From the NCBI GenBank assembly GCA_017432425.1, contig JAFRJE010000013.1, forward strand, positions 1 through 35,245: a DNA stretch of 35,245 nt, read 5' to 3'. Of the stretch, positions 1-35,245 are shown piece after piece; position 1 is the stretch's first letter; each line of letters starts with the position of its first letter. Both the position numbers and the translations under genes were made by a program. This DNA is from Candidatus Saccharimonadota bacterium (GTDB lineage: Bacteria; Patescibacteriota; Saccharimonadia; Saccharimonadales; Saccharimonadaceae). The notes under the pieces were generated by a model that worked only from the letters and a program-made list of their open reading frames with translations, was not told the origin of the DNA and made no database searches.

Positions 1-47
1 TATCAGCGCCGTCCATGTTTTATATAAATATAACCTTTATAGACATA

Positions 48-76
48 ATTATATAAAACTTAAGGTTTTTAGTCAA
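48..76 (-). promoter_or_regulatory. Sigma70-type promoter reading off the left edge
   Basis: On the minus strand TTGACT (71-76) is followed after exactly 17 nt by TATAAT (48-53). It lies just downstream of the stop of the ATPase gene and points out of the window. An ATG at 14-16 opens a frame (M-D-G-A-D) that continues past the edge and could be the start of the next gene, but five codons are too few to call it. No other gene is visible between position 1 and the ATPase. Confidence 0.6.
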
Positions 77-85
77 AGGCAGAGT

Positions 86-1270
86 TTATAAAGATTCCAG
101 AAGAAGAAAATCTTTTAGTTTTAGATGTTTCACGGAGCTGGTCGAATAGTCAAGTTCGTCAGTCGTAATAAGGATTTTTGACGCAGAATTGTCGAGTTTA
201 TCAAAAGCAGAGAACTCTCGTTCGTACGCTTTTTCTTCGGCGACACTATATGCGACTTGGATATAATATTTTTTATTGTTTTTAGAAACGAGAAAATCAA
301 TTTCTTTTCCGGCTTCGTTGTTATAGACGTTGATATTATACCCCATATAAACTAGCTCGTTAAAAACGATATTCTCTAAATTATGAGTTAAATCAAAACG
401 TCCATCAAGGACGCGAATCGAGTTCAGAGAAACGTCGGCGTCGTAGATTTTGAAATAATAGGCGAGTTCGGATTTTGTTTTATTGGAAAATGGTTTTATT
501 CGTTCGATTATGTAGGCTTCTTCGAGGTAGTTCAGGTATTTAATTATTGTGTTGATTGAACCTTCGACGTGTTCGTTTTTTAAATATGCTTCGATTGAGC
601 GGGAGGAAAAAGTACGGGCGTTAGAACGGAGAGCGAAGTTAATAATACGGCGAAACAGTTCGAGGTTTTGGATCTTATAGCGATTGATTAAATCGTTTTC
701 GACAATAGAAGTATTTAGTTCGCTCAGGTATTTGATTTTATCTTGTTCGGAAGAAAATTCAAAGCGTTTCGGGAAACCACCCCAAACAAGATAATCCGAA
801 ACGGATATTTCTCTTTTTAGCTCTTTAGAGTATTCGAGTATTTCTTTATAGACAAACGGACGAACGACAAAAGAGACATAACGACCACTAAATTCTTTCG
901 TGTATTCCTTAGAAAGGAGTTTGGAATTTGAGCCAGTTATAAAAACGGAATTATTATAAAGTCGGAGGGTTTTACAGGCAAGTTCCCAATCTTTTACTTC
1001 TTGGATTTCGTCAAAGAAGAGATAATTTTTTCCTTTTTTTCGATTTTTTTCAATATAATTTATTAAGGACGTTGCGTCGGGGAGATTTGATTTTATTCTT
1101 TCATCTTCGAAGTTAAGATAGATAACGTTCTTCTTTTCTTCTTTTATTTCTTTCATAATCTGTTCTAGGATAACAGATTTACCAGAACGACGAATTCCGG
1201 TAATTATTTTTATTAGATCGGAGTCATAAAACCCTCGAATTTGTTCAATATAATGGTCGCGTTGAATCAT
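86..1270 (-). CDS. AAA+ ATPase with C-terminal DUF4143
   Basis: A 394-aa cytoplasmic protein of the AAA_14/DUF4143 type. The P-loop is GIRRSGKS (residues 25-32), the Walker B strand is YLFFDEIQ (83-90, D87/E88), and a sensor-like ITGSNSKLLS follows near 111. The C-terminal third has the DUF4143 arrangement ending in a PD-(D/E)XK-like pattern: E319, then KEIDFLV (322-328), then YIQV. Length is normal for the family. These ATPases are widespread in CPR, archaea and human-associated bacteria; their biological role is unsettled, so no function is given beyond ATP binding and a possible nuclease-like fold. ATG start with an AAAGGAT SD. It is monocistronic: its own consensus promoter lies in the 114-bp gap upstream and is covered by repeated operator-like sites. 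The family is clear, the role is not. Confidence 0.9.
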   Translation of the reverse strand: MIQRDHYIEQIRGFYDSDLIKIITGIRRSGKSVILEQIMKEIKEEKKNVIYLNFEDERIKSNLPDATSLINYIEKNRKKGKNYLFFDEIQEVKDWELACKTLRLYNNSVFITGSNSKLLSKEYTKEFSGRYVSFVVRPFVYKEILEYSKELKREISVSDYLVWGGFPKRFEFSSEQDKIKYLSELNTSIVENDLINRYKIQNLELFRRIINFALRSNARTFSSRSIEAYLKNEHVEGSINTIIKYLNYLEEAYIIERIKPFSNKTKSELAYYFKIYDADVSLNSIRVLDGRFDLTHNLENIVFNELVYMGYNINVYNNEAGKEIDFLVSKNNKKYYIQVAYSVAEEKAYEREFSAFDKLDNSASKILITTDELDYSTSSVKHLKLKDFLLLESL

Positions 1271-1288
1271 ATTCTATCCTTTAGCTTG

Positions 1289-1317
1289 ATTATATTGAAC
1301 AATTTTTATGTTGTCAA
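1289..1317 (-). promoter_or_regulatory. Consensus promoter of the ATPase gene
   Basis: TTGACA (1312-1317) and TATAAT (1289-1294) are separated by 17 nt on the minus strand, a perfect sigma70-type match. It gives a leader of roughly 12 nt containing an AAAGGAT SD before the ATG at 1270. The spacer contains one of four copies of an 11-bp operator-like half-site, so the promoter is probably repressible. Confidence 0.85.
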
Positions 1318-1369
1318 GAAAATTGTTCAGTTGAGTGAACAATTTTACTAGAAAGCGGAAAATTGTTCA
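1296..1369. repeat. Symmetrical array of four 11-bp half-sites (candidate operator)
   Basis: The 11-mer TGAACAATTTT occurs at 1296-1306 and 1336-1346, and its exact reverse complement at 1319-1329 and 1359-1369. Gaps are 12, 6 and 12 bp, so the whole 74-bp array is symmetrical about position 1332.5. The first copy lies between the -35 and -10 boxes of the ATPase promoter and the second adjoins the -35. The central pair can form an 11-bp hairpin with a 6-nt loop, but no T-run suited to a terminator follows it. Operator function is inference. Confidence 0.75.
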
Positions 1370-1384
1370 GTCTTTTAGCGGGGG

Positions 1385-1963
1385 TTATTCTTCTTCACTG
1401 ACGAGAAGATTGCGCTGTTCGGTTCGGAGGGCGACGTATTCGTCGTAGCGAGCAGTATCGCCGGTTCCCTCGAAAACGCGCGTATAAACATTGTAGAGAC
1501 GGAAAAGCTGGGAGACGGAAAGACCGTCGCGAGAGATTGCGTCGAGACGAGAAAGCGCTTCGTCGTATTCAGCGTTAGAAATTTTGTTGTTGATGATTCT
1601 GATTTCTGCATCAAAAACTTCTTCGTCGGTCTTCGCGGCGGCTTTTTCCTCTTCGAGGTGGCGTTGGTAGTCGGCTTCGGCATCTTCGACGCCCTCTGGG
1701 GTAACATAGACGGTTTCTACTTCGGCGACTTCGGCGGTATCTTCTCCGGTTCCGTCGTTTTCGGCGACGGTCGAGTCGTTCGCGGGGCGGGTCAAAAGAA
1801 TAATTAAGGCGACAACTAAGACAATAATAAAGGCTCCGGCAAAAATCAAAGCAATCAAGAAAGGTTTTTTAGAATCTTCCGGCTCGACAGGCGGTTTTTC
1901 TTCGACGGGAGCGGCGAGTTTAGAGCTTTTTTTAGGTAAAATTATATCTTCGTTGTTATCCAT
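1385..1963 (-). CDS. Single-pass membrane protein of unknown function
   Basis: I do not recognise this 192-aa protein. It has a short charged, proline-rich N-terminus (1-32), one strong membrane segment at about 35-58, an acidic low-complexity linker rich in E, D and T (about 62-95), and an extracytoplasmic C-terminal region of about 90 residues predicted to be helical (YDEALSRLDAISRDG, then RLYNVYTRVFE), reminiscent of TPR-like helical pairs. It follows the DivIC-like gene by 47 nt and has its own promoter with a leaderless ATG start. Its position suggests an envelope or division-associated role, but that is only context. Confidence 0.75.
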   Translation of the reverse strand: MDNNEDIILPKKSSKLAAPVEEKPPVEPEDSKKPFLIALIFAGAFIIVLVVALIILLTRPANDSTVAENDGTGEDTAEVAEVETVYVTPEGVEDAEADYQRHLEEEKAAAKTDEEVFDAEIRIINNKISNAEYDEALSRLDAISRDGLSVSQLFRLYNVYTRVFEGTGDTARYDEYVALRTEQRNLLVSEEE

Positions 1964-1972
1964 AATAACTTT

Positions 1973-2001
1973 ATATTAACAAACTTAAGGTAATTTAGCA
2001 A
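1973..2001 (-). promoter_or_regulatory. Leaderless promoter of the 192-aa membrane protein gene
   Basis: On the minus strand TTGCTA (1996-2001), 17 nt, TAATAT (1973-1978), then 9 nt to the ATG at 1963. The expected transcription start falls at or within a few bases of the start codon, and no SD is visible. Confidence 0.6.
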
Positions 2002-2010
2002 ATTTAACGG

Positions 2011-2427
2011 CTAAGATTTTATCCCGAATAGGAGCGACATCCATTGGGAAAAGTTCGACGGTTCTTTAATTTCGGCGGGGGGAGTTTCGTAAGTTTTTGA
2101 TTTTGCGGAGGCGGAGTTTTCCGGGAGATAAACTAGATTCTCGCCGGGGAGTTTTTTGTTTTGGTTTTTTCGGGCGGAAAGTTCTTTATATTCGTCGGAG
2201 CGATAATAATCGTTTTCGAGTTCGAGAGTTTCGACTTCGAGGTTAAGAAGAGCGAGCTCTTTTTTTCTAGTCTCAAAATCGCTCGCTAGTTTCCAGTTTC
2301 TCGACATTGAGGAAATTGAGCCATAAGTCCAGAACAGACATAGAATGACCGCGACAAAAATAAGAATATTATCAAAAGTAAAATATTCATGTTTCAGTTT
2401 AAAGGCGAACCGGCGGAGGCGATTCAT
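2011..2427 (-). CDS. DivIC/FtsL-like septum formation initiator family protein
   Basis: 138 aa with the classic DivIC/FtsB/FtsL layout. A basic N-terminus is followed by one membrane segment (about 20-40), then a coiled coil (about 48-75, rich in E, L and K), then a short conserved patch: YRSDEYKELSARKN, LPGENLVYLPE. This patch matches the usual DivIC ending (an ARxxxx element followed by a GE-x-hydrophobic-P stretch). Such proteins are bitopic divisome scaffolds that bring septal wall synthases into place. Its ATG shares one base with the preceding stop (TAATG), indicating translational coupling. The C-terminal tail of about 35 residues is extra and low-complexity. Family assignment is from layout and motif; which of DivIC, FtsB or FtsL it replaces cannot be decided here. 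Confidence 0.7.
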   Translation of the reverse strand: MNRLRRFAFKLKHEYFTFDNILIFVAVILCLFWTYGSISSMSRNWKLASDFETRKKELALLNLEVETLELENDYYRSDEYKELSARKNQNKKLPGENLVYLPENSASAKSKTYETPPAEIKEPSNFSQWMSLLFGIKS

Positions 2428-3248
2428 TATTCCTCGGTATCTTCTTCGAAGGCTTCCTCAAAGTTAACGTCGGAAGATTCTTCGAGGATATAATAGTTTC
2501 TTAAATCATAGTTAAAGATTTCTCCGGCGGTTTTTTTGATTTTAATATTCTTAATTCCGACTTGACCAGCAGATCCAACAGAAACTTCGACAGCAAAAAC
2601 TTCGCCAGTATCAGAAGCTAAGTTAAAGAGGAGCTTTCCCTCTTCGAGGGTTTCCGCGCCGATTTCTTCGGCGGATTCGTCCTTAAATTCGACAACTTCG
2701 GGGTCGTCGCTTGAATTTTCTTCAAAAACTTCTTCAAAGGACGTTCCGAGCTCGTCAACAATTTCTTCGTTCGCGTCAACGACTTTCGTTAAGTCTCCCT
2801 CGGTAGAAACGTCGGAGACGACTAGATATTTAAAGTTCGGGTAGGCGAAAGAGAAATAATCGGAAACGATTTTCGCGAGAGTTTCAAAACTCTCAGGGTT
2901 AAGGACTTCAGTCTCGGAAACTTTTGAGAATTTTAGAAGAGAGATATAATAGCGGTAGTTAGAGGAGCCGGACATAACGAGTTCGCCGTCGATTTCTTCG
3001 GCGGGGGCGGTTGCGCTAGAAATTTCTTCAACTTCATCAAAATCTTCTTCCGTTAAGTCAACGAAAACGGCTTCGGAAGTTTTTTGTTCTAGAGACGAGG
3101 AGGATTCGTTACTTTTTGTAACGATGAAAACGACAACAAGAATCAGAGAAAGAAAAAGCCAAATTCCGAGAGCGAGGAGGAGAGGGTGGGGCTTTTTAGC
3201 GAGTTCCGGAGTTGTTACGTTGATTTTAATAGGGGTTTTTGAGTCCAT
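2427..3248 (-). CDS. Acidic membrane-anchored extracytoplasmic protein, unknown function
   Basis: 273 aa, not recognised. A short cytoplasmic N-terminus rich in Pro and Lys is followed by one membrane segment (about 23-44). A very acidic extracytoplasmic part follows, with Glu/Asp-rich stretches at about 60-90, 155-200 and the last 15 residues. Between them are two more ordered, hydrophobic beta-like blocks (about 95-150 and 205-255). It lies in an operon: it starts 2 nt after the C39-like gene with a GGAGGA SD about 10 nt upstream of the ATG, and its stop overlaps the DivIC-like start. Operon position suggests a partner in envelope assembly or division; this is inference. Confidence 0.75.
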   Translation of the reverse strand: MDSKTPIKINVTTPELAKKPHPLLLALGIWLFLSLILVVVFIVTKSNESSSSLEQKTSEAVFVDLTEEDFDEVEEISSATAPAEEIDGELVMSGSSNYRYYISLLKFSKVSETEVLNPESFETLAKIVSDYFSFAYPNFKYLVVSDVSTEGDLTKVVDANEEIVDELGTSFEEVFEENSSDDPEVVEFKDESAEEIGAETLEEGKLLFNLASDTGEVFAVEVSVGSAGQVGIKNIKIKKTAGEIFNYDLRNYYILEESSDVNFEEAFEEDTEE

Positions 3249-3250
3249 GA

Positions 3251-4582
3251 TTATTTTGTCCTCCAGAATGAGATAGTTTCGCTTTCTTTTCTAAGTTTAA
3301 CAATCGCGTCTGGGCTCCAGACGGAATTTTTACCGCCCTTAAAGCCCCAGCCAGCAGGGTTCGCAATAACCCATTTTCCGCTACTAGTCGCACCGACGAT
3401 AGCGAAATAATGTCCGCCGGAATAGCCGGTCGAAGAACCAGGAGCCGCGCAAGGTTGTCCGCCTTTACAATGGAAAACGACGATATGACCCTGTTTTAGC
3501 TCTGAGTTAATGCTGCTGACACTGCCGGCGTTTTTGTGATTTTGCCACTTTAAGCCGGCGAGGGCAGACGAAAACTTATTCTTAAACTTGCTCGCGGAAT
3601 TGCTGAAGAAACTAAGTCCGTCGTTACATTTTTTACTGATACAGTTAACAGACTGCGCGACGGAGACCGGAGAAACTTTTTTCTGGTAGAGAATCGAGAG
3701 AACCATCGCCATAGTTGTTGCCGGACAACCGTTATTGCACATCGTACTGCCGTTGAATTTAGTATTTTTCCAGGCGCTATCACATTGGCTCATATAATAT
3801 TTTTTAACAAGAGCTTCGGCGTTCGAAATCGCGCCAGAGGAGCCGCCGCTTGAACCGCCAGAACCAGAACCCCCGGAGCCGCCGCCAAAGGCGGGAGTAG
3901 TTAGGGAATTATAGGCGAGAGCATAGAAAGTTGTATTGCTTCCGAGGGCGGAGCGGAGCGTTTTATAATATAGCCACTCGCCGCAGAATTCGCCTTTAAC
4001 CTTACAGTAGTTCGGAGAGACAACTTTAAAGTAGCCGTCAGACTTCGCGGCGTAAATTAGGACGTAGTTCGGGGTTCCGCTATAACCGTTAAACGGGGCG
4101 GTCGAAGAATAGGAACGAATAAGAACAACGGCGCCGCGCGCAACGAGCGTTACGACTTTTTTCAGAGTCGCGTTGTCGGTTTTGCTGGTTTCGGCGTATT
4201 TCAGCTTTCCATAGCTAGCGAGTTGTTTAATTAGGGTTTTCGGGGCGGTTCCTTGGAGTTTTTGGTATTGACCGTTTTTGGGCCAGTAGTTTTTTGTATA
4301 GGCAATTTTCGCGACTTCGGTCGGGGTTATCTTTTTGTTCGTTAAAATCGAGTAGGCGGAGGCGAAAGCGGCAATAGAAGAACCGTAATTACAGACGTCG
4401 GAATTAGTGTATGGGCTAGGGTACCAGTTTTCGTTTTTGCAAATTGAGTAGCGGTAGGACGAGGAGGCGTCGGTATAAGCCGTGGTTTTTGCGCTATCCG
4501 CAAAGGCTTTTCCGCGAAAGAGAGGGGAGAAAATTACGGAAAAAGTTAGTATTAAAAATATTTTAAGTTTTTTCGATATCAT
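3251..4582 (-). CDS. Secreted protein with tandem C39-like papain-fold peptidase domains
   Basis: 443 aa. A signal peptide (hydrophobic 8-20, likely cut after AFA at about 28) is followed by two repeats of a Peptidase_C39_2-like fold joined by a Gly/Ser linker (about 233-250). The second repeat (about 258-440) keeps the catalytic set: NNGC with Cys286, GGH with His391 and an Asn at 408. The first repeat (about 40-225) aligns with it but has Ser68 in place of Cys and Asn172 in place of His, so it should be catalytically dead. Several other Cys pairs could form disulfides outside the cell. It is the first gene of an operon with the acidic membrane protein and the DivIC-like gene. The substrate is unknown; peptide or peptidoglycan cross-links are plausible for this fold. 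The domain call is confident, activity is inferred. Confidence 0.8.
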   Translation of the reverse strand: MISKKLKIFLILTFSVIFSPLFRGKAFADSAKTTAYTDASSSYRYSICKNENWYPSPYTNSDVCNYGSSIAAFASAYSILTNKKITPTEVAKIAYTKNYWPKNGQYQKLQGTAPKTLIKQLASYGKLKYAETSKTDNATLKKVVTLVARGAVVLIRSYSSTAPFNGYSGTPNYVLIYAAKSDGYFKVVSPNYCKVKGEFCGEWLYYKTLRSALGSNTTFYALAYNSLTTPAFGGGSGGSGSGGSSGGSSGAISNAEALVKKYYMSQCDSAWKNTKFNGSTMCNNGCPATTMAMVLSILYQKKVSPVSVAQSVNCISKKCNDGLSFFSNSASKFKNKFSSALAGLKWQNHKNAGSVSSINSELKQGHIVVFHCKGGQPCAAPGSSTGYSGGHYFAIVGATSSGKWVIANPAGWGFKGGKNSVWSPDAIVKLRKESETISFWRTK

Positions 4583-4588
4583 GTTTTT

Positions 4589-4597
4589 ATTTTAGCA
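4589..4597 (-). promoter_or_regulatory. Extended -10 promoter, leaderless start of the C39-like operon
   Basis: On the minus strand TGC-TAAAAT (extended -10 element plus hexamer, 4589-4597) lies 6 nt before the ATG at 4582, which puts the expected transcription start at the A of the ATG. No clear -35 and no SD. Confidence 0.5.
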
Positions 4598-4610
4598 TAA
4601 GTTTGATGAG

Positions 4611-4639
4611 AAAAAAACATCGTTTTTAGGCGATGTTTT
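4611..4639 (-). terminator. Rho-independent terminator of the tRNA gene
   Basis: On the minus strand an AAAACATCG arm (4631-4639) and its complement (4614-4622) form a 9-bp stem around an 8-nt loop, ending in a run of seven T (4611-4617). It lies a few bases downstream of the CCA end of the tRNA and just upstream of the C39 promoter. Confidence 0.75.
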
Positions 4640-4644
4640 GGGGA

Positions 4645-4720
4645 TGGTGGGGGCGGGTGGTTTCGAACCACCGACCAATCGGTTATGAGCCGACTGCTCT
4701 AACCCCTGAGCTACGCCCCC
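4645..4720 (-). tRNA. tRNA with CAT anticodon (Met, or Ile2)
   Basis: All four arms pair. The 7-bp acceptor stem is GGGGGCG with CGCCCCC, the D stem GCTC/GAGC, the anticodon stem GTCGG/CCGAT around loop CTCATAA (anticodon at 4685-4687), and the T stem GGTGG/CCACC with TTCGAAA. The discriminator is A and CCA is encoded (4645-4647). It is not the initiator: position 1 pairs with 72 and the anticodon stem lacks the three G-C pairs of initiator tRNA. CAT fits elongator Met, or Ile2 if the wobble C is converted to lysidine; sequence alone does not settle which. Confidence 0.93.
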
Positions 4721-4730
4721 GACCATATAT

Positions 4731-4736
4731 ATTATA
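4731..4736 (-). promoter_or_regulatory. -10 box of the tRNA gene
   Basis: TATAAT on the minus strand ends 10 nt before the first base of the tRNA, giving a very short 5' leader for RNase P to remove. The -35 region is weak. It sits just after the stop codon of the surface protein gene. Confidence 0.6.
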
Positions 4737-4755
4737 TTAACATATTTGTTCTTAT

Positions 4756-6597
4756 CTAGCGAGAGATTTTCTGGCGAGCAACAAAGAGGAAGCTAAGAAA
4801 ACCTCCGAGAAGCACGATTCCGAAGCAAGTCGCCTTAACGCCGGAAGACTCTCTTGAGAAAAGACCAGTACCTGGGGTCGAGACGGTTCGGGAAGCGATT
4901 GCGTAATTAGAAAAACTAGAGGTTTGGAAAGAAATCGTATTGGTTTCTGGGTCATAAGTCGTTTCAATAACTTCATAAGTTCCGTCGTGTTTCTCATGGA
5001 CAATAACGACATCATTTCCATCAACGCCCTCTTCGAGCTTCAAGGTTATGGTCGCAGGTTCGTTAAGTTCTCGGTATTGTTCAACCCAGGCTTCTTCCTC
5101 GGTCCCTTTGTAGGTAATGTTGTAGAGGGAGATGTCGAGATAATTCTTTATTTTATAGCCGTCTTCCTCGGCGATTTCGGCAAATTTTTCTTTGTTTTCT
5201 TCGGTTAGTTCAACATCGGCGACATCGAGACGAGCCGTACCGTGCGTCAGAGTAGTTTGGTTTTCGCCGAGCTCGATTGAGCCGGAGGCGACTTTTTCGG
5301 AGGTTGTATTAACTTCATCGTCGAGTTTAACGACATCGGCGACAAAATACGCCGCGCCGGCAGGAACGGTAAAGGTAAATTCACCAACGCCGTCGTCGTT
5401 AGTTTCTAGTTCGGACATATTAACGTTCAAAACTTGATAACCGTAGTCGGGAATGACGCGCATTGTTACGCGGGCGCCGGCAGGAACAACGAGAGCGCCA
5501 TCATCAAAGTCAGCATCCTCTCTAAGGTCGAATTCAACGTGGGGGATTCCACAGGAACTGTCTTCCGCCATATTACAGCCTAGAAGCTCTACGCCGGTTT
5601 TGGCATTCGCTTGGGAGCAAAGACCCGTATCGGCGTTACAAGAGTAAATAATATCGTCGAGAGTATAAGAAACGGCGACAAGCGCGAGGGAAGAATTGCC
5701 AATATAGTCTTCTTTGTCTTTTTGGGCAGGGTCGGCAGTCCAAAGGAAGTTACCGATATGTTTAGTTTCGTTAATAGCGACACCGAGGGCTATATTGTAG
5801 GTATTGTTAGCTGCTTTTGGGACCGTGAGTTCAAGATATGTGATTTGTCGTTCGTAATGATCAAGATAGGATTTTTGGTCGGCGTAATCTATATAGTTAG
5901 AAATCACAACTTCTTCGTCATTAACGAGGAGGTGGGTAATTTTTTGGTGCCAAAGAGTTTCGACGCGAAGAGTAACTTGCTCGTCGCTTTCGCCACCGTT
6001 ATAATAATATTCTATATCTTCATTTTCTCCGCGGTATGGCTCAGGGGAACCATTGTTCAAGCTAAAGGAAGTATCAAGACATCGAGCTTCGCCGGTTTCA
6101 TCACAAGCGACGAGAAGATGGGCAAGGAGATTACCAGCGGCAGGTTCTCCGCCGTTATGGTTTTCTTCCGAGAAAGGATTTAGGGAAAGGTGTTCATGTA
6201 TAGCGGACATTTCGTAATTCGCGGTAAAGGTAAATTTCTTTTTACCGTTTTGTAGCACTTCGGGATTTCCAGCGGAGCGGATTTCGAAACGATCGGCAAC
6301 ATCTCCGCTAGTACGAACGCTGGTTATGTCTTTAACTTGACCCTCGGGAATTTGAAGTTCTATGGTCAGAAAATAGTTCCCGCTTTCAGTTAGATATTCG
6401 TCTTCGGCGCTCCAATCGTTATTATTAACCGTCAAGGACGTAACCCAGTCGGAATTACTGTCTACGCTAACAGTAAGACCATACTCGCCCTCGCCCTGTT
6501 GGGTAGCGGAAGTTTTTATCGTCAAAAAGACGGCGCTAGAGAGCGAACCCAGAAGAAGACCGAGACAGAGGATTAGGCTTTTTATTTTTGATTTCAT
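4756..6597 (-). CDS. Secreted cell-surface protein with C-terminal PGTG/hydrophobic/basic anchor
   Basis: 613 aa. A signal peptide (basic 1-6, hydrophobic 7-27, probable cut after TSA at about 31) precedes a long, acidic, beta-rich extracellular region. Part of that region (about 385-425, VPAGARVTMRVIPDYGYQV...) resembles repeats seen in bacterial surface proteins, and a domain ending in SSFSNYAIAS (about 555-565) resembles the membrane-proximal domain of Gram-positive surface proteins. The tail reads TPGTG, a Ser/Arg stretch, a hydrophobic segment (about 588-606), then RQKISR, the layout of a sortase sorting signal, although the motif is not canonical LPXTG. It is probably displayed on the wall or held in the membrane. 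No sortase gene is visible nearby. It is a single-gene unit with its own promoter and an unusual inverted repeat. Binding target unknown. Confidence 0.8.
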   Translation of the reverse strand: MKSKIKSLILCLGLLLGSLSSAVFLTIKTSATQQGEGEYGLTVSVDSNSDWVTSLTVNNNDWSAEDEYLTESGNYFLTIELQIPEGQVKDITSVRTSGDVADRFEIRSAGNPEVLQNGKKKFTFTANYEMSAIHEHLSLNPFSEENHNGGEPAAGNLLAHLLVACDETGEARCLDTSFSLNNGSPEPYRGENEDIEYYYNGGESDEQVTLRVETLWHQKITHLLVNDEEVVISNYIDYADQKSYLDHYERQITYLELTVPKAANNTYNIALGVAINETKHIGNFLWTADPAQKDKEDYIGNSSLALVAVSYTLDDIIYSCNADTGLCSQANAKTGVELLGCNMAEDSSCGIPHVEFDLREDADFDDGALVVPAGARVTMRVIPDYGYQVLNVNMSELETNDDGVGEFTFTVPAGAAYFVADVVKLDDEVNTTSEKVASGSIELGENQTTLTHGTARLDVADVELTEENKEKFAEIAEEDGYKIKNYLDISLYNITYKGTEEEAWVEQYRELNEPATITLKLEEGVDGNDVVIVHEKHDGTYEVIETTYDPETNTISFQTSSFSNYAIASRTVSTPGTGLFSRESSGVKATCFGIVLLGGFLSFLFVARQKISR

Positions 6598-6603
6598 AAT
6601 AAA

Positions 6604-6649
6604 AATTCCGTTTAGTTAGTTTAATTATAACATAAACATAAACGGAATT
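6604..6649 (-). promoter_or_regulatory. Promoter of the surface protein gene framed by an 11-bp inverted repeat
   Basis: The 11-bp arms AATTCCGTTTA (6604-6614) and TAAACGGAATT (6639-6649) are perfect complements with a 24-bp spacer. The spacer holds the minus-strand -10 box TATAAT (6624-6629), so a protein binding both arms would bracket the core promoter. The -35 region is poor, and the downstream arm falls in the 5' leader. Operator function is inference. Confidence 0.6.
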
Positions 6650-6668
6650 AGAAAAATATATTATATAT

Positions 6669-6708
6669 AAAAATCGCCCCGTCCAAAGGTCGTGGCGAGA
6701 CGATTTTT
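6669..6708. terminator. Strong stem-loop terminator, possibly bidirectional
   Basis: A 13-bp stem (6669-6681 with 6696-6708, including G-U pairs) and a 14-nt loop. One arm begins with five A and the other ends with five T, so a T-run follows the stem on either strand. It lies 15 nt after the stop of the 68-aa gene and upstream of the surface protein promoter, insulating the two. Confidence 0.85.
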
Positions 6709-6723
6709 AATTTTATAAGTTAA

Positions 6724-6930
6724 TTAGGCTTTCTTCTTTAAGGTCAAGAAACCGTTGCGCGGGTTTTCGTTAACTTCGCGGTCAGCAGGAAGATCGCAAG
6801 GAGTTCCTTTTCCGCCTTTCTCGTCTTTAGTAAAGAAATAAATAGTCTGGGGCTTTCCACCGCGGAGAGTAACTTCGGATTTGTGTAGGTAGTACTTTAC
6901 GCCTTTGCTGTTAGTATGTTCATAAGCCAT
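6724..6930 (-). CDS. Small conserved protein of unknown function (68 aa)
   Basis: 68 aa, soluble, with no signal peptide or membrane segment. The sequence (AYEHTNSKGVKYYLH, LRGGKPQTIYFF, DLPADREVNENPRNGFL) looks like a small family I associate with CPR/Saccharibacteria genomes, where it is annotated hypothetical; this recollection is unchecked. It has a single Cys in TPCDLP. Its expression signals are unusually complete for this window: promoter TTGACT-17-TAAGAT, a near-perfect SD (AAGGAGGAT) and a strong terminator directly after it, so it is probably a highly expressed monocistronic gene. No function is proposed. Confidence 0.85.
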   Translation of the reverse strand: MAYEHTNSKGVKYYLHKSEVTLRGGKPQTIYFFTKDEKGGKGTPCDLPADREVNENPRNGFLTLKKKA

Positions 6931-6936
6931 TAGCTT

Positions 6937-6991
6937 AATCCTCCTTAAGTTATTGTACTTTTATCTTATGACCCCCATACAAGGAAGTCAA
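6937..6991 (-). promoter_or_regulatory. Promoter and SD of the 68-aa gene
   Basis: On the minus strand TTGACT (6986-6991), 17 nt, TAAGAT (6963-6968), then a leader of about 25 nt with a near-perfect SD AAGGAGGATT (6937-6946) shortly before the ATG at 6930. This contrasts with the leaderless starts elsewhere in the window. Confidence 0.75.
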
Positions 6992-6997
6992 GGGGTT

Positions 6998-7675
6998 TTA
7001 GGAGTTTTTTATTAAAGTTAAGGCTATTTCAAGGATAAGCCAGATGAGAAAACGTATAAAAATTACAACAATTAAAATAAGAGACGCTAGGATTAAAAAA
7101 CCGGAAAGACTTGGCGCCAAAACGGGGGAAGAAAATTCATAGCGAAACAGCTCGGTCGAAGGAATTTCGGCGAGAAAAGTTCCGGAAGAGTTTTCTGAGG
7201 CGGGGTATTTAGCGAGTTCTTCCATAAAACAGTTTATATAGTTCGGGTTATCCGCTGCCCAGCCGTTTTTAATTGCGAGCGGACGACAAACCGACGAAGC
7301 GAGAGCATAGATATTTCCGTTCGGGTTTGAATCATCGACCGTCGCGGTTTCTTCAACTTTTTTAATTGCGGCAGAAGCGGCGCGAAGATAAGAATTTTCG
7401 AGATAGAAAGGCCCAGTTCCGAAAGAAACTTTCGAGAGACCGTTTTTTTCGGTAATGTTGATGATGATGTTTTTAGAGGTAAAATCTTTTAGCTCGTTGA
7501 GTTTTTTAACTAGCGCTTCCTCTTCCCCGCTTTCGTCGAGAGCGAGAACTTCGGAACGGAGCGTAGTCATTTTTACATGGTCAAGACGAAGCAGAGTCGC
7601 GACAAGAAAAAGCAGAGGGATCAAAATCAGGAGGAGTTGCCAGGTTTTTAGACGTTTTCTTTTCTTACCCACCAT
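6998..7675 (-). CDS. Membrane protein with extracytoplasmic loop, unknown function
   Basis: 225 aa, not recognised. A basic start (KKRKRLK) precedes a first membrane segment (about 13-29). An extracytoplasmic domain of about 150 residues follows, containing a Cys pair (in SSVCRPLA and NYINCFMEE, about 129 and 149) that could form a disulfide. The C-terminal part carries long hydrophobic stretches (about 188-222), enough for one or two further spans. It is expressed divergently from murC by promoters with overlapping -10 boxes and probably has a leaderless start. Co-regulation with murC makes a wall-related role possible, but nothing in the sequence shows it. Confidence 0.75.
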   Translation of the reverse strand: MVGKKRKRLKTWQLLLILIPLLFLVATLLRLDHVKMTTLRSEVLALDESGEEEALVKKLNELKDFTSKNIIINITEKNGLSKVSFGTGPFYLENSYLRAASAAIKKVEETATVDDSNPNGNIYALASSVCRPLAIKNGWAADNPNYINCFMEELAKYPASENSSGTFLAEIPSTELFRYEFSSPVLAPSLSGFLILASLILIVVIFIRFLIWLILEIALTLIKNS

Positions 7676-7682
7676 AACTTGT

Positions 7683-7692
7683 TATAATTATA
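7683..7692. promoter_or_regulatory. Overlapping divergent -10 boxes between murC and the 225-aa gene
   Basis: TATAAT reads on the plus strand at 7683-7688 (10 nt before the murC ATG) and on the minus strand at 7687-7692 (11 nt before the ATG at 7675). The boxes share two bases, so polymerase bound in one direction must exclude the other. Both starts are leaderless or nearly so. Confidence 0.65.
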
Positions 7693-7698
7693 GCATAT

Positions 7699-8937
7699 AT
7701 GAATATATTTATTTCTGGAATTTCTGGAACAGCAATGGGTCCGTTGGCGATGATGGCAAAAGAGGCTGGATTTAGGGTTTTTGGGACAGACAAAAACGAG
7801 GGAGCGGTTACGGAAGAGTTAAGGAGACGAGAGATTGAGATTTTTATCGGGGAACAGGACGGAAAGTTTTTAGAGGAAAAGAACAAGGGAGAGGGGGTTG
7901 ATTGGTTTGTTTATACTTCCGCCTTGCCGAAAAATCATCCGGAGTTAGTTTTGGCGAAAAAACTTGGAATTCGAACCTCGAAACGAGACGAATTGATTGC
8001 GTTTTTAATAAAAAAACTGGGGTTGAAGATGGTTGCGGTCGCGGGGACGCACGGCAAAACAACAACGACGGCGGCGACGGTTTTTTTGGCGCTAAAACTC
8101 GGGTTGCCGGTTTCTTGGTTGGTTGGGACGACGCTTGGGTTTGAGGAGGCGGGGAAATATACTAAGGGGTCGAAATATTTGATTTATGAGGCAGACGAAT
8201 ATGACCGAAATTTCTTATACTATCGTCCGTTTCTTTCGGTTATTACAAGCGTAACATACGACCACCCGGATATCTATAAAACTGAAGAGGAATATAAGGA
8301 AGCGTTTGCGCAGTTTATTCGACAAAGCGAAAGGACGATTGCCGAGATAACGCCAGTTAGGGGCGTGGCGGTTGCGGGAGAAGTTAGGAGATATGATTGT
8401 TCGCTTGCAATAAAAGCGGTTCAAGAAATTTTAAAAGACCTCGGACGCGGAGGGGAGGTTTCTGAGGAAGAGTTGGTTAGAATTGTTAATGAATTCCCAG
8501 GGGTCGGGAGGAGATTTGAGAAAGTAGCGGAGGGGGTTTATTCGGATTATGCGCATCATCCGGAAGAAATTCAAGCGACAGTTCAAATCGCAAGAGAAGA
8601 GGCGAAACGGTTAAAGAAACGGGGAGTAGTTGTTGTTTATGAACCGCACCAAAACGTCAGGCAACACGAAGTTTTTAAAGGATATCGCTCAGTTTTTCTA
8701 GGGGTTAGCAAATTATTCTGGGTTCCGACATATCTCGTCAGAGAAGACCCGAAGTTAAAAATTATTACGCCAGAGGAGTTTGTTAAAAGTTTAGAGAATA
8801 ACGAAGTCGGAGAGGCAGCGGAGTTAGACAAAAAACTAGAGGAGAAGTTAAAAAACTATCTTCGAGAGGGATATTTGGTGGTTTTGATGACGGCGGGGCC
8901 GGGGGATGGTTGGCTTCGAGAAAAGTTTAAGGAATAA
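7699..8937 (+). CDS. murC: UDP-N-acetylmuramate--L-alanine ligase-like Mur ligase (compact)
   Basis: 412 aa, a Mur ligase of the MurC/Mpl branch, which adds L-Ala to UDP-MurNAc in peptidoglycan precursor synthesis in the cytoplasm. The N-terminal UDP-binding Rossmann motif is ISGISGTAMG (5-14), the P-loop GTHGKTTTT (116-124), EADEYD at 164-169, the Mg-binding region DH (188-189), GVGRRFE (268-274), SDYAHHPEE (282-290) and EPHQ (315-318). It is clearly shorter than usual MurC (about 430-490 aa). The segment between the central-domain helix (FIRQ, near 206) and the position of the usual HN-x-x-N motif is about 50 residues too short, and that motif reads RRYDCSLA (230-237). I call MurC rather than Mpl from the YAHHPEE and EPHQ motifs. 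The start is leaderless. Confidence 0.82.
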   Translation: MNIFISGISGTAMGPLAMMAKEAGFRVFGTDKNEGAVTEELRRREIEIFIGEQDGKFLEEKNKGEGVDWFVYTSALPKNHPELVLAKKLGIRTSKRDELIAFLIKKLGLKMVAVAGTHGKTTTTAATVFLALKLGLPVSWLVGTTLGFEEAGKYTKGSKYLIYEADEYDRNFLYYRPFLSVITSVTYDHPDIYKTEEEYKEAFAQFIRQSERTIAEITPVRGVAVAGEVRRYDCSLAIKAVQEILKDLGRGGEVSEEELVRIVNEFPGVGRRFEKVAEGVYSDYAHHPEEIQATVQIAREEAKRLKKRGVVVVYEPHQNVRQHEVFKGYRSVFLGVSKLFWVPTYLVREDPKLKIITPEEFVKSLENNEVGEAAELDKKLEEKLKNYLREGYLVVLMTAGPGDGWLREKFKE

Positions 8938-8939
8938 GA

Positions 8940-9299
8940 TTATTCCGCTGGAATGCCGAGAGCGTTGTTCGAGAGAGAGTCGAGCGAGAACGGGTCGCCA
9001 GAGAAAGAATTGAGGCGATCGAGTTCTTGTTCGAGATTTTCGAGATATTCGTCGAGGGTTTTTTCGGTTATGGCGCCATAGTCAGAGAAAGAATAGTCTT
9101 TATTGTCGTCTTTTTCCTGTTCAGTTTCTTCTTTTTCTGGCAAAAAGCCAGGGCGAGAACGATCGAGATAGATGTCGCCAGAATCGTGATAGAGATAAAG
9201 CGAGACGGCAGTCGTTAGACTTGCAACAAGAATGGCGCCGATGCCGAGGAGAACGAGATTTTTGCCGCCAGAGCTGAGTTTTGAGAAATTATTGTTCAT
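8940..9299 (-). CDS. Small membrane-anchored extracytoplasmic protein, unknown function
   Basis: 119 aa, not recognised. One membrane segment (about 15-37) is followed by an acidic extracytoplasmic tail with a predicted amphipathic helix (LDEYLENLEQELDRLN, about 78-93). It is the last gene of a three-gene overlapping operon; its ATG lies 11 nt inside the upstream gene. Its stop lies 2 nt from the convergent murC stop with no room for a terminator. No cysteine, unlike the partner protein upstream. Confidence 0.7.
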   Translation of the reverse strand: MNNNFSKLSSGGKNLVLLGIGAILVASLTTAVSLYLYHDSGDIYLDRSRPGFLPEKEETEQEKDDNKDYSFSDYGAITEKTLDEYLENLEQELDRLNSFSGDPFSLDSLSNNALGIPAE

Positions 9300-9888
9300 T
9301 TAGGGAGCCTTTCAGTTCTTTAACGAGGGAAAGATGGGTTTCGAGGAGGGAATTAAGCGATTCGAGGTCGGACTTTAGGGAGGAACGTTTTTCCCTGGTC
9401 GTTTTTAGTTTATCATAAAAACCGGAGGGGTCAGCTTTACAGTCAAAAGCGGTTAGCTCTTCGAGCGATTTAGAGTAACTAATAAAATCGGAAGAGAATT
9501 TGGCGCGGGAGTCGGCAAAGGAAGATTGGAGGGCGGTCAGCTCGGGAAGGGAAAAATTGTTTTTAACCAGACGGAGGTTCAAGGGAGTAATATATTTCGA
9601 GAAGACGGTTTCGTAGATTCCGCCGAAATAGGTTCGAGTTTTTGAATCGGAAACAGCGAGACGTTTCAGACCGGCTTTTAAGGAATCGCAGTTTTGGGAG
9701 AGGAAACTTTTTTGGGTTTCGGAGAGAGGGCGATTTTCGACAGGCTCTTCGGAGTCGATTCCCGAGGAGGTTTCAGATTCTGGCTCGTCAGCAAAAACGA
9801 ATCGGGAAACTGTTGTAAAATTTACAACAATAGCAAGGAGAGTTAACCCCGCGAGAAACAAAACTTTAGGGAGTTTATTCTGTTTCAT
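9289..9888 (-). CDS. Exported coiled-coil protein with two cysteines, unknown function
   Basis: 199 aa. A signal peptide or anchor (hydrophobic 9-32, possible cut after VFA at about 33) is followed by an acidic linker and a helical domain. A C-terminal coiled coil (about 158-197) is rich in K, E and L. The mature part has exactly two cysteines, Cys67 and Cys150, well placed for one disulfide. Translation is coupled: it overlaps the thioredoxin-like gene upstream by 14 nt and the small membrane protein downstream by 11 nt. The two cysteines beside a CxxC protein suggest it may be that protein's substrate; this is inference. Confidence 0.72.
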   Translation of the reverse strand: MKQNKLPKVLFLAGLTLLAIVVNFTTVSRFVFADEPESETSSGIDSEEPVENRPLSETQKSFLSQNCDSLKAGLKRLAVSDSKTRTYFGGIYETVFSKYITPLNLRLVKNNFSLPELTALQSSFADSRAKFSSDFISYSKSLEELTAFDCKADPSGFYDKLKTTREKRSSLKSDLESLNSLLETHLSLVKELKGSLNEQ

Positions 9889-10939
9889 AACGACCTAAGT
9901 GTTTTCTTCCGTCATAGATTAGGGTTGGAATACCTTTGATATGGACTTTGTTTTCGGCAAGGTCTTTTATCTTTTTCATTAGCTCCGTTACGGATTCTGA
10001 ATCTTTTAGTTTAAAGATTTCGAGAGTTTCTTCTTCGGTCGCACCAAAGCTAGAAAGCCAGGATTTTATGGTTTTTTCGACTTCTTCAGCGGAGGCGGTA
10101 TTGAAGAAAGATTGGAAAAGGACGCCGTCTTCGGTTTTTTCGGTAAAGATTTTTTCGAGAATTTGCTCGCCATAATTATTTTTTTCGTCGAGGAATTTAG
10201 TCGCGTAAATTAGGCGAGTTGTTAGATTCGAGTTTTGGAATTTATAGTTCCCCTCGGAGATTTCAATCGGGTAGAGGAGGACGACGGTATTGTAATTGTC
10301 GAAGAAACCGGAGGAGAGTTGGTTTTTATAGGACTGGAGACAGGCAGAACAGCCGGGGTCGAGAAAATCAACAGCAAAGGACTTTCCGTCTTCGGGAGAA
10401 TCTTTTTTAATTAAAAGATAGGGTTCGGCGATATATTCTTCGGCGCGCCAATTTTTGGTTGCGTCGGGGATTGCGGCAAAGATATCGCCCCATTCTGTAA
10501 ACCAGCGACCGATTCCCTCGAAAAAGCCTTTTTCTACATTGTCGTCGCCGAGAGAGCAAGATTCGGAACTGAGCGAACAGGAGGCGGGGGAATCAACATT
10601 ACAAGTTCCGAGCGCCCAAAGAGCGAGGAGGGATTTGATCGAAACTAGGAGCGCCCAAACAACGACGGCAACAATAAGAACCGAGATGACTTCAATAACG
10701 ACCGAGAGAGGTCTGACGAGGTTCGGCTTTTTTAGGATAACTTTTTTTAGGAGGGTATTTTTTACGTCGTCTTTAAAGTTCGTTTCGCATTTTTGGAGAC
10801 GGACTTTTTTCCAGACGCAGCCCCAGGCTTTTTTAAAGGCTTTCCAGTAGGCGACGCCAATGTCGCGTTTAAAAATAGAAATTATCGCGACAATAATTCC
10901 GACGAGAGCGAGAATAATAAAAGCAGCAATACAAACCAT
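9875..10939 (-). CDS. Membrane-anchored thioredoxin-fold protein (CSAC motif)
   Basis: 354 aa. A first membrane segment (about 3-24) is followed by a basic cytoplasmic stretch with cysteines (25-75), a second membrane segment (about 77-105), then an extracytoplasmic part with three further cysteines (113, 121, 128) and a thioredoxin-like domain (about 170-354). The active site reads DPGCSAC (Cys197, Cys200) and the cis-Pro loop GIPTLIY (Pro338). This suggests an extracytoplasmic thiol-disulfide oxidoreductase of the DsbA/Thioredoxin_4 kind, anchored to the membrane. Whether it oxidises, reduces or isomerises cannot be told. First gene of an overlapping operon with two small exported proteins. 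Leaderless start behind TATAAT. Confidence 0.8.
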   Translation of the reverse strand: MVCIAAFIILALVGIIVAIISIFKRDIGVAYWKAFKKAWGCVWKKVRLQKCETNFKDDVKNTLLKKVILKKPNLVRPLSVVIEVISVLIVAVVVWALLVSIKSLLALWALGTCNVDSPASCSLSSESCSLGDDNVEKGFFEGIGRWFTEWGDIFAAIPDATKNWRAEEYIAEPYLLIKKDSPEDGKSFAVDFLDPGCSACLQSYKNQLSSGFFDNYNTVVLLYPIEISEGNYKFQNSNLTTRLIYATKFLDEKNNYGEQILEKIFTEKTEDGVLFQSFFNTASAEEVEKTIKSWLSSFGATEEETLEIFKLKDSESVTELMKKIKDLAENKVHIKGIPTLIYDGRKHLGRYETE

Positions 10940-10946
10940 GTTTATT

Positions 10947-10982
10947 ATTATAGCACGGGAACTCGGCGGAGAGTGGTATAAT
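10947..10982. promoter_or_regulatory. Divergent leaderless promoters of the thioredoxin-like and cysteine desulfurase genes
   Basis: The minus-strand TATAAT at 10947-10952 lies 7 nt before the ATG at 10939. The plus-strand TATAAT at 10977-10982 lies 10 nt before the ATG at 10993. The boxes point away from each other in a 53-bp gap. Neither gene has an SD. Confidence 0.7.
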
Positions 10983-10992
10983 TAGTTTTATT

Positions 10993-12153
10993 ATGGAAGA
11001 TTTTGATTATTTAGGAGAGGGGGAAGTTTATCTCGACGCCGCCTGCCAGTCACTAAGACCGCGACCAGTCATCCAAGCTCTAGAAGAATATTATACGAAG
11101 TTTAATTCTTGCGGAGAGCGCGTAAAATATCCATGGGGAATTGAGACGGATAGGCGAGTCGAGGCGACAAGAAAGAAAGTTCTGAAATATCTAAAACTAA
11201 AAGGGAAAGATTATTTTGTTTCGTTTACCTTGAATACGACTTATGGAATAAATCTAGTTCTTAGTCAACTTGATTATTCTAAATTTTCTCGCATAATTAC
11301 AACAGACATTGAACATAATTCCCCGTTTTTAGCAAGTTTGTCGTATGCTAAAAAATATAATCTAGAGAGAGAAGTTATTCCAAGAAATCCGGACGGTTCA
11401 GTTCCCTTGGACACAGATTTTAAAAAAGCCGTAGTAATCTTGAACTGCGCGGGGAACTTTGACGGAAGAAGACTTTTAAACATCAAAGATTTAATTTCGA
11501 AAGTTCATAAAAATGGGGGGATTGTTTTGATTGATGCGGCGCAGGCGATGGCGCACAGTCCGGAGATTTTATGTAAACAAGAGCCGGACGCGATTTTCTT
11601 TTCCGCGCACAAACTCTACGCGCCGAGTTTAGGGGGAATGATCGTCCGGAAAGATTTGTTATTAAAAATTAAGACGTCGTTTATTGGAGGGGGAATGGTT
11701 GATGACGTTGAAAAAGAAAGTTATTTACTTTCGGCGGAAAATCCGGAGCATATTTATACGAAGTTTGAGTCGGGATTACAGGCTTGGGGGGAAATTATTG
11801 CGCTCGGGGAGGCGATTGATTGGATTTCTAACTTATCAAAAAAAGAACACAAGAATTTAGAGGAAAATTATACGAGATTGTATGAGTTTTTGGCGAGTTC
11901 GAAAAAAGTTCATTTAGTTAACGAAGAGGCGAATCCGACGATGAGTTTTTATGTTGAGGGAGTTGATTCGCATTTACTTGGCTCGGCGTTGGGGGACGAG
12001 AAAATCATGGCGCGAACGGGGTATTTTTGCGCACATTATTATCTTGATAAAGTTAGGAATTTCCCGCCGCTAATTCGTTTTTCGCTCGGTTATCATAACC
12101 GACCGGAAGATATAGATAAAGTAATTGAAAAAATGGAGAAAATTGTTAAATGA
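10993..12153 (+). CDS. SufS-like cysteine desulfurase (class V aminotransferase fold)
   Basis: 386 aa, PLP-dependent class V fold, near the usual length for SufS/CsdA (about 405). DAAQAMAH (181-188) holds the PLP-contacting Asp and Gln, SAHK supplies the Schiff-base lysine Lys207, and RTGYFCAHY (341-349) carries Cys346 in the SufS-type active-site loop. It would take sulfur from L-cysteine as a persulfide for Fe-S clusters or tRNA thiolation. No sufB, C, D, E or U gene lies nearby; instead the stop overlaps a gtrA-like start (ATGA). N-terminal motifs are diverged (LDAACQSLRP rather than LDNAAT), so a related selenocysteine lyase or another class V enzyme is possible. Confidence 0.8.
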   Translation: MEDFDYLGEGEVYLDAACQSLRPRPVIQALEEYYTKFNSCGERVKYPWGIETDRRVEATRKKVLKYLKLKGKDYFVSFTLNTTYGINLVLSQLDYSKFSRIITTDIEHNSPFLASLSYAKKYNLEREVIPRNPDGSVPLDTDFKKAVVILNCAGNFDGRRLLNIKDLISKVHKNGGIVLIDAAQAMAHSPEILCKQEPDAIFFSAHKLYAPSLGGMIVRKDLLLKIKTSFIGGGMVDDVEKESYLLSAENPEHIYTKFESGLQAWGEIIALGEAIDWISNLSKKEHKNLEENYTRLYEFLASSKKVHLVNEEANPTMSFYVEGVDSHLLGSALGDEKIMARTGYFCAHYYLDKVRNFPPLIRFSLGYHNRPEDIDKVIEKMEKIVK

Positions 12154-12665
12154 GCAAAAAACGCGCAGAAAAATATTTCTTTTTAGGGCTTCTAAATACC
12201 GCGATTGGGTACGGGGTTTATGAAGTTCTGGCTTTGACGGTATTTTCGGGAGAGGGGCAACTGCCGATTGCGTCGCTAATTTCTGGGGTTGTTTCGATTT
12301 TTACGGGTTATTATTTACATAGTCATTATACCTGGAGAGGGAGGCAAGTCGGGAAACGTCAGGTTGTAAGATTTTTTATTTGGAACATTATTTCGGCGAC
12401 GGCGATTAAGCCTAGCTTGACTTGGGTTTTTGAGTTTCCGAAGTTCCTTTACCAGTTAGCGTTTGATATTTGTCAAGCGATCCACATTCCGTTCTCTTAT
12501 GAATTCGTAGCTAGTACGGGGAACTTTGTTTTGGTTACGGCGGTGATTATGGTAATTAACTTTTTGATTTATGACCGATTCGTGTTTGGAAAGAAAAAAG
12601 AAAAAGCGGAGGAAGAAGATAAAGATGGAGCGCGTTCGGAAGACCAGAGAAAAACGAAAGAGTAA
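12150..12665 (+). CDS. GtrA-family membrane protein
   Basis: 171 aa with four hydrophobic segments (about 9-30, 38-55, 72-90, 125-142). The GtrA signature layout is visible: FLGLLNTAIGYGVYE at the start, then GYYLHSHYTWR (residues about 53-63) and a final NFLIYDRFVFG. GtrA proteins are thought to flip or present polyprenyl-phosphate-linked sugars for glycosylation of surface polymers, usually with a GtrB glycosyltransferase; a GtrB-like gene lies at 28469-29410. It is translationally coupled to the desulfurase gene (ATGA). The charged C-terminal tail of about 25 residues overlaps the convergent ligase gene by 110 bp. Confidence 0.85.
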   Translation: MSKKRAEKYFFLGLLNTAIGYGVYEVLALTVFSGEGQLPIASLISGVVSIFTGYYLHSHYTWRGRQVGKRQVVRFFIWNIISATAIKPSLTWVFEFPKFLYQLAFDICQAIHIPFSYEFVASTGNFVLVTAVIMVINFLIYDRFVFGKKKEKAEEEDKDGARSEDQRKTKE

Positions 12666-14010
12666 TTAAGAACGCGACGCTTAGACTAGCGAGAAAAATC
12701 CCTTCAAGAGAAACGCCGAGGGATTTTTTCGTTTCATAGAAAAAGAGAATAAGAACAGCGAAGAAGAGGAGGAGGCCGAGAAGACCGGTTTCAAGGAGGA
12801 GGGAGAAATATTCGTTCTGGACGATTTCTTTAGGGCTAGACGTAAAACCTTTTTCGAACATAACTGTTCCGGCGGAACCGAGACCGTAGCCGAAGAGGAA
12901 ATTAGCGAGAGAATCGAGCGAAGCGGAGAGGGCGTAGGCGTTTAGGTCGAGGCGGAAATTAGTCGATTCTTCGACGTAGCCGTCGAAAACGGAAAAGTTT
13001 TCGGGGTTTTCGGGATTTTCGTCGTCGGAGCTAGCGACGGAAGATTCCGCTACGGATTCCTCGGTCGTATCTTCTGGGCTTTGAATTTTAGTCGTTCGAA
13101 AATCAATAATTCCGAGAGAGAGTTGATTAAGGGATTTGGCGACGCCAGAAGAAAAAGTATCGTTCGTCGAGGAAAGCTCAGAGAAAATCCCCTGCGCGGT
13201 AAGAGCAAAAAGAAAAGCAACGAGCGTTAAGGCGAGAGTTTTTAGAGCGACGGAAAGGGGAAACAGTTTTTTAACTAGGCTGACAACGAGAAAGACGGCT
13301 AACCCAACCGCGAAAGCATAAATAGCGCCACGCGAGAATGTTAGAAAAAGGGTCGAGGAAAAGAGAAGGAGAAGAGGGATAGATTTTTCGTTCGGTTTTT
13401 TGACTTTTTGTTCGGTTTTAGTATATAAATATATGCTGTAGAGAGTCGGGGCGAGGAGGAGATTGCCCATAAACTGAGGCTCGATTGCGAAGCCAGAAGG
13501 ATGGGGGAAACCGAAAATTCGAGAGGTACAACCAAGACAGAGAAGAGTAGTTTCGCGAGAAACGCCAAAAACATCGAGGAAACATTGGAGCCAGCAGAAC
13601 AAGCAGACTAAACTAGCGGAAACTAGGAAAACTTTTTTAAGAAGCGAGAGATTAAGATTTTTAGACTTTAGAATAGAGCAGAAGCCGGCTAGGGAGATAA
13701 AAATACACCAGACGATACCGGAGGTTAAGACCGCGCGGAGGGGGTTAGGCGACCAAACAATCGACAGGGAGAGATAGAGAGGGAAGAGCAAAGCGAGTTT
13801 TAGGATCCAAGGGGATTTTTTAGACTTTAGGGAAATTAGGAAATCGTAAAAATCTTTCAAGGAAAGCAAGGCAAAGCAAAACAGCCAAATCAAGGGGAGA
13901 GAAAATTCAAAATTCATTGAGGCGTTCGAGCCGAGGGAAAGAAGCGGATAATAGGAGAAAAAGAGGACAGCAGGAAAGGAATAGAAAAGAAAATTTTTAA
14001 TTCGTTTCAT
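12556..14010 (-). CDS. O-antigen ligase/polymerase-like membrane protein (WaaL/Wzy family)
   Basis: 484 aa with 10-12 hydrophobic spans and a large extracytoplasmic loop (about 275-370), the Wzy_C layout. Family marks are TFSRGAIYAF (about 224-233, with the conserved Arg226) and RLDLNAYAL followed by GYGLGSAG (about 353-381). The loop contains a Glu/Ser-rich acidic insertion (about 310-350). Such proteins transfer or polymerise lipid-linked glycans on the outer face of the membrane. It is the third gene of the unit starting with the priming transferase; its start overlaps the GT4 gene by 14 nt. No LPS core genes are seen, so the acceptor is probably not lipid A; ligase and polymerase cannot be distinguished. 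Confidence 0.82.
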   Translation of the reverse strand: MKRIKNFLFYSFPAVLFFSYYPLLSLGSNASMNFEFSLPLIWLFCFALLSLKDFYDFLISLKSKKSPWILKLALLFPLYLSLSIVWSPNPLRAVLTSGIVWCIFISLAGFCSILKSKNLNLSLLKKVFLVSASLVCLFCWLQCFLDVFGVSRETTLLCLGCTSRIFGFPHPSGFAIEPQFMGNLLLAPTLYSIYLYTKTEQKVKKPNEKSIPLLLLFSSTLFLTFSRGAIYAFAVGLAVFLVVSLVKKLFPLSVALKTLALTLVAFLFALTAQGIFSELSSTNDTFSSGVAKSLNQLSLGIIDFRTTKIQSPEDTTEESVAESSVASSDDENPENPENFSVFDGYVEESTNFRLDLNAYALSASLDSLANFLFGYGLGSAGTVMFEKGFTSSPKEIVQNEYFSLLLETGLLGLLLFFAVLILFFYETKKSLGVSLEGIFLASLSVAFLITLSFFSGLPNALHLYLLPPLFLFSFQTRIGHKSKS

Positions 14011-15250
14011 GACGTTTTTTCTCTTTCAGGGCGGTCAAAATTTCTTGTTTTAATTTAGCTTTAAAATGTTTTTCGGAAAAGGGAAGAGCGGAATTTTTGA
14101 CTTTTTCTTCGGGGAACTTTAGGGTTCTAAATTTTTTTAGAGCGAGGCGGAGGGAATTAACGGATTGTTTCCCGAAAAGAACGCCGTTTTCGCCGTCAAT
14201 AACATAATCGACGGCGCCGCCTTTACCGTAAGCGATAACGGGACAGCCGGCAGCAAGCGCTTCGACAGGGGCAATTCCGAACGGTTCGAGAGAGGGGAAA
14301 ATAAAACCCTCGGCCGATTCAAGATATTTTTTTAGAGATTTTTGATCCATTAGGGGCAAGAATTTAATCAGACGCGATTTTTTTGCGAGTTTTTTTAGCT
14401 TTTTCGTTTCGGGTCCCTCGCCGATAATCGTTAAGGGGAGATTGAGCGAGAGACAGGCTTCAATCGCGAGGTCGAGGCGTTTCCAAGTAACATGGCGCGA
14501 GGTCGTTACAAAACCATAACGTTCGCTTGGCTTCACGAGAGACTTCACGGAGGATTCTACAGAGGAGATTTGACTTTTTTCGGTTTTTATTTTATTTTTT
14601 TCTTTTTTCAGCCCTTGATTTTTTTTCGATTTTATTTCGTTTTGTTCGGGGATTTTGGTTGTGGATAATTCCCTCTTCAGGAAGTTTTCCACAGCTACTG
14701 GTGGAAAAATGATGGTTGATTCCCTATTGTAGTATTTTTTAATCTGTTCGGCAGAATAGGTTGAGATTGTAATGAACTCGTCGGGGCGTTTAGCAGCTTT
14801 ATAATCGGCGGATTTTAGGGGCTTAATGAGAATTTTTAAGAAAAAGCGAGCGAGTGGATCGAGAAAGCCGAAGCCAGGGTTTTTAAGATAATCGTCGTAC
14901 ATTCCCCAATAATATTGAGTTGGGACGTGGCAATAGCAGAGATGGACTGCGTTTCCCTGTTTGATTGACTTTGCCTCGGCGCCGGTTACGGAAATAATTA
15001 AATCGTAATCTTTTAGATTAAGATGCGAAAAATAACCTTGACGAAGCGGACCAAGGAAACGACGAAAGCCGCACGGAAAAATCTGGAGCCAGCCGACACG
15101 GACGTCGCGATCCTTAAACCAGTCAATTTTCTTTGGATTGTACTGGGAAGTATAAATCGGGGCGGTTGGGAACATATCGCTAATTGTTTTTAGGACGCGT
15201 TCAGCGCCGCCGACGTTAGTCAGCCAGTCGCAAACTAAGGCGACTTTCAT
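13997..15250 (-). CDS. Glycosyltransferase family 4 (GT-B fold)
   Basis: 417 aa. The N-terminal acceptor domain has the CDWLTNVGGAERVL motif (7-20). The C-terminal nucleotide-sugar domain has SRHVTWKRLDLAIEA (251-265) and the E-x7-E element EPFGIAPVEA (322-331). Between the domains lies an insert (about 194-243) rich in Lys, Gln and Ser, not typical of the family, which looks like a flexible linker. It probably adds a sugar to the lipid-linked primer on the cytoplasmic face. Its ATG shares one base with the stop of the priming transferase (TAATG). Donor and acceptor sugars unknown. Confidence 0.88.
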   Translation of the reverse strand: MKVALVCDWLTNVGGAERVLKTISDMFPTAPIYTSQYNPKKIDWFKDRDVRVGWLQIFPCGFRRFLGPLRQGYFSHLNLKDYDLIISVTGAEAKSIKQGNAVHLCYCHVPTQYYWGMYDDYLKNPGFGFLDPLARFFLKILIKPLKSADYKAAKRPDEFITISTYSAEQIKKYYNRESTIIFPPVAVENFLKRELSTTKIPEQNEIKSKKNQGLKKEKNKIKTEKSQISSVESSVKSLVKPSERYGFVTTSRHVTWKRLDLAIEACLSLNLPLTIIGEGPETKKLKKLAKKSRLIKFLPLMDQKSLKKYLESAEGFIFPSLEPFGIAPVEALAAGCPVIAYGKGGAVDYVIDGENGVLFGKQSVNSLRLALKKFRTLKFPEEKVKNSALPFSEKHFKAKLKQEILTALKEKKRHETN

Positions 15251-16677
15251 TATTTTGCGCCTTTAAACTTTAAAACGACGACGATGGTTCGGAAGAGGAT
15301 TTGGAGGTCGAGGAGAAGCGACCAGTTGCGGATATAATAAATATCGAGGGCACGGCGCTCTTCAAAAGAAATGTCGCGACGACCGGAAACTTGGGCAAGA
15401 CCAGTCAGACCGGATTTTACGGAAAGGAGGAGCGAACGGTCGCCGTAAGTTCGGAGTTCGCCGGGGACGAGGGCGCGAGGCCCGACAAGGGAGATGTCGC
15501 CTTTAACAACGTTAAAGAGCTGGGGGAGTTCGTCGAGGGAGGTTTTTCTAATAAACTTTCCGATTTTCGTGATACGGGGGTCGGATTTTAGATAGTCGCC
15601 GTTTTTTCGGTATTGTTTTATTAGTTCAGGCTTCCCCATTTTCTTAAAGGCCTCCTCGGGAGACATACCAGAATATTCGGCTTTCATGGAACGGAATTTA
15701 TAAATCTTGAACTTGCGGTTGTATTGGGAAAGGCGGTCTTCGGAATAGACGGCGGGATTTTTAAGGTCGGAGAATTTAATAATGAGCCAGAGAATCAACA
15801 TCGGGATTAGGGCGAGGAGAAGAATCAAGCCGCCGAGGAATAAATCAAAGAAGCGTTTAACGACGCTCATGCCGCCGTTGAGCGGAGTTGCATTGACGCG
15901 AATGACGGGGGTGTTGCCGATTAGTTCAACGTCGCCGATTTGGGACGAAAGCGCGGCTTCGGAGGGGACAAAATAATAGAGGAGATGGCGCTCGATTGAC
16001 ATTTTATAAACATATTCAGTTTGGCGTTCGTCGGTCAGGAAAATTACGTCGGGTTTAAGTTTTTTAACCGCTTCTTTAACGGAAGAGTATTGGCGTTTAT
16101 AGAGGTCTTTTGGGATGTATTTTTTCGAGGCAACAACGCCGGCTAAATTATAGCCGGATTCTGGAAAAGAAGAAATATAGTCGGAGAGAAAATCGGTATT
16201 TTTATTGTTCCCTACAACGATTGCGCGAAGCCCGCCGCGAGAGGCGAGAAAAATACGTTTACGGACAAAGCGGATTAGGTTTCGGATTAGGATTAAGAAG
16301 ACGAAGCAGAGCCCAGCAGAATAGACTGCGATAATACGGACTGGGAAAAGATTTCCGCGACCGAAAAAGTCGAAAGTTATAATGAACATGGTTCCGATAA
16401 CTGAAGCGAGGAGCAGACGGCAGGCTTCGTTTGTTCGCGCGCGACGAGCAATAAAGAAAGTTTTTTTATAAAGTCCGAGCGAGGCGAGGATTAGAATCCA
16501 ACCTGGGACGAGAAGAAAAATAGATTTAATAAAATCGACGATTTCCGACTCGAAAAAATAGGGACGCGGGTCGATATGAGTGCGAAAAAAATAGGCAAAA
16601 GAAAAGGCAAGAATAATCGCAAGGGCGTCGCCAAGAATTAAAAATAGGCGAAATAGGGAGGCAGAGTCTTTTTTCAT
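15250..16677 (-). CDS. Polyprenyl-phosphate sugar-1-phosphate transferase (priming enzyme, WbaP-like)
   Basis: 475 aa. An N-terminal module has four membrane spans (about 10-32, 52-70, 85-103, 113-133). A Rossmann-like CoA-binding_3-type region follows (about 150-235), then a reentrant hydrophobic segment (about 278-302) and the catalytic bacterial sugar transferase domain. Motifs: KFRSM (327-331), TSLDELPQLFNV (379-390), GDISLVGPRA (393-402) and SGLTGLAQVSGR (422-433). It would move a sugar phosphate from a UDP-sugar to undecaprenyl phosphate, the first membrane step of polymer synthesis. First gene of a three-gene unit with GT4 and the ligase-like gene. Leaderless start in a palindromic divergent promoter shared with galE. 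The sugar is not determinable. Confidence 0.9.
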   Translation of the reverse strand: MKKDSASLFRLFLILGDALAIILAFSFAYFFRTHIDPRPYFFESEIVDFIKSIFLLVPGWILILASLGLYKKTFFIARRARTNEACRLLLASVIGTMFIITFDFFGRGNLFPVRIIAVYSAGLCFVFLILIRNLIRFVRKRIFLASRGGLRAIVVGNNKNTDFLSDYISSFPESGYNLAGVVASKKYIPKDLYKRQYSSVKEAVKKLKPDVIFLTDERQTEYVYKMSIERHLLYYFVPSEAALSSQIGDVELIGNTPVIRVNATPLNGGMSVVKRFFDLFLGGLILLLALIPMLILWLIIKFSDLKNPAVYSEDRLSQYNRKFKIYKFRSMKAEYSGMSPEEAFKKMGKPELIKQYRKNGDYLKSDPRITKIGKFIRKTSLDELPQLFNVVKGDISLVGPRALVPGELRTYGDRSLLLSVKSGLTGLAQVSGRRDISFEERRALDIYYIRNWSLLLDLQILFRTIVVVLKFKGAK

Positions 16678-16695
16678 ATATAATATATATTATAT
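16678..16695. promoter_or_regulatory. Palindromic divergent promoter between the priming transferase gene and galE
   Basis: A perfect 18-bp A/T palindrome holds TATAAT on the plus strand (16679-16684) and on the minus strand (16689-16694). The minus-strand box lies 11 nt before the ATG at 16677. On the plus strand the galE leader is about 30 nt and carries a full AAGGAGGAG SD (16709-16717). The -35 regions are weak in both directions. Confidence 0.6.
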
Positions 16696-16721
16696 CATAT
16701 AAACAGTTAAGGAGGAGCAGA

Positions 16722-17720
16722 ATGAAGAGGGTGCTTGTTACGGGAGGGACTGGATATATTGGGTCGCACACGGCAGTTGAACTGATCCGGGCGGGGTACG
16801 AAGTTTTGATTTTGGACAATTTGTTTAATTCGAAGATTACGGTTCTAGACAAAATTGAGAAAATTACCGGAGTTCGACCGAAGTTTTTTAAAGTTGACTT
16901 AAAAAATTATATGGAGACGGAAAAAGTTTTCGCGGAGAATGAAATTGATTCGGTTATTCATTTCGCAGGACTAAAGGCGGTCGGAGAGTCGGTCGAAAAA
17001 CCGCTGGATTATTATGAGAATAATATTGGCGGAACGGTTAATTTATTAAAAGCGATGATCGAGACCCAAGTTTTTGAGCTAGTTTTTTCTTCGTCGGCGG
17101 CGGTTTATGGAGAGCAGGCTACGCCGGTTTATAACGAAGAAATGGCGACTGGAGTTAATATTTCTAGCCCGTACGGTTGGACGAAGGCAATGATTGAGCA
17201 GATTATTAAAGATACCGCGAAAGCAAATCCACAATTCAAGGCAACAATTTTAAGGTATTTTAATCCGATTGGAGCAGATAAATCAGGGCTAATCGGCGAA
17301 GATCCGAACGGGAGACCGAATAATTTAATGCCAATCGTGATGAAAGTCTATCGAGGAGAAATTCCAGAACTAGTGATTTATGGCGACGATTATCCGACCG
17401 AGGACGGAAGTTGCGTTCGAGATTATATTCACGTTACCGACCTTTCAAAAGGGCATTTAAGGGCTTTAGAAAAAATCAAAGAGGGGGTTTCGGTTTATAA
17501 TTTAGGTAGCGGAAAAGGGACGTCGGTTTTTCAGATTATCCAGGCTTTTGAGGAAATTTCGGGAAAAGAATTGCCGAAAAAAGTTGGCACGAGGAGAGCG
17601 GGAGACCTTCCGGAGTTTTATGCTGACCCAAGTTTAGCGGAGCGAGAGTTGGGCTGGAAAGCGAAGCTGGGAGTTAAAGACGCGATTTTGGATACGCTGA
17701 GGTATTTGGAGAATCTTTAG
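16722..17720 (+). CDS. galE: UDP-glucose 4-epimerase
   Basis: 332 aa, extended SDR of normal GalE length. The NAD-binding motif is GGTGYIG (8-14), the catalytic Ser lies in FSSSAAVYG (122-130), and Tyr151/Lys155 sit in SSPYGWTKA. PIGADKSGLIGEDPNG and GDDYPTEDGSCVRDYIHV are GalE-type C-terminal motifs. It interconverts UDP-glucose and UDP-galactose (or the N-acetyl forms) in the cytoplasm, supplying a sugar for the polysaccharide locus. First gene of a plus-strand unit with the ABC exporter, with a strong SD. Preference for Glc versus GlcNAc cannot be read with confidence. Confidence 0.93.
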   Translation: MKRVLVTGGTGYIGSHTAVELIRAGYEVLILDNLFNSKITVLDKIEKITGVRPKFFKVDLKNYMETEKVFAENEIDSVIHFAGLKAVGESVEKPLDYYENNIGGTVNLLKAMIETQVFELVFSSSAAVYGEQATPVYNEEMATGVNISSPYGWTKAMIEQIIKDTAKANPQFKATILRYFNPIGADKSGLIGEDPNGRPNNLMPIVMKVYRGEIPELVIYGDDYPTEDGSCVRDYIHVTDLSKGHLRALEKIKEGVSVYNLGSGKGTSVFQIIQAFEEISGKELPKKVGTRRAGDLPEFYADPSLAERELGWKAKLGVKDAILDTLRYLENL

Positions 17721-17745
17721 AAATTATGGTAAAATAGGAGGAGCT

Positions 17746-18558
17746 ATGAAGATTCCGAATGTTTTGTATAGAAATAATCGCATTCTCTTAAAAGAACTGA
17801 CGAAGACAGATTTTAAATTAAGGTATCAGGGATCGGTTTTGGGATATCTTTGGGCGCTTTTGAGACCGTTGATGATGTTTGCGATTTTATACGTCGTATT
17901 CGCGAAACTTTTAAGGCTCGGCGGGGACATTCCACATTATCCGGTTTATCTTTTGACCGGAACGACGCTGTGGAGTTTCTTTACAGAATGTACTGGCCAA
18001 GGAATTCAGGCGATTGTTCAAAGGGGAGATTTGCTTAGAAAGATTAGTTTTCCAAAGTATATTGTTGTAGTTTCTACAACATTTACTGCTTTGATTAACT
18101 TGGCGATTAACCTCGTAGTGGTAGTGATTTTTGCGCTGATTAACGGAGTCGAACCTAGCCTGTCGTGGCTTTTAGTTCCCCTCTCGATTTTAGAGTTATA
18201 CGCTTTATCGCTGGGGATTTCCTTTTTGCTGGGGGCGATTAATGTTAAATATCGAGATGTCGTGTCGATTTGGGACGTTCTGATTCAGGCTTTGTTTTAT
18301 GCGGTACCAATTATTTATCCAATTGCGATGGTCGCGAATTCGAGCGGACTAGCGGCGAAAGTGATTTTATTGAACCCAATTGCGCAAGCGATTCAAGACG
18401 TTCGTTATAATTTGATTACGACAGAGACAATTACGACGTGGAGTTATTTAGAGAATCCAGTATTGAAAGTTTTGCCAATTATTTTAGTGGTTGTTTTATT
18501 GACCGTCGCGGCGTTATATTTTAGAAGAAAGTCGAAATTTTTTGCGGAGGAAGTTTAG
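17746..18558 (+). CDS. wzm: ABC-2 type polysaccharide export permease (Wzm/RgpC/TagG-like)
   Basis: 270 aa, six membrane spans. The signature start is FKLRYQGSVLGYLWALLRPLMMF (about 23-45), and the family motif SFLLGAINVKYRDV (about 159-172) is followed by a YAVPIIYPI region. It forms the channel of an ABC exporter for lipid-linked polysaccharide with the ATPase encoded directly downstream. It follows galE by 25 nt with a GGAGGAG SD. The family includes O-antigen, teichoic acid and rhamnan exporters; with the rhamnose genes here a rhamnan-like substrate is plausible. Confidence 0.92.
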   Translation: MKIPNVLYRNNRILLKELTKTDFKLRYQGSVLGYLWALLRPLMMFAILYVVFAKLLRLGGDIPHYPVYLLTGTTLWSFFTECTGQGIQAIVQRGDLLRKISFPKYIVVVSTTFTALINLAINLVVVVIFALINGVEPSLSWLLVPLSILELYALSLGISFLLGAINVKYRDVVSIWDVLIQALFYAVPIIYPIAMVANSSGLAAKVILLNPIAQAIQDVRYNLITTETITTWSYLENPVLKVLPIILVVVLLTVAALYFRRKSKFFAEEV

Positions 18559-19332
18559 ATGAAAAGGAAAATCGGGACAAGGCGAGAAGTTAGAACTGAG
18601 AGCGAGTACGCTATTGAGGTTGAACATTTGTCGAAGAGTTTTATTTTGCCGACGGAGAGGGCGTGGGGACTAAAACAGGCAATTTTTAATCGCTTAAGGG
18701 GGGTTAAGGGATATAGAGAACAGAGGGTATTAAACAATATTAGTTTTAATATACGGAAAGGGGAGTTCGTTGGAATTGTTGGGCGAAACGGAAGCGGAAA
18801 ATCGACGCTTTTGAAGATTCTCGCGGGGATTTATTATCCGGAAAAGGGCGAAGTTACTATTAACGGGAGTTTAGTTCCCTTTATTGAGCTTGGGGTCGGG
18901 TTTAATCCGGAGTTGACGGGGAGAGAAAATGTTTATTTAAACGGGGCGCTACTCGGATTTTCGAACAAAGAAATGGATGAGATGTATGAGGAGATTTGGA
19001 AATTTGCGGAGCTAGAACAATTCCAAGACCAGAAATTGAAAAATTATTCGAGCGGAATGCAGGTTCGGCTTGCGTTTTCGATTGCGATTAGGGCGCGAGG
19101 AGATATTTTAATTTTAGACGAAGTGTTGGCGGTTGGAGACGCGGCGTTCCAGCAAAAATGTAACGATTATTTCGCGAGCCTAAAAGGTAACCAGACGGTA
19201 ATTTTAGTTACGCATTCAATGGAAAACGTAAGAAAGTTTTGCGACCGAGCAATAATGATTGAGGGCGGAAAAATCGTTAAAGAGGGGGAGCCGGACGTAA
19301 TTGCTAAGGAATATATGAAGCTCTTTAGTTAG
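18559..19332 (+). CDS. wzt: ABC polysaccharide export ATPase (Wzt/RgpD/TagH-like)
   Basis: 257 aa. Walker A GRNGSGKST (75-83), signature YSSGMQ (163-168), Walker B DILILDE (182-188), H-loop His219. The stretch LVPFIELGVGFNPELTGREN (105-124) is typical of polysaccharide exporters. It powers the permease encoded immediately upstream: the ATG follows that stop with no gap and the SD lies inside the permease gene. It lacks the C-terminal carbohydrate-binding domain of long Wzt proteins (over 400 aa), so substrate choice probably depends on other features. Its end overlaps the convergent rmlD end by 8 bp. Confidence 0.93.
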   Translation: MKRKIGTRREVRTESEYAIEVEHLSKSFILPTERAWGLKQAIFNRLRGVKGYREQRVLNNISFNIRKGEFVGIVGRNGSGKSTLLKILAGIYYPEKGEVTINGSLVPFIELGVGFNPELTGRENVYLNGALLGFSNKEMDEMYEEIWKFAELEQFQDQKLKNYSSGMQVRLAFSIAIRARGDILILDEVLAVGDAAFQQKCNDYFASLKGNQTVILVTHSMENVRKFCDRAIMIEGGKIVKEGEPDVIAKEYMKLFS

Positions 19333-20227
19333 AGTTTCGTTCAGCGAGATAACGGGAGAGAGCGTCTTTCCAATCTGGAAGCGACACAAAGCCGTTTTTT
19401 TCTAATTTAGACTTGTCGAGGCGAGAATTCGACGGACGTTTCGCGACGGTTTTTCCAGCAATTTTTTCGTATTCTAGGGTCGAAACAGGAATAACTTTTG
19501 AGTCGACTTTAGCCTGACGAAAGATTTCTTTCGTAAAATCAGCCCAAGAAATATAACCGCCGGAGTTAGTCGCATGATAAAAGCCGTATTTTTCGGTTTC
19601 GAGCATATCGACAAGGAGACGGGCGAGATCAGGACAGTAGGTTGGAGTTCCGATTTGGTCGTCGACAACACGAACTTCGGGATGTGTTTCGCCTACGCGA
19701 AGCATAGTGTCAACAAAATTTTTACCGTTTTTGCCAAAAACCCAAGCAATGCGGACAATAAAATATTTTTCTAGAGTTTCCGAGACGGCAAGTTCGCCAC
19801 CAAGTTTGGTTTTGCCATAGAAATTCTGGGGGGCAAAATTTTTGTCGTCGGGTTGCCACGGAGTCGTTCCCTCTCCGTTGAAAACATAGTCGGTCGAAAT
19901 ATAAATCATTTTCGCGTCTAACTTTTTTGCCATTTCGGCGAGATTTTTAGTTCCCTCAACATTAACTTTTTCGACAATCGGACGAGCTTTTTCGTCTTCG
20001 GCGCCGTCAACATTAGTCCAGGCAGCACAATGAACAATTACGTTGGGAGAAATTTCAGTTAAAACTTTCTCGACATTTTCTTTATCGGTTATATCGAGGG
20101 CGATAACTTCAAATTCATCACTATTCCCAGAACGATCGGAGCCGACGGCAGGAATTCCGCGTTTTTTTAATTCTAGCATTACGTCATGACCGAGCTGGCC
20201 AGAAACGCCAGTAACAAAAACCTTCAT
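19325..20227 (-). CDS. rmlD: dTDP-4-dehydrorhamnose reductase
   Basis: 300 aa, SDR fold of normal RmlD length. The NADPH-binding motif is GVSGQLG (7-13), STDYVF is at 111-116, Tyr137 and Lys141 are in FYGKTKLGGE, and RPSNSRLD is near the C-terminus. It performs the last step of dTDP-L-rhamnose synthesis. Last gene of the rmlACBD unit, 3 nt after rmlB. The C-terminus overlaps the convergent ABC ATPase gene by 8 bp. Confidence 0.94.
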   Translation of the reverse strand: MKVFVTGVSGQLGHDVMLELKKRGIPAVGSDRSGNSDEFEVIALDITDKENVEKVLTEISPNVIVHCAAWTNVDGAEDEKARPIVEKVNVEGTKNLAEMAKKLDAKMIYISTDYVFNGEGTTPWQPDDKNFAPQNFYGKTKLGGELAVSETLEKYFIVRIAWVFGKNGKNFVDTMLRVGETHPEVRVVDDQIGTPTYCPDLARLLVDMLETEKYGFYHATNSGGYISWADFTKEIFRQAKVDSKVIPVSTLEYEKIAGKTVAKRPSNSRLDKSKLEKNGFVSLPDWKDALSRYLAERNSN

Positions 20228-20230
20228 AAA

Positions 20231-21259
20231 TTAGTTTTCTCCATACATCTTAGAATAATAATTTTTATACTCGCCGGAAATAATTTCTTCCCACCACGAT
20301 TTATTATTTAGATACCAATCAATCGTTTTTTCGATTCCGTCGGCAAATTTTGTTTCTGGAAGCCAGCCGAGTTCGTCGTGAATTTTTGTCGGATCGATTG
20401 CGTAACGACGATCGTGTCCCTTTCGGTCTTCGACAAAGGTAATTAAAGATTCGGGTTTTTTAAGTTTTCCCAAAATCAATTTGACGATGTCGATGTTTGC
20501 CATTTCGTTATGACCGCCGACGTTATAGACTTCGCCAAGTTTATTGCTGTGGATAATGAGGTCGATTGCTTTACAGTGATCCTCGACGTAGAGCCAGTCA
20601 CGAACGTTTTTGCCGTCGCCATAGACAGGGAGAGGTTTGTCGTTGAGCGCGTTAATAATCATTAGAGGAATAAGTTTTTCCGGAAAATGGTATGGTCCGT
20701 AGTTGTTTGAGCAGCGAGAAATTGTTGCGGGGAAGTTAAAAGTTCGATAGTAAGCTAAAACGAGGAGGTCGGCGCCAGCTTTCGAGGCAGAATACGGCGA
20801 AGAAGCATGGACAGGGGTTTTTTCGGTAAAGAAAAGATCGGGACGGTCGAGCGGGAGGTCGCCATAAACTTCGTCGGTCGAAACTTGATGAAAACGAGGG
20901 ACGTTAAGCTCGCGGCAAACATCCATTAAGGTCTGGGTTCCGGAGATATTAGTCTTTACGAAAATGTCAGGATTTTTAATCGAGCGGTCGACGTGGGACT
21001 CGGCAGCGAAATTAACGACGATGTCTGGTTTTTCTTCTTCGAATAGGTTTTTAATTGCGTCGTAGTCGCAAATATTTAATTTTTCGAAACGGAAGTTTGG
21101 ATTTTCGAGAGCGGTCTTTAAGGTCGAAAGATTACCCGCGTAAGTTAAGCAGTCAACGCAAACAATACGATAATCCGGATATTTATTTAACATATAATAA
21201 ACAAAATTTGAGCCGATAAAGCCAGCGCCGCCGGTTACGACAATCGTTTTTTTAGTCAT
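20231..21259 (-). CDS. rmlB: dTDP-glucose 4,6-dehydratase
   Basis: 342 aa, extended SDR of normal RmlB length. GGAGFIG (10-16) binds NAD, STDEVYGD (127-134) carries the RmlB-type Thr-Asp-Glu set, and Tyr156/Lys160 lie in SPYSASKAG. RCSNNYGPYHFPEKLIPL is the family's hallmark stretch. It converts dTDP-glucose to dTDP-4-keto-6-deoxyglucose. Its ATG shares one base with the rmlC stop (TAATG) and has a good AAGGAGGG SD. Confidence 0.96.
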   Translation of the reverse strand: MTKKTIVVTGGAGFIGSNFVYYMLNKYPDYRIVCVDCLTYAGNLSTLKTALENPNFRFEKLNICDYDAIKNLFEEEKPDIVVNFAAESHVDRSIKNPDIFVKTNISGTQTLMDVCRELNVPRFHQVSTDEVYGDLPLDRPDLFFTEKTPVHASSPYSASKAGADLLVLAYYRTFNFPATISRCSNNYGPYHFPEKLIPLMIINALNDKPLPVYGDGKNVRDWLYVEDHCKAIDLIIHSNKLGEVYNVGGHNEMANIDIVKLILGKLKKPESLITFVEDRKGHDRRYAIDPTKIHDELGWLPETKFADGIEKTIDWYLNNKSWWEEIISGEYKNYYSKMYGEN

Positions 21260-21825
21260 TATATTCCCTCCTTGAATTTAAAGTTTAGGTTTTTTAGCGT
21301 AGGATGAATTTTGTCTTTTTCGCTTAGCTTTAGTTCGCAGTCAAGTTTTGGCCAAGAAATATTAACGGTCTCGTCCGAAAAAAGTAAGCCGCCTTCGTCT
21401 TCGGGATGATAAAAATCGTCGCATTTATAAGCAAACTCGGCAGTTTCTGAAACGACGAGAAAGCCATGCGCGAAACCGCGCGGGATTAAGAGTTGTTTTT
21501 TATTTTCACTCGAGAGAAGAACGCCGACGTATTTTCCAAAAGTTTCGGAATTTTCGCGAAGATCGACCGCGACGTCGTAAACTTCGCCTTTTAGAACGCG
21601 AACAAGTTTCGCCTGGGGGTAGGTTTTTTGGAAGTGGAGTCCGCGAAGAACGCCTTTAGTTGAGGAGGATTGGTTATCTTGGACAAAATTATAATTTAGA
21701 CCAGCTTCTTTAAAGTCTTTTTCGGAATAGGTTTCCATAAAATAGCCGCGGTTGTCGCCAAAAACTTTTGGAATGACGACAAAGACGTCTTTAATTTCGG
21801 TTTTTTCGAATGTAAAATTTCCCAT
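21259..21825 (-). CDS. rmlC: dTDP-4-dehydrorhamnose 3,5-epimerase
   Basis: 188 aa, cupin fold of normal RmlC length. RGLHFQ (61-66) contains the catalytic His64, PRGFAHGF is at 115-122, Tyr133 and Tyr139 lie in AYKCDDFYHPEDEGG, and SDETVNISWP (about 150-159) is the typical RmlC end motif. It epimerises the 4-keto sugar at C3 and C5 before reduction by RmlD. It starts 1 nt after the rmlA stop, so translation is coupled. Confidence 0.95.
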   Translation of the reverse strand: MGNFTFEKTEIKDVFVVIPKVFGDNRGYFMETYSEKDFKEAGLNYNFVQDNQSSSTKGVLRGLHFQKTYPQAKLVRVLKGEVYDVAVDLRENSETFGKYVGVLLSSENKKQLLIPRGFAHGFLVVSETAEFAYKCDDFYHPEDEGGLLFSDETVNISWPKLDCELKLSEKDKIHPTLKNLNFKFKEGI

Positions 21826-21826
21826 A

Positions 21827-22714
21827 TTAATCTTTTAGCTTTCCCTCGGCGACATTTTTGAGGTGGGCTCCGTAGCTTGACTTGCCGTATTTTTTGGCGG
21901 ATTCAAGAAGATCGTCTTTAGAAATCCAGTTGTTTTTATAGGCAATTTCTTCGGGGGCGGAGATTTGGATTCCCTGACGTTTTTGGATTACGCGGACGAA
22001 GTCGGAAGCGTCGGCAAGCGAATCCATTGTTCCAGTATCAAGCCAAGCAAAGCCGCGGCCGAGAAGCTGGACGTCGAGAGAATCGGATTTTAGATATTTT
22101 TCATTTAGAGTCGTAATTTCTAGCTCGCCGCGAGCGGATGGTTTAATTGTTTTGGCAAGTTCAGAAACACCTTTAGGATAAAAATAGAGTCCCGTAACGG
22201 CGTAGTTGGACTTTGGTTGGGTCGGTTTTTCTTCAATCGAAAGAGCTTTCCAATTTTTATCAAATTCAACAACACCAAAACGTTCGGGGTCATTAACGTA
22301 ATAGCCAAAAACGGTCGCGCGGGCATTGTCTTCGGCATTAGCGGCTGCTTCTTTTAGGGAGGTCGAGAAACCGTTACCATAGAAAATATTGTCGCCGAGA
22401 ACCATCGCGCAGGCGTCGTCGCCGATAAATTCCTCGCCGAGAATAAACGCTTGGGCAAGACCGTCAGGGGAAGGCTGGACCTTATAGAAAAGGTTTAGCC
22501 CAAATTGGGAACCGTCGCCAAGAAGACGTTGGAAATTGGGGAGGTCGTTTGGGGTCGAGATAATCAGAATATCACGAATGCCGGCGAGCATGAGCGTCGA
22601 AAGCGGATAATAAATCATTGGTTTATCATAAACCGGAAGCATTTGTTTTGAAGTTGCTAAAGTTAGAGGATAAAGGCGGGTTCCGGAACCGCCGGCTAAA
22701 ATTATTCCTTTCAT
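21827..22714 (-). CDS. rmlA: Glucose-1-phosphate thymidylyltransferase
   Basis: 295 aa, normal RmlA length. The nucleotidyltransferase motif is GGSGTRLYP (8-16), followed by [11 protein letters not shown] (23-33), LGDN with the metal-binding Asp108, and [19 protein letters not shown]. It makes dTDP-glucose from dTTP and glucose-1-phosphate, the entry step of the rhamnose pathway. First gene of rmlACBD. The SD is CGGAG and its promoter lies inside the end of the preceding glycosyltransferase gene. Confidence 0.96.
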
Positions 22715-22731
22715 AAAAACTCCGTATTAGT

Positions 22732-23622
22732 TTAGCTAATTATACCATATTTTAGCTTTATCCGCATTTCTTCAGCTTTCATCCATTTTTTTACTACTTC
22801 GGAGAGATGATAATTCTCAAGGAAGGATTGGTGGAGCTTTAAGATTTCGCGATAGCTAGTTTCAAGTTTTTTGGATTCGGCGGTTCGGCTACCATGATGA
22901 ACTCGGAAACTGTTTAAAGATTTTTTATTGTAACTAATTTTACCGTGATTTAGGACTTTTGAATAAAAATACCAATCGCCAGCCTGAGAAAAACTAGACG
23001 CTTCTTCTAAATATTTTTGATACGGGATTTTTGGAGTATTATAGAAAACTACGGCTGAAACGTTCGGAATTGAGCATCTTATTGCCATAATTTCTTCAAT
23101 TTCTTTTTTTCCGTCTTTAATATAGCTTTTTTGGTAACGACCAGTTTTTTCTTTATCGCGCGAAAAACGGAAATTCGGTGCTAAAATTACTCCGAATTTA
23201 TTGATAATTTTTGATTCAGAATAGGACAAGACGACTTTTTCATCGGAGAAAGGTTTCATCATCTCTTCGAGGAACCGGCGACTGGAAAGATCATCCGCCT
23301 CCGCTATCCAAATATAATTACCAGTTGCAAGTTCGAAACCTTTTTGCCATTGTTTGATTGGTTTTCCGGTATTTTTTTCATTTACGAGAAATTTTACTTT
23401 TAGATTTGGGTATTTTTCTTTTATTTTCGGAAGGAGGGATTTGATTTTTTTAACTGAGTTATCCGACGAAGCATCATCAAGAATAATTAGTTCATAAAGC
23501 GGGTAGGTTTGAGACAGAATCGATTTAATTCGGCGAGAGAGATATTTTTCGTAATTATAATTTGGGAGAATAACTGAGACTTTTTTAGATTTATTCATAA
23601 TATTTTTAATATACTCCTCCAT
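22732..23622 (-). CDS. Glycosyltransferase family 2
   Basis: 296 aa from the ATG whose A is the last base of the upstream stop (TGATG). GT-A fold: VSVILPNYNYEKYL near the start, LDDASSDNS for nucleotide binding, and WIAEADD as the DxD-like metal site, with a later acidic/aromatic stretch (AGDWYFY) for acceptor and catalysis. No membrane segments, so it works on the cytoplasmic face. An alternative ATG nine codons on (23596-23598) lies 15 nt after a GGAGGAG; family alignment starts beyond both, so the choice is uncertain. Sugar specificity unknown. Confidence 0.88.
   Translation of the reverse strand: MEEYIKNIMNKSKKVSVILPNYNYEKYLSRRIKSILSQTYPLYELIILDDASSDNSVKKIKSLLPKIKEKYPNLKVKFLVNEKNTGKPIKQWQKGFELATGNYIWIAEADDLSSRRFLEEMMKPFSDEKVVLSYSESKIINKFGVILAPNFRFSRDKEKTGRYQKSYIKDGKKEIEEIMAIRCSIPNVSAVVFYNTPKIPYQKYLEEASSFSQAGDWYFYSKVLNHGKISYNKKSLNSFRVHHGSRTAESKKLETSYREILKLHQSFLENYHLSEVVKKWMKAEEMRIKLKYGIIS
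22739..22747 (-). promoter_or_regulatory. Extended -10 promoter of rmlACBD
   Basis: TGG-TATAAT on the minus strand overlaps the last codons of the upstream glycosyltransferase gene. There is no good -35, but the TGn extension fits an extended -10 promoter. It gives a short leader with an SD before the rmlA ATG, so the rhamnose genes can be expressed separately from the genes upstream. Confidence 0.55.
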
Positions 23623-24704
23623 CAAACTAAGTTATAGGCTTCTTCAACTTCGTTTAGGAAATTTTTACCGTAATATTTTTTAAGGCAATAATTTCTCGCG
23701 TTTTTAGCAATTATTTTAGATTTTTCTGGATTTTCGTATAGATATTTTAATTTTTTATACCATTCGCCAGGTTTAGCAATTAAGCCAGTCTCGCCGTCTT
23801 TAATTGCTTTTTTGAACACAAAACTGGGCGAGGCGATGGTTGGAACTTCGACGATTGCGGCTTCGAAAAACTTAAGTTCGGATTTAGAGTTAGTAAAGTC
23901 GTTAATAACGAGTGGAGCCAAATTGACGTTGACGCTCGCGATTTTTTCTTGGAGTTTTAAATAGCCGACTGGTTTTTCAAAAATAATTCTTCCCTCTTCT
24001 AAAAGTTTTTTAGCAGAGGCAGAAAAATCCATAAACCCAACAATTTTCAATTTTGAATCGGGATAAGTATTTAAAAACTTAATAATTTCAGGTTCGATTA
24101 AACGGAAGTCTTTAGTATGAGTCGGAGAGCCGGAAAAATATCCAAGGGTAAAAGTTTTATTTTTTATCTTAGATTTTTGTTTGAGGGTCTTTTCGGAAAT
24201 TGCGATTTGTTCAAAGTTGAGCGAATTCGGAATAACCGCAACGGGTTTTTCAAACGAGCACTTTAATTTTTTAGCGAGAAAATCATTAGTCGTTAAAAAA
24301 CCGTCGGAATGCTTCATGATTCTACGAATACAAAAAATATAGCCAAGCCAGTAAAGAAAATTTTTATCGCGAGTAGTTTTCACTATTAGTGGTATATCTT
24401 TGTAATTGAAAACTAGGTCGTCAATATCAAATAAAACTTTTATTCGATTAGTATGGGCTTTTTTTATTAATGATTTAATTGTATTATCTTTTCCGGTTTG
24501 CCTCTCGATAATAAGTAACGAGGTTTTATCAAAATCAATCTTTTCGATTTTGGTCTTTGGAAGATATGTAGCTTTCCAACTCTCGCTTTTTTCAAGAGCT
24601 TCTATAACGTTTTTTACACGATAGCGGAACTGGGCACATTCAACATCTTCAATTATGTAAACCGCGAGTTTAGTTTTATCGGTTTTAGATTTCGGATGGC
24701 TCAT
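23622..24704 (-). CDS. GT-B fold glycosyltransferase (GT4-like)
   Basis: 360 aa. The N-terminal half shows the pattern of GT4-like acceptor domains: VECAQFRYRVKNVIEAL near 20, and VLFDIDDLVFNY near 90. The C-terminal half carries LGYFSGSPTHTKDF, LKIVGF and a sugar-nucleotide region SELKFFEAAIVEVPTIAS (about 278-295), where the usual E-x7-E is K/E-rich but recognisable. Coupled by ATGA to the two-domain GT2 upstream. Likely adds one sugar to the growing lipid-linked glycan; donor unknown. Confidence 0.82.
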   Translation of the reverse strand: MSHPKSKTDKTKLAVYIIEDVECAQFRYRVKNVIEALEKSESWKATYLPKTKIEKIDFDKTSLLIIERQTGKDNTIKSLIKKAHTNRIKVLFDIDDLVFNYKDIPLIVKTTRDKNFLYWLGYIFCIRRIMKHSDGFLTTNDFLAKKLKCSFEKPVAVIPNSLNFEQIAISEKTLKQKSKIKNKTFTLGYFSGSPTHTKDFRLIEPEIIKFLNTYPDSKLKIVGFMDFSASAKKLLEEGRIIFEKPVGYLKLQEKIASVNVNLAPLVINDFTNSKSELKFFEAAIVEVPTIASPSFVFKKAIKDGETGLIAKPGEWYKKLKYLYENPEKSKIIAKNARNYCLKKYYGKNFLNEVEEAYNLV

Positions 24705-26566
24705 CTATCTTCTTTCTTTTTCCTATCCAACATAAATGCGTCATCAAGAGAGTAGTTCGGATTATAGAATTTGTCATGGGTTAATTTTTCGCCCCATTTA
24801 TGCTGCATTGAGAGAACCTCTTTCTTAAAGCGTTCGCGTTTTTCCGGGGCGGTGTCTAAACCGCGAGATTTTGACTCAAAATGATAAAGCTCGACCATCG
24901 GAAGAAGAACATTATAATAGCCTTTTTCTAGGAGTTTGATATTAAAATCTATATCATTAAAAGCAACTTTTAATTTTTCTTCATCTAAACCTTTTACTTC
25001 TTCGAATTTTTTCTTTTCAATACAAAGGCAGGCGGCGGTTACGGCACCATAATCATAAGGAACGCGTAATCTTCCGTATAAACCGAGTGCGTCTCTTTTT
25101 TCGCCGATATAAGCGTGTCCAGCTACGCCACCTAATCCTAAGATTACGCCGGCGTGCTGAATTGAATTGTCGGGATAAAGTAATTTTGCGCCAACCGCAC
25201 CAACATGGGGTAATGTCGCATAGCCGACTAGCATAGTCATCCACTCCGGAGTAATAATTTCAGTATCGTTATTCAATAAAATAATAACCTCGCCATTGGC
25301 TTTAGAGACGGCTAAATTGTTAATTTTCGAATAGTTGAACTCCATATCCGCGTCAATAACTCGAAAGTTATTGTATTTATTTTTATACTGTTTAAAGAGT
25401 TCAAAAGTTTCTTTTTTCTCGCTTCTATTATTAACTAAAATAACTTCAAAATTATTATATGTGGTTTTTTCATAAACTGACTTGAGACATTTTTCCGTAA
25501 TATCAGCATGATCTTTAGTTGGGATAATAATAGAGACGAGAGGCTCTTGCTTGATTTCGTAGAGAACTTGATAATATGTCGAAGCGACATCTTTTTTTAC
25601 GTTAGCCTCTAAACCGCGACGTTGGAGTGCGGATTCGATTGCTTTCTTTCCCTTGTCGCTAGCATAGCTTTTATTATCTAATTTTTGGGCAGTCGATCCG
25701 TCAATCATGCGCCAATGATATAAAACTTCTGGAATATGATAGATTTGTTTTGTTTTTTCTGTGAAACGAAGTAACATATCATAATCTTGCGCGCCTTCTA
25801 GACCAACAGTAAAGCCCCCGATATTTTTTAAAATTTTTGTCCTAGCAACGACTAAATGACAAATGTAATTAAGGCTGAGTAGCGTATCGGGAGAGAAATC
25901 CGGCTTAAAATGGGGGTAACATCTATTCCCTTTTGATTCTATCTTATCCTCATCGGAATATATTAAATCTAGTTTTTTATTTTTATTCAAAACTTCAACC
26001 ACTTTATATAGAGCGTCTTTATTGAGGAGATCGTCATTATCTACAAGCGCAACAAACTCGCCTTTTGCTATCTCTAGAGCGTCGTTAGTAGCGCGAGAAA
26101 TATTGCCGTTTTTTTTACGAAATTTTATTTTTACTTTTGAATTATTTTCATAAGATTTTAGGAGGGTTATAGTATCTTCTGAGGTAGAAGCGTCATCAAC
26201 TAAACAGAGCTCAAAGTTTTCATAAGATTGAGACAGAACTGATTCTATACATTCTCTTAAATATTCAGCCTTTACGTTATAAACTGGAATTAATACGGAG
26301 ATTAGGGGACTATACGAAAACTTTTTATATTTTATATCTTCTTTATTATCATCTAGCCACGCGACATACTGCGCGCCATTCATTGGGTTTATCAGCGGAG
26401 AACGATTAGTTAACATCTCGCAGATATATTTTATTTTTGCCTTTAAGACGTCTTTGGGAACTTTAAAATGATATTTTTTCCACAGAGATTTAGAACCTCT
26501 ATAAATATTTATAACAACGTCTCGTAATCGTAGAGCCGTACCTTTAATTGTTGTCCACCTTTTCAT
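24701..26566 (-). CDS. Two-domain glycosyltransferase family 2 protein (RgpF-like layout)
   Basis: 621 aa. After about 85 N-terminal residues comes a first GT2 domain: ISVLIPVYN (89-97), LVDDAST (122-128), VDNDD (175-179), and later YHWRMIDGST. A second GT2 domain begins at VSIIIPT (344-350) with LVNNRS (377-382), LNNDTEI (431-437) and AACLCIEK. Fusions of two GT2 domains are common in rhamnan and O-antigen synthesis (RgpF-type proteins), where each domain forms a different linkage. With rmlACBD close by, rhamnose addition is plausible. It overlaps the upstream membrane protein gene by 23 nt and the downstream GT by 4 nt. Confidence 0.86.
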   Translation of the reverse strand: MKRWTTIKGTALRLRDVVINIYRGSKSLWKKYHFKVPKDVLKAKIKYICEMLTNRSPLINPMNGAQYVAWLDDNKEDIKYKKFSYSPLISVLIPVYNVKAEYLRECIESVLSQSYENFELCLVDDASTSEDTITLLKSYENNSKVKIKFRKKNGNISRATNDALEIAKGEFVALVDNDDLLNKDALYKVVEVLNKNKKLDLIYSDEDKIESKGNRCYPHFKPDFSPDTLLSLNYICHLVVARTKILKNIGGFTVGLEGAQDYDMLLRFTEKTKQIYHIPEVLYHWRMIDGSTAQKLDNKSYASDKGKKAIESALQRRGLEANVKKDVASTYYQVLYEIKQEPLVSIIIPTKDHADITEKCLKSVYEKTTYNNFEVILVNNRSEKKETFELFKQYKNKYNNFRVIDADMEFNYSKINNLAVSKANGEVIILLNNDTEIITPEWMTMLVGYATLPHVGAVGAKLLYPDNSIQHAGVILGLGGVAGHAYIGEKRDALGLYGRLRVPYDYGAVTAACLCIEKKKFEEVKGLDEEKLKVAFNDIDFNIKLLEKGYYNVLLPMVELYHFESKSRGLDTAPEKRERFKKEVLSMQHKWGEKLTHDKFYNPNYSLDDAFMLDRKKKEDR

Positions 26567-28472
26567 AGATATGATAATTCCCTTCGATATCGTTATAAAT
26601 TTCTTTAAAATATGGTGTTTCGTTTTCGAGTTTACCTGCCGTCAATAAATATCTAATTGAAAGTTTGTCGGAATCTTCATAGTTTAAATTAAGTATCATC
26701 GTATCGGCAGTTGGACCCGATAGAAACTCCGTCTTTTCGTTTGTCATGTTTGTAAAAATATGCGCGTAACGATTATAAATATTATCATATTCTCCGTCTT
26801 CGTCAAGAATTTGCCATTTTCCATAATCTGGGTAAAAATTAACTGCGTTAATAACTTTTGCGCCATTAACAATACCTAAGGCCGAAAGTTTTATTTCGCC
26901 GACAGCAAGCCAGCGAGCATCTGGGTTTGAAGTTGATAGTTCGTGGATTTTTTGCTCTAGGGGATGATTAGTCAAGGACGTGATTCCATGCGCAATTGGA
27001 TTAATAGTACATCCAGAAATTAAAATTAAGGAAATCATAGCAAGTGTAAAAATAATTTTTGTTTTATGGGTATTTTTTAACATTAGAAAAGCAAGACCGC
27101 CCAAACCTATAATAATAATTAAGTATTGCCAAAGCTGAAGGTAAGTAAGTTTTTTTGCGTCTAGGAAGAGGATATAGCTTAGCGTATAGAGCCCGGTCGA
27201 GATATAGATTGCTTTTTTCGAAAGGATCCCACGATTACGCCAAACTATATCTATACCCCAAATCGTGAATAATGTGGCGATAAGCCCGTAAGCTTGGTCC
27301 ATGCGGTTGATATATGTAAAACCTGTTAATTTAGCGAGAAGTTCCGGAAAACCAGCAAGCATAAAAACCGCCATAACGCTAATACAAAGAACAAAGGCGC
27401 GACCTACTACCATATTTCTATTTTTAGCGAGTTTTTTATGAAAAATACAGTAGAGCATGAGAAAAAGCGGAGCAAAATGGATAAAAGTACTAACTTCGCA
27501 GTTGTTCGAGAAAGTTATATTTTTAAACGGAAGTGTAAAAACAACTAGGCTGGTAAACAGGTCCTCGATAGTATTAGTCCCGCCAAGAGATGAACGTTTC
27601 CCCGGATAAACTGTATTTGTTAGCGCGGAGATAGCGTCTTTACTTGTATATAATGTATAGCCAAGAACGCCCAAAACAAAAAGCGCCATAATCAGAATTT
27701 GCCACCAGTCTTTTTTCTTAAATGAAATCTGTTTTTTATCCCTAATCAAAAAGGCAACGAGAAGAGTAATAGACGAGAGCCCAACGGAAAGTTGGAGTGA
27801 GGGAAAAAGCGCTAAAACAAAAGTTATTGCGGAAAGCGATAAGAGTATTGAAAAAAGTAATTTATATCTTGTTTCTTTTGCAGTAAAAAAGTGGTAAGCG
27901 AGAACTAAAAGCGACATACCCCAGAAAAACACATCGACGATATGTGGAACAAACCACCATTGAACGAGCGGCGAAAAAGCGACAAGAAGAGACCCGAGAA
28001 GAGAAAGTTTTTTATTTTTTTCTGTAATAATCATACAGAGTTCAAAGCTAACTAATACTAATAAAATTAGTTTCATACACCAATACCATGATAAACCGTA
28101 CTCGTTACCAAGAAGGATATAACCCCAACAAAACGGTTTCGAGAGAATCGTAATATCGAGGACGGGAGCGTTATAGCCGATAATCATATCTTGACCAGAT
28201 AGACTCATCATATCGCTATTTTTTTCGTAATTATTATATAACTGAGACATATAGTATGGGGTATGAACCAAGAACTCATCGCTACGAATTTCTCGCGATT
28301 TCCCGATAATATTTTGTTCGGTGTTATATGTCTGAGAATTATCAAACATATAATTATAAACGCCAATTGAGGAACCATGGAGTTTAAAAACAACGCAAAA
28401 AACAAAGACAATAAGAGCAATTAAGTAACGCCATCTAATACACCAGTCAACAAAGGCTTTTAGTCTATTCAT
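26544..28472 (-). CDS. Large multi-pass membrane protein, GT-C-like
   Basis: 642 aa from the ATG that overlaps the GtrB-like stop (ATGA). The frame is open further upstream, but those residues are polar and lie inside the gtrB-like gene. About 12 membrane spans are followed by a soluble extracytoplasmic C-terminal part (about 540-642). The first loop carries GKSREIRSDEFLVHTP (57-72), a motif I associate with a family of large membrane proteins in surface-polysaccharide loci (GT-C-like, not biochemically defined as far as I know). Acidic residues in the first loop fit a lipid-phosphate-sugar-dependent transferase. A role beside the GtrB-like protein is likely but inferred. Confidence 0.72.
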   Translation of the reverse strand: MNRLKAFVDWCIRWRYLIALIVFVFCVVFKLHGSSIGVYNYMFDNSQTYNTEQNIIGKSREIRSDEFLVHTPYYMSQLYNNYEKNSDMMSLSGQDMIIGYNAPVLDITILSKPFCWGYILLGNEYGLSWYWCMKLILLVLVSFELCMIITEKNKKLSLLGSLLVAFSPLVQWWFVPHIVDVFFWGMSLLVLAYHFFTAKETRYKLLFSILLSLSAITFVLALFPSLQLSVGLSSITLLVAFLIRDKKQISFKKKDWWQILIMALFVLGVLGYTLYTSKDAISALTNTVYPGKRSSLGGTNTIEDLFTSLVVFTLPFKNITFSNNCEVSTFIHFAPLFLMLYCIFHKKLAKNRNMVVGRAFVLCISVMAVFMLAGFPELLAKLTGFTYINRMDQAYGLIATLFTIWGIDIVWRNRGILSKKAIYISTGLYTLSYILFLDAKKLTYLQLWQYLIIIIGLGGLAFLMLKNTHKTKIIFTLAMISLILISGCTINPIAHGITSLTNHPLEQKIHELSTSNPDARWLAVGEIKLSALGIVNGAKVINAVNFYPDYGKWQILDEDGEYDNIYNRYAHIFTNMTNEKTEFLSGPTADTMILNLNYEDSDKLSIRYLLTAGKLENETPYFKEIYNDIEGNYHIYEKVDNN

Positions 28473-29410
28473 TTCTTCCCTTCTTTGGCTCTGATTGAAA
28501 AGAGTTCGTAAAGTTGGCGATGTTTTCTTGCGATTACTTGTAAAATTATTCCACAAATAAGCATCAGAATCGATATTATAAGCATAAATCCCGCAAAAAT
28601 TAAAGTCGGAAATCTAGCGACTAGCCCGGTAGCAAAATATTCAACAAAGACTGGAACGCCAAAAATGAACGCGATAGCAAAAAATAGTAGGCTAAGAATC
28701 CCAAAAAATAGCATAGGGCGGTAATCTTCGAACAGGCGCATTATAGTAAATAAAACTTTAAAACCGTCGCTTATAGTATTAAGCTTTGACTCGCTGCCTG
28801 CTTCTCGATCTTTGTATTGGATAGGAAATTCGGCAATTTGTAGGTTTTTATCTAGAGCATGGACAGTCATTTCGGTTTCGATTTCGAAACCTTTAGAAAG
28901 AATTGGGAAAGTTTTGACAAATTCTCGCGAAAAAGCGCGATAACCGGTCATGATGTCACGAATATCGCTTTTAAAAATCAAATTAATTAGATTTCGGACA
29001 AGACGATTCCCAAAATTATGGAACGGACGCTTATTTTCCTGAAAATATGTCGATGAAAGACGATCGCCGATAACCATATCAACGCCCTCCTCTAGCACCA
29101 TTTCGCACATTTTTCTAGCAGAATCGGGAGAATAGGTATCGTCGCCGTCAATCATTAAATAACAATCGGCGTCGATATCTTTAAACATACTACGAACAAC
29201 ATTACCCTTTCCCTGTCGTCTTTCGACGCGAACTTTAGCGCCAGCTTTTTTAGCAATTTCGCCGGTTTTATCGGTCGAATTATTATCGTATACAAAAATT
29301 TCTGCTTCAGGCAAAGCTTTTTTATAATCTTTAACTACGCGTTCAATAGTTTTAGCTTCGTTATAGCAAGGGATTAGAACGGCAATTTTTGATCGAGGTA
29401 TCTCTTTCAA
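28469..29410 (-). CDS. GtrB/DPM-like polyprenyl-phosphate glycosyltransferase
   Basis: 313 aa. The GT2 domain has IAVLIPCYNEAKTIE (9-23), YDNNSTDKT (41-49) and DGDD (88-91). MTGYRAFSREF and GFEIETEMTVHA are typical of dolichol-phosphate mannosyltransferase/GtrB proteins. Two C-terminal membrane spans (about 232-254 and 265-293) end in a basic tail. It would load a sugar onto polyprenyl phosphate in the inner leaflet; a GtrA-like protein (12150-12665) could flip it for use by a GT-C-type enzyme outside. The start codon is TTG at 29410, preceded by AAGGAG at 6-nt spacing; no in-frame ATG fits the family start. Follows the epimerase by 10 nt. Confidence 0.88.
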   Translation of the reverse strand: MKEIPRSKIAVLIPCYNEAKTIERVVKDYKKALPEAEIFVYDNNSTDKTGEIAKKAGAKVRVERRQGKGNVVRSMFKDIDADCYLMIDGDDTYSPDSARKMCEMVLEEGVDMVIGDRLSSTYFQENKRPFHNFGNRLVRNLINLIFKSDIRDIMTGYRAFSREFVKTFPILSKGFEIETEMTVHALDKNLQIAEFPIQYKDREAGSESKLNTISDGFKVLFTIMRLFEDYRPMLFFGILSLLFFAIAFIFGVPVFVEYFATGLVARFPTLIFAGFMLIISILMLICGIILQVIARKHRQLYELFSIRAKEGKK

Positions 29411-29420
29411 GAACTTCTCC

Positions 29421-30458
29421 TTACATCATCCATTTCAATAATTTAATGATTCCCATTTTAGCGTTTTTCTTATGGGCAGAAACATCTTTTCGACTTTCGA
29501 TTTCTTTACGATTTTCATGATAATACATATATGCTTTATATAGCATTTCTTCATTGGTCAATGTAGGCGTAAAACCTAATTCTTTCTTAATCTTAGAAAT
29601 ATCGAATATAAAGCTAGAAGAAATCATTTTATATTGGTATGGTCCGAGCGGAGATATATGGAGCGCAAAACAAGTTTTCATAGCGGCAACCATGATTGAT
29701 TTAGGAAAATGAAATAATCTAGACTTTGAACCGGATTTTTCAATAACATAGTTATAGACTTCGTTAAATGTTTTAACATTTTCTGAGCCGATATTAAAAA
29801 TAGAGGTTTTATTATATTTTAAGGCCAGTTTCATAGCTTTAACCATGTCTTTTGCGTAGATAAATTGATACTTATTTTCGCCGTTACCGACAATAGGTAT
29901 CTTTTTATCGTCATCAATAAATTCAAACAGAAGACTTAAGAGTCCGAGACGACCTTCGTCGATAATAGTAGGGCTACGGAAAGTAACAGAATTAAGCTTG
30001 TCGCTATATTCAGCTAAGATTTTTTCACCTTCTAATTTGGAGCGACCATAGATTTCTACGGGATTTGGCGTTTCTTCTTCAGTAACGGGATGATCGAAAC
30101 TTTTTCCCCATAGACAGTTGGACGAGACGAAAATAAGCTTTTTACACTTATTCTTTATGGCAAATTTAGCCATATTTTCAGTACCATCTACGTTTGAAGT
30201 CCAGAGTTCGTTTTTATCCTTTACTTCATGGGCAAGCAGGGCTGCGCAATGGAAGATAGCATCAAATTGGTATTCTTTATTTAACTTATCGAGAAGTTTT
30301 AAATCTCGAATATCGCCCTTTATGGGAACAAAATTTTTATGAACAAAATCGTCGCCCTCTAAATCGATACTGACAACAAAATCGCCGTCTTTTAATAAGC
30401 TTTCCTTCAGAATACTTCCGTAGAATCCAGCTCCACCGGTAATCAAATATTTTTTCAC
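29421..30458 (-). CDS. NAD-dependent epimerase/dehydratase (extended SDR)
   Basis: 345 aa. NAD motif GGAGFYG (8-14), VSSNCLWG (111-118) with the catalytic Ser region, and Tyr137/Lys141 in EIYGRSKLEG. The C-terminus has a basic extension of about 30 residues (YYHENRKEIESRKDVSAHKKNAK). It should act on a nucleotide sugar for the locus; substrate not recognisable. The start codon is GTG at 30458 with AGGAG 5 nt upstream; the two ATGs in the SD region are out of frame. It has its own promoter and probably starts the unit with the GtrB-like, GT-C-like and GT genes. Confidence 0.85.
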   Translation of the reverse strand: MKKYLITGGAGFYGSILKESLLKDGDFVVSIDLEGDDFVHKNFVPIKGDIRDLKLLDKLNKEYQFDAIFHCAALLAHEVKDKNELWTSNVDGTENMAKFAIKNKCKKLIFVSSNCLWGKSFDHPVTEEETPNPVEIYGRSKLEGEKILAEYSDKLNSVTFRSPTIIDEGRLGLLSLLFEFIDDDKKIPIVGNGENKYQFIYAKDMVKAMKLALKYNKTSIFNIGSENVKTFNEVYNYVIEKSGSKSRLFHFPKSIMVAAMKTCFALHISPLGPYQYKMISSSFIFDISKIKKELGFTPTLTNEEMLYKAYMYYHENRKEIESRKDVSAHKKNAKMGIIKLLKWMM

Positions 30459-30481
30459 ATCATCTCCTATTTTATATATCT

Positions 30482-30510
30482 ATTATAGTAAAAATGGCCG
30501 ATTCCTTCAA
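30482..30510 (-). promoter_or_regulatory. Promoter of the epimerase-gtrB-glycosyltransferase unit
   Basis: On the minus strand TTGAAG (30505-30510), 17 nt, TATAAT (30482-30487). The -35 overlaps the stop codon of the upstream membrane protein gene. The leader is about 17 nt and includes an AGGAG SD before the GTG start. Confidence 0.65.
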
Positions 30511-32243
30511 CTTAGCTGTTGGTTTTGTCTAGTTTTAATATATTCAGCAAAGCCCACAGCCGAGGAAATATAAGCCAAAGTCAAGAAGCCAGACATGCCA
30601 ATATGGTAGAATAGGAAAATTTGTTTGGTAAACTCTTCTGTAAAGAACCAAGAGATGCCAAAACTATACACGATTGCGACACCGAAAAACGCAATACCTG
30701 CCATGGCGAGCGAAAGAACTAGTTTATTTTTTCTGATATATTTTTTTCTAGTTTTCCAATTTCTAAACAGTCCTATAATTTCAATAATGAAAAATACTAA
30801 TACGAGAATTATAAGAATAGTATTAATTATTCGATAAACCCAAGCGATAATATTAGCTACGAAGACGGCAATTTCTCTTTTTTTGCCGTTTGGATTATTC
30901 ACGTCGCCTATCATGTGGAGAATCTTACCGTCTCGGAAAGAATCAGAATCATTACTACTATACTTAAAGCCGATCTCGTAATTTTTAAGCCAAACGGCAT
31001 CTTCGAGCGAAGCCCAAATTTGTTTTGGAAAATCCCATTTTATTATTTCGTCCCAAGTATATGGATAAGCGGATTTTAGTAGTTGAACTCTTCCTGTGGC
31101 CTTTTTTAGGGTACCGTTATTAAACGCTTCGGCGAGTTCAATGTTAACTTGTTTAAACATATTGTTAACATCTTCTTCCGAAGTCCAAAGTCCAGTTTCT
31201 TTTAATTCTGTCCTAATAACCCAGCCAAAAAATTCTCTTATTATAGGATATTTTTCTATATCATTTTCAAACCAAGCAGTAGTTCTTATTTCTTCTAATA
31301 ATTCTGGATGAGACTGGAGAGTTGGAGAAGCTTCGAAAGTTGATTTAATCGCATCGTATGGACTCCAGACAAGCATTGTTCGATTGGGCGACTCAACAAT
31401 ATAAGTGGTTTCTACATATTGAGCGAGTTCCCCATTAGTTCTAGTATTAGTTTCATAAACCCCGAATAAAGCGTGATTGATTCCCTTGTAAATGTTTGTC
31501 CAAAGAAAAAGTATGATAAAGGGGGTTAGACAGACTGCTGACCAGGATAATGCTTTTTTAAAATTAAGATTATTTTTAGCCTTCTTTTTAAGGAATCTAT
31601 ATATAATAATTACAAAACAGATTAGTAGGATTACTAGCATACAAGCTTTTAGCCAAGCGGCACCTTCTTGTAGAAAATAGGTAAACGCGAAAGCTAGACC
31701 GGCAAGAATAGCTAGACCAAATGTTTTTTTAATTTTATCTTTATTAATAAGATTAATTAAGACCATTAGACTTAAGCTAAATGTCAAAATAATACACGGG
31801 ACAAAAATTGAGTTTCTGTATATTCTTAGACCACTCCACGATTCGAAGGCAGTCGGCAAGAATAAAATATAAGCAAAGACAGCTAAGCACAACCATTTAT
31901 TTTTACAAATTTTACCGACTAAAAGCCACCCGACAAAGGCGGTTAACGCCCAAAAAAGCGAAAGGAATATAGTATAAGGTAAATTAGTAACGGCGGATAT
32001 TCCAAGAAAAAGAGAGAAACTCAAATCTTTAATAAGCGAATATTCATCAGGAGCAGTTATTCGTCTTAAGGTAAGGCCGTTGAACATTGCTAAGTCATCA
32101 CATGTTTGATTCGTTCCATACCAAGCACCCATCATATAACCGAGTACGACTCTTAGAGCTACTAGAGTAAGCATAATAGCAAAAATGTAATTCTCTTTTA
32201 TAGCTCTCCACAATATAATCTTAAAAGTTTTATTTTGACTCAT
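30507..32243 (-). CDS. Multi-pass membrane protein, probably GT-C-like
   Basis: 578 aa from the ATG at 32243, chosen because residues upstream of it in the same frame lie inside the FAD gene and are not membrane-like. About 8-10 membrane spans. The first extracytoplasmic loop has [12 protein letters not shown] with paired Asp, in the position of the GT-C catalytic acidic residues. A large soluble loop (about 270-440) rich in Trp and charged residues lies between the two halves, and the last spans end in a polar tail. Sequence family not recognised beyond this. It overlaps the FAD gene end by 14 nt, indicating co-expression. Confidence 0.7.
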
Positions 32244-33789
32244 GGTACTCTTTTTCGGTATTAACGTTCCAAATATTAGATTTATCAGTTGCACCATTTA
32301 GAATATTTTTAACGGCCTCAAAAGAAGTACACATGGAGTGATCGAGATTATTGTAACGATGCTGACCGTTGCGGCCGACGCAGAAGAGATTAGGAATCTT
32401 ATTGAGATAGTTACGGAGATCGTCGATATGGTCGTATGTGTCAAAATAAGCAGGGTAGGCTTTTTTAACACGTTCAACATGATAATCTAGAGCTTCATTT
32501 TCGTCTTTGATAATGTTAATTTTAGCCATTTCAGAAATAGCCATTTTAGCAAAATCATCGTCAGTCATTGACCAAAGTTCGTCGCCTTCATTACAGAAAT
32601 ATTCAAGACCGACCCAAGCGGTATGTTCGATGTCTTTAACAAGGTAAGGCGACCAGTTGTTATAGATTTGGAAGCGTCCCATTTTAACAGATTTATCATG
32701 AACATAAACCCAGTTATCTGGAACGATATTACCGAGAGTTTTGATATTAGTTTCGTTTTTTAGAGAGAGTTTTTTACTTAGGACGCCGACGGTCATATAA
32801 TCGCGATACGGAAGCCCGGAAGCGATTTCGAGATATTTTTTCGGAACATCATTCATAGCCTCAACGAGATCTTTAAGCGGCATTGAAGAAATTACGTAAT
32901 TACCGGGGAGAGTAACTTTCTTACCATCTTTTTCATAAACTACACCAGTTAATTCGTTTTTCTTATTTTTCTTAACGCCAATAACTTTAGCGTTCATAAT
33001 AATTTCGCCGCCTTTTTTCTTAATTTCTTTTGCGGTAATTTCCCAAAGTTGGCCTGGGCCAAGCTTTGGATAAGCAAATTCTTCAATAAGCGAGGTTTCT
33101 ACCTTACGATTCTTCTTTTTAAAGACTTTACCGAAAATATCTTTAAGGATAGCGGAGATAGAAAGGCCTTTAACGCGTTGCGCACCCCATTCGGCGGAGA
33201 TGTCGCGAGGGTGACGGCCCCAGAGGTTTTCGGTGTAGTTCTCGAAAAACATGGAGTAGAGCTTTTTCCCAAAACGATTAATATAGAAGTTTTCTAGAGA
33301 ATCTTCGGGAAGTTTGTGGACAACAGATTTTAGATAAGAACAGCCGACAATAAAGGTCGTACCGAGACCCATGTTTTTGATAGTGTCTGGTTTAAGAGAG
33401 ACGGGGTAGTCGAAGAATTTTTGATTGAAGAAAATGCGAGAGAGGCGATTACGGCGAAGCATGACGCGGTCGGTTTTTTCTGGGTCGGGGCCGCCTTTTT
33501 TAGTGTTGGATTTTCTGTGGAGTTTTTTATCGTCATAAGGAAGAGAGCCTTGGGTTGGGAGCATTTTTTCCCACCATGCGTTGACTTCGGGAACCTTAGA
33601 AAAGAAACGATGTCCGCCCATATCCATACGATTCCCTTTGTAATTAACGGTTCGAGAGATACCTCCGAAAGTATTTGTCTCTTCTAGAACGACAACGTCA
33701 AAATCTTTTGACTTATCGAGTAGCTCATAAGCGGCGGTTAGGCCAGCGGGACCCGCGCCAATGACGATGACGGTTTTTTGCTTAGGCAT
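32230..33789 (-). CDS. FAD-dependent oxidoreductase, UDP-galactopyranose mutase-like/amine-oxidase fold
   Basis: 519 aa. The dinucleotide motif is [18 protein letters not shown] (7-24), then VVLEE at the end of the beta-2 strand, FGGISRTV and [11 protein letters not shown], which recalls the UGM/protoporphyrinogen-oxidase group. Near the C-terminus [20 protein letters not shown] supplies the second FAD-contact region. Proteins like this are frequent in surface-polysaccharide clusters, and a sugar-nucleotide or lipid-linked-sugar rearrangement is often assumed; no activity can be assigned here. I chose the ATG at 33789 (GGAG 7 nt upstream) over an in-frame TTG five codons earlier. Its end overlaps the next membrane protein gene by 14 nt. 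Confidence 0.83.
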
Positions 33790-33819
33790 AAAAATACTCC
33801 ACAATTTTATATTTGTTTA

Positions 33820-33828
33820 ATTATAGCA
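33820..33828 (-). promoter_or_regulatory. Extended -10 promoter of the FAD oxidoreductase unit
   Basis: TGC-TATAAT on the minus strand (33820-33828) gives a leader of about 24 nt that includes the GGAG SD. No convincing -35. It points away from the pyruvyltransferase promoter in the same 119-bp gap. Confidence 0.6.
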
Positions 33829-33873
33829 TGTTTAAGCTTTAGAAAAACTACTATTTAACGAGATTTGTTTAGT

Positions 33874-33902
33874 ATGACACAAAAACTAAAATATTATATA
33901 AT
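33874..33902 (+). promoter_or_regulatory. Leaderless promoter of the pyruvyltransferase-like gene
   Basis: ATGACA (33874-33879), 17 nt, TATAAT (33897-33902), then 6 nt to the ATG at 33909, so transcription is expected to start at the A of the start codon. Confidence 0.65.
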
Positions 33903-33908
33903 CATCTT

Positions 33909-35245
33909 ATGAGGAGATATAATATCATACAAGTTGGGTCGTTTGATGTAGAAAATTATGGGGATTTGTTATTCCCCGTCGTGTTTGAGCACGAAATCAA
34001 GAAGCGTCTAAACCTAGATAATTTATTTTTATTTTCCCCAAACGGCGGAAGAATGCCGTTTTATGATAGAGAGGTCTATTCGACCGCGGAGCTGGATGAT
34101 TTTTGCGCGAAACATAAAATCGACGGAATTGTTGTCGGCGGAGGCGATACGGTTAGATTGGATAGTAAGGTTCTAAAAGATTACCCCGAATCTTTTATTC
34201 CGTCGCTGTCTATGTGGCAATATCCGATTTTTGTCGCAAATAAATATAATTTGCCGGTAGTATTTAACTGTCCTGGGGTGCCGTTAGACTTTGGAATCAA
34301 TCAATCAATAGTTGACTATACTATGGATTTATGTCCGTATTTGTCAGTGCGAGACAGAAACGCAAAAAACACTTTTTCTGTCAAGAACGCCAAAAAAATC
34401 GAGGTGGTGTTAGATTCGGTGAATTTAATAGATGAAGTTTATCCTAAGAAGATTCTGGAAAAACGTTTTTTAAAACTTAAAAATACAAACAAAATTGAAG
34501 AGCGTTTTATCGTGCTTCAAGTTAATAATATTCAGGGAGGAGATGAACAATTTATACAAAATTTAGCAGAATTAGTGAATTTGATTAACGAAAAATACGA
34601 TCTGCAGGTTGTATTCAGTCCGATTGGATATGTGCACGACGATTTGGAGTGTTTGAAAAAAATTTACGCGCGCGTAAAAGCGCGCAAACGCAATGTGATG
34701 GTCACACAAAAAATGTCGCCGGAAGATATGTTAGCGCTGTTTTCTCATAGCGCCGGTTTTATAGGGACGTCCTTACATGGGCTAATTACTTCCAATGTGT
34801 ATCATGTGCCGATTTTAGGTATTGATACTCAAAACCGAAACAAAATATCTGGTTATGCGGAGCTTTGTGGTATCGAAAATCGTTTAGTGCGCAACATTAG
34901 TGAAGTGAAGAATGTTTTTGAGGTGGTATTTTTTGAAAAGATAAATTATACTAAACTTGAAACAGAGCGCGCTAAAATAGCTAAACACTTTGATAAAATT
35001 GCGAATTTGATTAAGGACCAGGTAACGGAAAAAGACACTGGGCAAATGTTGAATATTTTTGATGAATTTTACAAGATAACCCAGTTTAGTCCAAAATCAA
35101 TTTTCGTGAACTATATAACCGACGAAGCGAACAAAACGCGATTTGTTTATGGCCCGAAAAAAGGAGAAACTTATTATATAGATAATGTCTTTAATTCTAA
35201 TGAAATACATATCTCTTTCTTTAACCATTCTGCGATAAAAATTAA
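33909..35245 (+). CDS. Polysaccharide pyruvyl transferase-like protein (3' end beyond the window)
   Basis: Open from the ATG through the right edge: 445 codons with no stop, so partial. The PF04230 pattern is clear: IIQVGSFDVENYGDLLFPVV (6-25), VVGGGDTVRL (75-84), LSVRDRNAK (145-153), LQVNN (203-207), FSPIGY (236-241) and IGTSLHGLITS (285-295) with the conserved His290. Family members (CsaB, WcaK) move pyruvate from PEP onto glycans as a ketal; some relatives act on other acceptors. A region after about residue 345 (FDEFYKITQFSPKSIFVN...) is beyond the usual domain and may be a second module. Val and Arg codon use differs from the neighbouring genes (GTG and CGC/CGT frequent), suggesting a different origin. 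Confidence 0.85.
   Translation, partial: MRRYNIIQVGSFDVENYGDLLFPVVFEHEIKKRLNLDNLFLFSPNGGRMPFYDREVYSTAELDDFCAKHKIDGIVVGGGDTVRLDSKVLKDYPESFIPSLSMWQYPIFVANKYNLPVVFNCPGVPLDFGINQSIVDYTMDLCPYLSVRDRNAKNTFSVKNAKKIEVVLDSVNLIDEVYPKKILEKRFLKLKNTNKIEERFIVLQVNNIQGGDEQFIQNLAELVNLINEKYDLQVVFSPIGYVHDDLECLKKIYARVKARKRNVMVTQKMSPEDMLALFSHSAGFIGTSLHGLITSNVYHVPILGIDTQNRNKISGYAELCGIENRLVRNISEVKNVFEVVFFEKINYTKLETERAKIAKHFDKIANLIKDQVTEKDTGQMLNIFDEFYKITQFSPKSIFVNYITDEANKTRFVYGPKKGETYYIDNVFNSNEIHISFFNHSAIKI

Follow-up and report, generated by a model that had tools for sequence, protein, structure and literature searches.

A proposed autoregulatory operator of four half-sites at the promoter of a PDC-S01 ATPase gene and its close homologues

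Related regulators and the ATPase of the window

The controller (C) proteins of restriction-modification systems are small, separate helix-turn-helix (HTH) proteins that set their own expression through private repeated operators on mobile defence genes, and the winged helix of Orc1/Cdc6 reads inverted repeats. In the AbiE abortive infection system, the winged-helix protein AbiEi represses its own abiE promoter by binding to 11-bp inverted repeats (PMC3985639). Among PADLOC's phage-defence candidates, most of which have yet to be validated experimentally, PDC-S01 has been ranked the fourth commonest defence across prokaryotes (PMC12988326). An AAA+ATPase-HTH-RecB nuclease family, arCOG03166, was listed as likely defence in an earlier survey (PMC4158269). 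Published descriptions of PDC-S01 (PMC12988326, PMC13356809) cover prevalence and domains, and no operator or autoregulation was found in them. DUF4143 is named in one open-access paper, on Thermus Argonaute. No report of operators for DUF4143 ATPases was found in the open-access literature; a four-site operator with a residue-to-base code was found nowhere described and may have been noticed earlier.

The window, a stretch of 35,245 nucleotides from a Candidatus Saccharimonadota bacterium, encodes at 86 to 1270 on the minus strand a 394-residue ATPase of the order AAA_14, winged helix-turn-helix (wHTH) and DUF4143, the proposed autorepressor. Its Pfam matches were AAA_14 (1.5e-32, 112.8 bits, cut-off 27) and DUF4143 (2.4e-18, 66.8 bits, cut-off 28.1) only, both above the curated cut-offs in one protein, the combination by which PDC-S01 is recognised. 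PADLOC placed the protein in the same family, PDC-S01 (E 5e-115), and 28 of 28 aligned members matched PDC-S01 models. The AlphaFold model (mean pLDDT 93.3, pTM 0.92) has the ATPase first, then a winged helix with helices 203-215, 223-232 and 239-251 and a wing at 255-277, and then the C-terminal part. The winged helix (residues 203-277, recognition helix 239-251, mean pLDDT 93) is encoded at 440 to 664 on the minus strand. In the C-terminal part of the aligned members, a candidate PD-(D/E)XK nuclease, E323-x-D325 and Q338 were invariant, and no lysine followed Q338 (QVA, QVS or QIC).

A sequence search of the PDB with the ATPase gave no match at E ≤ 1. The closest solved folds were the archaeal ATPases SSO1545 and PABY2304, followed by plant NLRs, CED-4 and Orc1, with Z scores of 16.4 over 261 residues for 2fna, 15.7 for 2qen and 11.2 for Orc1 (2v1u); 2qby was, like 2v1u, among the fold neighbours. 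An ATPase followed by a winged helix, with a matching fold, thus places the model in the STAND/Orc-Cdc6 group (SSO1545, MalT, IniR, NLRs). Compared with these proteins, however, PDC-S01 ends in DUF4143, reported as PD-(D/E)XK-like, and the proposed target is the ATPase's own promoter, neither an origin nor a metabolic regulon.

The closest working analogue of the window ATPase appears to be AbiEi. Both are winged-helix proteins of a defence locus with perfect 11-bp inverted repeats around their own promoter, repression and the defence role being proposed in the present case. AbiEi, in contrast, is an antitoxin without an ATPase, from a two-gene operon with two repeats, whereas the window locus has four half-sites, no partner gene and a single gene that would be regulator and presumed effector together. 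Membership in AbiE, which pairs its regulator with the AbiEii nucleotidyltransferase in a bicistronic unit, was rejected because the 54 loci had no widely shared partner gene and the Pfam matches of the protein were ATPase and DUF4143 only. Unlike the separate C proteins, the window ATPase itself carries the reader domain.

Array geometry in the window and in close homologues

The array at 1296-1369 consists of four exact TGAACAATTTT half-sites in alternating orientation, separated by 12, 6 and 12 bp and spanning 74 bp, exactly as had been described in the original prediction. The outermost, upstream half-site F1 lies at 1359-1369 on the minus strand, and R1, inverted relative to F1 after a gap of 12, at 1336-1346 on the plus strand. 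F2, at 1319-1329 on the minus strand, ends directly before the -35 box TTGACA (1312-1317, minus strand), and R2, at 1296-1306 on the plus strand, lies within the 17-bp promoter spacer and abuts the -10 box TATAAT (1289-1294, minus strand). The promoter of the ATPase gene matches the consensus at 12 of 12 positions, and the predicted placement of one copy between a perfect TTGACA and TATAAT was therefore correct. The similarity score of the array was 66 of 66, whereas 60 dinucleotide shuffles averaged 37.2 ± 1.9 and never exceeded 42, which agrees with the claim that its regularity exceeds chance. Exact TGAACAATTTT was found 17 times in the 711-kb genome, four of them paired in the window array and the other 13 as scattered singles. 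The four-site array is present once in this genome, and its inner palindrome had no second place there with three mismatches allowed. A near-copy of the half-site (1237-1247) with TATAAT-like bases is found in inverted orientation at 1237-1254, within the first ATPase codons, and is 94% identical over 17 nt with 1289-1305. This near-copy probably results from the conserved HYIEQIR peptide that is encoded there.

The close set comprised 54 distinct homologues, 53-77% identical to the window ATPase; a scan of 84,980 species had supplied approximately 30 further close homologues and two group searches approximately 20 more. They were scattered over Clostridia, Bacilli, Treponema (spirochaetes), Fibrobacter, Succinivibrio and Saccharibacteria, mostly in gut genomes. 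Arrays in the order F-R-F-R were called by eye and with a four-site scoring script. The original prediction had proposed that an operator should recur before orthologous ATPase genes, and the four-site geometry was indeed kept at the same promoter position, across phyla, in 45 of the 54, with a half-site that differed by lineage (TGAAAGATTTT, TGGACAATTTT, TGACAGATTTT, TTTAAGATTTT, TGCAAGATTTG and others). The array score was above all 60 shuffles of the locus in 30 of 34 close loci. F2 and R2 held their positions in most close homologues: the -35 box began 0-2 nt past F2 and the -10 box abutted R2 in approximately two-thirds of the 46 scored loci, with a spacer of 17. The four-site form was missing in nine of the 54, and one subclade kept mainly the promoter-proximal pair.

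All four copies at a locus changed together, and the neighbouring genes were unrelated. The common profile, built from the 45 members, read TACT, (G), core and TTTT, with fixed flanks and variable positions 4-9. Within the same genus, L042 (77% identical) had three clear TGAACAATTTT half-sites in the window's layout, and its flanks were unrelated. The 69% identical homologue (L043/L070) kept this layout with the half-site TGCATAATTTT. The gene upstream of the array was poorly conserved within the genus, and no neighbour gene was widely shared among the 54 close loci beyond one set of three.

Remnants of the locus were also found. A relic at 1250-1900 of L027 (G012, same genus) holds a 46-residue piece of an orthologue (query residues 119-154, 72% identical), joined directly to remnant half-sites TTGTTCA-N6-TGAACAATTTT-N12-AAATTGTTCA, the same sequence as in the window, as if the start of the gene had been deleted. 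In the close homologue L159 a stop follows after 75 codons, and part of the operator is retained upstream of 455. Family members were present on 240 plasmid records, including plasmids of Acinetobacter (175 of the records) and Moraxella, and 114 of the 240 were typed as mobilizable. Scans of viral contigs for close relatives returned two distant matches, two other queries returned none, and a phage-borne copy of the operator was left unsupported since the exact operator was absent from these contigs.

Co-variation of the half-site core with the winged helix

The distance between half-site cores was correlated with the distance between the proteins (Mantel r 0.45, a value that none of 5000 permutations reached). 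The correlation was strongest for residues 231-262, and residue 240 ranked first among 255 variable columns. Two residues paired with single bases of the half-site. Arg224 went with C at position 7, which was present in 18 of 18 loci with Arg and in none of the 26 without it. Residue 240 went with base 5, as Asn with A (25 of 26), Thr or Met with G (9 of 11), His with C (3 of 3) and Pro with T (3 of 3), and this pairing rule was obeyed in 40 of 44 loci. In an unguided mutual-information scan of each base, column 240 was the best for base 5 and column 224 for base 7. In the window, the Arg224 codon lies at 599-601 and the Asn240 codon at 551-553, both on the minus strand. In the AlphaFold model helix 2 begins at residue 224 and the recognition helix at residue 240, approximately, and winged helices usually contact DNA at these places.

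Shared changes were counted on a tree from which the winged-helix columns (residues 200-265) had been left out. For Arg224 and C7, five of five changes fell on the same branches, which none of 20,000 random placements reached; for residue 240 and base 5, six of eight changes fell on shared branches, compared to one of 20,000 random placements. Columns 224 and 240 were the top two of all columns for co-change on this tree. For a conservative sign test, only three to five independent pairs were well supported, too few for significance. The 224 rule was obeyed in eight of eight loci held out of the profile, the eight not all being independent. The 240 rule was broken by the half-sites with a GCG core (L174, L161-L164 and L166, where N240 occurs with C5) and in three other loci.

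The same half-site TGAACAATTTT together with R224/N240 was found in Saccharibacteria (the window and L042) and in Bacilli (L154, L169 and L171), and L070, also from Saccharibacteria, has N224/H240 and the half-site TGCATAATTTT. As judged from these sequences, it is the ATPase, and not the host lineage, that the half-site core tracks. Because geometry differs between the subfamilies of PDC-S01, the residue-to-base code is proposed for no more than the close clade.

Proposed autoregulation, alternatives and the wider family

The array is very probably a private autoregulatory operator, to which the ATPase would bind and thereby repress its own gene. The inverted repeats overlap the promoter of the presumed regulator's own gene, and the modelled wHTH has residues that match operator bases through the co-variation at 224 and 240, both of which are found with autorepressor operators. 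Since each letter change in the operator goes with a change in the part of the protein that reads DNA, the protein most likely controls its own production. Each half-site would receive the winged helix of one of four ATPase subunits, which are probably assembled as dimers or as a larger oligomer; residues 224 and 240 would read the variable core, and the fixed TACT and TTTT flanks would serve all relatives. The promoter-proximal pair flanks the -35 box and abuts the -10 box, and therefore bound protein should keep RNA polymerase away, so that the ATPase gene would limit itself to low expression. What we infer here is that the protein binds physically, that it represses and does not activate, and in what stoichiometry it does so; the position of the sites would also suggest the tight, cooperative repression of the original prediction. 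The operator moves with the gene in horizontal transfer and diverges together with the winged helix, and this joint divergence would prevent cross-regulation between paralogues of the same cell. The PDC-S01 ATPase is a suspected antiviral defence protein, and the most likely reason for keeping its gene quiet would be that it is a costly defence effector.

Activation by the same protein, in the manner of the signal-activated STAND regulators MalT or IniR, is improbable. The fold does group with STAND and Orc/Cdc6 ATPases, half-sites are present upstream, and IniR, which has an SSO1545-like ATPase domain, induces transcription from the iniBAC promoter, to which it binds (PMC5760070). In L149, L173 and L095 the fitted sites lie farther upstream of the promoter, a placement that would also fit activation. 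The conserved pair, however, lies over the -35/-10 region, where polymerase is obstructed by any bound protein. Moreover, the promoter has the full consensus in 10 of the 46 scored loci and at least 10 of 12 matches in 32 of them; being at or near consensus, it would need no activator.

The original prediction had left the choice between autoregulation and a distant repressor. No regulator gene is adjacent to the array, and operators for unlinked repressors exist in general, so that a separate trans-acting repressor encoded elsewhere might be considered. Such a protein is nevertheless slightly less probable still than activation, because host lineage fails to predict the half-site and two ATPase residues do: the TGAACAATTTT type recurs in Saccharibacteria and Bacilli, and L070 differs. 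In addition, no gene is widely common to the 54 close neighbourhoods, and no second target of the array exists elsewhere in the genome. The operator reading was thus upheld, and autoregulation, favoured by the co-variation at 224 and 240, by the lack of a widely shared neighbour gene and by the independence from host, is now its best explanation.

The chance is very small that the array is instead the end of a mobile element or an origin-like site (terminal repeat or iteron), on which the ATPase would act as a recombinase or an initiator. In favour of this are the horizontal mobility of the gene and the binding of inverted repeats by AAA-wHTH initiators such as Orc1/Cdc6, represented by the fold neighbours 2qby and 2v1u; yet the half-sites are tied to the promoter boxes at a fixed distance, the window has them on a single side of the gene (just 85 bp being available downstream), and the close loci have no replication or recombination genes in common. 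RNA hairpins (attenuator or terminator) or single-stranded structures, suggested by an RNA fold of -24 kcal/mol (z -8) that arises from the inverted repeats only, were rejected as hardly credible because the array precedes the -10 box and so lies outside the gene's own transcript, and because its stems are AT-rich and hairpins need no shared sequence in all four half-sites and predict no co-variation with protein side chains. The array was absent among the predicted terminator-like sites, lacking the GC-rich stem with a T run.

Private repeats extend beyond the close clade. A significant dyad was present in the 140 bp upstream of 40 of 77 more distant relatives, compared to 9 of 91 intergenic controls taken from the same loci (Fisher 1.5e-9). 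The dyads differed by relative (TTTTTCTTCCATGGAAGAAAAA in L019, a CTATTCCCCAAAA dyad in L178), and the subfamily operators were without one common geometry. Between L034 and L061 both arms had changed in step, from TTACGCA/TGCGTAA to TTACACA/TGTGTAA, and the paralogues of genome G206 carried different upstream repeats. Up to 11 homologues of the window ATPase were found in one gut genome (G205, G206 and G211). The second DUF4143 gene of the window's genome (L016, G000:C30) is preceded by GTGCAGTTTTGCGCTTGCCTG head to tail and then by CCAAAGTGCCAAGTTTTTCCCAGCCGAACTGCCAAGT-type repeats. Two divergent DUF4143 ATPase genes (L020 and L033, G030:C6:37192-39806) have a common region with GTTTTTACTTCCATAGCAGTAAAAAC twice, which suggests that both may be controlled jointly. 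In L031, a more distant DUF4143-like ATPase, a direct repeat of 33 bp (AAAACTCGTGGGAAAAACTTGCAATTTTGAACC) occurs three times upstream of 428.

A more tentative extension of autoregulation is that PDC-S01 ATPases on their own promoter are resting immune sensors, in which an ATP- or phage-triggered, STAND-like change would release the operator. It is conceivable, if speculative, that sensing, derepression and effector action are then joined in one protein, and that private operators keep up to 11 paralogues per cell orthogonal.

Autoregulated defence-type genes are already known, and what appears to be new here is the family-wide private-operator code. If binding holds true, a winged helix of a STAND-related fold would read DNA. 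The operator would offer a cheap promoter assay for the trigger of the ATPase, with the Acinetobacter and Moraxella plasmids as tractable material for tests, and the ATPases with their operators would supply repressor-operator pairs that are already orthogonal to one another. For PDC-S01 itself, the private operator and its residue-to-base code would provide a first testable molecular activity, namely sequence-specific self-binding.
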